NCBI RefSeq assembly: GCF_020883455.1
Contig: NZ_CP086615.1
Location: forward strand, 3,650,501 to 3,714,500
Origin: Spiribacter halobius
Lineage (GTDB): Bacteria; Pseudomonadota; Gammaproteobacteria; Nitrococcales; Nitrococcaceae
Reading direction: 5' to 3'
DNA length: 64,000 nt
A program made the translations under genes and the position numbers. Below are positions 1-64,000 of this stretch, in pieces (position 1 is the stretch's first letter; each line of letters opens with the position of its first letter). The notes below the pieces were generated by a model. That model had not been told where the DNA came from. It did not search any database and saw nothing but the letters and a program-made list of their open reading frames with translations.

Positions 1-1
1 C

Positions 2-979
2 ATCAACGTCGACAGCTACCTGCCGCCCCCCGAGGAGGGCGAGGCCGAGCCCGCCGCGACGCCGGGCGGGGCCGCGGCCGCCGGCGCCGAGCTCATCCCG
101 GTGGAGGTGCTGCGGCCGCTGGTGCTGGACGGGGAGATCCGGATCGGCGAGATCACCGCCAGCGGTGCCCGCCTCAGCGCGCTGACGGCAAGCATCACCG
201 CCGCCGACGGCCGCCTGCGCGTGCACCCGCTCACTGCCACGCTGTACGGCGGCAGCTACCAGGGGGATCTGCGCATCGACGCCACCGGCGAACCGGCAGT
301 GGTGCAGGTCAACGAGCGCCTCTCGGGCGTGCAGGCGGCGCCGTTGCTGAGCGACCTCGCCGGCTTCGACCGCCTGCTCGGCCAGGGCGACTTCTCGCTC
401 CAGGCCACCACCCGGGCCGGCAGCGTCGAGCAGCTTCTGGAGACCCTCAACGGTGAGGCCACCTTCCGCTTCGCCGATGGCGCCATCCGCGGCATCAACA
501 TCGCGCGCACGCTGCGCACCGCCATGGCCCAGGTCCAGGGCCAGGATACCCCTGCAGCGACGGAGGAGACCCCGAGCACGGACTTCACCCAGCTCAACGG
601 CAGCATGCGGATCGAGGGGGGCGTCGTGCGCAGCGACGACCTCGCCCTGGACTCGCCGCTGCTGCGGGTACGTGGCAGCGGCAGCGCCAATCTGGTGCGC
701 CAGGAGGTCGACTACCGCCTCACCGTGAACGTCGTGGGCAGCCTCGAGGGCCAGGGTGGTGCCAGCCTGGAGCAGCTCCGCGGCGTGCCCATTCCGTTGC
801 GCATCAGCGGCCCGCTCACCGCGCCCGAGGTGGGCGTGGACATCGCCGGCGCCCTGCGCAACGCCCAGGAGCAGCGCCTGCGCGAGGAGACCGAAGAGGG
901 GCGCGAGGAGCTTGAGCAACGCCTCGAGGAGGAGAGCGGCGAGATCCAGGAACGCCTGCGCGGCCTGTTCAACCGATGA
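2..979 (+). CDS. AsmA family protein, C-terminal part (gene begins before the window)
   Basis: The reading frame is open from the first bases, so the N-terminus lies outside the window. The visible 325 or so residues have the AsmA C-terminal style: alternating beta-strand repeats such as [17 protein letters not shown] and [13 protein letters not shown], then a conserved block ([17 protein letters not shown]) typical of the AsmA_2 region. It ends in a charged, Glu/Arg-rich coiled tail after about residue 280. AsmA-like proteins are inner-membrane-anchored periplasmic bridges linked to outer-membrane lipid homeostasis. The stop codon overlaps the mutY start by four bases (ATGA), so the two are probably co-transcribed and translationally coupled. 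The membrane anchor cannot be checked here. Confidence 0.85.
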
Positions 980-2055
980 CCGCCGAGGCGGTGGAGGCAC
1001 CCACCCTGCGCACGCCGCAGGGCTTCGCCGCCGCCGTGCTCGCCTGGTTCGAGCGACACGGCCGACACGACCTGCCCTGGCAGCACCCGGCCACCCCGTA
1101 CCGGGTATGGGTTTCGGAGGTCATGCTCCAGCAGACCCAGGTGGCTACGGTGCTGCCCTACTTCGAGCGCTTCATGGCCCGCTTCCCGGACGTTGCAAGC
1201 CTCGCGGCGGCGCCGGTGGACGAGGTGCTGGCACTCTGGGCGGGCCTCGGCTACTACGCGCGGGCCCGTAACCTGCACCGCGCCGCGCGCGAGCTGGTGG
1301 CCGAGCACGGCGGCGAGTTCCCCCGGCGGCGCGAGGCGGTGGAGGCATTGCCCGGCATCGGCCGTTCCACGGCGGGTGCCATCCTCTCCCTGGCGCGCGG
1401 CGAGCGCCACGCGATCCTCGATGGCAACGTGAAGCGCGTCCTGGCGCGCTTCCACGCCGTGCCCGGCTGGCCGGGGGAGGCGACGGTGGCCCGGCGTCTC
1501 TGGACCCTCGCCGAGCGCCATACGCCGCACCGGCGGGCCGCCGAGTACAACCAGGCGATGATGGATCTCGGCGCCACCGTCTGCCGGCGGCGGCCGGACT
1601 GCGGCCGCTGCCCGCTGGCCGGCGGCTGCCTCGCCCGGGTCACCGGCCAGCAGGCTGCCTTCCCGGGCGCACGCCCGAAGCGCGAACGCCCCCTGCGCAG
1701 CACCCGCATGCTGCTGATCCGCGACCAGGGGCGCGTGCTGCTGCTCAGGCGGCCCCCGAGCGGGCTCTGGGGCGGCCTGTGGATCCCGCCCGAGTGCCCA
1801 CCGGACGCGGATCCCGCCGAATGGTGCGAGCGCGAGCTCGGCCTCGGCATCGTGCCGGAACCGCCATGGCCCCGGTTCGAGCATGGCTTCACCCACTTCC
1901 GTCTCGCCATCGAGCCGGTGCCGGCAAGGCTTCGCGGCGGGGGCAGGGCCATGGAGGGGGGAGACCGGCTCTGGTATAACCCCGCCTCGGGACAGCCGCG
2001 CGGGCTGCCGGCACCGGTAAGCCGGCTGCTGCAGCAGCTCGCCTGGCCCGGATAG
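976..2055 (+). CDS. mutY: A/G-specific adenine DNA glycosylase MutY
   Basis: This is a 359-residue protein of normal MutY length. It removes adenine mispaired with 8-oxoguanine in base excision repair. The N-terminal domain has the MutY opening ([22 protein letters not shown]), the helix-hairpin-helix ([13 protein letters not shown]) and the catalytic Asp in [11 protein letters not shown] cysteine cluster for the [4Fe-4S] loop follows near residues 198-214. The first cysteine spacing reads C-x5-C rather than the usual C-x6-C, then C-x2-C-x5-C. The C-terminal part (from about 235, [15 protein letters not shown]) is the NUDIX-like 8-oxoG recognition domain. It overlaps the upstream AsmA gene by four bases, and its stop codon lies inside the long inverted repeat at 2046-2214. 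Confidence 0.96.
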
Positions 2056-2214
2056 CTCCCCGACTCGCGAAGCGAGGGCGCGGAGAGGGCGGACAGGACA
2101 AAGTCCGGGGCGCGCAGGCGTACTCGACCGTACGTCGAGCACCCGGGCCGAGCGCGACGCCGGACTGCCCGCCGGTTCCGTGGCCGCGACCGCGACTCGG
2201 GGAGCTATCCGGGC
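2046..2214. other. Long nested hairpin spanning the mutY stop and the mutY-yggX gap
   Basis: The outer arms are 2046-2069 and 2191-2214: 24 bases that pair with a single mismatch, including the mutY stop codon at 2053-2055. Inside lie further pairing blocks: AGTCCGG near 2100 with CCGGACT near 2160, and a short CTCGAC/GTCGAG hairpin near 2123-2140. The result is a folded RNA of about 170 nt rather than a simple terminator, and no T-run follows. It could be a structured 3'-UTR or small RNA, a mobile palindromic repeat, or an attenuator ahead of yggX. The pairing is seen directly; function is not known. Confidence 0.6.
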
Positions 2215-2264
2215 TAACCCACCACCGCCGCAGCCCGCTGCGGCCGCGAACAGGGGAGCAGACC

Positions 2265-2531
2265 ATGAGCGGCACGGTTCATTGCGTAAAACTCGGGCGC
2301 GAAGGTGAGGCGCTGAAGCGTCAGCCCTATCCCGGTGAGCTCGGGCGGCGCATCTTCGAGAATGTCTCCAGGGAAGGCTGGCAGATGTGGCTGCAGCATC
2401 AGACGATGCTGATCAACGAATACCGGCTTTCACCCATGGATCCCAAGGCCCGGGAATTCCTGGAGAAGGAGATGGAGAATTTCTTCTTCGGTCAGGGGTC
2501 GGCACCACCGCCGGACTATCAGCCGGAGTGA
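2265..2531 (+). CDS. yggX: Probable Fe(2+)-trafficking protein YggX
   Basis: The 88-residue product is the normal YggX size, with the conserved N-terminal Cys ([20 protein letters not shown]), then [13 protein letters not shown] and the C-terminal [25 protein letters not shown]. Family members are small cytosolic proteins that protect iron-sulfur enzymes from oxidation and may carry iron. The mutY-yggX neighbourhood is conserved in gammaproteobacteria, including E. coli, which supports the assignment. The start is the ATG at 2265. A large inverted repeat separates it from mutY. Confidence 0.96.
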
Positions 2532-2539
2532 CGCCTGCC

Positions 2540-2562
2540 GGGCCCGCCCCTCGGGCGGGCCC
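2540..2562. terminator. GC hairpin between convergent yggX and cupredoxin genes
   Basis: A perfect ten-base-pair stem (2540-2549 with 2553-2562, GGGCCCGCCC against its complement) encloses a three-base loop. It sits between the 3' ends of two convergent genes, where a bidirectional terminator is expected. No clear T-run follows on either strand, so it may act as a structural or Rho-assisted end. Confidence 0.55.
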
Positions 2563-2580
2563 TCGGCCTCTGGCACACCC

Positions 2581-3036
2581 TCAGTTGACGATGAAGGTGC
2601 CGTTCATGGCCGCGGAATGGCCGGGGAAGGTGCAGACGAAGCTGTACTCGCCCGCGCCAAGCTCGCTGACGTCGAACGTCACGGAGTCGGACTCGCCACC
2701 TCCGACAACCGCGGTCGCCGCGACCACGCGCTCGTCATCGGCAGGCACGTAGTCGTTACCCGGGCCGGCCGACATCCCCGCCTGCGCAACGTCCTGCCAG
2801 TCACCGTCCACCAGCACCCAGTTGTGGCCCATCTGCTGGGCATTCAGCTGACCGGTGTGCTCGAGGGTCACAGTCACCTCACCACAGCCCTCGCTGACGG
2901 TCATCTCGTCGGTGCTGTACTGGAGGTTGTCACCCGCCTGGATGGTGAGCTCGCAGTCGTCCTGGGCGAATGCCGGCATGGGCGCGAAGGCGAGCAGGCC
3001 GAGCACGGCCGCAACAGTCACGAGACGATGGATCAT
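2581..3036 (-). CDS. Azurin-like periplasmic blue copper protein
   Basis: The 151-residue precursor begins with a signal peptide of about 24 residues (hydrophobic core VTVAAVLGLLAF, cut near PAFA-QDD). The mature part has the azurin copper ligands: His in MGHNWVLV, and Cys, His and Met in FVCTFPGHSAAMNGTF. The N-terminal disulfide pattern (DDCELTIQAGDNLQY) is also azurin-like. These cupredoxins carry electrons in the periplasm, for example to peroxidases or nitrite reductase. The ATG at 3036 is chosen because the reading frame upstream runs through tRNA-Phe and because AAAGGAG lies just before it. It is monocistronic and convergent with yggX. Confidence 0.93.
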   Translation of the reverse strand: MIHRLVTVAAVLGLLAFAPMPAFAQDDCELTIQAGDNLQYSTDEMTVSEGCGEVTVTLEHTGQLNAQQMGHNWVLVDGDWQDVAQAGMSAGPGNDYVPADDERVVAATAVVGGGESDSVTFDVSELGAGEYSFVCTFPGHSAAMNGTFIVN

Positions 3037-3176
3037 TGCACGCTCCTTTCTTCTTGAGAATGGCTGGATCGAAAACGGGTCGTGTTTGCGACACCAATCC
3101 GAGCCGGAGGGTTCCATAGGTGCATGGGAGCCGACTTGACCGAACTCAACCCATCGGTTTGAATACCGGCTCTCCG

Positions 3177-3252
3177 GGCCAGGTAGCTCAGTCGGTAGAG
3201 CAGCGGATTGAAAATCCGCGTGTCGGCGGTTCGATTCCGTCCCTGGCCACCA
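3177..3252 (+). tRNA. tRNA-Phe (GAA)
   Basis: A 76-nt cloverleaf with encoded CCA. The acceptor stem GGCCAGG pairs with CCTGGCC. The D-arm is TAGCTCAGTCGGTAGAGCA, the anticodon stem-loop GGATTGAAAATCC presents GAA, and the T-arm is GGCGGTTCGATTCCGTC. No integrase gene or duplicated 3' end is seen beside it. Confidence 0.97.
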
Positions 3253-3364
3253 TATTCCCTTCCTCATTACGCATCGCCTGAGCCAGCGTTACGGCATCCG
3301 CGCACGCGGAAGGCGGCACAGGCGCGGGCAGGGTGGCGTGGGGGGATCCCGCCCGTGCCACCGA

Positions 3365-3390
3365 CGAAAAAGGCGCCCCGCAGGGCGCCT
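3365..3390 (-). terminator. Rho-independent terminator of glnK-amtB
   Basis: Read on the minus strand, AGGCGCCC-TGCG-GGGCGCCT is followed by TTTTT. It lies 25 bases after the amtB stop codon and is a textbook intrinsic terminator. Confidence 0.88.
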
Positions 3391-3415
3391 CGTGCTGCCT
3401 GGATCCGGACCCGGA

Positions 3416-4654
3416 TCAGCTGGTCCGGGTGAACTCCGGGTAGGCCTCGAGGCCGCACTCGCCGATGTCGAGGCCCTCGAACTCCTCTTCCTCGCTGACG
3501 CGGATGCCCATCACCGCCTTGATGATGCCCCACACCAGCAGGCTCGCCAGGAACACCCACAGGAAGATCACCACGATGCCGAGGATCTGCGCCCCGAAGG
3601 TGGCTCCGGGGTTGGTCAGCGGCACCGCCAGCAGGCCCCAGATGCCCGCCGTGCCGTGCGCCGAGATCGCGCCCACCGGGTCGTCGATCTTCAGCTTGTC
3701 CAGCCCCACGATGGAGAACACCACCAGCACGCCGCCCACCGCACCGATGAACGTCGCCGCCAGCGGCGCCGGCGTCAGCGGCTCGGCGGTGATCGCCACC
3801 AGGCCCGCAATCGCCCCGTTCAGCGCCATGGTCAGGTCGGCCTTGCCGAACAGCACCCGCGCGGTGGTCAGCGCCGCCACCACGCCGCCGGCCGCGGCCA
3901 TGTTGGTGTTCACAAAGATCGCCGCCACCGCGTTGGCGTCGGCAATATTGGAGAGCACCAGCTGCGAGCCGCCGTTGAAGCCGAACCAGCCAAGCCAGAG
4001 GATGAACGTGCCCAGCGTCGCCAGCGGCAGGTTCGCCCCGGGGATCGCCCGCACCTGGCCCTCGGGGCCGTACTTACCGCGCCGCGCGCCGAGCAGCAGC
4101 ACGCCGGCGAGCGCCGCCGCGGCACCGGTCATGTGCACCACGCCCGAGCCCGCGAAGTCCTGGAAGTTGTTGGCGTCAAGGAACCCCCCGCCCCACTTCC
4201 AGTAGCCCTGCACCGGGTAGATGAAGCCGGTCATCACCACCGCAAAGAGCAGAAACGACCACAGCCGCATGCGCTCGGCGATCGCCCCGGAGACGATGGA
4301 CATGGCGGTGGCGACGAACACCACCTGGAAGAAGAAGTCCGAGAGGTTGGAGTAATACCCCCCCTCGCCGGCGAGCACCGCCTCGGGGCTGTTGTCCGCG
4401 CCGATCAAAAAGCCCAGCCCCGGCAGCACTCCGCTGCCCCCGCCGTACATGATCTGGTAGCCGCAGAGCAGGTACATGATGCTCGCCACCGCGTACAGCG
4501 CGACGTTCTTGGTCAGGATCTCGGCGGTGTTCTTCGCCCGCACCAGCCCCGACTCCAGCATCGCAAACCCGGCCGCCATCCACATCACCAGCGCGCCGCT
4601 GACCAGGAAGTAGAACGTGTCCAGCGCGTACGCCAGCTCCGTCAACTGTTCCAT
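3416..4654 (-). CDS. amtB: Ammonium transporter AmtB
   Basis: The 412-residue polytopic protein has about 11 hydrophobic spans and the Amt hallmarks: GCGYQIMYGG-type loops, the pore histidines in HMTGAAAALAG and SAHGTAGIWG, and a conserved TARVLFGK segment. It forms trimeric channels for ammonium/ammonia in the inner membrane. It starts at an ATG (MEQLTELAYALD) without an obvious signal peptide. It lies 35 bases downstream of glnK, the usual glnK-amtB operon, where GlnK binds and closes AmtB when nitrogen is plentiful. An intrinsic terminator follows. Confidence 0.96.
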   Translation of the reverse strand: MEQLTELAYALDTFYFLVSGALVMWMAAGFAMLESGLVRAKNTAEILTKNVALYAVASIMYLLCGYQIMYGGGSGVLPGLGFLIGADNSPEAVLAGEGGYYSNLSDFFFQVVFVATAMSIVSGAIAERMRLWSFLLFAVVMTGFIYPVQGYWKWGGGFLDANNFQDFAGSGVVHMTGAAAALAGVLLLGARRGKYGPEGQVRAIPGANLPLATLGTFILWLGWFGFNGGSQLVLSNIADANAVAAIFVNTNMAAAGGVVAALTTARVLFGKADLTMALNGAIAGLVAITAEPLTPAPLAATFIGAVGGVLVVFSIVGLDKLKIDDPVGAISAHGTAGIWGLLAVPLTNPGATFGAQILGIVVIFLWVFLASLLVWGIIKAVMGIRVSEEEEFEGLDIGECGLEAYPEFTRTS

Positions 4655-4689
4655 TGTGATTCTCCTTCAGTTGTCTTCGCGGCCTGCGC

Positions 4690-6488
<1,799 letters not shown>

Positions 6489-6491
<3 letters not shown>

Positions 6492-6540
6492 CAATTCCAA
6501 CAGTTAAGACGACTACACAATAATTAATGCGACTGCGGCA
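6489..6540. mobile_element. Candidate transposon end inside comM, with two direct sub-repeats
   Basis: Directly after the conserved comM codons (ALTGGG), sequence beginning TGACAATTCC starts. Two related 13-mers follow, TTAAGACGACTAC (6504-6516) and TTAATGCGACTGC (6524-6536), spaced 20 bp apart. Terminal TG plus repeated transposase-binding motifs is the layout of Tn7/Tn402-type ends, and comM is a known insertion site for Tn6022/AbaR-type heteromeric-transposase elements. No transposase gene of that type and no second end are visible in the window, so the element may be decayed or extend beyond it. Confidence 0.45.
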
Positions 6541-7388
6541 AACGGACTGCCGGCCCTTAAGTCCTTGTTTTCACACGTGCGTGATTGCGCAATCTCTCAG
6601 ACGAGATCTCAGGCTACAGATCGCATCGACAGACACCGCGATGCCTCCGAACTAGTCGCCGGCGCCCTCCCGTGTCACGGAGCCACATTACCGGCACGGC
6701 ACGGCCTGCGGCCCATCGCTACTCAGACAATCCGCCCAGGCCTCGACGGCCTGGTGGTCGATGACATGCCCCGCGTCCGCTTCCGCGTCCACGTCCCGCG
6801 TCAATCGCTCGCATTCTTCCACTTGCGCAGTCCAGGCTGAGAGCACCTGCGCAACGGTCCACCACTCCGCAAGCGTTCACGCTCCTTGGCAACCTGATCA
6901 ACCTTCTCGGCCAGCGCCACGGCGGCATGCGTTGTCAGCGCGCCGGTTTCAGCGCTTGACTTTTCCGCACCCCTTCGCGACGCGATTGCGATGCCCGTGC
7001 AATGAATCGCTCGTCGATGCGAATCGAATATGTTCCACCCTGATATCCCGCCCAAGCGGTCGAACTACTACGAAGCGACCAACCATCACAGCCGCAGCAT
7101 GTCCGCTAGACTGCCCGATCTTGCCCGCGGGCTGCTCTAACATCCAAACCAGTACTTACGGGCGGCCCGTCTTCGGCCAGAAGGGAATATGACCCGAATC
7201 CCGCACTTACGCCGCGCATCCGGAGGCTCCGCAGTCCGCTCCACGCCAATGTCTAATCTCAAGACGCGACCCCTTCAGCCCACGTTAAACTTCATCCCCC
7301 TCGGCTTGTAGCGTGCCGGACCCTATGGCTCACTGACCCGTATACGTACACTCTCACTTATTCTCATCGACCGCTGACGGGGGGCGCA
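6541..7388. other. Accessory non-coding stretch with a broken antitoxin gene
   Basis: This 850-bp stretch lies between the comM break and the SIR2-PIN gene. Apart from the antitoxin pseudogene at 6688-6958 I see no intact gene. The part from about 6990 to 7388 contains no recognisable protein or repeat. The last 70 bases (GTATACGTACACTC onward) presumably hold the promoter of the next gene, but I could not fix a -35/-10 pair. Confidence 0.5.
6688..6958 (-). pseudogene. Frameshifted CopG/RHH-family antitoxin gene
   Basis: On the minus strand one frame reads ALTTHAAVALAEKVDQVA and continues to ERERLRS. The frame then changes near 6878 and carries on as WTVAQVLSAWTAQVEECERLTR and ADAGHVIDHQAVEAWADCL, ending at a TAA at 6688-6690. 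Joined, these make a small ribbon-helix-helix antitoxin of the kind that ends with an aspartate-rich tail and a VxAWxxSL motif. No start codon is obvious and no intact ParE/RelE toxin follows, so this is a relic of a toxin-antitoxin module. The family assignment is from memory of the motif pattern. Confidence 0.5.
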
Positions 7389-9950
7389 GTGGACCAAGAA
7401 GCATTACTTGATCTATTCACTGAGTTTTACCGCAACGCCTCACAGCCGGTCCTATTTGCCGGGGCGGGTGTCGCCGTGCAAGCGGGTCTCCCCGATTGGA
7501 AACGACTCCTAAAAAACCTCGTGGAAGGGATTCGATCCAAGGATTCCGCAATCTATGACGCGATGGTCCAACGGATTGACCAAGGCGAGCTACTCACTGC
7601 TGCTGACCTGTTCTTTCTGTCTAACTTAACGGAAGCGGAGCGTACTGATCTTCTAACACTTAACCTAAACGACTACAGCGCTCAAAGATTAAAGGATGTC
7701 TTTGGCCTAAAGTATGACTTCGTCGCAACGACGAATTTCGACAAAAGCCTCTTGGACGCGTACGCAAACGTTGTCGGTGCTGCGGCACATGACTTCTATC
7801 TATCATCTCCGGCATTCAAATCCATCCCCTTTCAACGGGATTTCTTTATTGCTAGGTTGCATGGTGCACTAGAAGCGCCGGAATCGATCGTGCTTACGAG
7901 TGAGTCGTTTCGAAAACTGGAAAACGACCGTGACTATGAGCGAGCTCTCCATTATATCTTCACGCGTTGCAATGCGATATTCTTGGGATTTTCCTTTTCG
8001 GACCCGGCAATCAATAGCGTCTTAGACACAATAAATCGAGACCTCGGTGCATTGCATACTGGAAGGCACATCGCTTTGCTGCCGGCGGACGCTAGCAGCG
8101 ATCTAGCCTCTACCTTGAGGGCTAGGAACGTGCAAGTGCTCGAATATGAGAACGACGGTTCTCATCAGGCGCTCTGGGACATACTCAAAGGCACCGCTAA
8201 GAAGATCAGCGCGGAAAACAGAGCGAAACCATCCCGTCCACCAGTGCCAACACTTCCTCTCACGAAGTATCTCGCCTCGTGCCTAGCCAGACTTAGGATG
8301 CGAAAGGACCTTGACTCCTTAAGAGCAACGATTGTAGAAGGGGTGGTTTCCCAGGAAATACGTTCCTCCGGTGACGAGGGAACGCCGGTCGCCGAACTTG
8401 TACACTTGGTACATGAAGAGCTGGGACTTCGCCAAGACCAAGTCAGGGCGATCGTTGTTGGTGCTCTGCGATCACTGGAAGATGAAGGGCTCATACGCCG
8501 ATCTTCTCGCACGCAGGGACGGTATGTTTGGGCCGGCCCGGTTGAGGAGTTCACTGCCGAGAACGATTTGGACATAGTGGTCCGCGGGGTCGAGGACAGA
8601 TATGTAACTCGTGAAGGCGGCACCTCTTCAGATCGACTCCGCGAAGCCATCTCTCTTCTTTTCAATGATATGCTCGCGTCTCGCGGATGGGACTTGGGCG
8701 CGTCTTTTGCTACTGGCGAAGTGCCTGAAGACATTGACTGCATCTCTATCGTTCAAACCAGCCCTCACTTCGTTGGTGATGATCTACGCCGTCATGCCAT
8801 AGGCATCGCACGGTGCTTCAATGATCTCTTTTCAAGACCTAACCAATCAGAGTCCAAGGTACTTTCAGTTCTGGGCCGGACCGCTTTTGCATTGGAATTG
8901 CTCTTTGCTTCGCCAAGAGATGCGGTATTCCTCGAAGCCACGATGCCGAACAAGATCTATTTGGACGCAAACGTCCTGCTTCCGGCAATTGTGCCAGGGC
9001 ATCCGCTTCACGAGATATACAACCAAGCGATACAAAAGCTCCTGAAGCTTCGATCAGCTTCTGATCGTCGCGTTCAAATATGTGTATGCCGAGGTTTTCT
9101 CAATGAGATATTTAGTCATAAAAATATAGCCAAACGTGAGGTAGACGCTTCAGAAGATGAAGCGGCTGACTTCGCGGTCAGAGAAGCTAGGTATATGGGA
9201 TCGCAGAATATCAACGTCTTCTTAGCAGCGTTCGCCAATTCGAACGAGGCCAATGAAGGCAAGAGCTTGGACCTTTTTTTGCGTCGCGTGGCCCCCTACC
9301 GTACAGAAGGCGAGCTCCGCACATATATTGAGCAGATGGGGATATCTGTGATCAACGGCAGGGCCGTACCAGGGGTTGGTGAATCCCTTCCGAAGATTTT
9401 GCACTTTTTGGAGGTGGCATATAGCAAGGATTTAGAAAAGGGGCTCAAGACATCAGCGGTTGTCGAGCATGATGCGGTTCAATTAGCAGCACTGAGGGCG
9501 GAGGCGAGAATTGGTCGAAGCGTCTTGTTCGTTAGCGCTGATAAGAGGCTTCGCGGAGAGTTGGCGGAGTCGGAGTTTGACGACATTCGAGGGCAATTCA
9601 TGAGCCATCTAGGGCTTGCCCAGTTGGTGGATTTGCTGGTGGGTTCAGAAAGCGAAGAACGTGAGTTGTCAAACATCTATTGGACTGCATCAGTTTCGAC
9701 GGAAACGGAACGAATGCGGGCCTTCCTTGTTGACACGGCTTTAAGGGAGTACGAGGTGGGCATGTTGGAGCCGATGCACCGGGCCGTCGACATCGTTACA
9801 CAAGAGGCGATCAATGAACTTGAGGATAACAGAGGGAAGGGACGCAAGGACCGAAACGAAAGCCGTCCGCTGACAAGGCTTGTCGAAGATTACGAGGAAA
9901 AATTCTACAGACTGATGCGCGAGGCATATGAAAAACGGCTTAATGAATAG
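7389..9950 (+). CDS. SIR2 - winged helix - PIN nuclease fusion, probable defence effector
   Basis: The 853-residue protein has three recognisable parts. Residues 1-275 form a SIR2-like NADase domain: FAGAGVAVQAGLPDW at 21-35, TTNFDKSLLDA with Asn116, RLHG with His158, and FLGFSFSDP. Residues about 305-385 look like a winged helix (VRAIVVGALRSLEDEGLIRR). Residues about 519-745 form a PIN-like nuclease fold: IYLDANVLLP (Asp near 525), VVEHDAVQLAALRAE (Asp695) and LFVSADKRLRGEL (Asp718). SIR2 domains in phage defence destroy NAD+; PIN domains cut RNA. Having both in one polypeptide suggests an abortive-infection toxin with two activities. The start is a GTG after GGGGGG. Base composition and codon use are much less GC-rich than neighbours, indicating transfer. 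It is a single gene with no partner. Function is inferred. Confidence 0.8.
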   Translation: MDQEALLDLFTEFYRNASQPVLFAGAGVAVQAGLPDWKRLLKNLVEGIRSKDSAIYDAMVQRIDQGELLTAADLFFLSNLTEAERTDLLTLNLNDYSAQRLKDVFGLKYDFVATTNFDKSLLDAYANVVGAAAHDFYLSSPAFKSIPFQRDFFIARLHGALEAPESIVLTSESFRKLENDRDYERALHYIFTRCNAIFLGFSFSDPAINSVLDTINRDLGALHTGRHIALLPADASSDLASTLRARNVQVLEYENDGSHQALWDILKGTAKKISAENRAKPSRPPVPTLPLTKYLASCLARLRMRKDLDSLRATIVEGVVSQEIRSSGDEGTPVAELVHLVHEELGLRQDQVRAIVVGALRSLEDEGLIRRSSRTQGRYVWAGPVEEFTAENDLDIVVRGVEDRYVTREGGTSSDRLREAISLLFNDMLASRGWDLGASFATGEVPEDIDCISIVQTSPHFVGDDLRRHAIGIARCFNDLFSRPNQSESKVLSVLGRTAFALELLFASPRDAVFLEATMPNKIYLDANVLLPAIVPGHPLHEIYNQAIQKLLKLRSASDRRVQICVCRGFLNEIFSHKNIAKREVDASEDEAADFAVREARYMGSQNINVFLAAFANSNEANEGKSLDLFLRRVAPYRTEGELRTYIEQMGISVINGRAVPGVGESLPKILHFLEVAYSKDLEKGLKTSAVVEHDAVQLAALRAEARIGRSVLFVSADKRLRGELAESEFDDIRGQFMSHLGLAQLVDLLVGSESEERELSNIYWTASVSTETERMRAFLVDTALREYEVGMLEPMHRAVDIVTQEAINELEDNRGKGRKDRNESRPLTRLVEDYEEKFYRLMREAYEKRLNE

Positions 9951-10058
9951 CGAAACAAGTAGTGTCATGAAAGCGCAATAAACGCAATGAGGGATCTTGC
10001 CCCACTGAATGACCGTTATGGGTCGTTTCGTGACTCTGCCCGTAGGAGCAGAGACCCA
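9951..10058. other. Short spacer before an IS remnant
   Basis: Between the SIR2-PIN stop and the IS481 fragment nothing gene-like is visible. A reading frame runs into the IS fragment from 9987 (MRDLAPLNDRYG), but its first part does not look like transposase and is probably fortuitous. Confidence 0.4.
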
Positions 10059-10206
10059 TTCGCCTACCGCGACTCCGAGCAACGCGCCGAGCACCTGCCG
10101 CGCTGGCTGCATGACTACAACTGGCATCGCCAGCACGGTAGCCTCAACTACCGGCCACCCATCAGCGTCCTGGCGCTACCCGAGGACAACCTCGTGAGAC
10201 TTCCAC
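10059..10206 (+). pseudogene. IS481-family transposase, C-terminal fragment
   Basis: The frame reads AYRDSEQRAEHLPRWLH, then DYNWHRQHGSLNYRPPISVL and NLVRL. The HYNxxRPHxSLxxxPP-type motif with NLxRL after it is the end of IS481/IS3-like DDE transposases, after the last catalytic Glu. The rest of the transposase and the inverted repeats are missing. It is a relic beside an acquired defence gene. Confidence 0.7.
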
Positions 10207-10462
10207 AGCTAGGTACCAGTGGTGGCTCGAGTCACGGTGAAAAGCCGACAAAGGTAAGCTGCACTGGCGCTCGACCCAGTTACGTGGACACCGAAACCTC
10301 CCTCACCGGGCAACACCATGACCGGTACCGCGAGCTCACGCCGCTAGCCTGATGCTTGGCGATCCTGATGATATGCGAATCCTGCGGCTAGGCGACTGGC
10401 GTCCACATCTAGCGTCCGTGCCGGCGCGGCGGACAGCTTCTGCGGCCCGCCGCGGCTAGCCT
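10207..10462. other. Intergenic stretch, nothing recognised
   Basis: About 250 bases between the IS481 relic and the HU gene. I see no convincing coding frame, repeat or RNA. It is downstream of the HU gene and may include its terminator, but no hairpin with a T-run is apparent. Confidence 0.4.
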
Positions 10463-10759
10463 TCAGCGATTGACGGCGTCCTTGAACACCTTGCCAGGCT
10501 TGAAGGTGGGTGTTTTTGACGCCGGAATCCGCAAGGGTGCGCCGCTCCGAGGATTACGCCCCGTGCGTGCCGCCCGCTCAGTGCGTGTGAACTTCCCGAA
10601 TCCCGTCAGGTTAACGTCGGTGCCCGCGGCGACGGATTGGGTCACCGCGTCGACGAGCGCGTCGACCATCTGCGCAACCTGACTCTTACGTATGCCGTCC
10701 ACCTTGCCGTGGATCTGGTCAATGAGCTCTGCCTTGTTGATTGCTGCTTTACCCACCAC
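10463..10759 (-). CDS. HU-family nucleoid DNA-binding protein
   Basis: The 98-residue protein has the HU/IHF fold pattern: NKAELIDQIHGKVDGIRKSQVAQMVDALVDAV for the helices, VNLTGFGKFTRTERAARTGRNPRSG for the beta arm, and the C-terminal KTPTFKPGKVFKDAVN. The arm tip reads NPRSGAPLRIPASKTPTF, close to the canonical NPxTG turn. It binds and bends DNA non-specifically. It lies alone between mobile relics, so it could be an accessory HU paralogue rather than the housekeeping HupB. Confidence 0.92.
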   Translation of the reverse strand: MVGKAAINKAELIDQIHGKVDGIRKSQVAQMVDALVDAVTQSVAAGTDVNLTGFGKFTRTERAARTGRNPRSGAPLRIPASKTPTFKPGKVFKDAVNR

Positions 10760-11328
10760 GCGTGTGCCTCCCAGAATTTGCTAGTGGCATCGCCGCTTCT
10801 AGCACGAGCGGGAGTACCGGTCACGGCGCACCGCCGCAAACCTGAACACCCCTACACGCCCGACCCGCACCGAATAGCGTGCTCGGCGAGGTCGTGGGCA
10901 CGCACCGGGTCCGTTGCCCGGGGCTCATTTACGGAGCAGCGCATCGCGCGGCTATGCCATGCTCAAGCTGGCCAAGCAGCTCCTCAATGCAGTGTGCCCC
11001 GGGCTCATTCTTCAGCAGGCGGCGGGGAAAGTGGGGCAGAAATAGCGGAATTGCCTGCTCCATCGAGGCCCGACCACCAAACCGTTCTCCAAACGCCTAA
11101 ATAGCCAGCTCGAAGATGCGAGCGACGCGGACGCCCTGCTCCGAGTATGCGGTCGACCGCCTCGCGATGGCGCCCTTGGAACGCAAGGTCGCCCTCGGCA
11201 TGACACCGGCAAAAGATTTGTGCGGTGCTCCGAGCACGCGTTCGTTCGGCGTTTTTTAATGGCAATCCAGTTCGGAATTAACCGGTGGAGCACATACCAC
11301 GAATCGGGCGACCAAAAACATTGTCAGC
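10760..11328. other. Gene-poor stretch
   Basis: Some 570 bases with short overlapping frames on both strands but no recognisable protein. Start codons and codon bias are poor in all of them. The first 100 bases are likely to hold the promoter of the minus-strand HU gene. Confidence 0.4.
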
Positions 11329-11598
11329 TCAGGAATTGTCCCCTCGTTGGGCTTGCGTGTCCTTGAGCCATAGCCGGAAGCTGTATGTGTGCCGGTATAC
11401 CACCTCCGGCGACAAGCCGGCGTCCAGGAGCTCCCGCTCCGAGAGAGCCAATAGCTCCCGGCGGCCGCGAAGAAACTCACGATAGAGCCGCAACCATTCG
11501 AGCGGGTACCTGATCGCCCTCTTGATGCCCGCAAACGCGTGGTTTGGCGATGTCGAGCTCGCGGCCTGCCTTGTCCTTTGGGGCTGCATGTAGCTCAT
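11329..11598 (-). CDS. DUF1127-like small protein
   Basis: The 89-residue basic protein contains PLEWLRLYREFLRGRRELLAL and SERELLDAGLSPEVVYR, which matches the DUF1127 pattern of an arginine-rich amphipathic helix followed by L-x-x-L-S-D-R-E-L-x-D-x-G-L. Some DUF1127 proteins act in RNA turnover, phosphate or stress responses, but most are uncharacterised. The ATG at 11598 has GGAGGGG just upstream. Here the motif lies in the centre of the protein and is followed by an extra 20-residue tail. Confidence 0.7.
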   Translation of the reverse strand: MSYMQPQRTRQAASSTSPNHAFAGIKRAIRYPLEWLRLYREFLRGRRELLALSERELLDAGLSPEVVYRHTYSFRLWLKDTQAQRGDNS

Positions 11599-11999
11599 TA
11601 CCCCTCCTCGCCGGGTCCACCGGCTTGTTGCGCAATCTGCACTGTCAGCGTCTACGGAGCAGCCTCAAACGGAAAGGTCCAGCGGTCACACGAAAAATGG
11701 GTACAGTGCCTTGCCCCAAGGGAAAGCAGTGTGCAGCGGGCGGCTCGATGCGAAACTGGGCGACCAATGCAGTTCCCTCATTACTGGATCGCAAATTCGT
11801 CATTACGTGAGTATTCGCAACGCCACCGCTCCCGTGCCTATCCCCAGACGCTGGAAAAACCTCGACACGGAAACGCGCGACCGCACTGCTATGCCCTTGG
11901 AGCGACCCCAAAAGGCCAGGTGTTGAAGGCTCGAGCGCGTTGCTTCGAGCCGCCGACGATTGATCGCAGGCACAAGGTCAGCCATGCTGAAGTTGGCGA
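11599..11999. other. Intergenic stretch upstream of the thiC riboswitch
   Basis: About 400 bases with no supported gene. The 3' part must contain the promoter that drives the TPP riboswitch and thiC. I could not assign convincing -35/-10 boxes. Confidence 0.4.
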
Positions 12000-12092
12000 A
12001 GCGGGGGTGCCTACCTCGATGACCTTGTTCATCGGGTGGGCTGAGAGAGTCCCTTGGAACCTGACCCGGTTAGGACCGGCGTAGGGAAGCTT
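12000..12092 (+). promoter_or_regulatory. TPP riboswitch (thi box) controlling thiC
   Basis: Conserved TPP aptamer blocks occur in order: GCGGGGGTGCC, then GGGCTGAGAGAGTCCC, then CTTGGAACCTGACCCGG and TTAGGACCGGCGTAGGGAAGC. The aptamer ends about 80 bases before the thiC start. Thiamine pyrophosphate binding is expected to repress thiC by hiding the ribosome binding site or ending transcription, as in other proteobacteria. Confidence 0.96.
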
Positions 12093-12159
12093 CCGTGCCC
12101 CGGCAGGCGTTCGTCTGCATGCACGAAGTCCAGCCCGTTTCGTCGCCATCCATGCATAA

Positions 12160-14058
<1,899 letters not shown>

Positions 14059-14068
14059 TACCGTCGAC

Positions 14069-14107
14069 ACGGGGTGTGCCGGAAGCGCCGCGGCCGGCGC
14101 ACCCCGT
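14069..14107 (+). terminator. Strong hairpin after thiC
   Basis: Fourteen bases (14069-14082, ACGGGGTGTGCCGG) pair with 14094-14107 with one G-U wobble, ten bases after the thiC stop. No T-run follows, so it is either a Rho-assisted end or a 3'-stabilising structure. Confidence 0.55.
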
Positions 14108-14354
14108 CGGCCTGAGGCCATAGACGCCGCAACCCATTCGAAGCCGTACTCAAGCACGCGGGAGGGCCAACCATTCGGGCGGTGCCGCCGCATGGCGGCG
14201 ATTGCCAGAGCTCCCAGGTCCTATGGGCGCGCTGCCACGGCAATCAGTTTCACCCTCAATTTCGCCGCACACCATCATTCCGGTGCAGCTGCCGGCCGCT
14301 GACCTCGAAGTGCAGGTCGCTCACATAGCGGATTTCCATGGCCTGACTGCTCCC

Positions 14355-14870
14355 CTACCCCGGACCTGCGCGCCGAGAGGCCAGTCGGTACGCCCCAAGA
14401 AGCGCACGTACGTCCGTCGCTGCCCGGTGCCGCCGTCCACCGATGCGCCGGTAGGCGGTCTCCTTGTAGCCCTCGAGCGCCGACAGCGTTGTATCCGGGA
14501 ACACGTCTATCGCCGGGGCGACGCGGAACTCTGGCAGCAGGCCAGCCGCTTCAAAAAGCACATCTAGCCACCAGCCATCGAGCGCGGAGGCATCGCTGTA
14601 GGCAACACCCGCCAGGCCCAGTGCTGAGTTCAGACGCAAGGCAACGCGCTCGACGGACTCGCCTTCGCGCATCACCAGGGCTTTCGGGATCCCGTGGATC
14701 GCCTCGGCGTTGGCATCCCAGTGCGTCCAGCAATTAAGCGGTGCGATCAGGCAGTCGGTAACCAACCCATCGGGCCCGCTCCAGGCCACTTCCACGGGGT
14801 AGCTGTCCGGCGCGATTCCGGATGCCTCCACGTCGATGAAGCAAGGCAGTGGCGCTGGGTGCTCGGTCAT
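14355..14870 (-). CDS. DEDDh-type 3'-5' exonuclease domain protein
   Basis: The 171-residue protein carries the DnaQ-like acidic motifs in order: CFIDVEASG (Asp and Glu of ExoI) near residue 11, AYSDASALDGWWL near 93-105 (ExoII Asp), and HRAATDVRALL near 148 (ExoIII His and Asp). Such domains remove nucleotides from DNA or RNA 3' ends. It follows the VirD4-like ATPase with a gap of only 23 bases, so the two are likely one transcript. The start ATG at 14870 is chosen because DnaQ domains begin close to FIDxE. Its biological role with that partner is unknown. Confidence 0.72.
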   Translation of the reverse strand: MTEHPAPLPCFIDVEASGIAPDSYPVEVAWSGPDGLVTDCLIAPLNCWTHWDANAEAIHGIPKALVMREGESVERVALRLNSALGLAGVAYSDASALDGWWLDVLFEAAGLLPEFRVAPAIDVFPDTTLSALEGYKETAYRRIGGRRHRAATDVRALLGAYRLASRRAGPG

Positions 14871-14893
14871 TGCCCTTGGGCCTCCGCGTGAGC

Positions 14894-16915
14894 CTAACCA
14901 GGGTGATCTTCCCGATCCCGAATCATGCGCCCGCGGGGGCCTTCGCACTCCACGCGCAGGAGTAGATCGCAGAAGCCGCGCACGATGAACACCAGCCATT
15001 CCCAGTCATCCGCGTCGACTTCGACGGCGAACGTCCTGGCATACGCGATTCGCACGCCGGCACGCATACCGAACTGCTGCTCCCTACGCCGCGCGGACCA
15101 AAGCGCCTCCGGTTGGGCTGGCGGTCGCGCACCGTGATCGTCCTCGGCAGCACAGGGCATCTCGACAAGGTCGACAGCCTGCCGGAACGGCATCGACAGA
15201 GACCAGGAGCCGGGGCCGCCCTCCCGATTCGCGTGAAGGTAGAGCGCGTCTTCTCGCCGTTCGAGGCGAACCTCCCGATCACGTGCGTTATCGGGAAAGT
15301 CGAGTGAGGCGGACATGACACGACGCCGTCGGTGCCCCCTGAGCAGATCGCGAAGCTCATCGACGCGGTAGTCGGCACCGCCGATGAGCCAGTTCGCCCA
15401 GGGTTCGATATCCCCGTGGCTCGGGCCAATCGGGTTGTCGAGCATGACCGTCGCCGGTGGCGCGAACCGGTCAGCGGCAACCTCTGGCAGCGGCTGGTGG
15501 AGGCCGGAGGCCATGTGCGGGTAACCCGCGGTCGCGCCCGCGCGCACTGTGGCGCACACCGGGCCGCCGTGGCGCTCGAGTTGATGGGAGACGACAACCG
15601 CCTGCCCCTGGCGCAGCCGCACCCCGCAGGCGTCCAGCACCGCCTCCCGGGCGGCAGGCCCCGCCTGCGTCTGCAGGTGAGCCAGGGTGTGGGGGTCGTG
15701 CGTGGCGAAGGCGATCGTGGTCCCGCAGTTCTGCAGCAGACTCTCTACCGTCGCCGGCGGGCAGCCGCCCGGTAGCCGCGCGGCGAGCGAGGCCACCCCC
15801 TGCGTGGCGAGCAGGTTGATGTGCCCGCTCGAGCGCGAGCGGTCGAGCCATAGGTTGTCGTCTAGCAGCCCGGAACTCGCGCCGCCCGGCGCGAAGTGCA
15901 CATGCTGCTGGTACTCGTCGATCGCAAGGAAGGTAAAGCGGTCCCGCCCCCAACCCTCGGCGCGATGGTGAGCGTAGCCGAGCACCGCCTCCCGGAGCCG
16001 GATCCGCAACAGCTCGTGCACCAGGGCAGCCGCAACCCCGAATAGGTGCGCGGGCAGGTCGGTGACCACGACCTTCCGGGCCCGATAGAGCACCTGGGTC
16101 ATATCGAGCGCCGGCGCCGCCGGATCGGCGAGCTTCGAGCGCAGTCGCTCGTCAGAGGCGAAGGGGTGCAGCGCAGGCAGCACGTGGTTAACGTGCCAGG
16201 CGTACTGCTTCCTCACTTCCTCGTCGAGCTTCCAGGAGGAACTGCCGTGTGCGTGCCGCGAGCCGCCAGCGGCGAGGATGCTGAATGCGTCAGCGCGCAC
16301 GCCGTGGAGCAGGGAGAGGTAGTCCCGTGGCAGCGTCGGCTCGCCCTCGACCCAGGCGTCAAAGCGCTCGACGAACGAGCGCGGATGGCTCAGTGCATCA
16401 TGCAGATCCGCGAGCGTGGTGGCCCGCCCCCAGAGTCGATAGGTCTGGTGGACGAGCAGCGCGTAGTCGATGGCACGCGAGCCCCAGTAGGGGTCGCGGG
16501 TCGCGCGAGTCCGGGTGAGCCGCTCGAGCAGCGCTCGCAGCGGCTCCACCGCCATGCCGCCGATCAGGTTGACCGGGGCCGCGTCGCGGGACGCCCCGAG
16601 CAGGAGCGTGCGCTGCGGGTATTCCGCGGCGAGGCCCGCGTCTTCCTCCTTCGCGCTTAAGACCACGCCCGAGCAGCCGCTCTCGATGAGCCGCCGGAGC
16701 GCGGGCAGCATCACCGATACCGTCTTCCCGCTCCCGGTGGTTCCGGTTACAAGGACGTTGCGGGTGGCGTCACCGAAAGTCAGCAGGACCTTACCCTGTC
16801 CTGCGTTGGCGAGCCTTCGCAGGCCGCCATCGTCCTCGGCTGCCGTGGCCCATGCGCCGTGCAAGGGCTGATCGTCGAGTCCGTAGAAGGCAAGTAGCAC
16901 CTCATCTCGAAGCAT
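14894..16915 (-). CDS. Orphan VirD4/TraD-like conjugative coupling ATPase
   Basis: The 673-residue protein has a Walker A (VLVTGTTGSGKTVSVMLPAL) near residue 47, a Walker B (TFLAIDEYQQHVHF) near 330, and the typical sensor region HINLLATQGVASLAARL and NCGTTIAFATHD near 370-410. These are features of the VirD4/TraG/TraD branch of the HerA-FtsK superfamily, which pumps DNA or recruits it to a pore. No N-terminal membrane helices are evident, and no other conjugation genes lie nearby. The last 140 residues form an unrecognised beta-rich domain. The start at 16915 is preferred over 16945 because AGAGG lies six bases upstream. With the adjoining exonuclease it may be a two-gene DNA-processing or defence cassette (inference). 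Confidence 0.7.
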   Translation of the reverse strand: MLRDEVLLAFYGLDDQPLHGAWATAAEDDGGLRRLANAGQGKVLLTFGDATRNVLVTGTTGSGKTVSVMLPALRRLIESGCSGVVLSAKEEDAGLAAEYPQRTLLLGASRDAAPVNLIGGMAVEPLRALLERLTRTRATRDPYWGSRAIDYALLVHQTYRLWGRATTLADLHDALSHPRSFVERFDAWVEGEPTLPRDYLSLLHGVRADAFSILAAGGSRHAHGSSSWKLDEEVRKQYAWHVNHVLPALHPFASDERLRSKLADPAAPALDMTQVLYRARKVVVTDLPAHLFGVAAALVHELLRIRLREAVLGYAHHRAEGWGRDRFTFLAIDEYQQHVHFAPGGASSGLLDDNLWLDRSRSSGHINLLATQGVASLAARLPGGCPPATVESLLQNCGTTIAFATHDPHTLAHLQTQAGPAAREAVLDACGVRLRQGQAVVVSHQLERHGGPVCATVRAGATAGYPHMASGLHQPLPEVAADRFAPPATVMLDNPIGPSHGDIEPWANWLIGGADYRVDELRDLLRGHRRRRVMSASLDFPDNARDREVRLERREDALYLHANREGGPGSWSLSMPFRQAVDLVEMPCAAEDDHGARPPAQPEALWSARRREQQFGMRAGVRIAYARTFAVEVDADDWEWLVFIVRGFCDLLLRVECEGPRGRMIRDREDHPG

Positions 16916-17689
16916 GATCGCCTCTCTCGCGGTAGACCGGATCATGCCGGCTCCTTGGTCCAGAGCTGGACCGTGCGGGCATGATTCTGACCAGGGATAC
17001 GGGAGCGGGGCGGGCGAGGACGCTCGCCCAGCCCCGGGGAGTGCGCGACCGGCCCGGTATGCGCCGGCGCGTCCGCGGTCTAGGCGATCGAGGCTATTCG
17101 GCGGGCGTGGTTGGAGCCGTTGCGCCTAGGGGCGTGGCGGTACCCAGCACCGGCAGGGGGCCGGCGGGAGAGGAAGTCAGGTACTTGATGGACCAGTTCG
17201 CGCATGTCTGCTTCCGGCTGATACCAGCTGGACGGTGGTTCGTTGCGGTTGGCGGCTAGCTAGCCGGCTGCGCGGCGCTGCCGCGCGGCCACAGGCTCAG
17301 CGGCCGAGTATGCGCGAGGCTATGGAGCTGGCGTTTGGAAGCAGGCGGGAGAAGGTGCTCACGGGGCTGCTCTGATCCACTGTGCGCGTAACAGCCATGA
17401 GCACGCCACATGGCAGGGGCACTGTCAATGCCTCAGGCCCTGGCAGCTCCGTCAAGTCGGCTCAGTGACACGCGGGATGCACCGCCTGCCCGTGCTGACG
17501 CCAACCATGGCGATGCCCAGCGCCGGGCTCCCGCTTCGGGGCCCGGCGCATTGTGGTAGGGGGCGACAGTTTCGGCACTTCCCGTGTCGCGCGCGTTGCG
17601 GAGCGTTGGGATGAGCAGGCGGAAAAGATTGGCCCCTCTCAGGGCGTCAAAATTGGCACTTACTTCGTACCGAAGCGACCCGTAGCGTA
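16916..17689. other. Gene-poor GC-rich stretch
   Basis: About 770 bases between divergent genes. Several open frames exist only because the GC content is high; none resembles a known protein or has a good ribosome binding site. A short inverted GC-rich segment near 17270-17292 could form a hairpin. The promoters of both flanking genes should lie at its edges. Confidence 0.45.
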
Positions 17690-18376
17690 ATGATCCAGGC
17701 ATGCGCAGCGAGAAGCACCACTGTGACCAGACACCAAACGCAGCCGGCATACCGGCGGGTTCGCCGGCACCCTGAGCGAGCGAGCTACTGCGTCGAGGAT
17801 GCCTACTCGATCCTCGATGAGGCGCTGGTGGCGCATGTCTCATTCACGATGGACGCGCGTCCTTTCATTGTGCCCATGGGGTTCGCCCGCGACGGAAACC
17901 GCCTGCTGCTGCACGGCGCGCGTGGCAGCCGAATCTGCCGCCAGCTTGCCAAGGGCATACCGGCGACGGTGGCGGTCACCCTGCTCGACGGATTAGTGCT
18001 CGCCCGATCCACGTTCCACCACTCCATGAACTACCGTTCGGTGGTGGTGTTCGGGCAGTGCGAGCCGATCACGGATATCGAAGACAAGGATAAGGGGCTC
18101 GAGCTACTCGTCGAGCACATTGTCCCGGGGCGGTCGCAAGACGCCCGCAGGCCAACCCGGCAGGAGCTGGAAGCCACGGGACTGCTGGCGATGCCGATCG
18201 AGGATTTCTCCATCAAGCGTCGCAGCGGACCGCCCGTCGACGATCCGGCCGACCTGGACTTCCCCTGCTGGGCCGGGGTTCTACCCACCCATCTCGCGCT
18301 CGGGCAGCCGCAACCGGATTCGAATGGGCCCCCTCCGCCGGAGTGCCCCGATTATGTCGAGCGTTACCGGAGGTGA
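17690..18376 (+). CDS. Pyridoxamine 5'-phosphate oxidase-family flavin-binding protein
   Basis: The 228-residue protein follows the NimA-like/PPOX split-barrel pattern: RVRRHPERASYCVEDAYSILDEA at the start, VAHVSFTMDARPFIVPMGFARDGNRLLLHG for the FMN-binding strands, then STFHHSMNYRSVVVFGQ. Members bind FMN or haem and often reduce small molecules, including nitroimidazoles. The start is uncertain: ATG at 17690 or an in-frame GTG at 17720, the latter giving a more family-like N-terminus. It converges on the EamA transporter gene. The substrate is unknown. Confidence 0.85.
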   Translation: MIQACAARSTTVTRHQTQPAYRRVRRHPERASYCVEDAYSILDEALVAHVSFTMDARPFIVPMGFARDGNRLLLHGARGSRICRQLAKGIPATVAVTLLDGLVLARSTFHHSMNYRSVVVFGQCEPITDIEDKDKGLELLVEHIVPGRSQDARRPTRQELEATGLLAMPIEDFSIKRRSGPPVDDPADLDFPCWAGVLPTHLALGQPQPDSNGPPPPECPDYVERYRR

Positions 18377-18431
18377 GCCTGTCCGGACGCTACCGGTAAT
18401 GTTCCGGCATAAGGCGACGGGCGGCGCGGAC

Positions 18432-19349
18432 CTACCGTGCAACCATAACGCCAGTGGGACGCCAATAAACCAGAAGCACACCGAGCCCCGCCACGCACAG
18501 CCCGAGAAAGTCTCCGGCACGCGGCGTGTCACCGATCATTATCCAGGCCATGAACATCGTAACGGGCGGCGAGAGATAGAACAGGCTGGCGACACGGGTA
18601 GCGTCCGTTCGCCGCAGGAGCATCCACATGGCGCCATAAGCGCCAAGGGAGACACCGAAGATCAGCCACGCCGTCGTCGCCACGAACGAGAGCGTCCAGT
18701 CGGTCGCAAACCCCTCGAAAAACCAGGCTAGCGGCAGCATCGCGATCGCTGTTGCCGCACTCTGGATGAGCATTGATAGCAGAAGTTCGGGCTGGTGATC
18801 GCCGCGCCCCTTCACTTGCCGCCGTTCAATGATACTTGCGGCGGTAATGCCCACGACGGAGCCCAGAGGAATCAGATACGCCGTCAAAGGCGGAGAATTC
18901 TCCAGTCCGATCCGAGTTCCGACAGCGAGAGCGACGCCACAAAATCCGATTACTAGACCAACCCACTGGCGCACGGAGGTGCCCTCTCCCGTGGCGATGC
19001 CCGATATAGCCCCCGTAGCCAATGGCTGCAACGCAGTGATCAATGCGATGATACCAACAGGCACGTCTTCGATGATGGCGAGAAATACACAACCAAGCCA
19101 TACGCCATGTGCAAGGACTCCCACAATCGCCGAATAGAGGAGATCACGGCGACCGGGTAGCTGAACACGTCGTAAGAAGGCAATGCTTAAAACCAGGATT
19201 AACGTTAAGGCCAGATATCGCCACAGCAGGAACGTCGCCGGCGACGCGTGAGGCAGTCCAAATTCTGCACCCACGAATCCAGAGCTCCACAGAATGACAA
19301 AAACGGCAGCGAGCGCTGCCGTAGAGCTCGCTTGTACTCTCGCCTTCAT
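18432..19349 (-). CDS. EamA/DMT-family exporter
   Basis: The 305-residue inner-membrane protein has ten hydrophobic segments arranged as two repeats of five, the drug/metabolite transporter pattern. It opens with AALAAVFVILWSSGFVGAEFGL and has FLLWRYLALTLIL and GIIALITALQPLATGAISG, the usual EamA blocks. Transporters of this type export amino acids, purines or drugs; the substrate cannot be predicted. The neighbour on the left is a PPOX-like protein read convergently; the neighbour on the right is the WYL regulator. Confidence 0.88.
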   Translation of the reverse strand: MKARVQASSTAALAAVFVILWSSGFVGAEFGLPHASPATFLLWRYLALTLILVLSIAFLRRVQLPGRRDLLYSAIVGVLAHGVWLGCVFLAIIEDVPVGIIALITALQPLATGAISGIATGEGTSVRQWVGLVIGFCGVALAVGTRIGLENSPPLTAYLIPLGSVVGITAASIIERRQVKGRGDHQPELLLSMLIQSAATAIAMLPLAWFFEGFATDWTLSFVATTAWLIFGVSLGAYGAMWMLLRRTDATRVASLFYLSPPVTMFMAWIMIGDTPRAGDFLGLCVAGLGVLLVYWRPTGVMVAR

Positions 19350-19565
19350 TCGACATCTTCATCTGAACCGATAGCTATTCAATCAGCCATGCCAATCGGG
19401 CACAAATGAGTATTCCTGAGGCTGCCGTTGCGTATTGGTAAACCGTGCATCTGGTCGGTTTTGAGTGCGTCTGTCCGGCGGCAGGCGACGACATGATCCT
19501 AAACCGATTGGCACGCGCGGCCTTGCCGAAACCAGGCACCGGGCATTCCTCGGTCACAACACGGT

Positions 19566-20444
19566 TTACAGAGAAGATCCACGGAACTCATGCAGCTCGT
19601 CGGGGTTCAGCAACACAATCTGGCGCGCCACTGGGGATCTCTTTTCACTCTCCGCATCCAGATTGAGGCGCTGCAGCAGATAAAAGGCGAGCGCAGCTCT
19701 AACAGTCACCCTCTTCTCACCTTTGTCCATGTCGTACTCGCGCTCAATGGCTCTGCGTTGCCCCTCTGTAAGCTCAGGATGCGCTGCGAACCGCACCGTC
19801 ACCCTTCTCGACCAATCGATATCATCTTCAGCGGTCACTCTTGTGCCGGAGTAGCGACCGACTTCCAGAACTCGAGATAGCACGAAGTCCCTGAAGCTTT
19901 CACGCTTGTGGCAGTATGCGCGGATGTGAAAGCGCTGGCCGTTGGAGGCGAGTGCATGGGGACTAATCCAGCGCCACGAGGGCTCAGGAGAACTCATGGA
20001 TTGGTAAAGAAACTCAAGCGCACGCTGCTCCCTGATTGCCTCTAATATCGCGATCAATGTGGGACGATCTACATTTCGGCGCGGAATGGGCAGCGCACCG
20101 AAGTCTGGTGCGAACCCAATGAAGGACGCGTTCTTGGCCGTATGCCCTGTGCTCACGTCCTGCAGTTCGCCGAGGTAACTACTCGCATTGCCTGATACAA
20201 ACGCCGGCTCGAAGTCATCCGTGGCGACATAAGTCTTCTGGCTGGCGTCGTACACCATGTTTTTAGGAGCGGCTCGCCTATAAGCCTGAATGTCCGCAGA
20301 CGCTTGCGGCGTCGATATTCCGAAGAAGTCTTTCAGGTCACGGCGATTCAGACGTCGCTCCCACAGCAGACGAAAGTCTATGAAGGCGAGGCGCCGTTCT
20401 CTGCCCCAATGCGTCTGTGACGATGAGGCGGGTGTCTCCGACAT
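19566..20444 (-). CDS. CapW/BrxR-like WYL-domain transcriptional repressor
   Basis: The 292-residue protein has an N-terminal winged helix (WGRERRLAFIDFRLLWERRL, then LKDFFGISTPQASADIQAYR) followed by a WYL domain (LEFLYQSMSSPEPSWRWISPHALASNGQRFHIRAYCH, RDFVLSRVLEV) and a C-terminal WCX-like part. This is the architecture of CapW and BrxR, dimeric repressors that keep CBASS, BREX and other defence operons quiet until a ligand is sensed. It is transcribed away from the ubiquitin-like operon, and two related 15-bp operator-like sites lie between them. I prefer the ATG at 20444, which has GGAG upstream; ATG 20480 and an upstream codon at 20513 are also in frame. It is the likely switch of the defence operon. 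Confidence 0.85.
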   Translation of the reverse strand: MSETPASSSQTHWGRERRLAFIDFRLLWERRLNRRDLKDFFGISTPQASADIQAYRRAAPKNMVYDASQKTYVATDDFEPAFVSGNASSYLGELQDVSTGHTAKNASFIGFAPDFGALPIPRRNVDRPTLIAILEAIREQRALEFLYQSMSSPEPSWRWISPHALASNGQRFHIRAYCHKRESFRDFVLSRVLEVGRYSGTRVTAEDDIDWSRRVTVRFAAHPELTEGQRRAIEREYDMDKGEKRVTVRAALAFYLLQRLNLDAESEKRSPVARQIVLLNPDELHEFRGSSL

Positions 20445-20490
20445 CTTGCGGTCTCCGCTCGTAGGTGGTGCGTCTGACATGGGGTTGCAC

Positions 20491-20505
20491 GTATAGTTAG
20501 TATAC
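20491..20505. promoter_or_regulatory. Operator-like palindrome 1 between the WYL gene and the defence operon
   Basis: GTATAGTTAGTATAC has perfect five-base arms (GTATA/TATAC) around a GTTAG core. It lies just upstream of the WYL repressor gene. A related copy lies 34 bp away, about three helical turns, at 20525-20539. Confidence 0.65.
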
Positions 20506-20524
20506 CCGTACACTCATGCGACGG

Positions 20525-20539
20525 GTTCAGTTAGTAGAC
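20525..20539. promoter_or_regulatory. Operator-like repeat 2 between the WYL gene and the defence operon
   Basis: GTTCAGTTAGTAGAC matches operator-like palindrome 1 at 12 of 15 positions, including the whole AGTTAGTA centre. Its placement 66 bases before the DUF3892 start suggests that it covers the promoter of the rightward operon. Confidence 0.58.
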
Positions 20540-20604
20540 GTACCCTACCATGCTGAGGGTTTCGTTGCAGAGCCCAGGGGACTGATGACGAGAGGTGAGA
20601 AGTC

Positions 20605-20868
20605 ATGAGCGACCGGCACGTGACGCGATCGAAGAAAGGGCGCGACGGCGACATCCTGGCGCTGTGCAACCCGGGGGCTCTGTGGAGCCCGCGACCCAAG
20701 GCTGATGCCATCAGGGACATCGAGTCTCGCGCCCACACTTACTACGTAACTGGCGAGGGCGGAACGCGAGTGTCCATCCACGTCGTCAACGGCCTCAGTG
20801 GCAAATACCTTCGGACGGATCCGGACAACTCCGAGCGCAATAACCTAGACGACCTTCCCGACTGTTAA
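20605..20868 (+). CDS. DUF3892 family protein
   Basis: The 87-residue protein matches the DUF3892 pattern: DGDILALCNPGALWSPRPKADAI, RDIESRAHTYYV, then RVSIHVVNGLSGKYLRTDPD and NNLDDLPDC at the C-terminus. The family has no known function. It is the first gene of the operon divergent from the WYL repressor, with GAGGTG ahead of the ATG. The next gene starts 16 bases after its stop. Placement at the head of a repressed defence operon suggests a regulatory or sensor role (inference). Confidence 0.8.
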   Translation: MSDRHVTRSKKGRDGDILALCNPGALWSPRPKADAIRDIESRAHTYYVTGEGGTRVSIHVVNGLSGKYLRTDPDNSERNNLDDLPDC

Positions 20869-20884
20869 TCAGGGAGTCCGAACC

Positions 20885-21124
20885 ATGGCAAAGAAGCGCG
20901 ACATCCATGTGGTACCGCACGAAGACGGTGGCTGGGCCACCCGGAAGGAGGGCGCCGGCCGGGTTGGATCACGCCACGAAACGCAACATGAGGCGATTGA
21001 CCGTGGCCGGGATCAGGCTCGCCGAGAGGGGGTGGAACTGGTAATCCATCGCCGCGATGGAACTATCCGCGACAGCGACAGCTATGGCCCCGACCCGTAC
21101 CCGCCGAGAGACAGGAAGCACTAG
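20885..21124 (+). CDS. DUF2188 family protein
   Basis: The 79-residue protein has the DUF2188 layout: DIHVVPHEDGGWATRKEGAGR, HETQHEAIDRGRDQARREGVELVIHRRDG, TIRDSDSYGPDPYPPRDRK. The fold is predicted beta-beta-alpha-beta; function is unknown. It is tightly spaced between DUF3892 (16 bases) and HNH (14 bases), so it is co-transcribed with them. DUF2188 proteins are often found beside DUF3892 and nuclease genes in accessory DNA, from general knowledge. Confidence 0.8.
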   Translation: MAKKRDIHVVPHEDGGWATRKEGAGRVGSRHETQHEAIDRGRDQARREGVELVIHRRDGTIRDSDSYGPDPYPPRDRKH

Positions 21125-21138
21125 CTGAGGACGCAGAC

Positions 21139-21558
21139 ATGACATTCGACGAGGCCCGGCTTCGACAAATCTTTGAACGAACCCAAGGGCGGTGTCACTT
21201 GTGTCGTCGCCCCCTTGCCTTCTCCAACCATGGGCGCTCAGGGCACCGCGGTGCCTGGGAGGTGGAACACTCGATTCCCAGAAGTCGTGGGGGCACGAAC
21301 CGGCTCAATAACCTCTATGCGGCGCACATTACGTGCAATCGCTCGAAGGGGGTAAGAAGCACATCGGCAGCGCGGCGCCGTCACGGGTATCGAGCGGCGC
21401 CGCGCTCCGCCAACACCGTGAGGCGCGATGCGAGTCTGGGCGGCGTCGTTGGCGCGCTGATCGGCGCCGCTCTCGTTCCTCCGCATGTTCGTCTATTGGG
21501 GCTAGCCGCGGGTGCGGTGCTCGGCTATGCGACTGGCGAGCAAGTCGAACCCGAATGA
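21139..21558 (+). CDS. HNH endonuclease with a C-terminal glycine-rich hydrophobic tail
   Basis: The 139-residue protein carries an HNH/treble-clef nuclease in residues 1-75: RCHLCRRPLAF (Cys19, Cys22), EVEHSIPRSRGGTNRLNNLY (Glu-His of the metal site and the conserved Asn) and ITCNRSKG. Residues 95-130 form a hydrophobic, glycine-spaced stretch (GGVVGALIGAALVPP, GLAAGAVLGYATG) like a glycine zipper, which could insert into membranes or form a helical hairpin. A nuclease joined to a glycine zipper is unusual. It belongs to the same operon as DUF3892 and DUF2188. It may cut invading DNA or, on release, host DNA (inference). Confidence 0.8.
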   Translation: MTFDEARLRQIFERTQGRCHLCRRPLAFSNHGRSGHRGAWEVEHSIPRSRGGTNRLNNLYAAHITCNRSKGVRSTSAARRRHGYRAAPRSANTVRRDASLGGVVGALIGAALVPPHVRLLGLAAGAVLGYATGEQVEPE

Positions 21559-21577
21559 TAGGCGACGACTCAACATG

Positions 21578-21614
21578 TTGACGATACAGACTACATCAGT
21601 ACTATATATTGTAC
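21578..21614 (+). promoter_or_regulatory. Candidate internal promoter and palindrome before the MBL gene
   Basis: The 79-base gap before the MBL gene is AT-rich compared with its surroundings. It holds TTGACG (21578-21583), TATATA (21603-21608, spacing 19) and the near-palindrome GTACTATATATTGTAC (21599-21614, 14 of 16 positions symmetrical). The MBL/E2-E1-JAB/4TM half may therefore have its own regulated start. Confidence 0.42.
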
Positions 21615-21637
21615 CTTGGCCGTGAAGGGACGCCACG

Positions 21638-22804
21638 ATGACGGCTAACATCGCTTTCTTTCCCGTGGGCAACGGGGACATGACGCTTATCGAGCTGGAG
21701 TCAGGGCGGCGAATCCTGATCGACGTGAACATTCGTCAGGGGGCGGACGATCCCGGTGATGAGACGCCGAATGTTACCCAGGAGCTCCGGAACCGACTCT
21801 CTCGAGACGCCGACGGGCGTTTGTTCGTCGACGCCCTCCTGTTGAGCCACCCAGATGCGGACCACTGCCGCGGCCTTCGTAAGCACTTCCACTTGGGACC
21901 ACCAGCGGAGTGGTCGAAGAGCGATGACAAGATCATCGTGCGTGAGCTCTGGTCATCGCCGATGGTGTTCCGCAGGGCCTCAAGCAGGATGACGCTGTGC
22001 GATGACGCCAAGGCCTTCAACACCGAGGCTCGACGGCGTGTGCGGCGGTTCAGGGAGGCGGGTCACTCGGTTAGCGATGGAGATCGCATCCTGATCCTGG
22101 GTCGAGACGAGAATGGGAAGACCAACGGACTCGAGGAGATTCTGGTTGAGGAAGCCGGGACATTCTCACGGGTCAACGGTCTCGACGATGCAACGATGGT
22201 CGCCCGCCTGCTCGCTCCCATGCCGAAGTCTGACGACGCTGAGGAAGAGGAGAAGGCGGCCAAGAATCAGTCGAGCACCATCCTGCAGTTTCAGCTTTCA
22301 GGGGGCGGGAGCCCGGACCGATGCCGCTTCCTGACCGGAGGCGATGCTGGCGTCGCCATCTGGGAGCGCCTCTGGAACCGCCACGCGAGTCAACCGGAGC
22401 ACCTCTCGTACGACGTTCTACAGGCCCCGCATCACTGTTCCTGGCGCTGCCTCTCCCACGACAGCTGGAGTGACCTCGGCGAGAAGGCGCAGGTTTCTGA
22501 GCACGCACGCTCGGCCCTGGCGCAAGCGCGGCCGGGGGCGGTAATCATCTCGAGCAGCGTCCCCATCCGTGATGAGGACAGTGACCCGCCGTGCACGCGA
22601 GCGAAGCGCGAATATGAGGCAATCATCAAGGAGGCCGGTGGTGATGAGTTCCGCTGCGTCGGTGAGCACCCCTCGGAGGCGCATCCGGCCGTCTTGGAAT
22701 ACGAGATCGGCCCCTATGGCCACACCCGCAAGGCCGCGGCCGTGGCGCCGGCGATATTGACCGACTCCACCGCGGTAGCGAGTGAGCCACGAGGGCATGG
22801 CTAG
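21638..22804 (+). CDS. Metallo-beta-lactamase-fold hydrolase of the ubiquitin-like operon
   Basis: The 388-residue protein has a ComEC-like MBL fold: VGNGDMTLIEL and RRILIDVN at the N-terminus, the metal motif LLSHPDADHCRGL (His71-Pro-Asp-Ala-Asp-His76), FLTGGDA near 230 and QAPHHCSWR near 265. Such domains hydrolyse phosphodiesters, nucleotides or other esters with two metal ions. A long flexible tail (about residues 355-388, Ala/Thr-rich) ends in RGHG, so the protein has a C-terminal glycine. Its stop overlaps the start of the E2-E1-JAB gene, showing tight coupling. It could be the effector enzyme, a regulator of a nucleotide signal, or the substrate of conjugation (all inferred). Confidence 0.85.
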   Translation: MTANIAFFPVGNGDMTLIELESGRRILIDVNIRQGADDPGDETPNVTQELRNRLSRDADGRLFVDALLLSHPDADHCRGLRKHFHLGPPAEWSKSDDKIIVRELWSSPMVFRRASSRMTLCDDAKAFNTEARRRVRRFREAGHSVSDGDRILILGRDENGKTNGLEEILVEEAGTFSRVNGLDDATMVARLLAPMPKSDDAEEEEKAAKNQSSTILQFQLSGGGSPDRCRFLTGGDAGVAIWERLWNRHASQPEHLSYDVLQAPHHCSWRCLSHDSWSDLGEKAQVSEHARSALAQARPGAVIISSSVPIRDEDSDPPCTRAKREYEAIIKEAGGDEFRCVGEHPSEAHPAVLEYEIGPYGHTRKAAAVAPAILTDSTAVASEPRGHG

Positions 22805-25106
22805 CCGGGATCGGGGTGGAGCGCACGATCCACCATGGGCAGTCCAGCAGGCAGTTCGCGTGCTTGGACGCGACCCAAAAGTCAGACCAGCCGCCGCGCC
22901 TCGATGGGTGGACGAAATTGGATGCTGGGTGGTTGAAGCAGACTTCGCCGTCGAGCTCCCAGGGGCATACAAGTCGCAAGGATGCTCCCCGAGCGGCGTT
23001 ATGTCCGTCGAGACGGTGCGCTTCGCCTTTCCTGAGTCCTATCCGCTGGATCCTCCCGAGATTTCTCTGCGTGAGGGCTTTCCTCGTAACTTCCCCCACA
23101 TCCAACCCTGGCTGACCACCGATAATCGCCCTGTCCCCTGCGTCGTCGACGAACCGCTCAGCGAATTCTTTCTCAGTGATGGGTTAGTGGCGGTTGTCCA
23201 CCAGGTCGCGATTTGGCTCGAACGGGCCGCGGCGGGCACGCTCATCGATCCTAACCAGGGCTGGGAGCCTGTCCGGCGGGATGGGCTTAAAGACTTGGTG
23301 GCAGTAGATCGCACCCGGCTAATCGAAAAACTCGACGACCGGGGCGGCTTCCGCTGCCTCGAGATGGCCTATTGGCGATCAAAACCCAGCGTGGGACTTG
23401 CCGTAAGTTCCGTTCTCGTCGCGAATAGCGAAGTTCCTCTGAGCGCTTCCGCACTTACATCGGTTTACTGCACGGAACCACCCTTGACTGACGATACCGA
23501 GCGCGGACGAGGCGTGGCGTTGCTGGTCTGGCCGGGCAAATCCCCCGACGGCTCGCCGCTCGTCTGCGACCAGTATCTGCCGGAGACCGTATCGAGCCTT
23601 GCCGAACTCCGCGAGAGGGCTCGAATCTACGGCTGTGCGCAAGAACTCCGGGAGGCGCTGACCGCATTCAGGACCGCCCTTAAAAGCCAGGAATCCAAGG
23701 CCCTTCCGCTCACGATCATATTGTGCGCACGGCGCCCCTACGAGGTCATTGGTGAAGGAAGCTGTACGGAGCTGTGTGCCTATGTCACCCACTTCCGTGC
23801 GCCAATGGCATTCCCGGAGGGGGATCGCACGCCCGTCAGACCTGCAGGGCTGCGCGATCGCGTATCCCGCCCGTTGCTTGCAAGAATGAGCGGCGGCGAC
23901 GAGGAGGCGCCAAGAATCCCCTGGACCCTGGTCGGCGCCGGAAGCCTCGGCTCAAAGGTTGGGCTTCATCTCGCGAGAGCCGGGCAGGCGCCGGAGGCCG
24001 TAGTCGACCCAACGGTGATGAGCCCACACAACGCTGCCCGTCACGCGTTGATTCCGTCCGACACCATGGCGCCTGGCTGGCTAGGCGTGAAGGCATCCGG
24101 ACTCGCGCAGGCCTTCGAGGCACTTGATCAGCCCGCTCGTGCCGTGGAGGAAGATGCTGCATCCCTGGTGCAGAGCACGCGACGGAGTGGGGCGTGGTCG
24201 CGTCGTACTTGGGCTGTGGTCAATTCGTCGGCGTCGTTGCGCGTGCGCGAGGCGCTCGCAGCGGCAGACGCAAAGCTGTTGCCCGCTCGAGTCATTGAGA
24301 TGCTTCTGTTCGGTGGCGGACAACTAGGCGTCCTGACAGCGGAGGGGGAGGACCGAAACCCCAACACGGCAGACTTGATGGTCGAGCTGTATCGCCTGGC
24401 TGTCGAGGACGCCGATATCCGTCACCGTCTGCGCACGGACGATGCCCCGTTCGGCCGAGTTCGGGTTGGACAGGGTTGCGGTTCGCTGACCATGCGAATG
24501 TCGGATGCAAGAATCTCGCTGTTCGCGGCCGGGATGGCGGAATATTTGCTTGCAGCGCAGCGGCGGGACCAACAAGCAACGGTGGGAGAACTGCTTGCCG
24601 GGCGTCTTGATTCCGGGGCGATGGGAGTGAACTGGGAGCGCCGGACCATCCCCCCTGTCACGGTTATCGCGCCCAAGGATCATCGCGATTGGCAGGTGCG
24701 TATCCACGGAAATGCCGTCAAGGAAATCGCTGCGGAGACGGCCCGGTATCCGGAGGTGGAGACCGGCGGCGTCATCATGGGCCGGGTCTCGGAGACGCGA
24801 AAGACCTTCCACGTTGTCGACGTCCTGCCCGCACCACCGGACAGCATCCGGTCACCAACAGAGTTCATCCTCGGGACCGGCAACCTGTGTCGAGCCATTA
24901 CCGAGTACGTTGAGGGATCGGCTTTGGGCCTAAGCTGCCTCGGAACTTGGCACAGCCATCTGAATCAGTCCGGGCCGTCCCTTACCGATGAGCGAACCGC
25001 TGAGGCCTTGCAGATCGCCCGCAGCGCGCCAGCGCTACTGCTCATTCGAGCGACCGACCGTTTCCACGCGGCGATGGGGCACTCGGACCAGGTGAACGCG
25101 GAATAG
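22797..25106 (+). CDS. E2-E1-JAB triple-fusion ubiquitin-like conjugation and deconjugation enzyme
   Basis: The protein is about 769 residues. Residues 1-160 form an E2/UBC-like domain (VRFAFPESYPLDPPEISL, FPHIQPWL) with a likely catalytic Cys115 in RPVPCVVDEPLSEFF. Residues about 370-590 form an E1/ThiF domain: nucleotide loop LVGAGSLGSKVGLHLARAG at 378-396, VDPTVMSPHNAARHAL, and a probable catalytic Cys561 in GQGCGSLTMRMSD. Residues about 635-760 form a JAB/JAMM isopeptidase: Glu655 (VETGGVIMGR), His719 and His721 in TWHSHLNQSGPSLTDE. All three active sites look complete. In CBASS the E2-E1 (Cap2) and JAB (Cap3) functions are separate proteins; here they are one chain. The ATG at 22797 overlaps the MBL stop; an in-frame GTG lies at 22782. 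No ubiquitin-like gene or CD-NTase is visible nearby. Confidence 0.85.
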   Translation: MASRDRGGAHDPPWAVQQAVRVLGRDPKVRPAAAPRWVDEIGCWVVEADFAVELPGAYKSQGCSPSGVMSVETVRFAFPESYPLDPPEISLREGFPRNFPHIQPWLTTDNRPVPCVVDEPLSEFFLSDGLVAVVHQVAIWLERAAAGTLIDPNQGWEPVRRDGLKDLVAVDRTRLIEKLDDRGGFRCLEMAYWRSKPSVGLAVSSVLVANSEVPLSASALTSVYCTEPPLTDDTERGRGVALLVWPGKSPDGSPLVCDQYLPETVSSLAELRERARIYGCAQELREALTAFRTALKSQESKALPLTIILCARRPYEVIGEGSCTELCAYVTHFRAPMAFPEGDRTPVRPAGLRDRVSRPLLARMSGGDEEAPRIPWTLVGAGSLGSKVGLHLARAGQAPEAVVDPTVMSPHNAARHALIPSDTMAPGWLGVKASGLAQAFEALDQPARAVEEDAASLVQSTRRSGAWSRRTWAVVNSSASLRVREALAAADAKLLPARVIEMLLFGGGQLGVLTAEGEDRNPNTADLMVELYRLAVEDADIRHRLRTDDAPFGRVRVGQGCGSLTMRMSDARISLFAAGMAEYLLAAQRRDQQATVGELLAGRLDSGAMGVNWERRTIPPVTVIAPKDHRDWQVRIHGNAVKEIAAETARYPEVETGGVIMGRVSETRKTFHVVDVLPAPPDSIRSPTEFILGTGNLCRAITEYVEGSALGLSCLGTWHSHLNQSGPSLTDERTAEALQIARSAPALLLIRATDRFHAAMGHSDQVNAE

Positions 25107-25113
25107 CGGCGCG

Positions 25114-25851
25114 ATGCACCAGCAGTTCGGTCTTGACGAGTATGAGCTAAAGGCACGACTTGCCCCGGCAATGACAAGCCTGCTTGGAGCGCTTACAGCA
25201 GCGGTCCTTCTCCTCCCGGCACCCGAGACGCGATGGCCCACAATCGTTTTGCTCTTGCTTACCGTCGCCTTTGCGCGCGGCATCGCTCATACGGTCCGCG
25301 ATCGAGGCAGAGAGATAGAGCGCCGCCTCTATCGCGAATGGGGCGGCAAACCTTCCGTCGCGATGCTCCGGCACTCCGACTCGCGGCTGCCTGCGGCCGT
25401 TAAGCACCGATACCACGGCATCCTTAGCCAGCGCGTCCCGGAACTCACCTTGCCAACACCGAACGAGGAGGCTGCCTCCCCCGAAGCGGCTGATGAGGCC
25501 TACGAGGCAGCAAGTAAGTGGCTGCTTGAACAAACGCGCGACCCGACGCGCTTTCGGCTGCTGTTCGCCGAGAACATCAATTATGGCTTCCGCCGGAACC
25601 TGCTGGCAGCAAAGCCTTTCGGGGTCGTGGCGGACGTCCTAGCGGTACTGCTCATCATCGGCCTGGCCATCATGCAATCCGAGGGGGACTTGGTCACCCT
25701 GGCATCTCAAGCCGATTTCTGGAGCCTGGGTGGTGCCGCAATAGCAGCCTTGCATCTTTTGTGGCTGACCGTGGTCGTGACTCCGAATTGGGTGCGCATG
25801 ACCGCTGAGCGCTATGCCGAGCAACTACTCGCCGCGTGCGACGTCCTTTAG
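25114..25851 (+). CDS. Four-helix membrane protein, probable effector of the operon
   Basis: The 245-residue protein has two hydrophobic hairpins: residues about 19-38 with 41-57, and about 170-186 with 198-220. Between them lies a soluble domain of 110 residues (RLYREWGGKPSVAMLRH, AVKHRYHGILSQR). I do not recognise the family. The layout resembles the four-helix membrane effectors seen beside CBASS genes, which depolarise the membrane, but similarity was not tested. It starts seven bases after the E2-E1-JAB stop, so it is the last gene of the same transcript. A role as pore-forming effector is inference. Confidence 0.7.
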   Translation: MHQQFGLDEYELKARLAPAMTSLLGALTAAVLLLPAPETRWPTIVLLLLTVAFARGIAHTVRDRGREIERRLYREWGGKPSVAMLRHSDSRLPAAVKHRYHGILSQRVPELTLPTPNEEAASPEAADEAYEAASKWLLEQTRDPTRFRLLFAENINYGFRRNLLAAKPFGVVADVLAVLLIIGLAIMQSEGDLVTLASQADFWSLGGAAIAALHLLWLTVVVTPNWVRMTAERYAEQLLAACDVL

Positions 25852-26185
25852 CATCACAACAGTTGTGGCGCACAGACGAAAATTTCCTGCCCGGGGCTTT
25901 AACATGAGCACGCCCGCACTAATCGGCCTGCAAGGAATTTCAGCCACCCCAGGATTTGCGGACGCCGGGGCAATTTAGAGGATCAGGCGCCCGAAAATGC
26001 CCGGGCGGGTTACGGTATGCTGGGCAACTCCATTCTGTAAGTTCACACTGCCATTACGTTCCGTCGACTGCGCAGTTGGCAGCTACCTTCGACGTACGCC
26101 TTGTACGCCGCACTCTCGCCGAAGGGTGCCTAACGAGAGGCACGCTCGGGGGATACCTTCGAGATAGCCCCAGTGATCGCGGTCG
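25852..26185. other. Gap between convergent defence genes
   Basis: About 330 bases between the stop codons of the 4TM gene and the giant helicase gene. No gene is supported. Short hairpins such as CACAACAGTTGTGG (25855-25868, arms ACAACTGTTGT-like) lie close to the 4TM stop and might help end transcription. No clear intrinsic terminator is seen. Confidence 0.4.
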
Positions 26186-29100
26186 CTACTCAGTGGCGTC
26201 CGATTCGCAGGCCTGCAGCAATCGAGCTCGGGCTGTGCTGCTAAGCCGCTTGATACCGCAGTACGCGGCCATCTCCCGGATCTGCGCCTCTCCGTCGAGA
26301 CCCTGGCGACGCGTATGGCGAGCGAGTGTCGCAAGCTCCTCGCGCGCGATGTCGTCCACCGACCGGGATTCGCCGGCCTCAGGCTCTCGGAACCAGCACC
26401 AGCTCTCCGGTGGGGCATTTGGAGACCAGAAAAAGGCGCTCCCGGCTTCCTTTGTCTGCACCCCGACTCGAGTCGCGAAGGCCATGACGCGCTTACGAAT
26501 CCTGCCTCCGGCACGCTGGAATCCGTGGGCACGGGCGATACGGCGCACCAGTAGCTCGTCCCTGATGGGGCCCTCGGCCTCGACAACCGCCTCGATCAGC
26601 CGCTTGAGGATGGGGTTGTAGCCCGGCTCGTAGAACTGCTCAGCGCTCAGCTCACCCTGGAAGGCCTGCATCTCGCACGGCCGGTAGCGGATGATCGGGC
26701 CAGCCTCTTCAAACAGGTCCGGGCCAGGCTGTGGCGGACCACCGGAGCTCGTTGGGCCTTCCGCGTAGAGCGCCCTACCTACCGGCTCTACCTCAGGCAC
26801 GCCTTCGTCGGCTTCAGCCGCCTCGTGCCCCTCTGCATCGAGGCTTTCATCATCCACGTCGGCGCTCGTCTCGGCCGCGAGGGTATCGTCGGCTTCCTGT
26901 CGGGCAGCTTCTGCCTCAGCTTCGGCCGCCCGTTGTGCCCGAGATGATTCCAGGAGCTCGGTCAGGCGGCAGTCGAGCGTCTCGAGCGCACCGGGCGCGT
27001 CAACCCACCAGTCAGTCGACCAGACCCGCAGGATCTCCCAGCCAAGCCCCCTCAGCACGGCCTCGCGGAGCTTGTCACGATCCCTTGCCGTTGCCGCCCG
27101 GTGGTAGGTCGCGCCGTCGCATTCGACACCGGCGAGGTATATGCCCGGCGCATCCGGGTGGACAACGCCGAGGTCCACCCGGAAACCGGAAACCCCGACC
27201 TGGGCATGCAGCTCCCAGCCGCGCTCGACCAGAGCCGTCGCGACGGCCTGCTCGAATGGGGAATCGAACTCGCCGCCAGGTATGTGCGTGGCCTCGGCGA
27301 GCGCTCTCGGCCCACGCTCTGCGTACTCGAGGAAGTGCCTGAAATCACGAACGCCGATCGCCTGCGTGCGGGCAAGGTTGATCTGCTCGGCCTTGAGCGT
27401 CGCGAACACCCGGAGCTCCTCGCGCGCGCGGGTAACGGCAACGTTGAGCCTGCGCTCGCCTCCATCGCGGTTGAGAGGGCCGAAGTTCATCGACACTCGC
27501 CCCTGGCGATCAGGGCCGTACGTCACCGAGAAGTAGATGATGTCCCGCTCATCGCCCTGAACACTTTCGAGGTTTTTCACCATGATCGGCTCAAGGGCAT
27601 CATCGGCAAACCAGGGCTCGGTTTCCGGGGCGTTGCGGCGCTCCTCGTCGAAGAGATCCTCGATCAGCCGCTGCTGCTCAGTGTTGAACGTCACGACACC
27701 GATGGACAGGTTCTTCGCGGCAAAGTCGGGGTTGCGGATACGCCGCATGACGTCCGCGACGAGAGCTCGCGCCTCCTCCTGGTTCGTTCGAGCGCCGCCC
27801 TTCTGGTAGACGCCATCCGGGACATGGTGGAAGCTCACCGCGCGGTCGTTGGTCACCGGGGCCGGGAAGGTGACCAGACCACCGCCGTAGTAGCGCTGAT
27901 TCGAGAACGCAATCAGGCTTTCATGGCGGCTTCGGTAGTGCCAGTTCAGCCGCTCCACCGGCAGGTTAGCGCCCATGCACTCATCGAGGATGCTCTCGAG
28001 GTCACGCTCGACATCCTCGTCCTCGTGCTCATCGTCATCCGCGCGATCGAAGAAGGTGGTCGGCGGCAGCTGCTTGGGGTCCCCGACGATGACCACCTGG
28101 CGGCCACGAGCAATGGCGCCGACGGCATCCCACACCGGGATCTGTGAGGCCTCATCGAAAATCACCACATCGAACTGGGCCTGTTCCGGGGAGAGGTATT
28201 GCGCGATCGACAAGGGGCTCATCAGCAGGCAGGGCGTCAGCCGCGTGAGCGCTGTCGGCATCTCCTCCACCAGCTGGCGCAATGGCTTGTGGCGACGCTT
28301 TTTCTCAAGCTCGCGCTTCAGCACCCCCCACTCTGAATTGCGGGTCACTTCCCCCTTGGTGGGAAGCTCGCCACTAAGCTTGGCCCGGATGTAGGCCTGG
28401 GTGAGCCTCGTGAACTCCTCGTCAAGACGGGCGAACTCGGAGATCGTATGCTCATGCTCGGCGGGGACGAAGCTGCGCAGGACCTCGTCCCGGTCCACAA
28501 CCGAGTTGATCCACCACCGGCAGTAGTTGACCTCCAGGGTCTCGCTCACCGCGCCGGTCTCGACTGCGCCATTCTCAACGGCCCTGACCAGCGGAGCCAG
28601 GCCCTTCGCCAGTGCCTCGTCGCGGACACGACGCCAGGCACACCAGGCGCGAAGCGTGTTCTCCTCGGCAACCCAACGACTGAGCTTGTCGGCGAGTGAC
28701 TTCGGCCAGTCATCGGCTTCGCGGGGCGCGAGGTCGTCGACCGTGCTCCCGGCACGGGCGGCGAGCGCTTGCAGATGCTCATCGAGCGTCTTTCGAGCGC
28801 TGAGCAACGCCTCTGCCGCTCTCCCCACGCTTCCGTCGGCGGCGAGCAGGGCATTGCCATCCGTGAGCAACCTCCGCACCGCCGCCTGAGTGTCCATGAG
28901 GTCATCGGGCGTTGCGGCGAGAGTGCCGATAGTTGCCCGCAGTTGAGAAAGCAGCTCCAGCGTCCCTCGCACCGCATCGACAGGCGTGTTCAGTCCAGCC
29001 CAAAGCCCGTTCGTATCACTTGCAAGGGACTCATACTCGGCGAGGGCGGCATCGAGTCGCTGGATCTCGGCGAGAACGGGTAGATCCACCGAGGCGTTCG

Positions 29101-32100
29101 GCTTCGAGCCCTTGCGCACTGCACGGCGCAACGCAGTCCGAACCCGCCGCCGCAGAAGGGCACTTCCCGGCCACCATTTCGAATCAGCCTCTTCCCAGAA
29201 TGCCTGGAGCTCCTCGACCGGGAGCGTGGACAGGGCGTCGGGGATATATGCGCAAGAGAGCCTCGCGACCGCCTCTGCACGCGCCTCAAGTAGCTCGACA
29301 CCCTCCTGGAGGCGCGACAGTCGCTTCGGCCCCTGTGCCTCTAAGGCAAAGCCATAGTCTTCGCCATACGCCTGCGGCAGGAGCGAGCCGAGGCGCGTGA
29401 GCGCGTCGAGCCGATCCTGGGTCATCGCTCTGGCAGGCAACCCGCAGGCAGCTTCAAACGCCTGCGCCCGCCGCGCACAAGTGGTCACAGCCGGCAACGC
29501 CTGCTTCGCGCCGTCGATCAACTCCCGCTGCCAGGTCGGTGACCAGTCGGCGGCCGCCACCCCGGCGAATGGGCTCTCCGCGATGCTGCCAAGTGCCGCG
29601 CTATCGAGATCGATGCGGGCAGCGACGTCCCTCAGCCCTTCGAGGGCCTCCCGGTCATGCGCCTCCGGCGAGGACCACTCGAGGGAAACCACGGGTACAT
29701 CACGCCCGGCAATGACCTTGCCAATCGCGTAGTGGGGCGTGAGGCCGTTCGGGAATTCCTGGTGCAGGTGCTGTACGAAGGCGTTGAGCTTCTCCCGTAG
29801 CCTTGCAAGACGCCGTGCCTCACGCTCCCAGCGCTCGGCGTCAACATCCGCGCGCGCATCCCACGCCTTTCGCAGCTGCTCGAGCACATCGAGCTTGCGT
29901 GCCTTGCTCGAGTGCAACTCGAGGCAGAAGGAATCGAGCCCCACATCGCGCAGGCGCCGATAGACGACCTCGAGCGCGGCGGTCTTCTCCGAGACGAACA
30001 GCACCGTCCGTCCCTCCGTGACGCACTGGGCGATCATGTTCGAAATGGTTTGGGATTTGCCCGTGCCCGGAGGCCCTTCGAGGACGAAATCCTTGCCCTC
30101 CGCGGCGGCCATGACTGCGGCAAGCTGGGAGGAGTCGGCCGGCAACGGCGTGAAGGTGCGCTGCGGGGGGTAGGCCTCGTCGAGCTCGCGCGGTTTCGGG
30201 AAGGGAATCTCCGAGGGGTAGACCTCCTTCGGGCTCTCGATCAAGTGCCGAACGACCGGGTTCTCTTTCAGGATCTCCGTGCGATCGACCAGATCCTTCC
30301 ACATCAGGTACTTCGCAAAGGAGAACGTGGAGAGCGTCACCTCCTCGACGACCTCCCAGCCTTCCTGCTCGCGAATCGCGCGGGTCATGGCCTGCCAGAT
30401 GGCGCGGACATCGACGCCGTGCTCATCGGTGGGCAGGGGGCCGATCAGCTCGGGCACCTTTAGCCCGAAGTCCTGCTCGAGCATCTGCAGCAGGGTCGGA
30501 TTCACGCGTGGCTCATCGTCGTGCAGCACAAGCCGCATGCCCGCGCGCACGCTCCGCCGCTCAAGCCGGACGGGGACAAGGACCAGCGGTGCGCGGTGGC
30601 GCCGTTCTTCCTTGCCATCACCCTTGCGCCAGGCAAGGAAGCCAAACGCGAGGAATAGCGTGTTTGCGCCGCCCTCCTGGAGGGATGCGCGGGCCGCGCG
30701 GAATAGCTCGACAAGCCGTCGGTCTAGCTCATCAGGGGCCAGGTCGACGACGACCTCGCGCCGTCGCAGCGCCTCGAGCGCGTAGGCCTCCTCGGCATCC
30801 TCGTTGTGCTCCTGGCGGTGGAGCTCGGCCGAGCGGCCCTGCTGCTCGTCCATCATCTTCGGGGAGGACACGATCCGGATCTTCTGGTTGTCGGCCAGTA
30901 AATCCTCGAGCAGCCCCGGATCCGGACAGCGGATCGAGACCGAGCGCTTCGACGGGCGGAAGTTCAGCAATCGGTTGCGCAGCGAAAGATCAAGGAGCTT
31001 CCGCTGCCAGCGGTCGAGCCGGGTGACCGGGGTGTCCTCGACTTCGGGTTCCGTAGCAGAGACAGCGTCGGGGATGTCATCGAAGGCTTCGACATCGAGC
31101 CCCGCGTTCGCCTTCTCTTGAGCGCCCGCGCCCGGATCCAGTTGCGTTGGTTCGCGCCCCGTCGGGATGGGCCGGATCCGCTGCATCCGTGCCCGCCTAA
31201 CATCGACGGCCAGCTCAAACTGATCGTCACGCTCCTCGCCAAGCGCCTCCTGCGCCTGCTTCATGGCCACCTTGAACGCTGGTGGATGCGCCTGGGTCAC
31301 CAGGGTCGTCTCAAAGAAGATCGCCTCACGGAGCTGGAGGCGCTTGCGAAGGCTTGTGACGTCATCCACGAGCACGCTCGCGAACTGCTCGTCCTGCAAC
31401 CAGCAGCCGACAAAGCTGTGGCCGCGGGTGAACACGATGATGGGATGCAGCCCGGCCTGCTCTAGGCAGCTTGCGAACAGCACCGTCAGGTCGAGGCAAG
31501 TCGCAAGTCCGGACTCGAGGATATGCGACGGTGTGCGAATCTTCTGGCCGTTACGCTCGAAACTCGCCGGCGGGCTCGCGTAACTGATGCCAAGCGATCC
31601 GATACTCGCCCAGATGGCGGATATCAGGTAAGCAACCCTCTGAGGGCTTCCTGACTGGTAGCCGTCGAGCCCGGAGGGCATCTGAGCGCGTTGAAGATGC
31701 TCGGAGGCCGCCTTCAGGATTCGCTCGACGGCCGCGTCGTTCGGGGTCACGAACGCCGCGATCATCTCCGGCATGTAGGCCGCACCGCCCCATTCCATAC
31801 GCGCGAGCAGCTCTACGGGCTTCTCCGTGCGGGTAAGCTCTTCGTCTCCCGCAAGAACGCGAAGCCTGACCAGGCCAGTCACCGCCTCCGTCAGCTGCCA
31901 GAGCAGCCCCGGGTCGAGCGCAACCCGCCTGTCGTTCAGATGCACCTGGTCGCCCGGCGCAAGCCGGTCTACCACCCACGTACGTGTCGTAACGAACGCC
32001 GGTTCCGAGGAAATCTCGACGGTCAGGTTCTCGAGCGCTTGGCTGCCGTCGTTGCGAACCGCAAGGTCGCGAAGGATGGGGACATTATTCTGCTGGCAGG

Positions 32101-32167
32101 CGAAATTGACGTGTTCCGCGGTAACCGAGAGGACTGCGACATCATCCGTACCGTCCCTGGACTCCAT
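26186..32167 (-). CDS. Giant transglutaminase-like/SF1 helicase/PD-(D/E)XK nuclease protein (DUF4011-DUF3320 architecture)
   Basis: The 1993-residue protein has several domains. Residues 1-130 are beta-rich. A transglutaminase-like fold follows with Cys224 (GLATCLDLTVLFASCLEQAG), His250 (TRGHSFVGCW) and Asp269. An SF1 (Dna2/Upf1-like) helicase has Walker A GPPGTGKSQTISN near 698, DEAS (VIFDEASQIPVWDA) near 1334, GDPKQLPPT and the late motif LNVAVTRAREELRVF. A Vsr/PD-(D/E)XK nuclease lies near 1640-1710 (FRVDLGVV, VECDGATYH), and a DUF3320 tail follows (YNPILKRLIEAVVEAEGPI). Large DUF4011/DUF3320 helicase-nucleases are common in defence islands. The ATG at 32167 is chosen because AGGGGG lies just upstream; the frame extends to 32200 with only a TTG. 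It is convergent with the ubiquitin-like operon and has no partner gene. Confidence 0.85.
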   Translation of the reverse strand: MESRDGTDDVAVLSVTAEHVNFACQQNNVPILRDLAVRNDGSQALENLTVEISSEPAFVTTRTWVVDRLAPGDQVHLNDRRVALDPGLLWQLTEAVTGLVRLRVLAGDEELTRTEKPVELLARMEWGGAAYMPEMIAAFVTPNDAAVERILKAASEHLQRAQMPSGLDGYQSGSPQRVAYLISAIWASIGSLGISYASPPASFERNGQKIRTPSHILESGLATCLDLTVLFASCLEQAGLHPIIVFTRGHSFVGCWLQDEQFASVLVDDVTSLRKRLQLREAIFFETTLVTQAHPPAFKVAMKQAQEALGEERDDQFELAVDVRRARMQRIRPIPTGREPTQLDPGAGAQEKANAGLDVEAFDDIPDAVSATEPEVEDTPVTRLDRWQRKLLDLSLRNRLLNFRPSKRSVSIRCPDPGLLEDLLADNQKIRIVSSPKMMDEQQGRSAELHRQEHNEDAEEAYALEALRRREVVVDLAPDELDRRLVELFRAARASLQEGGANTLFLAFGFLAWRKGDGKEERRHRAPLVLVPVRLERRSVRAGMRLVLHDDEPRVNPTLLQMLEQDFGLKVPELIGPLPTDEHGVDVRAIWQAMTRAIREQEGWEVVEEVTLSTFSFAKYLMWKDLVDRTEILKENPVVRHLIESPKEVYPSEIPFPKPRELDEAYPPQRTFTPLPADSSQLAAVMAAAEGKDFVLEGPPGTGKSQTISNMIAQCVTEGRTVLFVSEKTAALEVVYRRLRDVGLDSFCLELHSSKARKLDVLEQLRKAWDARADVDAERWEREARRLARLREKLNAFVQHLHQEFPNGLTPHYAIGKVIAGRDVPVVSLEWSSPEAHDREALEGLRDVAARIDLDSAALGSIAESPFAGVAAADWSPTWQRELIDGAKQALPAVTTCARRAQAFEAACGLPARAMTQDRLDALTRLGSLLPQAYGEDYGFALEAQGPKRLSRLQEGVELLEARAEAVARLSCAYIPDALSTLPVEELQAFWEEADSKWWPGSALLRRRVRTALRRAVRKGSKPNASVDLPVLAEIQRLDAALAEYESLASDTNGLWAGLNTPVDAVRGTLELLSQLRATIGTLAATPDDLMDTQAAVRRLLTDGNALLAADGSVGRAAEALLSARKTLDEHLQALAARAGSTVDDLAPREADDWPKSLADKLSRWVAEENTLRAWCAWRRVRDEALAKGLAPLVRAVENGAVETGAVSETLEVNYCRWWINSVVDRDEVLRSFVPAEHEHTISEFARLDEEFTRLTQAYIRAKLSGELPTKGEVTRNSEWGVLKRELEKKRRHKPLRQLVEEMPTALTRLTPCLLMSPLSIAQYLSPEQAQFDVVIFDEASQIPVWDAVGAIARGRQVVIVGDPKQLPPTTFFDRADDDEHEDEDVERDLESILDECMGANLPVERLNWHYRSRHESLIAFSNQRYYGGGLVTFPAPVTNDRAVSFHHVPDGVYQKGGARTNQEEARALVADVMRRIRNPDFAAKNLSIGVVTFNTEQQRLIEDLFDEERRNAPETEPWFADDALEPIMVKNLESVQGDERDIIYFSVTYGPDRQGRVSMNFGPLNRDGGERRLNVAVTRAREELRVFATLKAEQINLARTQAIGVRDFRHFLEYAERGPRALAEATHIPGGEFDSPFEQAVATALVERGWELHAQVGVSGFRVDLGVVHPDAPGIYLAGVECDGATYHRAATARDRDKLREAVLRGLGWEILRVWSTDWWVDAPGALETLDCRLTELLESSRAQRAAEAEAEAARQEADDTLAAETSADVDDESLDAEGHEAAEADEGVPEVEPVGRALYAEGPTSSGGPPQPGPDLFEEAGPIIRYRPCEMQAFQGELSAEQFYEPGYNPILKRLIEAVVEAEGPIRDELLVRRIARAHGFQRAGGRIRKRVMAFATRVGVQTKEAGSAFFWSPNAPPESWCWFREPEAGESRSVDDIAREELATLARHTRRQGLDGEAQIREMAAYCGIKRLSSTARARLLQACESDATE

Positions 32168-32498
32168 GCCGCCCCCTAGCAAAGCGTGACTGATTCGCAA
32201 GGTTGCCTCGCGCCGAGCGCGACCTGCAAGCCGCCATTACGGTCGACCGCTTAATGGGCGGCGGCTCAGCGGAGCCAGGGTACGACGGTTCAGCCCGATG
32301 CGCGTAGCGAAGTCCAATGGCGGTTACTACCTTTTGAATGGTTGCCGCGCGAGTTCGTGGTGATGAGCTCACCGGCGCCCCGCGCTTCGCACAGGCCTTG
32401 CCAAGGGCGCAGGCCACGGGGCGCTCTCCAAGGGAACGCCGCTGCCGAACGCTACGCGGAACGGCACCTTAGGAATTCGCAACCAGGGAGAGTCAGGA
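32168..32498. other. Promoter region between the helicase and BRCT genes
   Basis: About 330 bases between divergent genes, presumably carrying both promoters. No recognisable small gene or repeat is seen. A GGGAGAG ribosome binding site precedes the BRCT gene. Confidence 0.4.
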
Positions 32499-33129
32499 AT
32501 GGTTTCGATTGACCCCCACGGGCAGCCCGACGCTGCGATCAACTACAAGGCCAACCTCAAGAAGGCCACCGAATCTCTACTCGGACTTTGCCGCGGATTG
32601 CTGGCTGACCGGGTGCTGAGCGACTCGGAGATCGTGTTCCTGGACACCTGGCTGAAGGACAACGGGGTTGTTGAGGACCAGTGGCCCGGGTCGGTGATCG
32701 CCAGGCGTGTACGCAATGTCCTCGCCGATGGCCGCATCACTGACGAGGAGCGTGACGATCTACAGGAGACACTCGAGGGAATTCTGGGCGGGGGGGTTCG
32801 ACGAGGGCGTGGCGTCCGGGTTGTCCACTCGGGCCGCCGCGCAAGCCGAGCGGGAGATCATGTTCGAGGGCCGGGCATTCTGTTTCACCGGGAAATTCCT
32901 GTTCGGACCGAGGCAGCGCTGCGAGGAAGCCGTCATGCGGCTCGGGGCGACCCCGATCCCGCGCGTCACGAAGCAGCTGGACTACCTGGTCATTGGCGGT
33001 CTCGCCAGCCGGGACTGGGCCCACACGAGTCATGGACGGAAGATCGAGAAGGCCATCGACCTTCGGGAAAAAGGTCATCAAGTCATTCTGCTTGAGGAGC
33101 GGGATTGGGCTGTCCACATCGATGCATGA
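32499..33129 (+). pseudogene. BRCT-domain protein gene split by a one-base frameshift in a G7 run
   Basis: The first frame (from ATG 32499) gives a helical, TerB-like N-terminus: LKKATESLLGLCRGLLADRV, LSDSEIVFLDTWLKDNG, VLADGRITDEERDDL. At the run of seven G at 32790-32796 the frame is lost. The next frame continues without a break as GFDEGVASGLSTRAAAQAER and then a BRCT domain (FEGRAFCFTGKFLFGP, RCEEAVMRLGA, LDYLVIGGLASRDWAHTSHGRKIEKA) to 33129. Removing one G would restore a protein of about 209 residues. BRCT domains of this type resemble those of NAD-dependent DNA ligase and exonuclease-associated proteins. The shift may be a true pseudogene, phase variation or a sequencing error. Confidence 0.75.
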
Positions 33130-33204
33130 TTAGTAACGAGACCCAGTGTAGCTAAATTTTATCAAATAATACGAATCAACCGAGGAACCGCATTCCCGTT
33201 TGTA

Positions 33205-33231
33205 TTGACAATCGCATAAAAACTCTATAAC
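33205..33231 (+). promoter_or_regulatory. Candidate promoter in an AT-rich pocket
   Basis: TTGACA (33205-33210) and TATAAC (33226-33231), spaced by 15 bases, lie in a stretch much richer in A and T than the surrounding DNA. It would drive a transcript with a leader of about 170 bases before the small ORF at 33411. The spacing is shorter than ideal. Confidence 0.45.
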
Positions 33232-33293
33232 CTCTCGAAATCATCAACGCACGCACGCTTCTGTTTGTGTGTGGCCTCCAGTTTGTGGGGGGT

Positions 33294-33312
33294 GAGGGTT
33301 CGAATCCCTTGG
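33294..33312 (+). other. tRNA T-arm-like fragment
   Basis: GAGGGTTCGAATCCCTTGG has the stem and TTCGAAT loop of a tRNA T-arm, but no anticodon or D-arm precedes it and the acceptor side is not matched. It may be the relic of an integration site at a tRNA 3' end, or a chance match. Confidence 0.3.
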
Positions 33313-33410
33313 CTGTTAGCTTGATTTCCGCAATAGCGATTGTGCTGTTATTGGTTCAGGAACCTTCTTCAGTTATTGTTTTTTGCGTAAATTTTAAAGG
33401 AGGTGATTGT

Positions 33411-33512
33411 ATGTTATTCAAGCTTACTGAATCCATTAAGACCTTAACTGCGAAACTTGCTAACGCCACGCTCGGTGCTCCCCCCGCCGATACATATCGA
33501 TCTGCCAGCTAG
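33411..33512 (+). CDS. Very small ORF (33 residues) with an extended Shine-Dalgarno sequence
   Basis: The peptide starts MLFKLTESIKTLTAKLANAT and ends GAPPADTYRSAS: an amphipathic helix followed by a proline-containing tail. AAAGGAGGTGAT, an 11-base complement to the 16S rRNA 3' end, sits at ideal distance (33397-33408). A candidate promoter lies at 33205-33231. I do not recognise the family. Ribosome binding of this strength is unlikely by chance and suggests a highly translated small protein or leader peptide. A longer frame from 33267 is open but has no ribosome site. Confidence 0.55.
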   Translation: MLFKLTESIKTLTAKLANATLGAPPADTYRSAS

Positions 33513-33658
33513 AGGTTTGCCAAGACGTTCTACTGGCCAGATACGAAATATCCAAATAATCGAATGGGCAGCCAGCCTGAGTGACTAAGGCGCCGGAATC
33601 AAAGAATAGTGGTTAGGCGGATAGGCCGCAGGCAGCGAGACCGCGGCCTGGCCTAGGG

Positions 33659-33986
33659 CAAGGCGTTCACGTAAAGTGTTGAAGCATGCCTGTCGTGGCG
33701 GCCGCGCTGATGGCGAATACGGGCGCCCCCATACCCAGTTGTGGCCGCGGCATGGCACGTCGATCCCGGGGCCGCTCCCTGGCGGGGCAGTCCACCACTC
33801 TTAAAGACGCCGCAGCTGCGCCGAGCCTGGCCACTGCAGGTAACCTCCATCCCATGCCCTGCTCACACAGGAACTCAGCCAGATTTTTGGCAGTACGCAC
33901 TGACCACCTGTGAGCGTAGGTGCCTGACAGGAACCGATTGCTCAGAACGCTCCCGGCCCTCATCAACACTTTACGTGAACGCCTTG
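33659..33986. repeat. 328-bp inverted-repeat element (MITE-like), copy 1
   Basis: The element begins CAAGGCGTTCACGTAAAGTG and ends with the reverse complement of the same 24-base terminal repeat. A second copy of the same length lies at 36358-36685 in direct orientation; I count seven mismatches between them. There is no transposase inside; short frames within it have no family resemblance. The terminal sequence reminds me of ISAs1-family ends, but that is from memory. The base stretch GGCCTAGGG lies immediately to its left (33650-33658). Confidence 0.85.
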
Positions 33987-34203
33987 GACCGAGATGGCCT
34001 ACCTTTTCATCTGGCACTTTTGGCTTGGCGTCCCCGGTGCCATAGACATGGCTGCTGTGGGCAATCTCCTGGTGGCCAGCGTATCCGATTCGCCGCCTCA
34101 CGGTCGCAGGAACTGATTGCATCGCGATGGTCTGCCGGACCTCGCGAGACATTTAGACCATATTGTGGATCTCCCCCATCAATCGGGTCATGGTCGAGAG
34201 TGT

Positions 34204-34691
34204 ATGAGCGGGCGGCACAGGGACTGGAGTGATGAGGAGGACAGCCTACTGTGCCGGCTCTACCCCGTTGAGGGGTCGGTGACGCACACTCGGCGACTCA
34301 ACCGGAGCCGGGCGGCGATCCAGCAGCGGGCGCTCGCCCTCGGCCTTGCCTGCCGTCGCCGCTATCGCGGTTGGACGCCGGAAGAGGATGCGCGGTTGCG
34401 ACGTCACTGGCCCGGCGCGGGCCGATGGGACAAGCGGCTACTGGAGCTACTCCCACGGCACAGCCAAGGTGCTATACAGGCCCGTGCGGCCATGCTCGGC
34501 CCCACACGCCGGCAGCCGCCGCGACGATACTGGAGCGCGGAGGACGACGAGATCCTCCGCCGACGCTACCCCGAGGAGGGGCCCTGCGACTCTCCGAGCG
34601 CCTGCCTCACCGCACCTACAAGGCGATCAAGGCCCGGGCGGCAGGCCTGGGATTGCGCTACCTCGCCCCCCGGGGGCGGAACTACCAGTGA
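34204..34691 (+). pseudogene. Three-repeat SANT/Myb-like protein gene, frameshifted in repeat 3
   Basis: Three repeats of about 55 residues follow each other: RDWSDEEDSLLCRLYPVEGS, RGWTPEEDARLRRHWPGAGR and RYWSAEDDEILRRRYPEEGP, each with W-x-x-E-(E/D)-D and a second half such as RSRAAIQQRALALGL. In the third repeat one base appears missing in the GGGGCCC run near 34579-34585. The downstream half (LSERLPHRTYKAIKARAAGLG) continues in another frame to the stop at 34689-34691. Restored, it would be about 162 residues. SANT-like domains bind DNA or proteins; bacterial versions are often mobile-element encoded. The gene sits in the cargo between the two MITE-like copies. The ATG at 34204 has only a weak ribosome site. 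Confidence 0.6.
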
Positions 34692-34873
34692 TCGCGCATC
34701 CCTTCTCAAGGCTATGCCAGGGGTTGTTGCCATGGCCGAGATCCGGGTGGCGTTCAAGGCGAATGGGGCACACCCTCCCCCAAACTGCACGACTGCGGGC
34801 AGTGTATTGCGTGCCAGATAATCCCGACTTTCCTAGACTGGGTCCGGGAGTGGATTAACGGGGGGTCACCGGG

Positions 34874-36253
34874 ATGTGGCACTTCAGCCGTGACGGGGTC
34901 AGCCGGGAAGGTCCGCTAGAGCTAGAGGAGCTCGCACGCCGACTTGTCGGCGAGCCGGATCTCGACAGCATCCGGGTCTGGCGACCGGGGCTGGAGGGCT
35001 GGGTGCGCGCGAGCGAGGTCGAGGAAATCACCCAGGCTATCGAGCCATTGCGCACACCGCCGCCTCTGCCCGGAGAGGAGTCTTCTTCGGTCGCGGATGG
35101 CACAGCGCATGTGGCGACTCCCACCGAGGATGCCGTCGCGGCGTCGTCAACCGCCGGCGTCTCCCATGGGGAGGGTGCTGTCGCGGATGCGGCAGCGCCC
35201 GAGGAGGCGGATGCCAGCACGCGTTGGGAGGTCGAACCGCCCCACCCCTGGCGTCGGTTCTTCGCCCGCATACTGGACCTCGCACTCTTCGGCGTAGCGG
35301 TCACCTGGCTGGTGGCCCTGACCGGCGTCGGTGCGGGGGCGGTGCTCTCGCTCTCCATGGCGATGGAGGGCAGCGAGGCGGCCGTCAATTTCGTGATCTC
35401 CGCGATCCTGATCGCGGCCTGGGTGCCGATCGAGGCGCTCATCCTGGCCGGCACGGCCAATACCCCGGGACGCTGGCTGATGGGGCTGCGCGTGGTGCGA
35501 TCGCCGGTGCGCCTGCACGCCCCCGAGGGGCTCGATGCCGAGACGGCCCTGAAGCGCAGTGCGCTTGTCTGGATCTACGGCATGGGCGCGGGCCTCCCGC
35601 TGATCCAGCAGCTGCTCATGATCCTGCACCTGATGGGGGTCTACCGAGGCGAGCCTCGGTTCTGGGACGAGAGTGCGGGCACGGTCGTGATTGCCCGCCC
35701 CCGCAACGGCTTCCAGAACATGGGCTATGGGCTCGCCGTGGCGCTGGTGTTCGTGACCATCGCCGGGCTCAACCAGCTTGCCATGCTGCCGCTGGAGCGC
35801 CAGTTCGCCGCCGTTTATACCGAATCCGGCTCCCTCGGTGACACCAACCAGTCAGCCGCTGATCCCGCGCCCGAGGTGAGTCCTGCCGTGCCCGGCGCCA
35901 CCCCGGTATTCGCTGTCAATCGCTGCGAGGAAGCCCTTGAGTTCGTGGTGCAGTTCCGAACCGGAGAGGAGCGCTTCCTGGCCGGCTGGTACCAGATTGA
36001 ACCCAACGATCGCTACTCGATCGTCGAGAGCGAGGGGCTACCGGTGGCCCACGTCTATCTCTCCTACACCGACGGCGCCGTGTGGCCGGCAGCGGCAGAG
36101 GCCGACACCATCACGCGCCGTGTGGTCAACGACGCTTTCGAGTACATCGACGATGAGTCCCCCGGCGACGAGGGGTTCCGGATCCGCCTCGGGCGCGTCG
36201 AGCTCGAGCGGGCCGGTGATCGCTATCAGCTGCCGCTACCCTGCAGCCCGTAG
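34874..36253 (+). CDS. GYF-like/RDD membrane protein
   Basis: The 459-residue protein starts with a GYF_2-like domain (MWHFSRDGVSREGPLELEEL, then RVWRPGLEGWVRASEV). An acidic, Ala-rich linker follows (70-115), then an RDD domain with three or more membrane spans: PWRRFFARILDLALFGVAV at 122-140, with TANTPGRWLMGLRVV and LLMILHLMGVYRGEPRFWDE. A further span (GYGLAVALVFVTIAGLNQLA) leads to a periplasmic domain with FVVQFRTGEERFLAGWYQI that resembles DUF1036-type folds. RDD proteins are thought to be small transporters or accessory membrane proteins; the role is unknown. It is cargo between the two 328-bp elements. Confidence 0.75.
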   Translation: MWHFSRDGVSREGPLELEELARRLVGEPDLDSIRVWRPGLEGWVRASEVEEITQAIEPLRTPPPLPGEESSSVADGTAHVATPTEDAVAASSTAGVSHGEGAVADAAAPEEADASTRWEVEPPHPWRRFFARILDLALFGVAVTWLVALTGVGAGAVLSLSMAMEGSEAAVNFVISAILIAAWVPIEALILAGTANTPGRWLMGLRVVRSPVRLHAPEGLDAETALKRSALVWIYGMGAGLPLIQQLLMILHLMGVYRGEPRFWDESAGTVVIARPRNGFQNMGYGLAVALVFVTIAGLNQLAMLPLERQFAAVYTESGSLGDTNQSAADPAPEVSPAVPGATPVFAVNRCEEALEFVVQFRTGEERFLAGWYQIEPNDRYSIVESEGLPVAHVYLSYTDGAVWPAAAEADTITRRVVNDAFEYIDDESPGDEGFRIRLGRVELERAGDRYQLPLPCSP

Positions 36254-36357
36254 CGCCCGACCTCTCCGCGGACGGTGCGCCAGGGCGGGATCCCTCGGGA
36301 CCGCCCCCGAATGCCTTCACGCGCGCCTCGCCGTCCTCCAGCCGCCCCGACAGAATC

Positions 36358-36685
36358 CAAGGCGTTCACGTAAAGTGTTGAAGCATGCCTGTAGTGGCGG
36401 CCGCTCTGATGGCGAATACGGGCGCCCCCATACCCAGTTGCGGCCGCGGCATGGCACGTCGATCCCGGGGCCGCTCCCTGGCGGGGCAGTCCACCACTCT
36501 TAAAGACGCCGCAGCTGCGCCGAGCCTGGCCACTGCAGGTAACCTCCATCCCATGCCCTGCTCACACAGGAACTCAGCCAGATTTTTGGCAGTATCCACT
36601 GACCACCTGTGAGCATAGGTGCCTGACAGGAACCGATTGCTCAGAACGCTCCCGGCCCTAATCAACACTTTACGTGAACGCCTTG
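36358..36685. repeat. 328-bp inverted-repeat element (MITE-like), copy 2
   Basis: Same length, ends and orientation as the copy at 33659-33986. The base stretch GACCTAGGG follows it (36686-36694), differing by one base from the GGCCTAGGG on the outer side of copy 1. The inner flanks of the two copies do not match. This pattern suggests that both copies plus the 2.4 kb between them moved as one unit, leaving a target duplication of about nine bases. Confidence 0.85.
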
Positions 36686-36688
36686 GAC

Positions 36689-37594
36689 CTAGGGCATGCT
36701 TTCTTGGCGCACCTCGCCGGCGAAACAGGCCTTCTGATGCCCGAGCGCCATATGTAGAAAGTCGAGCAAAGCGCGGATACGCGCCACGCGCCGAAGATCT
36801 CGATGCGTAAGTAGCCACAGCCCCACGCTCAGCTCCGGTATTGGCGGCGTTACCCGCTCCAATCCCGGATCCGGGTCGGCAAGGAAGCAGGGTATGGGGG
36901 CGAGACCGGCGCCACCGCGCGCGAGGACGTGCATGGCAGCAACGCTGTTGCACTCGATCACCGGCTCAAGACCGGGGAGCGTTCGGCGCAGCCACCGCGC
37001 CGATGGTAAATGAGCAAGGCTGTCGTCGGGCGCGATCCAGCTCTGCTCCTCCAAAGGCCTTCCGCCGCCGGCGCGCTCCAGGTACCCGGAACTCGCGTAG
37101 ACCGCGGTTGCAACGTCAGCGACCCGGCGCCCGACCAGCGTCTCCGGCGGATCGGCCGTGGGGCGCAGTGCCACATCCGCATCTCGGCGGCTGAGACTCA
37201 GGAACGGGTTACCGCTCACCAGCTCCAGGCGTATCTCCGGGTGCTCGGCACGGAAGGCACCGAGCACCGGGCCCAGCACCCCGAGCAGGAGCGTATCCGT
37301 GGTGGTGACTCGCACGATGCCGCTCGGGCGCATGTCGCGACCGGCGAGCCGTCTCTCCAGGGCTTCAACCTCGGTACCCATGCGCTCGGCCAGTGCGAGC
37401 GTCTCCTCACCCGCGGGCGTAAGGCTGAATCCGTCGCGGTGGCGGTCGAAGAGCCGCACGCCCACACGCGCTTCGACCTGCCCAAGGCGGCGGTAGACGG
37501 TCGAGGCGTGCACGCCCAAGTGCTCTGCCGCGCCGCCGAGCGTACCGGCGCTCCCCAAAGCACGAACGTAGCGGAGATCGTCCCACTCGAGCAT
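36689..37594 (-). CDS. LysR-family regulator
   Basis: The 301-residue LysR protein has the N-terminal winged helix (WDDLRYVRALGSAGTLGGAAEHLGVHASTVYRRLGQVE) and a periplasmic-binding-protein-like effector domain from residue 90. It is transcribed away from DoxX, GST and related genes, which it probably controls; the intergenic region is about 95 bases. Its last codons and stop (TAG) lie in the sequence directly next to MITE copy 2, so the insertion replaced or just missed its 3' end. The ligand is unknown. Confidence 0.9.
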   Translation of the reverse strand: MLEWDDLRYVRALGSAGTLGGAAEHLGVHASTVYRRLGQVEARVGVRLFDRHRDGFSLTPAGEETLALAERMGTEVEALERRLAGRDMRPSGIVRVTTTDTLLLGVLGPVLGAFRAEHPEIRLELVSGNPFLSLSRRDADVALRPTADPPETLVGRRVADVATAVYASSGYLERAGGGRPLEEQSWIAPDDSLAHLPSARWLRRTLPGLEPVIECNSVAAMHVLARGGAGLAPIPCFLADPDPGLERVTPPIPELSVGLWLLTHRDLRRVARIRALLDFLHMALGHQKACFAGEVRQESMP

Positions 37595-37691
37595 TGCGCC
37601 ATTGCAACAGAAGTTTCGATATTTGCCTATTCCGCATGCGCAAATGCATTCCTACGCTACAGATCGCCCCCATCGGAATAGGAGTAACGCC

Positions 37692-38171
37692 ATGGTTGAA
37701 CGCGATCTGACCCCTTATGCGGTGACGCTGCTGCGCGTCGCCCTTGGCGTGATGTTCCTCGCACATAGTCTCATGCTGAAGCTTCTCGTATTCGGCCTGG
37801 CGGGGAACGCGCAATTCTTCAGCTCCCTTGGCCTCCCCGGGTGGCTCGGGTACGTAGTCTTCGCCGCTGAGGTGATCGGCGGCACCATGCTCGTGCTCGG
37901 CATCCAGGCACGTTGGGCGGCGCTCGCTCTCACTCCGATCCTCGCGGGGGCCACCTGGGCTCACTGGGATAACGGCTGGATGTTCGGCTACGAGGGCGGG
38001 GGCTGGGAGTACCCGCTCTACCTCACGGTGCTTGCCATTGCCCAGTTCCTGCTTGGCGATGGGCGCTTTGCCCTACAGCCTTCGGGCGGCCTGTCGCGGC
38101 TGCTGCAGCGTGCAACGCCCTCCCACCGGGCCTCGGACCGTGCGGTGAGTGGAGGTGAAAGCCATGCCTGA
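37692..38171 (+). CDS. DoxX-family membrane protein
   Basis: The 159-residue protein has four hydrophobic spans: VTLLRVALGVMFLAHSLMLK, LGYVVFAAEVIGGTMLVLG, AALALTPILAGATWAHW and LYLTVLAIAQFLLGDG. That is the DoxX layout, found in oxidoreductase-linked membrane complexes. The ATG at 37692 has GGAG eight bases upstream. It opens a five-gene operon and overlaps the GST gene by eight bases. Linkage to glutathione enzymes suggests a role in redox or electrophile stress. Confidence 0.9.
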   Translation: MVERDLTPYAVTLLRVALGVMFLAHSLMLKLLVFGLAGNAQFFSSLGLPGWLGYVVFAAEVIGGTMLVLGIQARWAALALTPILAGATWAHWDNGWMFGYEGGGWEYPLYLTVLAIAQFLLGDGRFALQPSGGLSRLLQRATPSHRASDRAVSGGESHA

Positions 38172-38838
38172 GCAGCGCCTGCAGCTCATCAGCCACGACC
38201 TCTGCCCCTACGTGCAGCGGGCCATGATCACGCTGACCGAAAAGGGTGTCGGACACGAGTGCATCTACATCGATCTCGCCAACAAGCCCGACTGGTTCCG
38301 AGCCCTCTCGCCGCTGGGACGCGTGCCGGTCCTGCGCGTGGGAGATGCGGTGCTCTTCGAGTCGGCGGTCATCTGCGAGTACCTCGAGGAGACGACGCCG
38401 GGGCGAATGCACCCCGAGGAGCCGGTGGCGCGTGCCGTGCACCGGGCCTGGATCGAGCATGCATCGGCCACTCTGGCGGCCATTGCGGGGCTCTACGGCG
38501 CTCCCGATGCCGAGGCGCACGGCGCCCGTCGCCGCACGCTCCGGGAGCGGCTGGCGTGGCTGGATCGTCAACTGGGCAACGGGCCGTATTTCGCCGGTGA
38601 GCGGTTCCACCTGGTGGACGCCGCCTGGGCGCCGGTCTTCCGCTACTTCGACACCTTCGAGGCTGTCGGTGAGCCGGCGTTACTCGACGGCCTCGAGCGG
38701 GTGACCGCTTACCGCAAAGCGCTTGCCGCGCGCCCGTCCGTGCGCACGGCCGTGCCGGAAGGCTACCCGGAGCGCCTGCGAACGTTCCTGGCGCGCCGGG
38801 AGAGCCCGCTGGGAGCCCTGGCCCGGGCGGCGGCCTGA
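38164..38838 (+). CDS. Glutathione S-transferase
   Basis: The 224-residue GST has the thioredoxin-like N-terminal domain (LQLISHDLCPYVQRAMITLTE with a CPYV site like omega/DHAR classes; SPLGRVPVLRV; FESAVICEYLEE) and an all-helical C-terminal domain ending near ARPSVRTAVPEGY. The Cys in CPYV is the likely active residue, which favours thiol transfer or dehydroascorbate reduction over classical conjugation. The ATG at 38164 follows GGAGGTG and overlaps the DoxX stop. Confidence 0.92.
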   Translation: MPEQRLQLISHDLCPYVQRAMITLTEKGVGHECIYIDLANKPDWFRALSPLGRVPVLRVGDAVLFESAVICEYLEETTPGRMHPEEPVARAVHRAWIEHASATLAAIAGLYGAPDAEAHGARRRTLRERLAWLDRQLGNGPYFAGERFHLVDAAWAPVFRYFDTFEAVGEPALLDGLERVTAYRKALAARPSVRTAVPEGYPERLRTFLARRESPLGALARAAA

Positions 38839-38842
38839 CGTC

Positions 38843-39829
38843 ATGGCTCGCGTACGCGCACTCGTCGAAGGCCGCTGGCACCCGGAGCTCCATGTGGGGG
38901 ACCCGGCATTGCAGCGGCTGCGATCGGCCCCGAGCACCTATCGTGAGTGGGTCACCCCGAACGGACGCCCAGGCCCCGAAGGCCAACCGGCCCGGCCGGC
39001 GGAGCCGGGCCGTTATCACCTGTACGTCTCCTACGCCTGTCCCTGGGCACACCGGGCGATTCTCTACCGGCGCTTGAAGGGTCTTGAGACGGTCGTGTCC
39101 ATGTCCGTGCTCCACCCCCGCATGGCGGGACGGGACTCCTGGCGCTTCGATGACTCCGCCTGGAGCACCGTTGATCACCTGCACGGGCATCGCTTTCTGC
39201 ACGAGGTCTATGCCCGGGGCGACCCGCACGCCACGACCGTGGTCACCGTACCCATGCTCTGGGACCGGGCCACGGGGACCATCGTCAACCGTGAATCCGG
39301 GGATATCCTGCGCATCCTCGAGCGCGCCTTCGACCACTGGGGCGACGCCTCAGTCCGATTCCGCCCGCCGAGCCTCACCGGTGACATTGAGCGCATGAAC
39401 ACCTTCGTGCTCGAGCGAGTCTGCACCGCCGTCTACCGGGTAGGATTTGCGCCCTCCCAGGCCGTGAATGACCGGGAGGTGGTGCGGCTGTTCGAGGCGC
39501 TGGACGCGCTCGAGGAGCACCTGGCCGCGCAACCCTACCTGCTGGGCCACTCGGTCACCGAACCGGACTGGCACCTCTTCTGCACGCTGGTGCGCTTCGA
39601 TGCGGCCTACCACCCGGCCCTGCGCTGCAGCCGTCGGCGCCTGACGGACTACCCGGCGCTCGCCGCCTACACGCGTCGGCTCTACGACTACCCCGGCGTC
39701 GCCGACACCGTCGACCTCGAAGCGATTCGTCTGCACTACTTCGACGACCACCCCGAGATCGACCGCCAGATTCTGCCGGCGCCACCCGCCGAGGACTTCC
39801 GTACCGCGCCGGATCCGCTCACCGCGTGA
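38843..39829 (+). CDS. yqjG: Glutathionyl-hydroquinone reductase (YqjG/ECM4-like)
   Basis: The 328-residue xi-class GST has the hallmark YVSYACPWAHRAILYRRLKGLE (catalytic Cys in CPWAHR), VTVPMLWDRATGTIVNRES for glutathione binding and the C-terminal EPDWHLFCTLVRFDAAYH, GV-DTVDLEAIRLHYF. These enzymes reduce glutathionyl-hydroquinones back to hydroquinones. It starts four bases after the upstream GST and is part of the same operon, so quinone detoxification is the probable theme. Confidence 0.95.
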   Translation: MARVRALVEGRWHPELHVGDPALQRLRSAPSTYREWVTPNGRPGPEGQPARPAEPGRYHLYVSYACPWAHRAILYRRLKGLETVVSMSVLHPRMAGRDSWRFDDSAWSTVDHLHGHRFLHEVYARGDPHATTVVTVPMLWDRATGTIVNRESGDILRILERAFDHWGDASVRFRPPSLTGDIERMNTFVLERVCTAVYRVGFAPSQAVNDREVVRLFEALDALEEHLAAQPYLLGHSVTEPDWHLFCTLVRFDAAYHPALRCSRRRLTDYPALAAYTRRLYDYPGVADTVDLEAIRLHYFDDHPEIDRQILPAPPAEDFRTAPDPLTA

Positions 39830-39846
39830 CGAAGGAGAGAGACCCG

Positions 39847-40680
39847 ATGATCGAATGGTCCCTTTCTCACACGTACCACTCACCCGAAGGCCGCGTCCGC
39901 TGGGAACGTTTCGGCGAGGGGCGCCCCATCATCCTGCTGCATGGCACGCCGAACTGGTCGGTGATCTGGCGCAACATCGCGCCCCGCCTGGCCGAGCGCT
40001 GGGCCGTGTATGCCTTCGACTGGCCCGGCTTCGGCACCTCCGATCGCTACCCGGGGCAGAACGTCTCCTGGGACGAACAGCCAAGGCGCCTGGTGGAGCT
40101 CGTCGCGCATTGGGGCCTTGAGCGCCCGGCGATCGTCGCCTTCGACTTCGCGCCGATCTTCGCGCTGCGAGCACAGCTGCTGGAGGGACTGGAGCTCGGC
40201 CCCCTGGTGCTCGCCGACGCCGCCGTGATCCCGCCTTTCGTCACCGACTTCTCGCGCCAGGCGCGGGAGAACATCGGCACCTTCAGGCAGCTGCCCACGC
40301 ACATCGCCGAGGGCATGATCCGCGCCCACATCGAGCGCACCACGCGGCACCCCATGCCCCCGGAGGTGATCGACGCCTACATGTGGCCGTGGAGCGGCCA
40401 GGAAGGCGTTGCCGCGTACTGGCGCGCCGTCGAGTGCTACGACGAACACCTGGCGCGCCCGCTGGTACCGCGCCTTGCGGCGCTGTCTCAGCCGGTCATG
40501 GTGTTATGGGGAGAGCACGATGAATGGCTCCCGCCGTCCATGGGCGAGACTCTGACCGAAGCCATTCGAGGCGCCCGTCTGCGCCACGTCCCGGAAGCCG
40601 GCCACTTCGCGCAGGAGGACAACCCAGCTGGCTTTGCCGAGGCGGTTGCCGAGTTTCTCGAAGAAGTGGGTTATCGATGA
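39847..40680 (+). CDS. Alpha/beta hydrolase of the haloalkane dehalogenase-like group
   Basis: The 277-residue alpha/beta hydrolase has the oxyanion-hole motif ILLHGTPNWSVIWRNIAP and FDWPGFGTSD. In place of the G-x-S-x-G elbow there is VAFDFAPIFAL, with an Asp at the nucleophile position, as in haloalkane and haloacid dehalogenases. The acid (GEHDEWLPP) and His (PEAGHFAQEDNP) follow. An Asp nucleophile points to dehalogenase or epoxide-hydrolase chemistry. GGAGAGA precedes the ATG at 39847. It follows the quinone-reducing GST, so it may act on halogenated or epoxide aromatic compounds. Confidence 0.8.
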   Translation: MIEWSLSHTYHSPEGRVRWERFGEGRPIILLHGTPNWSVIWRNIAPRLAERWAVYAFDWPGFGTSDRYPGQNVSWDEQPRRLVELVAHWGLERPAIVAFDFAPIFALRAQLLEGLELGPLVLADAAVIPPFVTDFSRQARENIGTFRQLPTHIAEGMIRAHIERTTRHPMPPEVIDAYMWPWSGQEGVAAYWRAVECYDEHLARPLVPRLAALSQPVMVLWGEHDEWLPPSMGETLTEAIRGARLRHVPEAGHFAQEDNPAGFAEAVAEFLEEVGYR

Positions 40681-40907
40681 GCGCACAACAGCCCGAAAGC
40701 GCTGCTCGTGCGGCACCAAAGGTGCTGCACGGCAGCTGTTTGTGCGGTGGTATTCGCTATCGCGTCCACGGCCCGCTGCGGAATGTCCTACACTGCCACT
40801 GCAGCATCTGCCGCAAGGCCCACGGGGCGGCCTTCCGCACGCGCGCCCGTCTGGCGACAAGGGCTCTCCTGATTAGCAACGACCTACAACTACGCGATGT
40901 TGGGTAG
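40677..40907 (+). pseudogene. GFA/CENP-V family protein, truncated
   Basis: The 76-residue frame starts by an ATGA overlap with the hydrolase gene and has the zinc-binding start of a GFA domain: LHGSCLCGGIRYRVHG and VLHCHCSICRKAHGAAFRTRA. The family is about 120-160 residues, and the second half (further metal ligands) is missing; after RTRA the sequence no longer matches. The last 15 residues look like random tail. It was probably the final gene of the operon before a deletion. A sequence-edited form in another frame was not found. Confidence 0.72.
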
Positions 40908-41052
40908 CCGCGGAGTAGAGAGCGATGCCCCGACCGTGCCTGACGCGAGGCGAGGCAGGAGCAGGCGGGTCCTTCAACTCGAACGGCCGTGGCCGAGCGC
41001 CAGAGGATTGCGACTTCGTTCATCTCGCCACGGCTGAGGCGGGAGCCACGCT

Positions 41053-41991
41053 TCAGTCGCCGCCGACTCGCGAGATGGCGCCGACGGAGACGATCACGCA
41101 GACCGCGCCCAGCCACTGCAGCAGCGTCAGAGCCTCACCCAGGAAGACGAAGGCCGCACCGACCCCGAAGACCGGGATGAGGGTGAGGTAGAAGGCGGCG
41201 ACGTTCGCCGGCAGTCTCTGCAGGGCGAAGAGATAGAACCAGAAGGCGAGAGCGTACTGGATGATGCCCGAGGCCGCAGCCAGAGCCAGCACGCCGAAGG
41301 TCACGCCCTCGAGCCCCAGCCTCGTCAGTCCGAGGCCGAGGGCGATGACCAGCACGCCCAGGGTCCAGGTGAGACCAGCGCTCTGCTGCAGCGCCGAGAG
41401 CGGCAGCGGATCAATCGAGAGAACGAGCCGGCGCGTCGCGATAACGTAGAAGGCAGCGAACAAGGTGCCGGCAAGGACGAGGAGATCGCCGAAGAGCGAT
41501 CCGCGGCCGGGCAAGCCGCTCGCATCGGGCGCAACCACTAGCAGGAGGCCGACCGTCGCCGTCGCCGCGAGCATCAGCATTGGTGCGCCGATGCGTTCCT
41601 TCAGTATGAGCCAGGCGAGCAGCAGGATGAAGATCGGCTCGGCGGCCCCGATCAGGGCCGAGTTGCTGGCGGTCGTCAGCGCCAGGCCGATGATCCCGAA
41701 AGTGTAGGCCAGCCCAGGCTCGAGCAGGCCGCTGAGGCTCGCCTTCCGGGTCGGGCGGTCGAGGCGCACGCGCAAGCGCAGGAGCAGAACGGCGACCCAG
41801 AGCACGCAGACCGAGGCGGCGAGCTGGACGGTGACCAGCGTCATCGGCGGCATATGGTTGAGCACGCTCTTGCTCATGACGGTCGCAGAGCCCCAGCAGG
41901 CCGCTGACAGGACCGCCGCCAGCACGGCTGCCGCCCGCGGTGGGCGGCGCGCGACGACGAGGGTTTCGGGCGTGGCCCGCATGGACTCCAT
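41053..41991 (-). CDS. EamA/DMT-family exporter paired with a MarR regulator
   Basis: The 312-residue inner-membrane protein has ten transmembrane spans in two EamA repeats: AAVLAAVLSAACWGSATVMSKSVL, GIIGLALTTASNSALIGAAEPIFILLLAWLILKE, then ALAAASGIIQYALAFWFYLFAL and FYLTLIPVFGVGAAFVFLGEAL. It starts where the MarR gene stops (one-base overlap with ATG at 41991; a GTG at 41994 is also possible), so the two are co-transcribed. The substrate is unknown; export of an inhibitory compound sensed by MarR is a reasonable inference. Confidence 0.9.
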   Translation of the reverse strand: MESMRATPETLVVARRPPRAAAVLAAVLSAACWGSATVMSKSVLNHMPPMTLVTVQLAASVCVLWVAVLLLRLRVRLDRPTRKASLSGLLEPGLAYTFGIIGLALTTASNSALIGAAEPIFILLLAWLILKERIGAPMLMLAATATVGLLLVVAPDASGLPGRGSLFGDLLVLAGTLFAAFYVIATRRLVLSIDPLPLSALQQSAGLTWTLGVLVIALGLGLTRLGLEGVTFGVLALAAASGIIQYALAFWFYLFALQRLPANVAAFYLTLIPVFGVGAAFVFLGEALTLLQWLGAVCVIVSVGAISRVGGD

Positions 41992-42503
41992 CACGGCTTC
42001 GACACCGCGCGCTCCACGGGGCAGCGCTCATGCGGACAGACATCCTCGTCGCACAGCCGGCAGATGTGGTCGGCGTGACGCCGATCCCGCGTGAAGGCGC
42101 CGAGGATGGTCTCCAAATGCGCGGTTAGCGCGGCGCGATCTTCCTCCGACAACGGACCGAGCGCCCTGGTGAGAATCTCCGCCCGCCCCTTGAGGATGGC
42201 GCGCCGCCGGGCGACCCCGCGGCGCGTCAGATGCAGGCCCACCGCGCGCCGGTCCGCGCCGCCGCGACGTTCCACGAGCCCGTCCGCCGCGAGGCGGTCC
42301 ACGATGCGGACCGTGGCGGAGTGGCTGAGGCCGATCGTCCGCGCCAGGGCGTCGATCGAGCAGCCGGGGGCGACGCCCACGCTGACGATCGCGGCAGGCG
42401 CCGCCGCGCCATGCGCGGCCCGCGTCTCAGCCTCCTGGGACATGCTGTCGGCGAGCGCCAGAGCCAGCGCGCCGAGCAGATTCGCGGTGCGGTCGTCAGT
42501 CAT
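41991..42503 (-). CDS. MarR-family repressor with a C-terminal cysteine cluster
   Basis: The 170-residue protein has the MarR winged helix: CSIDALARTIGLSHSATVRIVDRLAADGLVERRGGADRRAV. The last 25 residues carry HICRLCDEDVCPHERCPVE, with four cysteines and two histidines arranged like a metal site, suggesting redox or metal sensing. The ATG at 42503 is preferred; a palindrome lies 11 bases upstream of it and probably overlaps the promoter. Confidence 0.88.
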   Translation of the reverse strand: MTDDRTANLLGALALALADSMSQEAETRAAHGAAAPAAIVSVGVAPGCSIDALARTIGLSHSATVRIVDRLAADGLVERRGGADRRAVGLHLTRRGVARRRAILKGRAEILTRALGPLSEEDRAALTAHLETILGAFTRDRRHADHICRLCDEDVCPHERCPVERAVSKP

Positions 42504-42513
42504 GCAGACATTA

Positions 42514-42532
42514 TATGCATGCCGCATACATA
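42514..42532. promoter_or_regulatory. Operator-like palindrome before the MarR gene
   Basis: TATGCATGCCGCATACATA is symmetrical at 16 of 19 positions. Its position just ahead of the MarR start fits autorepression. Confidence 0.6.
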
Positions 42533-42821
42533 GGTAAACGAACAAGGCCGGTTGCCGACCGCAAGCGGCGCGTGTCATGTCGACGTGAAGTCTTCTACTC
42601 TGGTCTATGCGCCTGGGTCAGACCGGCCCTGGGTCCAAATGGCCAGGTCATTCCGCTCAAGGAGCAGGACCGCAGGTGCGACATCCCGCTCCCCGCGGCG
42701 CCCTCGTCCCAGGATGCTGTGCCCGCCGCGGCGAGAGGTCGCGGCATGTAACGCAGGCTCTGCCAACACACACCCGGACGTTTTAAGCAAGCGGCCGAGT
42801 GTTCGCGTGCGCCTAAGGGTC
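42533..42821. other. Spacer between the MarR promoter and the MFS gene end
   Basis: Nearly 290 bases with no supported gene on either strand. It separates the upstream side of the MarR gene from the 3' end of the MFS gene, and its left part should hold the MarR promoter. Confidence 0.4.
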
Positions 42822-44075
42822 CTACTTCGCTCTCATCGAGGCGTCTCCGCATTCATAGACGCCTGCGCATTCCCCGCTAGGACTGGGAGCCGCCCGACAG
42901 GGACCGGGACAAGGGCGGCGAGTAGTCACCGAGCACCTTTCCCGGTACGCAGTCGCCGCTGTGATGGCTGCGATGGCAGAGAAGACGATGAAGGTCATCT
43001 TGTGGTTTGCGGCGTCGATAATGGCACCAGCGATGGGTGCCCCAATCACTTGGCCGACCGCGATCATGAGGAAGGGTAGGCCGAGGCCAATCGCAGGGCG
43101 GTCGCTAAAGACCCTTACGCCCCATACCAGGTAAACACCCGTCAGCATGATGTAAGCCGCCCCGAACAAGGCAGCCGAGACGAATGCGATCGACACGTAC
43201 GAAGGCATCACCCCCAGAGCAAGGCATGCCAGCCCCAGTGCCAGGAGGAAGGCGCGGTGGACCGCATTGATCTCGAAGCGCCGGATCAGCTCACCCGCTG
43301 CGCCGCCGACGAGGCCACTGACACCAATAACAACCCAGGCTAGCCCCGAAGCGCCCTGAGGCAGCCCGCCAATTTCGACAATCACCTCGCCAGCGAACGT
43401 CCAGTAGGCCGCACTGGCAAAGCCCATCCCGGTCGCTGCCGTAACGAGGGGCAGTGAACCGGCACGCGCAAGTCCCACGCAATCAGCCCCCGAGACGCTC
43501 GACCGAGGGCGCACCGCGGTGGTACGCAGCCCCGGAACGGTCAGCACGATCCACAGCGTCACGACCGCCGCCGCGGCCGCGAACAGGAGATACGCTTCCC
43601 GCCAGTGACCGGTCGCCGCGAGCGCGATGGGCCCGGACAGCGCGACCCCCACGCTCGTGCCCGAGTTAATGAGCGTGTTGGCCTGAGGTTGCCTTTCAGC
43701 CGGTATGACCCTCGCAACCGCCTCCGCCATTGGGGGTGAAGCGAGGCCCGTGCTTATCCCGGCGAAGAGCACCGAGGCGGCCAAAGCCCAAGGCCCCGTG
43801 CTCAGGGCGATGGAAAACATACCCACAGTGGCAACGAGCCCGGCTGTCCCCGCCACCACGCGTGCACCCAGCCGTTCAACCAGGAAAGCGCTGCCAACGA
43901 TGGCAACGCAGTAGCCCGCGTACGCGCCTCCGCCAACCAGGCCGGCGATTGCAGGGCTAAGCCCGACATCATCGCGCATCTCGGGCAGAAACAGGCCATA
44001 CGCGAAGCGGGCGAGACCGTAACTCACCGCGATCAGGGCCAGCCCCGCCGGTACCAATCGCATGCTCTGATTCAC
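42822..44075 (-). CDS. MFS transporter (YbfB-like)
   Basis: The 417-residue protein has twelve hydrophobic spans, with the YbfB-like opening LALIAVSYGLARFAYGLFLPEM and FERLGARVV-type loops (VERLGARVVAG). It has a Pro/Cys-rich C-terminal tail of about 40 residues (CPGPCRAAPSPSGECAG) that is not typical and may reflect a frame change near the end. The GTG at 44075 has GGAG six bases upstream and overlaps the TetR stop (GTGA). A GTG at 44087 is an alternative. Export or uptake substrate is unknown. Confidence 0.88.
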   Translation of the reverse strand: MNQSMRLVPAGLALIAVSYGLARFAYGLFLPEMRDDVGLSPAIAGLVGGGAYAGYCVAIVGSAFLVERLGARVVAGTAGLVATVGMFSIALSTGPWALAASVLFAGISTGLASPPMAEAVARVIPAERQPQANTLINSGTSVGVALSGPIALAATGHWREAYLLFAAAAAVVTLWIVLTVPGLRTTAVRPRSSVSGADCVGLARAGSLPLVTAATGMGFASAAYWTFAGEVIVEIGGLPQGASGLAWVVIGVSGLVGGAAGELIRRFEINAVHRAFLLALGLACLALGVMPSYVSIAFVSAALFGAAYIMLTGVYLVWGVRVFSDRPAIGLGLPFLMIAVGQVIGAPIAGAIIDAANHKMTFIVFSAIAAITAATAYRERCSVTTRRPCPGPCRAAPSPSGECAGVYECGDASMRAK

Positions 44076-44650
44076 GACGAACTCCACTCGCCGTTCGGTG
44101 CTGCCTCGAGAAGCCGTGCCGCACCAGCAGACAACTGCATGGCGACTTGATCAGGCGGCAGCACCTGCGCCATTGCAGTTGCGCCTTCCATGAGCATGGC
44201 GAGCTGCTCGCCGCACGTGTCGGCGCGATAGCCGTCTTCTTCTCGAACAAGTGCCCGGATGTAATCGAGCAGTCGCCGCTTATGCGAAGTAGCCACGTTG
44301 GTGATCTCGGCTGAATGACCGGCATACTCGCCGACTGCCTTCATAAAGAGGCAGCCACGATCGCCTCCCTGCTGAAGCCAGAGACCATGGGCGTCCACAG
44401 CTGCTCTCACCCGACTTTGCCCCTGACTGCGGGCCTCCTCGACCGCCGCTGTCAACGCCGCCCAGTAAGCCCGGTCGCGCCGCTCGAGGACTGCAAGGAC
44501 AAGCTCCTCCTTGGAGGCGAAGTGGTTATATAGCGTCATGCGAGCGACGCCTGCTTCGGCAGTCACCCGGTCGACGCCCGTCGCATGGAATCCCTCCCGG
44601 TAGAAGAGCCCTTCTGCAATTTCAACAAGGTGGTCACGCTTTGAGCGCAT
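44072..44650 (-). CDS. TetR-family repressor of the MFS transporter
   Basis: The 192-residue protein has the TetR helix-turn-helix (IAEGLFYREGFHATGVDRVTAEAGVARMTLYNHFASKEELVLAVL) and a helical ligand-binding domain. It lies directly upstream of the MFS gene with a four-base overlap. A perfect 16-bp inverted repeat just before its start is the probable operator. The ATG at 44650 is chosen because the in-frame GTG at 44662 would place the start codon inside the operator. Confidence 0.92.
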   Translation of the reverse strand: MRSKRDHLVEIAEGLFYREGFHATGVDRVTAEAGVARMTLYNHFASKEELVLAVLERRDRAYWAALTAAVEEARSQGQSRVRAAVDAHGLWLQQGGDRGCLFMKAVGEYAGHSAEITNVATSHKRRLLDYIRALVREEDGYRADTCGEQLAMLMEGATAMAQVLPPDQVAMQLSAGAARLLEAAPNGEWSSS

Positions 44651-44655
44651 AGGAA

Positions 44656-44691
44656 GCGACACTTAGGTAGATCGTTCTACCTAAGTGTCGC
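44656..44691. promoter_or_regulatory. TetR operator, perfect inverted repeat
   Basis: Arms at 44656-44671 (GCGACACTTAGGTAGA) and 44676-44691 pair perfectly across a four-base centre. The inner part, TTAGGTAGA-N4-TCTACCTAA, is typical of TetR-type operators. It lies six bases upstream of the TetR start. Confidence 0.82.
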
Positions 44692-45145
44692 TCACGGATA
44701 ACCGCCGCGTCAAACGCTCAACTCCAGCTGATCTGTACCCGGTCCCTGACCGCTACGGGTTCCAACCGGCAGCTTTCAGTAACGGTAGCCACACCGTCTC
44801 GACCGCTCGCCGCCCAATGGTCTGCGAGCCATGAACGGGTGCGGAGCTCATGGCGGGTTGCGCCCGAGCCCTGGGCGCATTGTTGGGTGACCAGGATCGC
44901 CCGACTGTTACACATCGACGGGCGGGCCCCCTCAGTGAGGCCTGTGCCGTCCGTACACCACCCGGCTACTTCTCCCCGTTGGTGTACGGCCAGCACACGG
45001 CGGACATGGTTCGCAGTGTGTTCTCACACATGACCGCGCGACCTGGTGCAACGCCTCGGCGCTTACCCCATTATGCCCATCCCGTGCCCGCGCGCATCTC
45101 GCTTCTGCTCCAGGTGCACCCAAAGCGCCCCCGCACCATCCGTTG
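44692..45145. other. Intergenic stretch downstream of azoR
   Basis: About 450 bases without a supported gene. Its left edge should carry the TetR promoter. The remaining frames on both strands lack family resemblance and ribosome sites. Confidence 0.42.
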
Positions 45146-45808
45146 CTAAACCGCGTCCTCTTTGACCGGCGCAGCCCACGTCCTCGCCAAGCGACTCGCG
45201 TCGCTGAACGCCGAGGCAACTGACTGGCGATGGCGCTCGTCCCCGAACTCCTGGTAGTCAATGCTGATAACCGTCATCTCATCCACGCCCAGGTAGTGGG
45301 AAACGGTGCGGATGTGGGTCTCCAGATGATTCCAGTCCGAACGGATGCCACCTGGCTCAAATCCAAACTCGCCCCGAGCCGTCAATACCGCGAGCTTCTT
45401 GCCGCTCAAAATCGGGGCCAGGGGCCAGTCGCCCCGGGCGAGATCGAATGAGAACGTGCGATTGACTCGGATAACCTGGTCGAACCACGCCTTTAGCGCC
45501 GCGGGCATGCCGTAATTGTACATCGGGGTGCCTATAACAATTCCATCCACGGACTCAAGCTCATCAATCAGCTCGTCCGATGTCCGTAGTGCCGCCTGCT
45601 GCTCCGTGTTTCTCTGACTCGGATCAGTAAAGGCGGCCGCAATCCAGGCCTCGGTTACAAATGGCGGCGGATTGGTGCCGACGTCTCGATAAACCACCTC
45701 TACCTCGGGCCGCGCCAACCTCAGCTCGCTTACGAAGTGCGCGGAAAGGTCACGCGACAGGGATCGGGTCTTCCTCGCGCTGGCGTCAATGTGCAGGATT
45801 CTATCCAT
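45146..45808 (-). CDS. azoR: FMN-dependent NADH-azoreductase AzoR
   Basis: The 220-residue flavodoxin-like protein has ILHIDASARKTRSLSRDLSAHF for FMN phosphate binding, GIVIGTPMYNYGMPAALKAWFDQVIRVNRTF (MYN-F motif) and VLTARGEFG. It reduces quinones and azo compounds with NADH. The ATG at 45808 has GGAG upstream; the frame runs to 45850 but earlier sequence is not family-like. It is divergent from a LysR gene, which probably activates it, as known for quinone-inducible azoreductases. Confidence 0.94.
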   Translation of the reverse strand: MDRILHIDASARKTRSLSRDLSAHFVSELRLARPEVEVVYRDVGTNPPPFVTEAWIAAAFTDPSQRNTEQQAALRTSDELIDELESVDGIVIGTPMYNYGMPAALKAWFDQVIRVNRTFSFDLARGDWPLAPILSGKKLAVLTARGEFGFEPGGIRSDWNHLETHIRTVSHYLGVDEMTVISIDYQEFGDERHRQSVASAFSDASRLARTWAAPVKEDAV

Positions 45809-46037
45809 TTCGCGCGCTCCTCTATTGGCCGTTGAATAGCCGCATTGCATCCAACACGCCTTGGGACCGCAAATTCTTATTACTCAGCAACTAGCTGAAG
45901 CAGATTCAGCGCGGGCCCTACCGAATGCGACCGCGCCTGAGATTTTTTAGAAACCCAGGGGGGTCGCACTTATCAGCGGAAAGCAGGTTACGGCCGCGAT
46001 TGCTTGCGGTACTCGGGCCTATCATTAGACTGAACTC

Positions 46038-46979
46038 ATGCGCCGACTCCCACCGCTTCACTCTCTTCGTGCTTTCGAGGTCGCGGCTCGGCACTTGAGC
46101 TTTGTGGCTGCGGCCGAGGAGTTACACGTCACGCCAACGGCGATCAGTCACCAGATCAAGGCACTGGAGGATTATCTGGGTAAGCCCCTGTTCCGTCGGC
46201 GGCCGCGGCCGATGACGCTGACCGAAGCGGGCGAGCGACTCTATCCCGTGCTTCGAGATGGCTTTGGACAGTTCGCGGCCGCGCTCGATGAGATTCACGA
46301 CCCAGCGACGATTCAACGTCTGAAGATCACGACCACAACGGCATTCGCAAGCCGCTGGCTAGTGCCGAGACTCGAGAGCTTTCGCGCGGAAGCAGAGCAT
46401 ATCGACCTCGAGGTTCACGCCTCGGAAATGCCCGTTGACCTCCACGCGGGAGAGGCGGACATCGCCATTCGCTACGGCGCGACCCCGGGGGGTGACCTGC
46501 GCTGGCATGAGCTCTTCCGGGATCGCTACGTACCGGTCTGCCATCAGGCACTGGTCGCCGACGCGGAGTTGCCGCTACGGCCGAGTGAGCTCGCCGCTCG
46601 GCCGCTTATCCACTTCGAGTGGAAGCGCCCGACTCGGCTAACGCCCACCTGGGAGCGCTGGTTTGGCGAATCACCTGCGGCCGACAGCGGCGACGGCCTG
46701 CATAAGCCTCTCGGGCGCAAACTGGCATTCAGCGAAGAAAGTCACGCCATCGAAGCCGCCCTTGCGGGGCAGGGCATTGCACTTCTCAGCGACGTCCTGG
46801 TTGCCGGTGAGCTGAAGTCGGGCACCCTCGTGCAGGTCCACCCGTTCGCACTCGAAGGATTCACCTTCCACGCCGTCCATTTGCCTCATTCGGCCAAGGC
46901 CGATGTGATCGACGACTTCATCGAATGGGCAAAGGGACAGCACGGGGCCGCCCGCGACACGGCTACACGGTCTATTTGA
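46038..46979 (+). CDS. LysR-family regulator (GcvA-like)
   Basis: The 313-residue protein opens with LPPLHSLRAFEVAARHLSFVAAAEELHVTPTAISHQIKALE, the characteristic GcvA-type start, followed by the LysR substrate-binding domain (ASRWLVPRLESFRAEAEHIDLEVHAS, ADIAIRYG). GcvA-like proteins control amino-acid or beta-lactamase genes, but its position divergent from azoR suggests control of the azoreductase gene. Promoter elements for both genes lie in the 230-base gap. Confidence 0.93.
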   Translation: MRRLPPLHSLRAFEVAARHLSFVAAAEELHVTPTAISHQIKALEDYLGKPLFRRRPRPMTLTEAGERLYPVLRDGFGQFAAALDEIHDPATIQRLKITTTTAFASRWLVPRLESFRAEAEHIDLEVHASEMPVDLHAGEADIAIRYGATPGGDLRWHELFRDRYVPVCHQALVADAELPLRPSELAARPLIHFEWKRPTRLTPTWERWFGESPAADSGDGLHKPLGRKLAFSEESHAIEAALAGQGIALLSDVLVAGELKSGTLVQVHPFALEGFTFHAVHLPHSAKADVIDDFIEWAKGQHGAARDTATRSI

Positions 46980-47230
46980 GGTCCGCCGCGCGGCAGTGCC
47001 TTGGCGATGGCGCATAGCAGGGGCGCGAGTTCCACCGACGCCACCGATCCGTTAAATCCGGCTTGGTCGCGCCTCGCGCTCCGTCGTACCGCCGCCTCGG
47101 GTCCATATGGAGCTGAATCACGATCAGCGATGCGCTGAAAAAGAATCGCTTTGAATGGCCTCATGGTGTCGCAACAATGCCAAGACGGATGAAACAGCAC
47201 TTACGCTGAGCACAACGAGGAACCACCGGG
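46980..47230. other. Intergenic region before the deaminase gene
   Basis: About 250 bases with no supported gene. The CATCCGTCTTGGC region near 47176-47190 and AACGAGGAACCACCGGG before the start provide a weak ribosome site for the next gene. Confidence 0.35.
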
Positions 47231-47740
47231 ATGACCTCCGGGAACCATGACGAATCCGGGCCAGGGACGGCGTCGACCGGGGACGACCCACAAGGGCTCG
47301 ATGCGCAGTGGCTCGAGTCCGCGATCCAGGGCGCGGAGCGCCAGGCAAGAGACGGTGCACCGCCATTCTTCGCGGTCGTGGTTTTGAACGGGCAAGCGGT
47401 GGGCGCGGCCGGTAACACGGTAGTACTGAATAATGATCCCACGGCCCACGCGGAGATCATGGCCATCCGGGAGGCGTGCCGCGAGATCTCTCGCACGCGG
47501 CTCACCGGAGCAACGCTCTTCGCCTCCGCTGAGCCCTGTGCGCTATGTCTCGTGGCGGCCGCGTTCGCCGGCATCGAGCGCATCGTTTATGCCCTCGATG
47601 CTGATGGCGCCGCAGACGCAGGCTTCGATTACCGTGCGGGGCAAGCACTCCTTGGCTCTGGCATCCATGAATGCTTGCGTCTGGAACACCTGCCACTGCC
47701 GGACTCCATCCGCCCGTTTACCTCGTCTCGTTCGCGCTGA
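47231..47740 (+). CDS. Nucleoside/nucleobase deaminase (guanine deaminase-like)
   Basis: The 169-residue zinc deaminase has the motifs THAEIMAIREACRE (HAE, zinc His and catalytic Glu) near residue 77 and SAEPCALCLVAAAFAGIERIVYAL (PC-x2-C) near 105-125. These define the CDA/TadA/GuaD superfamily. The length and NNDPTAHAEIMAIR pattern are closest to bacterial guanine or cytosine-type nucleobase deaminases. It stands alone between the LysR gene and the restriction system. Confidence 0.88.
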   Translation: MTSGNHDESGPGTASTGDDPQGLDAQWLESAIQGAERQARDGAPPFFAVVVLNGQAVGAAGNTVVLNNDPTAHAEIMAIREACREISRTRLTGATLFASAEPCALCLVAAAFAGIERIVYALDADGAADAGFDYRAGQALLGSGIHECLRLEHLPLPDSIRPFTSSRSR

Positions 47741-47940
47741 GACAACACCCGGGAAGAGCGCACCGGGCGGGGCGTCAGGGTCCTTCCAGAGATGCTCCGG
47801 TTCCCCTCAAGGCATTTAGGCAAGGTGTTGAATATTATTCTCGCCCCAGCGAAAACGCCTCCGATACCTCTTGGGATCGGAAGCTTCGCTTTTGCCGGGG
47901 CACATGCTTCGTACGACAAATGTATGATTCGCACCTAACC

Positions 47941-48855
47941 TTAGCGTGTCTTCTCTATAAACTCACCCATCTTGTCGAGATCGTGAGCCCAAAACAGTGT
48001 CAGGTGACTATCTTGAGCTTGTTTTAGGTTACGCACGTTAAACACACCGGACAGTACTGCCGCCGGCACTACCTGATTCTCGCCGAGTTCGCGTCGCCAT
48101 ATCCCCGCCTTCACAGAAGCGTCATTATTAACGCGCTTAACACTGTTTGTTGAACTGTTGGAGACTTTGCACTCAACCGGCATAAGACGGCCGTCATAGA
48201 GGCGGATGGGAATGTCTGCTTTTCTGGATCCCACTAGACACTCCCCGCAGAACTGTCCAGCACCCGGGGCGTCAGCCAGCGTCCGAATGGTGCGCGGCGC
48301 AATCTCCTGGAACCCGATGCCACGCAGAAACTCTTTGACACCTCCCTCCTGCTTGTTTTTTCCGTCATTACGTCGCAACGTCGAGACGCGCTGCGCGGTA
48401 ATCAATGCGGCAGATGTTAGGACTGCGGCGCGTTTTTCGGCGTCGGTCGGTTCGCGGTTTTCAGCCACCCAGGGGAATCGCTTGGAGTCAAGCGCCTGAA
48501 CAATTGTGCTGAGAATGCGCTCAGCGGCTTGGTCATCCTGCTTGAGCCTGCTTGGCGCCAATGAAGCATCCGCAAGGACCTTCAGGTCGTCTTCTGAAAT
48601 CGGTGGGCCAGCAAGGTACCGTAAGGCGTCGCCGAGATTGTCCTCGAAAATACTGACTACCTGATCCGCAGTCATGCTCTTGAGATCGTGGGCGCCATGC
48701 TTCTCGAAAAGCGTCCGAAACTGAGCATCATGCGCATCAAAGGTCTTGCGCCACACCTCAACCGGCTCATCGAGACGTTCATGGCGGAATAGCGCTATAG
48801 CTTGTTCGACCTCGGCCTTGAGGTCAGCATCGCTCCATCTGGGCGGCTTGATCAT
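47941..48855 (-). CDS. XamI-type restriction endonuclease
   Basis: The 304-residue protein has a PD-(D/E)XK core: Asp214 in GSRKADIPIRLYDG and Glu228-Cys-Lys230 in RLMPVECKVSNSSTNS. The whole sequence (IKPPRWSDADLKAEVEQAI, FEDNLGDALRYL, GAGQFCGECLVGSRKADI) looks like the XamI restriction enzyme family, whose prototype cuts GTCGAC. The family match is from memory and was not searched. It overlaps the methyltransferase gene by four bases (ATGA) and is the last gene of a three-gene operon. Placing the endonuclease last delays its expression relative to the methylase. Confidence 0.8.
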   Translation of the reverse strand: MIKPPRWSDADLKAEVEQAIALFRHERLDEPVEVWRKTFDAHDAQFRTLFEKHGAHDLKSMTADQVVSIFEDNLGDALRYLAGPPISEDDLKVLADASLAPSRLKQDDQAAERILSTIVQALDSKRFPWVAENREPTDAEKRAAVLTSAALITAQRVSTLRRNDGKNKQEGGVKEFLRGIGFQEIAPRTIRTLADAPGAGQFCGECLVGSRKADIPIRLYDGRLMPVECKVSNSSTNSVKRVNNDASVKAGIWRRELGENQVVPAAVLSGVFNVRNLKQAQDSHLTLFWAHDLDKMGEFIEKTR

Positions 48856-50393
48856 GCCGTCAGTTGCTCTATCGGTGGAATAGCAATTCGCTCGAGCTCC
48901 TTGGGCTCAAATTTGGTAAGGCCTCCGGCGTATGTGCGCCCGGAATGGATACATACGTTATCCCTAAGGAACGCAGCGATCGCGTCAAGAGCCTCGTTAG
49001 AAAGGTTTTCCCTAGGATACAGGCCATGAGCAATATTTATGTGTCTCGCCCCGCACTGATTGCGTACAAAGGCGGGTGGGCGTCTAGCCATGTAGGTGCA
49101 TAGAATTGGCGCCGGCGGCTTTAAACCGACAGACCACCAAGCGGGGCGATGTCGTGCGATGTACGACTGGTGGGCGCCCTGCTGCTTTGCCCAGCGCAGA
49201 AACCGCATCACCATCCTGCGCTCTTCAGCATCCAACTCGCTGAGGTCTTGAGGAAGGTCAATGATTCGTTTTAGACCACGCGCGTCCACTAGGTCGTTTC
49301 CGGCGCTGATCAGCTCCTTGGCCCTCGTAACCGCGGGTGTGAGAAAACGCTCGGGTACTTGGGGGGCCGCGTCACCTCCAACCCAGACACGGTTTCCGCC
49401 AGTCACCTGCCCCCGGTGCACACGGCAAATCTCGCCAAGCTGCACGAAGCCGGCGGGTGGCCTAGGGCTGGGCCGTATGATCATGGACCAACGGTCGGCA
49501 CCAATAAGCTTTTCCCAGGAGACACCCCGTCCGCCGGATAGTCCGTTGAGTTTTGCTGCTGAGCCTACATTGCGAACACGGAACTTGTCCGCTTTCTGCC
49601 CAACCTTAAAGCAGGTTATGGCGCCCGTTGTAGTCGCGTCAGCGAAGGGCAAGGCCTTCGGATCGAGCACATGCAACGCAACGCCGCCCAAGTCCCGGCT
49701 CAGGAGCTGGCGCAAAAAGTCGCCGTAATTCACATCCAGCCACTCCGACGAAGTGATGAATGCTCCAACATCGCCGTGCCGGGCCAATTGAAGCGTCCGC
49801 AGGTAGAAGTGGAGGTGCAGCCCGGCGAGCTTGCTCGCTTTTACGCCGTATACGGCCGCACTGCGGGCGAACCACTCTTTCCATTCTTCGGCAATGTTGT
49901 GGTGTCGGACATACGGTGGATTCCCAATGAACAGCGTTTGTCCGTCAATTTTTGGAAGCCTGGTCTGTCTGTAATCATCTTCAATGACAGCGATTCGGTC
50001 TTCCAGTCCGACTGCCGCGACATTTGCTCGAAGAATCTGTACAGCAAGCGGGTCCGACTCTATGGCAACTATGCTTGCTTTAGGGAAAACGTCGGCCGCC
50101 TTAAGCGCAAAGCGCCCGGAGCCCGCGCCAGGATCCACAACGCGAGCAGGAGAAGCGTTGTTTCGCGCCCACCGCAACATCGAGTCGATAATCGGCCATG
50201 GTGTGTACGTGGCCCCGGCCCCCCGTCGAAACTCAGGAGAACGAATGGCGCAAAAGGCATCCCCAAGAGGGTCTTGGCCGCCAACGATCTGTCTCTGCAG
50301 GGCGAGAAGGGATTCCGATCCATCATCCCCCTTCATCGAATGAAGTTCGGCTGCGACACGTCCGAGATGTTCTTCTGAGTGGATGCCTGTCAT
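48852..50393 (-). CDS. N6-adenine DNA methyltransferase of the XamI-type system
   Basis: The 513-residue protein has an AdoMet-binding motif I (RVVDPGAGSGRFAL, residues 84-97) and the catalytic NPPYVRHH (158-165) of gamma-type adenine methylases. The C-terminal half holds the target-recognition region (LGEICRVHRGQVTGGNRVWV). It would methylate the adenine of the recognition site, expected to be GTCGAC if the endonuclease call is right. It overlaps the small RHH gene upstream by four bases and the endonuclease downstream by four, so all three are translated from one message. Confidence 0.88.
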   Translation of the reverse strand: MTGIHSEEHLGRVAAELHSMKGDDGSESLLALQRQIVGGQDPLGDAFCAIRSPEFRRGAGATYTPWPIIDSMLRWARNNASPARVVDPGAGSGRFALKAADVFPKASIVAIESDPLAVQILRANVAAVGLEDRIAVIEDDYRQTRLPKIDGQTLFIGNPPYVRHHNIAEEWKEWFARSAAVYGVKASKLAGLHLHFYLRTLQLARHGDVGAFITSSEWLDVNYGDFLRQLLSRDLGGVALHVLDPKALPFADATTTGAITCFKVGQKADKFRVRNVGSAAKLNGLSGGRGVSWEKLIGADRWSMIIRPSPRPPAGFVQLGEICRVHRGQVTGGNRVWVGGDAAPQVPERFLTPAVTRAKELISAGNDLVDARGLKRIIDLPQDLSELDAEERRMVMRFLRWAKQQGAHQSYIARHRPAWWSVGLKPPAPILCTYMARRPPAFVRNQCGARHINIAHGLYPRENLSNEALDAIAAFLRDNVCIHSGRTYAGGLTKFEPKELERIAIPPIEQLTA

Positions 50394-50575
50394 TCAGTTA
50401 GCCTATCACGAGACTTCTGGTAATCAGACCACATCTTCTCGAAAAGTTCGTTTAACCTTAGCCCCCGCATGGCAGCCTCGGACTTAAACGCTCTGGCGAG
50501 ATCAACAGGCACGCGGATACCTATGACCTGAGACTCTTTCGAGGTTGACTCGGGTTTGGACCGCACCATTTTCAT
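50390..50575 (-). CDS. Small ribbon-helix-helix protein, candidate controller of the restriction system
   Basis: The 61-residue basic protein contains QVIGIRVPVDLARAFKSEAAMRGLRLNELFEKM, the beta-strand then two-helix pattern of CopG/Arc-type DNA-binding proteins. It is the first gene of the restriction-modification operon and overlaps the methylase start (ATGA). The -10 box of its promoter ends seven bases before the ATG, so the message is predicted to start at or next to the AUG (leaderless), as for many restriction C-protein genes. Classical C proteins are helix-turn-helix, so an RHH controller would be a variant. Confidence 0.72.
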   Translation of the reverse strand: MKMVRSKPESTSKESQVIGIRVPVDLARAFKSEAAMRGLRLNELFEKMWSDYQKSRDRLTE

Positions 50576-50581
50576 AGGTCC

Positions 50582-50610
50582 ATCCTGTCGACAAGTCGAC
50601 CGTTTGTCAA
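50582..50610 (-). promoter_or_regulatory. Restriction operon promoter containing two GTCGAC sites
   Basis: On the minus strand, TTGACA (50605-50610) and CAGGAT (50582-50587) are separated by exactly 17 bases. The spacer carries GTCGAC at 50595-50600 and again at 50587-50592, the latter overlapping the first base of the -10 box. GTCGAC is the sequence recognised by the XamI/SalI group. Methylation of these sites could therefore alter promoter strength. Confidence 0.68.
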
Positions 50611-50649
50611 CACGTGTTTGGCGCAGGCCCTACCTATCAATGCAGAAGT

Positions 50650-52122
50650 TCAAGCGCGTTTCTCCAATAGTTTGCGCAGCTCTGCCGGCCCGCGGGCAAG
50701 CCCCAACAGCATGGCAGGCGTGTTGCCACAGTTGCGGTTGGGCGCCTCGTAGCAGTACGAGCAAAGCGTGAGAGGCTCCAGGGGCTTGATGATCACCTTC
50801 GGGTTATAGGGCGCCCGCCCGGTCCAGATACGGCGATCGCCGGCCGGCGTTGGGACGACGCATTCACGCGGTGACGGCCGACCTCGGGCGCGGTGGAGAA
50901 AGCGCTCGGTCGGCAGCAGCGAGCAGTGCAGGAGTATCTGCGCCACATGCCCCAGAACCTGCATTGGAAGGGCGACCTGATGAGAGAGGTGCTTCTTGAA
51001 GGCCCCGCTAGTGCCCCACCGGTGCGGCGTCCCGCGATCGTGCCAGTGACCCTGTTGCCGGTAATGCGCCTGCAGCGCGAGCTCTAGCAGCTCGCATTGG
51101 CCGCGCGCGAAGCTCACCTCTTCCCTTTCGATTCGGACCCGCCGCCTCTCGCTCTTCGCGCGTCGGCGCAGCCTTCACTTTGACGTGGAAGAGATGGCTT
51201 CAGCTCGGGATCACGCAGTCGCTGGCGGCGGCTATGTCAACAGTCTGTAGGCCGCTCTCTTGGTCGACCAAGAAGTGCGCCTCATCGAAGTCCTTCAGCC
51301 AAAGACGGAGCAGGTTGAAGTGAGCGTAGAGGAGGCACCCATCCCACGTTTGCGAGCCGTCGTCGGGGAGATTCGTCCAAGGGTCAGACTGATCTCTCGG
51401 CGACTCGGCATGCCGGCGCTTAAGGGAGCCCCGGCGCTAGTTGCGCCGCACGTGCGCCAGAGGCTCTTTCTGGGGCTCGGAAAGCGCCTCTCGGGGAATG
51501 CCATCCTTGCGCGCCCGAAAGATGCCCACGGAGCAGTCGGCGAGGAGTCAGTAGTTCGGGAAGCGCCGCCAGATATCAGGCATCAGGGGGTCGCCCGGCA
51601 ACATGGCGATCTCATTGACCTGCGTGACGTCGGAGCGCGCGTCATATTTTAAGTGCCCCAGGAAGGAATGCCCGGAGAGCAGCTCCATAGACACGACGGC
51701 CCGCAGAAGGGTCTCACGCTCCGCGGCGATGCCCAGGCACGCCTGGTAGGCGCGGTCTATGATGTCATAGGCCCTCTGCGGCCGGATCGGGAAGATCCCG
51801 ATCAGTCGATTGATGGGCATCGAGTTCAGCAGCACCTTCACGACCTGCTCGGTCCAGGAGCGGCGCTCCGCAAGCGCGCTACAGCCGGCGTCTTGCCGCA
51901 GACCTTGCAGCGAACCGAGGACGGGGTAGATTTGGCCTTTTCGCCTATCCGCGGCTGCGGGTTAGCCTCGACGGGGCCACAGTTGGGATCCTTGCCCCGA
52001 TTAAGTACTGGAGCGCCAAAATTTTCACAGACCGGGTTCTTGCAGTGGTTTATCTTGATGCCTTCAACCGCCCCCGAGACGCGAACCTTTCGAGAGTCTG
52101 AGCCGGATTTCTGGCTGGCCAA
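50650..52122 (-). pseudogene. Decayed zinc-ribbon transposase-like gene
   Basis: Minus-strand fragments in changing frames line up in order. The N-terminal zinc ribbon is INHCKNPVCENFGAPV with VRCKVCGKTPAVARL (52122 to about 51890). Next comes YDIIDRAYQACLGIAAERET with VVSMELLSGHSFLGHLKYD (51841-51548), then a piece with LKDFDEAHFLVDQESGLQT (near 51300). A C-terminal block follows, containing LCSYCYEAPNRNCGNTPAMLLGLARGP (51117-50650). The NTPAMxLGLAKGP ending and FLVDQESGL-type acidic motif resemble a group of large insertion-element proteins I recognise but cannot name. At least two frameshifts and stops interrupt it, so it is dead. Confidence 0.55.
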
Positions 52123-52364
52123 AGAAAAAGCCTCCTAAACCCAGAGCCTGAGCATGGGAGGCTATTGAAAAGCCTGCCAAGAAATTTTCAATACCCTAGC
52201 TGAATGCTGTCGGTTCCCCTATGCCTACTCCCGGGTGTAATCGATCCGGGGAAAGGTAGTCCTGTCCAACTTGAGCACGCTGGCGCTCACCTCCCTGTTG
52301 CATGCGCTGGCCGATACACCTCGTCCGCATGGCGCCGGTCGGGAGCGACTGACCGGCATTTCCC

Positions 52365-53051
52365 TCAGTCCACCCGAAAGCGCAGCTCGCTCGGCTCGGC
52401 TTCCGAACCGTTTACCTTGGTGATGTCCTGTGGGCAGGCGGACATCACGGCGATGCACGCGACTTCCGCGCGAAGAGAGACGGCGTCGCCCGGCCTGGCG
52501 ACCGGCGGCAGCCAGTCGAACGTCCCGTTCGAATCCACCGGTACGTTCATCCAGATATTGAAGGGGCTCGGTATTTCCGGCGCGGACATCCCGATTGCCA
52601 TGAGCGCCATTCGCAGATTGTCGGTGCAGTTGTCGTGGTAGTCCGCCACACCGAGCTCGCGATATCTCTCGAGGTCACAGGCCGCGATAAGCGTGTCATG
52701 GATCCCGGGGGACGAGTCCTCGATGATCGTGAGCAACGCCCGTCTGCGATTGCTGACCAAGGCATCCCCTACGCGCGGAATGGTTCTCCCGAGCGCGGTT
52801 CGCAGATGCTCCATTGAGAGGAACTCCCGCGGATCCCTCGCATTGAAGGCCCAGAAATCGCAGACCTGCGTGCCGCTCGGGTTCACAATCGTGAGCCGCT
52901 GGCCCACGTCGAGGCGAACAGCCCGCCCCTCCCGCGCCGGCACCCGATAGTCCCGCGCAAGTTCCGGTATGCCATCCGGCGAGATGGGCTGCGTAATGGT
53001 GTTGTTGAAGCCATCCGGCTCACTCGGCGCATAGGCGTACTCGGTATTCAT
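52365..53051 (-). CDS. DUF1989 (urea carboxylase-associated) protein
   Basis: The 228-residue protein has the DUF1989 motifs: RVPAREGRAVRLDVGQRLTIVNPSGTQVCDFWAFNA, STRTA-like LRTALGRTIPRVGDALVSNRRR, and a conserved DYHDNCTDNLRMAL. Two DUF1989 proteins occur in urea carboxylase/guanidine operons, and others accompany amine catabolism. The function is not established; Cys residues (VCDFW, NCTDN) suggest a metal site. It is the last gene of the eight-gene transport and catabolism operon. Confidence 0.88.
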   Translation of the reverse strand: MNTEYAYAPSEPDGFNNTITQPISPDGIPELARDYRVPAREGRAVRLDVGQRLTIVNPSGTQVCDFWAFNARDPREFLSMEHLRTALGRTIPRVGDALVSNRRRALLTIIEDSSPGIHDTLIAACDLERYRELGVADYHDNCTDNLRMALMAIGMSAPEIPSPFNIWMNVPVDSNGTFDWLPPVARPGDAVSLRAEVACIAVMSACPQDITKVNGSEAEPSELRFRVD

Positions 53052-53113
53052 CCGCTGCCATCCTGTTCAGTCTTCTCGTTGCCAGAGGCACGCCGCGGGT
53101 GGACGCTGCGTGG

Positions 53114-54190
53114 TCAAGCCGCCGCAACAAGGTGCGCATTGCTCGACTGCCATCGCGCGACGTACTCATCACCGACTTGGGGACTCAGGGCATCCAGCGC
53201 CTGCCGCGGGGTCTGCACGACCAGGGTGGTGCCGGCCGGCGTCTCCAGGTGCAGGTTGACGTTGGCGCCGATGAACTCCTCGCCGACGAGGCGGCAGGCG
53301 ACACCGTCCCCCTCCATGGCAAGCTCCATCTGGTCGGCAGAGACGATGAGATCCACGTTCGAGCCGGTTTGCGGGTTGAGCTCCGAAGCACGGGTCACGT
53401 CGAAGACACCGTCCGCTGTCTCGACTGTGACGACCTCGTCCTCCACGCGGCGAACGGTGCCGGAGAAGATGTTGTTCGCCCCGAGGAATTCGGCGACGAA
53501 CCGTGAGCGTGGGCGCTCATAGACCTCGCGCGGGCGGCCGATCTGCTCGATTCGCCCCTCGTTCATGATCACCACGCGGTCCGCGAGCGCGAAGGCCTCG
53601 GAGTGGCTGTGGGTGACGAGAATGAAGGTAATCCCAAGCTCGCGCTGCAGCCGGCTTATGACGCCTTGCATGCGCACCGTGAGACTCGCATCCAGTGCGC
53701 TGAACGGCTCATCGAGGAGCAGCATGGGCGGCTCGGTTACCAGCGCCCGCGCCAGTGCCACGCGCTGCTTCTGTCCCCCGGACAGTTGCTCGATCCCACG
53801 CTCGGCGAGGTGCGCAATCTCCATGCGCTCAAGCCACTGGAGCGCACGGCGCCTGCGCTCGGCCTTGGCCACGCCACGCATCCGCAGGCCGAACTCGACG
53901 TTTTCCACGACCGTGAGGAACGGGAACAAGGCGAGCGACTGCCACACGAGCGGGGCCTCGCGGTCGCAAGCCGAGACCCCGTTCATTGGCTTGCCCGCAA
54001 TTCGAATGCTCCCGGCGCTGGGTGTCTCAAGCCCCGCGATCATGCGCAGCAGCGTTGTCTTTCCGCAGCCGCTACTTCCCATGATCGCGAGGAACTCGCC
54101 GTTCTCGATGCCAAGGCTGATGTCATCGACCACGGCAGTGGTGCCGAAACGCTTGGTCACCGATTCAATATCAACGAAGCACGTATTCAT
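53114..54190 (-). CDS. ABC transporter ATPase (PotA-like)
   Basis: The 358-residue ATPase has Walker A (MGSSGCGKTTLLRM), Q-loop, signature LSGGQKQRVALARAL and Walker B LLLDEPFSALD. Its C-terminal TOBE regulatory domain (NNIFSGTVRRVEDEVVTVE, GVACRLVGEEFIGANVNLH) is typical of PotA/FbpC. It energises the adjoining permeases for a polyamine- or iron-type substrate. The ATG at 54190 has GGGAGG upstream; the longer frame to 54862 runs antisense-like through the permease gene and is not coding. Confidence 0.95.
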   Translation of the reverse strand: MNTCFVDIESVTKRFGTTAVVDDISLGIENGEFLAIMGSSGCGKTTLLRMIAGLETPSAGSIRIAGKPMNGVSACDREAPLVWQSLALFPFLTVVENVEFGLRMRGVAKAERRRRALQWLERMEIAHLAERGIEQLSGGQKQRVALARALVTEPPMLLLDEPFSALDASLTVRMQGVISRLQRELGITFILVTHSHSEAFALADRVVIMNEGRIEQIGRPREVYERPRSRFVAEFLGANNIFSGTVRRVEDEVVTVETADGVFDVTRASELNPQTGSNVDLIVSADQMELAMEGDGVACRLVGEEFIGANVNLHLETPAGTTLVVQTPRQALDALSPQVGDEYVARWQSSNAHLVAAA

Positions 54191-54240
54191 TTCGGATTCC
54201 TCCCGGCATTGGCGCCGCCACGCGCGACCCTCGCCGACCG

Positions 54241-55047
54241 TCATTGGGCCGTCCGGGCCTGCCGCCCGCTGCGCATGTAGACCACCTGCGCGATCACCAC
54301 GAGCAGAATTGAAAGGCTGAAAACAAGGCTGCCGATGGCGTTGATGCGTGGGCTCACGGTGCCCTGAAGCGTCTGCAGCACAACCACTGGCACCGTCTCG
54401 TTGAGGCCGGAGACAAACCAGGCGATGGCGAACTCGTCGAACGAAACCGCCATGGTCAGGCACCACGCGGAGATCACCGCAGGCGCGGCGAAGGGCAGCA
54501 CGACACTCGCCATCGCTCGCCAGCGACTGGCGCCAAGGTTCCATGCCGCCTCCTCGAGCGCGGGATCCATCTGGGCCAGGCGAATGCGGATAAGCGCCAT
54601 CGCAAACGGCGTGCACAGCACGATGTGGGAGATCATCACCGAGTGCAGGTAGCCGGCAAGGGAGACCCGCGAGAGGAACGCGAGCATCGCAAGGCCGAAG
54701 ATCACCAGCGGCACGGTTGGCGGCAAAAGCGCGAGGGCGAGGTACACCTTCTTGCCGACGAAGTTGAAGCGGTAATCGGTGTAGGCCGCACCAAAGCCAA
54801 GGAAGGTCGCCACCGATCCCGATACCAGCGCAACCTTCACGCTGTTGCCAAACGCCGTCCACACGCCGGGATCATTCAGTATTTCGCGATACCACTCGAA
54901 CGACAGCCCGGCCAGAGGAAGGGTCGGGAAACGATCCGCGTTGAGCGAGAAGACGAAACTCGCGAGGATCGGAGCGAAAACGAATCCGTAGACGAGCAGG
55001 ACGTAAAACCACAGTGAGGCACGGGCCAGTTTTTGGGTGGAGCTCAT
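54241..55047 (-). CDS. ABC permease (PotC-like)
   Basis: The 268-residue inner-membrane protein has six spans and the EAA loop (LEEAAWNLGASRWRAMASVVLPFAAPAV). It begins LWFYVLLVYGFVFAPILASFVFS, a typical PotC/YdcV start. It pairs with the other permease, whose stop it overlaps by four bases (ATGA). The strongest homologues should be spermidine/putrescine transporters. Confidence 0.94.
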   Translation of the reverse strand: MSSTQKLARASLWFYVLLVYGFVFAPILASFVFSLNADRFPTLPLAGLSFEWYREILNDPGVWTAFGNSVKVALVSGSVATFLGFGAAYTDYRFNFVGKKVYLALALLPPTVPLVIFGLAMLAFLSRVSLAGYLHSVMISHIVLCTPFAMALIRIRLAQMDPALEEAAWNLGASRWRAMASVVLPFAAPAVISAWCLTMAVSFDEFAIAWFVSGLNETVPVVVLQTLQGTVSPRINAIGSLVFSLSILLVVIAQVVYMRSGRQARTAQ

Positions 55048-55964
55048 CGGACCCCCCTCCCTCTGTAGGCGAAGCCGAGCGCGAGCGAGACAGCCGCAAG
55101 TAGCGTCACGATCATGGTGATCGCCACCACCGCCGCCCGCGGCCACTGCTGGCCGGACTTGGTGAAGTCGGTGATCAGAATGCTAAGCGTCGGCGGATTG
55201 CCGCCGCCGAGATAGGTGGGGCTGACAAAGTCACCGAAGGAGAGGATGAAGGTGAACACCGCCGCAACCACGATACCCACGCGCGCGGAGGGAATGATCA
55301 CCGAGAACACGGTCCGCCACCTCGGACATCGGAGGTTGTGGGCCGCCTCGATCAACGAACGGTCGACGTTCGCAAGGCTCATCAGCTGGATGAGTATCGC
55401 GAGCGGCAGGCAGAGGGTGAGGTAGCCCACCAGGGTCCCCGCGGCGGAGTTCAGCACGCTGATCGCACCGACACCGAGGCTTTTCAACACCGCGTTGAGT
55501 GCGCCGTGGTCGGAGAGAATCGACATCCAGGAGTACACCCGGACGAGGTAGCTCGTGAAAAACGGGGTGACGAGCAGCAGCACACCCAGGCGCCTCACCG
55601 CGGGCGAGACGGTAAAGGCGAGCGCATACGCGCATGGGAACGCAATCACCGTGGCGACCAAGGCCGAGCCGAGGGCCAGGGCAACTGTCCGGAAGTAGGT
55701 CTTCCAGAATGACGCCCCGCCCAGGACGTCTATCCAGTTAACCAGGCTGAAGTCGGGCTGAAGCCGGTAGTTCTGGACGACCCAGAACGTGAGCACCAGC
55801 AGGAAGCCTAGTGGCAGTACGAAGAACAGCGTCTGCCAGAGCGCAAGGGGTAGCGACCAGACCGCGGCATAGACACCCCGGCTCGCTCGGTGGCCGAGTA
55901 CGAGTCGCCTCCGGCGCCCCGGAGCAGCAGGCAAGGCCCGCGCACTGTGGGGGAGTGAGTTCAT
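55044..55964 (-). CDS. ABC permease (PotB-like)
   Basis: The 306-residue protein has a 40-residue basic N-terminus and six membrane spans, with the EAA loop SLIEAAHNLRCPRWRTVFSVIIPSARVGIV near 205-235 and the PotB-like FFTSYLVRVYSWMSILSDHGALN. GGAGG lies eight bases before the ATG. A hairpin separates it from the upstream binding-protein gene. Confidence 0.94.
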   Translation of the reverse strand: MNSLPHSARALPAAPGRRRRLVLGHRASRGVYAAVWSLPLALWQTLFFVLPLGFLLVLTFWVVQNYRLQPDFSLVNWIDVLGGASFWKTYFRTVALALGSALVATVIAFPCAYALAFTVSPAVRRLGVLLLVTPFFTSYLVRVYSWMSILSDHGALNAVLKSLGVGAISVLNSAAGTLVGYLTLCLPLAILIQLMSLANVDRSLIEAAHNLRCPRWRTVFSVIIPSARVGIVVAAVFTFILSFGDFVSPTYLGGGNPPTLSILITDFTKSGQQWPRAAVVAITMIVTLLAAVSLALGFAYRGRGVR

Positions 55965-55990
55965 CGCTGTCTCCTCCTGGTATGAGACGC

Positions 55991-56013
55991 CGCCCGGCGA
56001 GAAGAGCCGGGCG
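55991..56013 (-). other. Intercistronic hairpin between binding-protein and permease genes
   Basis: Eight-base arms (CGCCCGGC at 55991-55998, complement at 56006-56013) enclose a seven-base loop. It follows the stop of the solute-binding-protein gene by 16 bases on the minus strand. Such hairpins are known to protect upstream binding-protein messages (for example between malE and malF) and to lower permease expression; no T-run is present. Confidence 0.6.
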
Positions 56014-56029
56014 ACGCACCCTTGCCCGT

Positions 56030-57163
56030 TCAGGCGTTCTTGTATTCAGACCAGGCCTCGTTCCACGTCTCGATGCTCTGCTGAACGGGCAAACGCCGGG
56101 GTGTAATTCGACCCTCGCGCAGAAGGCTCAGCGCGTTTCGCCCGTCGAACACCATTCCCTGGCGACGGGCCTCCTCGGGGTTGACCCGATTGAGCTCCTG
56201 CCAGCCCGTTCGCGTTGGCAGCAGTGCGGGGTAGGCGCGCATGGTTGCACTGCGAACCTGGCCTTCCGGCGAGGTCATGTACTGAATGAAGCGCTTCGCG
56301 AGCTCCGGGTTGCGGGCACCACGGGCGATTGAGAGGGATTCCGTCCACTGCAGCCCGCCCTCCTCGGGAATCGCGGTTGTCACGTTGGCCCCGTCGCGCT
56401 GGAGCACGCCGGTGATCCAGTCCCCGATCCCGGGCACCGCGGCGACCTGCCCCGAGCGCAGCGAGGCGAGCACGCCTCCGTAGTCGAAGAAGCCCGCCAC
56501 CTGGGGCTTCAACGACATCGTCCGCTCATGAACGGCCCGCCACGCGGCATCGCTGATGTCGAAGGGGGAACGGTTGCCCTCAAGGAGACTGATGCAGCCG
56601 TAGTTCGGCAGGTACCAGTCGAAGTGGCCGACAAGCCCCTTGAGCTTGTCCGCCCACATCACGCCGTAGCTACTTGCCTCCTGCTCGCTCAGCACATCGC
56701 GGTTGTAGGACAGCCCCAGATAGCCGAACCGCAGCATGACCGAGTAGAGATCCCCGTCGTGCCAGTGGGCCGGATATTGCTGAAACTCCGGAAAGTAGTC
56801 GTCGAAGGGATAGTCCGAGGGCTGCAGCGTCTGGATGTAGCCGGCGACGCGCAGCTGCTGCACGAACTCGGCATCAGTGAGGATCACGTCATACGTGCCG
56901 GGGGGCGACTGCGCGAGCAGCGCCAGCATCTGGTCACCACCGACGTAGTACTTCGAGCGCACCCTGACGTTGAACCGCTCCTCAAAGGCGCCGACCACCT
57001 CCGGCTCGGCGTGCCCGTACCAGGACAGCAGAGTCAGTTCATTGCGTGCACGGGCAATTCCTGGCGGAAGCATTGCCGCCGCCCCGGCGGCAAGCCCCCA
57101 TTGCAGAAAACGCCGGCGACTCACGCCACTGGTGTGCGGGTTATGGCTAGTGTCGTTATACAT
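56030..57163 (-). CDS. Tat-exported ABC solute-binding protein (PotD-like)
   Basis: The 377-residue protein has a Tat signal (SRRRFLQWGLAAGAAAMLPPG, with twin Arg and Phe) and a mature spermidine/putrescine-binding-protein fold: LTLLSWYGHAEPEVVGAFEERFNVRVRSKYYVGGDQML, DVILTDAEFVQQL, and YNRDVL. The binding-pocket acidic and aromatic residues cannot be ranked without alignment. GGAGG precedes the ATG at 57163. A second binding protein is encoded directly upstream. Confidence 0.92.
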   Translation of the reverse strand: MYNDTSHNPHTSGVSRRRFLQWGLAAGAAAMLPPGIARARNELTLLSWYGHAEPEVVGAFEERFNVRVRSKYYVGGDQMLALLAQSPPGTYDVILTDAEFVQQLRVAGYIQTLQPSDYPFDDYFPEFQQYPAHWHDGDLYSVMLRFGYLGLSYNRDVLSEQEASSYGVMWADKLKGLVGHFDWYLPNYGCISLLEGNRSPFDISDAAWRAVHERTMSLKPQVAGFFDYGGVLASLRSGQVAAVPGIGDWITGVLQRDGANVTTAIPEEGGLQWTESLSIARGARNPELAKRFIQYMTSPEGQVRSATMRAYPALLPTRTGWQELNRVNPEEARRQGMVFDGRNALSLLREGRITPRRLPVQQSIETWNEAWSEYKNA

Positions 57164-57202
57164 AACGGTTACTCCTCCTCGCCCCTCAAGCAGGCCTTAC
57201 AA

Positions 57203-58417
57203 TCAGCTCTTCAGCAGATCCGCCCACCGGCGGACCAGGTAGTTGTGTTCATCCATGACCGAGTCCCAGACGATCACCCGGCTCATGCGACGCTCGTAGC
57301 CACCGCCCTCGTGGGATTCGCCCTCACGCACGATGCGCTCGCCGTAGGGATCGACCAGGTCCTCGCTCGCGGGCTTGCCCTCGTACCAGTACGCCCACTC
57401 CGCTTCGGAGAGGAATGGACGCACCGACGCCGGGTTCGACATGTAGGCGCCGTTGCGCGCCATGACGGCACCGGCGTACCCGCAAAGCCACCAGTTCAGG
57501 TACTCGTAGGCCGCATCAAGCGCTCGGCCCTCGAGGCAGCGCGAGAGGGCGAGGCCCCCATACCAGCCCCGATAGCCCTCACGCGGCGTTGCCATGCGCA
57601 CGGGCACCCCGGCCCGGCGCAGACGCACGAACCCCTGCCACCACATGCTCGCGATATTGGCGGCACCGCTGGTGAGCAGCTCGGCGGCCTCCGCCTCGGT
57701 GGCCCAGAATCGCTGGAAGTGGCCGGCGCGCTTGAAGCGGATGAGCTGCTCGACGAGCTCATCGATCTCCTCAACGGTGAGATTTCCGGGATCATCGAAC
57801 GCACAGAGCCCCGCCGCCTGCACGGCAAGCACCGCGTCCAGGGCGCCAATCGCGGCATCGCTTTGCAGGGCAATGGCGCCAGCATTCGCCGAATCCAGCA
57901 GCGCGGCCCAGCTAAGGGGCTCGAGTTGGTCGCGCGGCAGCAGGTAAGCAAACGAGTCCGCGTTGTGGACCGTTGGCAGCATGCTGATCTGGCTGGCCTC
58001 GTTCGCTCCGAGCTCCCCGTTGTGCTGTACGTAAAGGCGGTCGGCCGGGTTGCCGCCGGGCGCTCTCGGCGCCTCCGCGGACAGACGCCCGTCCTTGGGC
58101 AGTGCATTGACCTCGTCCCAACGCTCTATGCGCGCAAGCTCGATAGGTTGGATGGAACGGGTCGGCCAGATGAGGTCCACGTTGTGGAACCACTGGTCGT
58201 AGATGTCGAAGGCCTCCGGCTCGAGCGCGGCGATCCGCTGCGCGGTGGTGCCGTCGTGGATGATGTACTCGAGCTCGATCCCGAGATCGGCGGCCGCACG
58301 TTCGCGGATGGGCTCAAGGAGGCTCACCGAGGTCCCAAGCACCCGTAGCCGAACGGGGCTCGCGTGCACGGCGGGGGCTCGACCCTGGGCTGCTGACGCT
58401 GTACTCCGGGCGGACAC
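57203..58417 (-). CDS. Second solute-binding protein of the operon, no signal peptide seen
   Basis: The 404-residue protein resembles spermidine/putrescine-type binding proteins: LRVLGTSVSLLEPIRERAAADLGIELEYIIHD, FDIYDQWFHNVDLIWP, AANIASMWWQGFVRLRRAG, and AYEYLNWWLCGYAGAVMARNGAYMSNP. Unlike the adjacent protein it lacks an obvious signal peptide or Tat motif; it opens with a polar Ala/Ser-rich stretch. The GTG at 58417 is preferred because GGAGG is seven bases upstream; a TTG at 58423 overlaps the previous stop. It may be cytosolic, exported by an unrecognised route, or carry a mis-set N-terminus. Confidence 0.82.
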   Translation of the reverse strand: MSARSTASAAQGRAPAVHASPVRLRVLGTSVSLLEPIRERAAADLGIELEYIIHDGTTAQRIAALEPEAFDIYDQWFHNVDLIWPTRSIQPIELARIERWDEVNALPKDGRLSAEAPRAPGGNPADRLYVQHNGELGANEASQISMLPTVHNADSFAYLLPRDQLEPLSWAALLDSANAGAIALQSDAAIGALDAVLAVQAAGLCAFDDPGNLTVEEIDELVEQLIRFKRAGHFQRFWATEAEAAELLTSGAANIASMWWQGFVRLRRAGVPVRMATPREGYRGWYGGLALSRCLEGRALDAAYEYLNWWLCGYAGAVMARNGAYMSNPASVRPFLSEAEWAYWYEGKPASEDLVDPYGERIVREGESHEGGGYERRMSRVIVWDSVMDEHNYLVRRWADLLKS

Positions 58418-58419
58418 GC

Positions 58420-59385
58420 TCAAGCCTCCATGCTCTGAGTGGCCCGATCCGAGGGCACCTGCGTGGCGCCACGGGCATCGAAGGCCGACTCTTGCGAAGA
58501 CTTGCCGGCAGCACGGGGGAAGCGCTGCGCGAAGTCGTCAGCGATCTCGGCAAGCGTGCAGAACTCGACGCCGGGGTGGCTCGACATGTACTGAATGAGC
58601 CGCTCCTGCATCAGCAGGACCTGCGGGCGGCCCGAGACGTCAGGGTGGATGGTCATCGGGAACACGGCGTAATCACATTCCCGGTAGACCCAGTCGAATT
58701 GCTCGCGCCAGACCTCTTCGACTTGGCGGGGCGTGATGAACCCGTGGCTGTTCGCCATCGCCTTGACGAACATCATTGGCACCTGATCATCCAGCTGCCA
58801 GTTGGCGGGGATCTCGACGAGATCGGTCTCCTCCCCCCGCTTCAGGGGATGCATCCAGGCCTCGGCGGGCTGGCTGTAGTCGATCTTGGTCCACCGATCG
58901 CCAGTGCGAACGTAATAGGGCTGGAAGTCCCGGTGCATGAGGCTGTGGTCGTAGCGAATGCCGCGCTCCAGGAGGAGCTCGGCGGTGGCGTTGCTGAACT
59001 CCCACCACGGCGCCGCGTGCCCCACGGGCCGGCTGCCACAGTGCTCCTCGATCAGGCTGATACAGCGATCGAGCACGGCCGCCTCCTGCTCGCGCGTCAT
59101 CGCAAGCGGGTTCTCGTGGCTGTAGCCGTGAAGCCCGACCTCGTGGCCCGCGGCCGCGATCGCCGCCAACTGGTCAGGGAATGTCTCGATCGAGTGGCCG
59201 GGGATGAACCAGCTGGCTCGGATGCCGTACCGGCGAAAGAGCTTGAGCAGCCGAGGCGCCCCGACCTCGCCGGCGAAGAGGCCTCGCGAGATGTCGCACG
59301 GCGAGTCCTCGCCACCATAGGTCCCAAGCCATCCAGCAACGGCGTCGAAATCGACCCCATAGGCACAAAGAATTCGCTTTGCCAT
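58420..59385 (-). CDS. Polysaccharide-deacetylase-fold hydrolase (PuuE/PgdA-like)
   Basis: The 321-residue NodB-fold protein has the metal Asp in [12 protein letters not shown], the His pair in [14 protein letters not shown], and a later [10 protein letters not shown], with [10 protein letters not shown] near the C-terminus. It resembles the HpPgdA and PuuE branch, where PuuE is a metal-independent allantoinase in Pseudomonas. In an operon with an amidase, a DUF1989 protein and an ABC importer, hydrolysis of a ureide or other C-N bond is more likely than peptidoglycan deacetylation (inference). The ATG at 59385 has AGGAG upstream. Confidence 0.85.
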
Positions 59386-59387
59386 CT

Positions 59388-60833
59388 CTACAACTCCTCG
59401 GAGAGAAACCTGCCTGCAGGCGAGTGCCAGAGACCTGCGTCATCAAGCGCGTCCTCGATGGCCAGGGCGGTCGCGAGGACACGAGCATCCTCGCCGCTGG
59501 CGCCACAGAGCAGGCAGCTGACGGGAAGGCGATGCTCGGCGTTGAGACCACATGGGATGGCCACGCCAGGGAGATCCAGAAAGCTCCCTAGAACAGTATT
59601 CGCGAGCACGCGCCGATTGGCGCGATGCGCGCGATCCAGATCCTCCGCGATGGGGGTGGCGAGGGGAGCGAGGCACGGCACGGTTGGAATCAGGAGCAGC
59701 GCCCCTGCAAGCTCATGACGCAGCGAGCGCTGCGCCTCCCCGGCCACACAATGCAGTGTTGCGAGGTCTGCAGCACTCATGTTGCGCCCCTCGTAGAGCC
59801 GCATGACCACCAGTGGGTCCATGACGGCGCGACCGGTGCGCTCGAGCGCGTGCCGATGAAAGGCGTAGGCCTCCGCCGCCGTAATACTGCCGTACTGGCG
59901 CATGGCGGCCCGGGCCTGCTGCAGGCTCGGCATTTCCATTCGGCTTATGCGCGCACCCCCTTCACGGAGTGCCTCAACGGCGCGGGTGAAGACGGCGCGC
60001 ACTTCCGCGTCGGCGTCGTCGACCACCGGGTCTTCGGGCACGACGACCCGCACACCGCGCAACGCCGGCGTTGCGGGCGAAGACGGTCGTCGGCCTCGCA
60101 AGGCCTGGTCGAGCAAAAACGCATCGCGCACGCTGGGCGCGAGGGGGCCCACTCGATCGAGCGTGCGCGACAGCGGATACACACCACCCTGGGGATAGCG
60201 CCCGGCTGTCGGCTTGAAGCCAACCAGCCCTGTGAACGCTGCAGGCACGCGAACCGAGCCGGACGTATCGGTACCGATTGCAAACGGCACAGCGCCCGTT
60301 GCGACCGCGACCGCCGCGCCGGAGGAGGAACCGCCCGGAATTCGGGTCTGCTCTGTCGACCACGGGTTCGCGGGCGTGCCGAAGTGCGGGTTGAGCCCGA
60401 GTCCGCTGAAGGCCAGCTCGGAAAGGTTTGTCTTGCCGACCGAAACCGTGCCCGCAGCCGCGAGGCGTTGAACGGCTTCGGCATCCTCTCGCGCTGGCTC
60501 GGAATCGAGTCGAAGCCGCGATCCCGCCGTGGTGCGCAGGCCGGCCATGTCGAACAAGTCCTTCCACGCCACCGGGATGCCATCCAGCAACCCCAAAGGC
60601 CGCCCGCGACGGTGACGCCCCGCGCTGGCCCTTGCCTCGCGGTCAGCCCGTTCCTCGCACAGTTCCAGGAACACGGCCTCGAGCGCCGGCTCCCGAGTCA
60701 TCGCCAGGGTCCGTGTCAACAGATCACCCGGGGTGACATCGCCGCGCTGCAGGCGGCCCGCGAGCATCTCGATAACGCCCGCTCGCGTGACCGTGTATCG
60801 CGACGGGATGCTGGCCTTTTCAGCGTGCCGCAT
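59388..60833 (-). CDS. Amidase (amidase signature family)
   Basis: The 481-residue protein has the Ser-cisSer-Lys triad region: Lys in [29 protein letters not shown] and the catalytic Ser in [14 protein letters not shown]. Related enzymes include allophanate hydrolase (AtzF), GatA and indoleacetamide hydrolase. It lacks the C-terminal AtzF domain and sits in a non-GatCAB context, so a catabolic amidase is most likely. GAGAGG lies just before the ATG at 60833; the frame extends to 60920. It is the first gene of the operon opposite the GntR regulator. Confidence 0.9.
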
Positions 60834-60996
60834 CGGACCTCTCCTCGCACGGTCGACCTGGCTGGGCCGACGACCTACGGCCGGAAGCATACAACAATGA
60901 CTACCGTATGCAACCGTCATTTATAGATGCGGTGACGAATGGATATAGACTGACGGAAGTCGAAAACACGAGATGCCATCGGGAAGGAGCTTCTGC

Positions 60997-62025
60997 GTGA
61001 GCGGGCAACAACACGGCCGCGGGGTGCCGCGCCACGAGAACGCCGGGTCTGCCGTACCTCGGTATCAGGTCATACGCGATGCGCTTGAGGCATCCATCCG
61101 CAGTGGGCGGGTACCGCAGGGACTGGTGATCATCGAGAAGCCGGTGGCCGATATCTTTGGTACCAGTCGCGCCCCTGTGCGCCGCGCCTTGAAGGAACTG
61201 CACGACCAGGGACTACTCCAGCGCTTCGAGGGACGCGGCTACCTCGCTGGCACCAGCGCAAGCGCAGAGCCCATTCGCCAGCGCCTTGATGCCCGCGTGC
61301 TCGGGCTTGAAACGGACACGCGCATCACCGTCGACTCGCGGGCACTCGCTGACCGGATTCAGGACGATGTCCAGCAGGTGCTCGCAACGGCCATGGCATT
61401 CGGGCAGTTCCGCGTCCAGGCCATTGAGCTGGCGACTCATTACGGTGTCAGTCGCACCGTGGCGCGCGAGGTCCTCATGCGCTTGAGGGACCGGCGCATC
61501 GTGGGCAAGGACAGCAGCGGTCACTGGGTCGTCGGGCCGCTCACCGCCCGGGCGATGCGTGAGGATTACGAGATAAGGCGGGTGCTTGAGCCCGTGGCAT
61601 TGCGGGGTTCGGCACCCAAGCTCGGCGATGATGAGTTGCGCGCCATGCAGCGACGCCTTGATCAGGCGATGAATGGCTCGGCGGAGCCCTCGGTCTCTCT
61701 GCTGCGGGAGATCGAACGCGACCTCCACGAACGCTGTCTGCGCTTCCACGACAACGACCGGATGCGCGGGATTATCCGCCACAGCCAGCTGCCTCTGGTC
61801 GTGAACAATGTCTTCTACATGGTGGTGGGCCGCGCAAAGGAGAGCCCAGCGCTCGCCGAACATGCGTGCGTGATTGCCCACCTGCTCCGCAAGGATGCGG
61901 GCGCTGCCGCCCTTAGCCTCGAGTCCCACCTCGAGGCCGCCGCTGAGCGCACCCGGCAAAGGCTAAAAGCGCTTTCCGTCTTCCCGGAACCGCAGTTACC
62001 CGACTACCTCCTGCGGGTGACCTGA
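60997..62025 (+). CDS. GntR-family regulator with two winged-helix domains
   Basis: The protein of about 342 residues carries two separate GntR-type winged helices. The first is at residues 20-85 (YQVIRDALEASIRSGRVPQGLVIIEKPVADIFGTSRAPVRRALKELHDQGLL). The second is at about 120-180 (FRVQAIELATHYGVSRTVAREVLMRLRDRRIVGKDSSGHWVVG). An FCD ligand-binding domain follows. Two DNA-binding heads in one GntR protein are uncommon. The GTG at 60997 is preferred because AAGGAG is seven bases upstream; ATG 60973 is an alternative. It is divergent from the amidase operon and probably represses it in response to the transported compound. Confidence 0.85.
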   Translation: MSGQQHGRGVPRHENAGSAVPRYQVIRDALEASIRSGRVPQGLVIIEKPVADIFGTSRAPVRRALKELHDQGLLQRFEGRGYLAGTSASAEPIRQRLDARVLGLETDTRITVDSRALADRIQDDVQQVLATAMAFGQFRVQAIELATHYGVSRTVAREVLMRLRDRRIVGKDSSGHWVVGPLTARAMREDYEIRRVLEPVALRGSAPKLGDDELRAMQRRLDQAMNGSAEPSVSLLREIERDLHERCLRFHDNDRMRGIIRHSQLPLVVNNVFYMVVGRAKESPALAEHACVIAHLLRKDAGAAALSLESHLEAAAERTRQRLKALSVFPEPQLPDYLLRVT

Positions 62026-62208
62026 GAGACGAGGTTCAGTCGAAAGGTCGTTATCCAACAAGGACGTAGCAGGTCTCGACTCGCCCAATGGGCGGACTCG
62101 GTCTGCGATTCGTCCAAAGCGCGTCGTACGCAAGGTTCGACCCCGAGCGGGGTGTACGACCAACTTTGTTGAGGGTAACCCCGGCGCAAACGAGGTCGGA
62201 ATCCCGCA

Positions 62209-62251
62209 TTGACATAGTCCCTGCGATACTTATGCTCAATGCATTCATAAG
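62209..62251 (+). promoter_or_regulatory. Candidate nadB promoter with overlapping palindrome
   Basis: TTGACA (62209-62214) and TATGCT (62231-62236), spaced by 16 bases, form a plausible promoter about 110 bases before nadB. The -10 box lies in a CTTATG-N11-CATAAG inverted repeat (62229-62251), whose centre contains the palindrome AATGCATT. A repressor bound here would block the promoter. Confidence 0.5.
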
Positions 62252-62348
62252 GTCACCGACACCAACACAAGGGAGCCTGACCTGGCCCTGGTAATGCGGA
62301 AGTAGCCACCCCTTCCGCAGGCGATTCCAAGCCCCGGGTATCGAGGCA

Positions 62349-63935
62349 ATGAGCAGCAACCATGACCGCGTAATCATTGCGGGCAGCGGGCTGGCCGGTC
62401 TCTCGGCGGCTCTTCGCCTCGCACCCGTTCCTGTGCTGCTGATCACGAGCGGGCGACTTGGCCGCTCCGGGTCCACGTGCTGGGCTCAGGGCGGAATCGC
62501 GTGCGCTATGGACGACGGGGACAACCCGGAAGGACATGCGGCAGATACGGTTGCGGCGGGGGCAGGCCTATCTGACGACCGCGTGGCAAAGCGCGTGGCG
62601 CACGAGGCGCAAAGGTGTATCGGCTGGCTCTGGGATTCGGGGGTGCGCTTTGACCTTGCAGACGACGGCCGGCCGGCCCTGACCCGCGAAGGTGCTCACC
62701 AACACTCCCGCATTCTCCATGCGGGTGGCGATCAGACCGGCGCCGAGTTGATGCGCACCCTGGAGGCGCAGGTTCGCACAACGCCTGGCATAACCGTCAT
62801 GGAGGACACACAGGTCGTTGATCTGTTGGTCGATGACAGTGGTGCCAGAGGCGTTGTCGCTCAGCGAGGCACCTCGATTTTTCCCGTGAGCGCGAGGGCC
62901 GTCGTCCTCGCAACAGGCGGTGCCGCGGCGCTGTATGCGTCGACCACGAACCCGCCCGGGAACTGGGGCAGTGGGCTGCGCCTGGCGCTACGCGCCGGCG
63001 CCTTGCTGCGGGATCTCGAATTCGTGCAGTTTCATCCCACTGCTTTGGACCTCCCCGGCAACGCGAACACCGGAAGGCCCTTGCCTCTGGCCAGTGAAGC
63101 AATCCGCGGGGAGGGAGGCGTGCTCGTGGACGAAGCGGGGACGCCCGTCATGGCCGGCGTCCCGGGTGGTGATCTCGCGCCACGCGATGTAGTCGCTCGG
63201 ACACTGTCGCGGCAGCGTGAGCAGGGGCGCCGGATCTTCCTGGATACGCGCGATTCGCTCGGCCGGCAATTCCTACAACGCTTTCCCGGGGTCGCCGGTC
63301 TCTGCCAGGCCGCTGGCATCGATCCCGTCAACCAGCCGATCCCAGTGCGCCCGGCGGCCCACTACCACATGGGGGGTGTTCAAACCGATGACCACGGGGC
63401 AACCAACGTCCCCGGTCTGTGGGCCATTGGAGAGGTCGCATCGACGGGTCTGCACGGAGCCAATCGACTCGCGAGTAACTCCCTCCTCGAAGCGCTCGCC
63501 TATGCGGGGTGGGCCGCCGAGGACATTCGCAGCCGAACGGGCCTCGCACGGGGGACGCCTCTGCCACCCACCCCGGAGCACTCCGCCCAGCTCGTGACAC
63601 GGAGCGCGATGACGGGATCCTCGGTGCTACGTCTGCGACACCTGATGGATACCCACGTCGGGGTGATACGGGATCGGCACGGCCTCGAGCAGGTTCAGGC
63701 GCAATTTAGGGCGCTCCGTGAGACTGCTGAAGCGAACGGCGCCCTGGCGGCAATGAGTGAGGTCGCCGCGCTCATTGCGCAAGCTGCGTTAACGCGACAG
63801 GAAAGCCGTGGTGCCCATCAGCGTCAAGAGTTCAATGCACCGAGCCCCGCGTGGGACAGGCACCAGGTCATTGGCAAAGGTACTGCCACGGCGCAAGCCA
63901 ATGACTCGCTCCGCAACGAGTCACCTGTTGCATAG
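62349..63935 (+). CDS. nadB: L-aspartate oxidase NadB
   Basis: The 528-residue flavoprotein has GSGLAGLSAAL for FAD binding, GRSGSTCWAQGGIACAM, EGAHQHSRILHAGGDQTG, and HYHMGGVQTDDHGATNVPGLWAIGEVASTGLHGANRLASNSLLEAL, all hallmark NadB blocks including the catalytic His and Arg region. It oxidises L-aspartate to iminoaspartate, the first step of NAD synthesis. No nadA or nadC is visible in the window. The ATG at 62349 is preceded by GAGGCA. The C-terminal 40 residues (after ALTRQESRG) are longer than usual and lack similarity to the family. Confidence 0.95.
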   Translation: MSSNHDRVIIAGSGLAGLSAALRLAPVPVLLITSGRLGRSGSTCWAQGGIACAMDDGDNPEGHAADTVAAGAGLSDDRVAKRVAHEAQRCIGWLWDSGVRFDLADDGRPALTREGAHQHSRILHAGGDQTGAELMRTLEAQVRTTPGITVMEDTQVVDLLVDDSGARGVVAQRGTSIFPVSARAVVLATGGAAALYASTTNPPGNWGSGLRLALRAGALLRDLEFVQFHPTALDLPGNANTGRPLPLASEAIRGEGGVLVDEAGTPVMAGVPGGDLAPRDVVARTLSRQREQGRRIFLDTRDSLGRQFLQRFPGVAGLCQAAGIDPVNQPIPVRPAAHYHMGGVQTDDHGATNVPGLWAIGEVASTGLHGANRLASNSLLEALAYAGWAAEDIRSRTGLARGTPLPPTPEHSAQLVTRSAMTGSSVLRLRHLMDTHVGVIRDRHGLEQVQAQFRALRETAEANGALAAMSEVAALIAQAALTRQESRGAHQRQEFNAPSPAWDRHQVIGKGTATAQANDSLRNESPVA

Positions 63936-64000
63936 TGCAAGACGGTGCTGGCCGACCGCCCCTGTCCAACGTGCGTGCGGGTGCAGCGCACCGTTCCGGC
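63936..64000. other. End of window, non-coding
   Basis: The last 65 bases after the nadB stop show no gene or structure that can be supported. Confidence 0.4.

What the first reader, a model, noticed from the sequence alone, without database searches (positions are those of the whole stretch)
47941..50610. Restriction-modification operon whose promoter spacer contains two copies of its likely target GTCGAC
The XamI-type endonuclease implies GTCGAC as target. Two GTCGAC sites, eight bases apart, fill the spacer between TTGACA and CAGGAT and touch the -10 box. Methylation there could repress or activate the operon, a built-in feedback like that reported for CfrBI. The first gene is RHH-type rather than the usual helix-turn-helix C protein.
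Basis: partly seen in the sequence, partly recalled or inferred. Interest (0 to 1): 0.75.

Follow-up and report, generated by a model that had tools for sequence, protein, structure and literature searches.

The report
Restriction operon regulated at its target
A bacterial DNA-cutting defence operon has, in its promoter, two exact copies of the sequence its enzymes probably recognise; relatives suggest the pair is the binding site of a small regulator made by the same operon, so the defence may sense its own DNA methylation.

Summary
The operon (minus strand) is RHH 50575..50390, N6-adenine methylase 50393..48852, XamI-family endonuclease 48855..47941. GTCGAC-TT-GTCGAC (50587-50600) lies behind TTGACA and shares one base with CAGGAT.

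The interpretation needs changing: the pair tracks the RHH gene, not the methylase. Of 18 RHH loci each reachable without using the pair (the window included), 16 have two exact GTCGAC sites at 8-bp pitch directly before the RHH gene; two have degenerate versions. None of 25 XamI-type methylase loci without this RHH has the pair. RHH presence changes at least 7 times on a quick methylase tree. In the 4.17-Mb own genome GTCGAC occurs 1563 times; the exact pair occurs twice, at the promoters of this operon and of a paralogue (methylase 83% identical).

So the pair is most likely the operator of an RHH autorepressor that coincides with the restriction target. Methylation gating is plausible but untested, and GTCGAC specificity rests on family only. 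Four of four actinobacterial XamI operons with an unrelated small protein also carry GTCGAC before that gene; other XamI operons do not. The listed literature searches showed no restriction controller whose operator is the system's own target. Verdict: new variant of a known kind.

The parts
50605..50610 (-). -35 hexamer TTGACA
   Evidence: TTGAC close before the pair in 12 of 17 RHH promoters (my count)
50595..50600 (.). GTCGAC site 1: inferred RHH half-operator and inferred XamI target
   Evidence: 5 of its 6 positions invariant and the first G in 16 of 17 promoters
50587..50592 (.). GTCGAC site 2, 8 bp from site 1, shares one base with the -10
   Evidence: invariant in 17 of 17 promoters (degenerate in L087)
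50582..50587 (-). weak -10 hexamer CAGGAT (CAAAAT in the paralogue)
   Evidence: not listed by the generic scan
50390..50575 (-). 61-aa ribbon-helix-helix protein, inferred autorepressor; ATG starts 7 nt after the -10, so its mRNA may be leaderless
   Evidence: AF2 model pLDDT 84, RHH folds in PDB
48852..50393 (-). N6-adenine DNA methylase (NPPY motif); ATGA overlap with the RHH gene
   Evidence: PADLOC Type II methyltransferase 735.7 bits
47941..48855 (-). XamI-family restriction endonuclease; ATGA overlap with the methylase gene
   Evidence: PF09572 2e-38; PADLOC REase_II 259.8 bits

Best explanation
The operon makes an RHH repressor, a methylase and a XamI-type endonuclease from one promoter. 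Two RHH dimers most likely bind side by side on the tandem GTCGAC palindromes (8-bp pitch) between -35 and -10 and shut the promoter (operator identity: strongly supported by comparison; repression: inferred from position). Because that operator is also the inferred substrate of the co-expressed methylase and endonuclease, methylation probably changes RHH binding, so the operon reads its own methylation state (inferred). My preferred sign: N6-methyladenine in the major groove weakens the RHH ribbon's grip, so that in a naive cell RHH holds methylase and endonuclease down after an initial burst until the methylase has marked the DNA, and then releases them. My odds: operator about 0.9, methylation matters about 0.55, this sign about 0.4. 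The confidence below is for 'RHH operator, with methylation mattering in some way'.
For: Pair directly before the RHH gene in 16 of 18 RHH loci, each reached by a search that did not use the pair, the window counted (15 of 17 without it; 14 of 16 with the window if the close kin L033/L037 and L066/L069 count once); 0 of 25 RHH-less XamI-type methylase loci. Eleven of the 12 hexamer positions invariant over 17 promoters, the twelfth 1.68 bits, the 2-bp gap 0.62 and 1.21 bits, the 24 bases before and 32 after all under 1 bit. The pair stays with the RHH gene even where that gene lies convergent behind the endonuclease: Sphingomonas plasmid L053 and near-copies L091, L092. The RHH also sits in a second, deeply different XamI branch with gene order RHH-endonuclease-methylase. 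At least 7 changes of RHH presence on the methylase tree; on supported branches the pair followed RHH in 4.9 of 5 independent contrasts on average and never went the other way. Every family-level RHH locus that I opened lies beside XamI-type genes. In the duplicated segment (about 79% identical) the upstream spacer has diverged, but TTGACAA and GTCGACTTGTCGACA are identical. RHH fold.
Against: No binding, expression or methylome data. L072 (TTCGAC-AT-GTCGAC) and L087 (ATCGAC-CG-GGCGAC) are degenerate, so exact methylatable sites are not needed everywhere. If RHH binding ignores methylation, the overlap with the target is incidental. XamI operons without this RHH mostly lack promoter GTCGAC, so promoter methylation is not a general need; the P. 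aeruginosa plasmid operon L056 has a different small first gene with a weak RHH match (RHH_9 12.7 bits, cut-off 23.4) and no GTCGAC before it, but another inverted repeat, so a small regulator of a XamI system need not read the target. The sign test has only 5 contrasts (p 0.0625), and the tree is a quick one with long branches.
Confidence: 0.58

Rival explanations
1. Methylation-blind autorepression: RHH binds tandem GTCGAC as an ordinary autorepressor; its match to the restriction target is inherited or accidental and carries no signal.
For: The pair tracks RHH, not the methylase. Degenerate operators exist (L072, L087). L056 shows a XamI operon with another small first gene and no GTCGAC before it. 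Shared ancestry of the RHH cassettes alone could keep operator and system together.
Against: Every family-level RHH locus opened lies beside XamI-type genes, in two deeply different branches and in three gene arrangements, although operons of other specificity were open to it. Actinobacterial XamI operons with an unrelated small protein also hold GTCGAC before that gene, 4 of 4.
Confidence: 0.3
2. CfrBI/LlaDII-like: methylation of the promoter sites directly alters RNA polymerase binding, and the RHH acts elsewhere.
For: Sites lie in the spacer and touch the -10. Precedents for promoter methylation in CfrBI, AhdI and LlaDII (review PMC12707154, passages) and at pcaIIR (PMC8989522, passages).
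Against: 0 of 25 RHH-less XamI-type methylase loci have the pair; the pair lies before the RHH gene even away from the methylase promoter (L053).
Confidence: 0.1
3. Chance or plain G+C-rich sequence.
For: Single GTCGAC sites are common: 33 in the window, within shuffles.
Against: Pair exact in 16 of 18 RHH loci; gap-2 pairs in the own genome only at the two operon promoters; about 1.6e-5 for the window.
Confidence: 0.01

Closest known systems
Promoter methylation in Type II systems (CfrBI, AhdI, LlaDII)
   Same: The system's own target lies in a promoter of the system; feedback by the methylase is possible (review PMC12707154, passages seen; the primary papers were not held).
   Different: In CfrBI the R and M genes are divergent with overlapping promoters, and no dedicated regulator is described in that passage; here one co-directional operon, two target copies, and a pair that tracks an RHH gene.
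Controller (C) proteins of Type II systems
   Same: Small first gene before the enzyme genes, inferred autoregulation through an operator in its own promoter, possible leaderless mRNA (recalled for some C genes).
   Different: C proteins act through helix-turn-helix motifs (review passage); that their operators are longer and are not the restriction target is recalled. This protein is RHH.
RptR, repressor of Type I systems (PMC12255303; abstract, sections 24-26 and passages seen)
   Same: Very small first-gene repressor; tandem 6-bp palindromes overlapping the -10; two sites needed; operator conserved with the regulator.
   Different: Four-helix protein, TAGCTA sites, Type I systems; in the parts read the operator is not said to be the methylation target.
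MetJ and other RHH repressors (Arc, CopG, Omega)
   Same: RHH fold; dimers side by side on repeats; MetJ boxes are 8-bp palindromes at 8-bp pitch (recalled).
   Different: No metabolite-binding part in these 61 residues (inferred from length); MetJ is not known to me as a regulator of restriction genes (recalled).

Membership tests
XamI-type Type II restriction-modification system | RE_XamI endonuclease (PF09572) above curated cut-off | tested here: met
   132.8 bits, cut-off 25
XamI-type Type II restriction-modification system | adjacent N6-adenine methylase | tested here: met
   PF07669 41.8 bits, cut-off 25.3; NPPY in the translation; PADLOC MTase_II 735.7 bits
XamI-type Type II restriction-modification system | recognises GTCGAC | not testable with these tools
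   Family name only; XamI = GTCGAC is recalled. Two literature searches listed no methylome of such a system
Ribbon-helix-helix superfamily | strand-helix-helix fold | tested here: met
   Helices 24-37 and 41-60 in a pLDDT 84 model of one chain (no strand is assigned in the single chain); best VIA-align rows are RHH proteins, e.g. TacA1 Z 6.6, rmsd 1.4, 48 aligned; CopG Z 6.6, rmsd 1.2, 45 aligned. Z is under 8, so fold only
Ribbon-helix-helix superfamily | passes a curated Pfam RHH cut-off | tested here: not met
   RHH_10 14.1 bits against 27; five relatives scanned are below cut-off too (four; window)
Classical HTH C-protein systems | HTH controller as first gene | tested here: not met
   No HTH match in Pfam for the first gene; RHH model
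CfrBI-type promoter methylation control | own target site inside the promoter | tested here: inconclusive
   GTCGAC is in the promoter, but that it is the target is not shown
CfrBI-type promoter methylation control | divergent R and M genes with overlapping promoters | tested here: not met
   RHH, M and R co-directional with 4-bp overlaps
CfrBI-type promoter methylation control | methylation changes transcription | not testable with these tools
   needs a reporter assay
RptR family | RptR sequence or fold and TAGCTA sites | tested here: inconclusive
   Only our protein's RHH fold and GTCGAC sites were set against the paper's four-helix fold and TAGCTA; no sequence comparison was made
MetJ | MetJ-like structure and 8-bp tandem boxes | tested here: inconclusive
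   8-bp pitch shown; MetJ structure not compared directly

The most novel reading that the evidence does not exclude
'Target-as-operator' control: dedicated small regulators of XamI-type restriction systems, from two unrelated protein families (RHH in proteobacteria and viral contigs, another small protein in actinobacterial plasmids), have taken the system's own recognition sequence as their operator, so the promoter senses directly whether the cell is protected and licenses methylase and endonuclease only when it is.
Probability: 0.4. Interest if true: 0.82.

Novelty: new variant of a known kind. Interest (0 to 1): 0.7.

Why it matters
How a restriction system delays its endonuclease until a new host is methylated is a long-standing question. 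Known answers count regulator molecules (C proteins) or methylate a promoter site. A regulator whose operator is the restriction target would measure protection itself. The operon, a paralogue with the same operator in one genome, and natural relatives with and without the regulator make this directly testable with short promoter fragments.

Tried and rejected
Chance clustering of GTCGAC: rejected. Promoter GTCGAC as a general feature of these methylase operons: rejected by RHH-less loci. RHH with systems of another specificity (would show a target-independent operator): none seen in 385 genomes of the class of G375 (the one match is that centre itself), 398 of the own phylum (own genome, G1053 = L087, and the weak L088 at 25 bits, which lies behind a ParA-like ATPase by eye and was dropped as another family), plasmids (a Roseibium match at E 0.05 and a Streptomyces match at E 0.7 were not opened) or phage records (none). 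These are samples, and the profile cut-offs were strict.

Dropped rows: the third own-genome methylase match L003 (25% identity) is not XamI-type and was not counted. Of the 29 viral contigs found by the promoter pattern, 5 hold the RHH; the other 24 show neither RHH nor XamI-type genes in the DNA held and were not followed; I take them as chance matches in a very large collection, not tested. L027, found only through the pattern and with an in-frame stop in its RHH frame, was dropped from the counts. L025, L064, L065, L067, L068, L070, L071, L051 and L073-L077 repeat loci already counted. L017 is in the count of 25 but not in the tree (split methylase frame); L078 and L087 are not in the tree (partial methylase).

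Other dead ends: a GTCGAC...TATA...GTCGAC pattern from two actinobacterial promoters had no match in viral contigs; more relatives of the actinobacterial small protein: none in viral contigs. MetJ does not appear among the fold rows shown. Literature: eight searches on restriction control and targets and one on RHH/MetJ; by titles and abstract openings none listed describes an RHH controller of a Type II system or an operator equal to the restriction target; most subscription papers are not held, so this is weak. Passages checked without result for the question: PMC3346939 (its RHH is a partition protein), PMC6329791 (GTCGAC there belongs to a cytosine methylase entry), PMC10853773 (RHH in DndE).
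Full report
What is there. On the minus strand lie three co-directional genes with 4-bp ATGA overlaps: a 61-aa protein (50575..50390), a 513-aa N6-adenine methylase (50393..48852) and a 304-aa XamI-family endonuclease (48855..47941). Upstream, TTGACA (50610..50605) and CAGGAT (50587..50582) are 17 bp apart; the spacer holds GTCGAC at 50595-50600 and most of GTCGAC at 50587-50592, which shares one base with the -10. The start codon begins 7 nt after the -10, so the mRNA could be leaderless (inference). The generic promoter scan did not list this promoter.

First gene. Sequence searches give only weak RHH matches (PF23807 14.1 bits against a cut-off of 27; an Arc-like PHROG at E 0.0022). An AlphaFold2 model from a 12-row alignment (pLDDT 84) aligns with TacA, CopG, NikR, Arc and AmrZ among others (Z 6.3-6.6, rmsd 1.1-1.7 over 45-49 residues in those top rows; Foldseek E values 0.11 and above). 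This shows the fold, not the function.

Own genome. The genome (4.17 Mb, one contig) has a paralogous operon: methylase 83% identical, RHH 75%, with TTGACA-AGTT-GTCGAC-TT-GTCGAC-AAAAT in front. Both lie in a segment duplicated at about 79% DNA identity; the spacer upstream has diverged, but TTGACAA and GTCGACTTGTCGACA are identical. GTCGAC occurs 1563 times; 26 pairs have gaps of 0-24 bases, about one per gap length; the two with gap 2 are exactly these two promoters.

Where relatives came from. Thirteen methylase relatives in GTDB genomes; three further methylase loci from 369 genomes of the own class; one in viral contigs and one more with an actinobacterial query; ten of 118 plasmid records with a match to our methylase; five of 12 plasmid records with the other XamI branch; ten viral loci by the RHH profile; L078 and L087.

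Relatives with the RHH. Sixteen have GTCGAC-NN-GTCGAC directly before the RHH gene (15 of 17 without the window). L033 and L037 are 96% identical around the pair and L066 and L069 97%; counted once each, 14 of 16. L072 has TTCGAC-AT-GTCGAC and L087 ATCGAC-CG-GGCGAC, both in the same 8-bp register. Near-copies of L053 on two other plasmids (L091, L092) have the exact pair and are not counted.

Relatives without this RHH. Twenty-five XamI-type methylase loci (L005-L007, L009, L010, L013, L016, L017, L020-L022, L055-L062, L079-L083, L090); none has the pair. L009, L010 and L013 show no XamI endonuclease match in the DNA held. A weak RHH-profile match in L055 (22.6 bits) falls on an annotated partition gene and was not counted as the family. 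L056 has a 62-aa first gene with a weak match to another RHH model (12.7 bits), no GTCGAC before it and a different inverted repeat: a result against the idea that every small regulator of a XamI system reads the target. In L016's genome the RHH is absent from that operon but present at a second XamI-type operon elsewhere (L078), again with the pair.

Conservation. Over 17 promoters (all but L087) 11 of the 12 hexamer columns are invariant and the twelfth has 1.68 bits; the two gap columns have 0.62 and 1.21 bits; every other column from 24 bases before to 32 after is under 1 bit. This footprint is two separate 6-bp palindromes at 8-bp pitch, as expected for two RHH dimers side by side (MetJ boxes are the recalled parallel). 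TTGAC lies close before the pair in 12 of 17 (my count).

Evolution. The RHH occurs in two deeply separated branches: methylase-endonuclease order (window) and endonuclease-methylase order, where the endonuclease fits PF09572 at E 4e-121 and the methylase is far from ours (112 bits against 1180 for ours with itself). In L053 and L087 the RHH gene lies behind the XamI endonuclease gene in the opposite direction, and the pair, exact or degenerate, lies before the RHH gene. On a quick tree of 40 methylases RHH presence needs at least 7 changes; on supported branches 5 independent contrasts exist and the pair follows RHH in 4.9 on average, never the other way (sign test 0.0625, about the smallest possible with 5). 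A Fisher test that ignores relatedness gives 4e-10 for 15 of 16 against 0 of 24 tree rows, the window among them. The careful tree did not finish, and the tool warns of long branches.

A second regulator. Four actinobacterial plasmid operons (Rhodococcus L057, M. kansasii L059, Micrococcus L060, Gordonia L061) have an unrelated protein of about 75 residues before the methylase; all four carry GTCGAC within 60 bp before that gene, singly inside a near-palindrome (L059) or twice 14 bp apart around a TATA (L060, L061). The product of the four chance values is about 1e-6, but it is uncorrected, the four are related, the test was made after seeing the data, and the start codon I used in L059 is not a real one (ACG; the open frame starts 3 bases earlier). 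Two other loci of that part of the tree, L058 and L090, lack both the small protein and a GTCGAC just before the methylase. On plasmids the small protein was found beside the XamI-type methylase in 6 of 6 records, four of them opened. Three sphingomonad or rhodobacteral plasmids have a HigA-like HTH gene first; two have no GTCGAC before it and L053 has one at -32. Of ten further first-gene promoters checked, only that of L053 has GTCGAC within 100 bp. So promoter GTCGAC goes with certain small regulators, not with every XamI operon.

How it most likely works. Shown: exact, selected pair; tight link to the RHH gene. Inferred: RHH binds the pair and, by its position between -35 and -10, represses. 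Inferred with less weight: the pair is a target of the co-expressed enzymes, and methylation changes RHH binding. I favour relief of repression by methylation, which would hold methylase and endonuclease down in a naive cell after a first burst; the opposite sign (methylation strengthens repression and caps the methylase) is nearly as likely.

Known systems. Promoter methylation is described for CfrBI, AhdI and LlaDII (PMC12707154, passages) and silences pcaIIR in Pectobacterium (PMC8989522, passages). RptR (PMC12255303: abstract, sections 24-26 and passages) represses a Type I defence island through tandem TAGCTA palindromes over the -10, but is a four-helix protein. In the 2013 review PMC3874152 the one RHH passage is about toxin-antitoxin regulators (passages). 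The searches listed no Type II controller whose operator is the system's own target, judged by titles and abstract openings, in a library that lacks most subscription papers.

I added the window's own ascertainment, the near-copy pairs and L056; the confidence of the best explanation went from 0.6 to 0.58, of the methylation-blind rival from 0.28 to 0.3 and of the novel case from 0.42 to 0.4, because L056 is a counter-example.

Limits. GTCGAC specificity rests on the family name. No binding, expression or methylation data. Relatives are few per clade and some come from metagenome bins. The strain is unnamed.

Noticed in passing
window 47928-52207 and L004 3289-7923: A segment with the restriction operon and a 599-aa gene (weak, below-cut-off InsA zinc-ribbon match) is duplicated at about 79% identity; the 599-aa frame is open beside the paralogue and broken in the window. 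Two RHH proteins with the same operator in one genome should cross-regulate (inference).
   Followed up: partly
L057 2576, L059 2591, L060 2553 and 2567, L061 2575 and 2589: Actinobacterial XamI operons with an unrelated small protein carry GTCGAC just before that gene, 4 of 4.
   Followed up: partly
L053, L055, L062: Sphingomonad and rhodobacteral plasmid XamI operons have a HigA-like HTH first gene; L053 has both this and a convergent RHH gene, with one GTCGAC at -32 of the HTH gene.
   Followed up: partly
L056 2480-2860: P. aeruginosa plasmid XamI operon with a different small first gene (weak RHH_9 match) and an inverted repeat without GTCGAC before it.
   Followed up: partly
L025, L027, L033, L037: RHH-XamI cassettes in viral contigs lie right before a 470-aa protein that looks like a phage portal protein (by eye, not scanned), so the system may ride in a prophage packaging region.
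   Followed up: no
L027 7800-8200: The RHH frame has an in-frame stop although the GTCGAC pair and both enzyme genes remain.
   Followed up: no
window 50573-50587: The ATG begins 7 nt after the -10; similar distances in L004, L012 and L023 (my count) suggest leaderless RHH mRNA.
   Followed up: partly
window 47231-47740 (+): Deaminase-fold protein (PF00383 66.7 bits) convergent with the operon's end.
   Followed up: no
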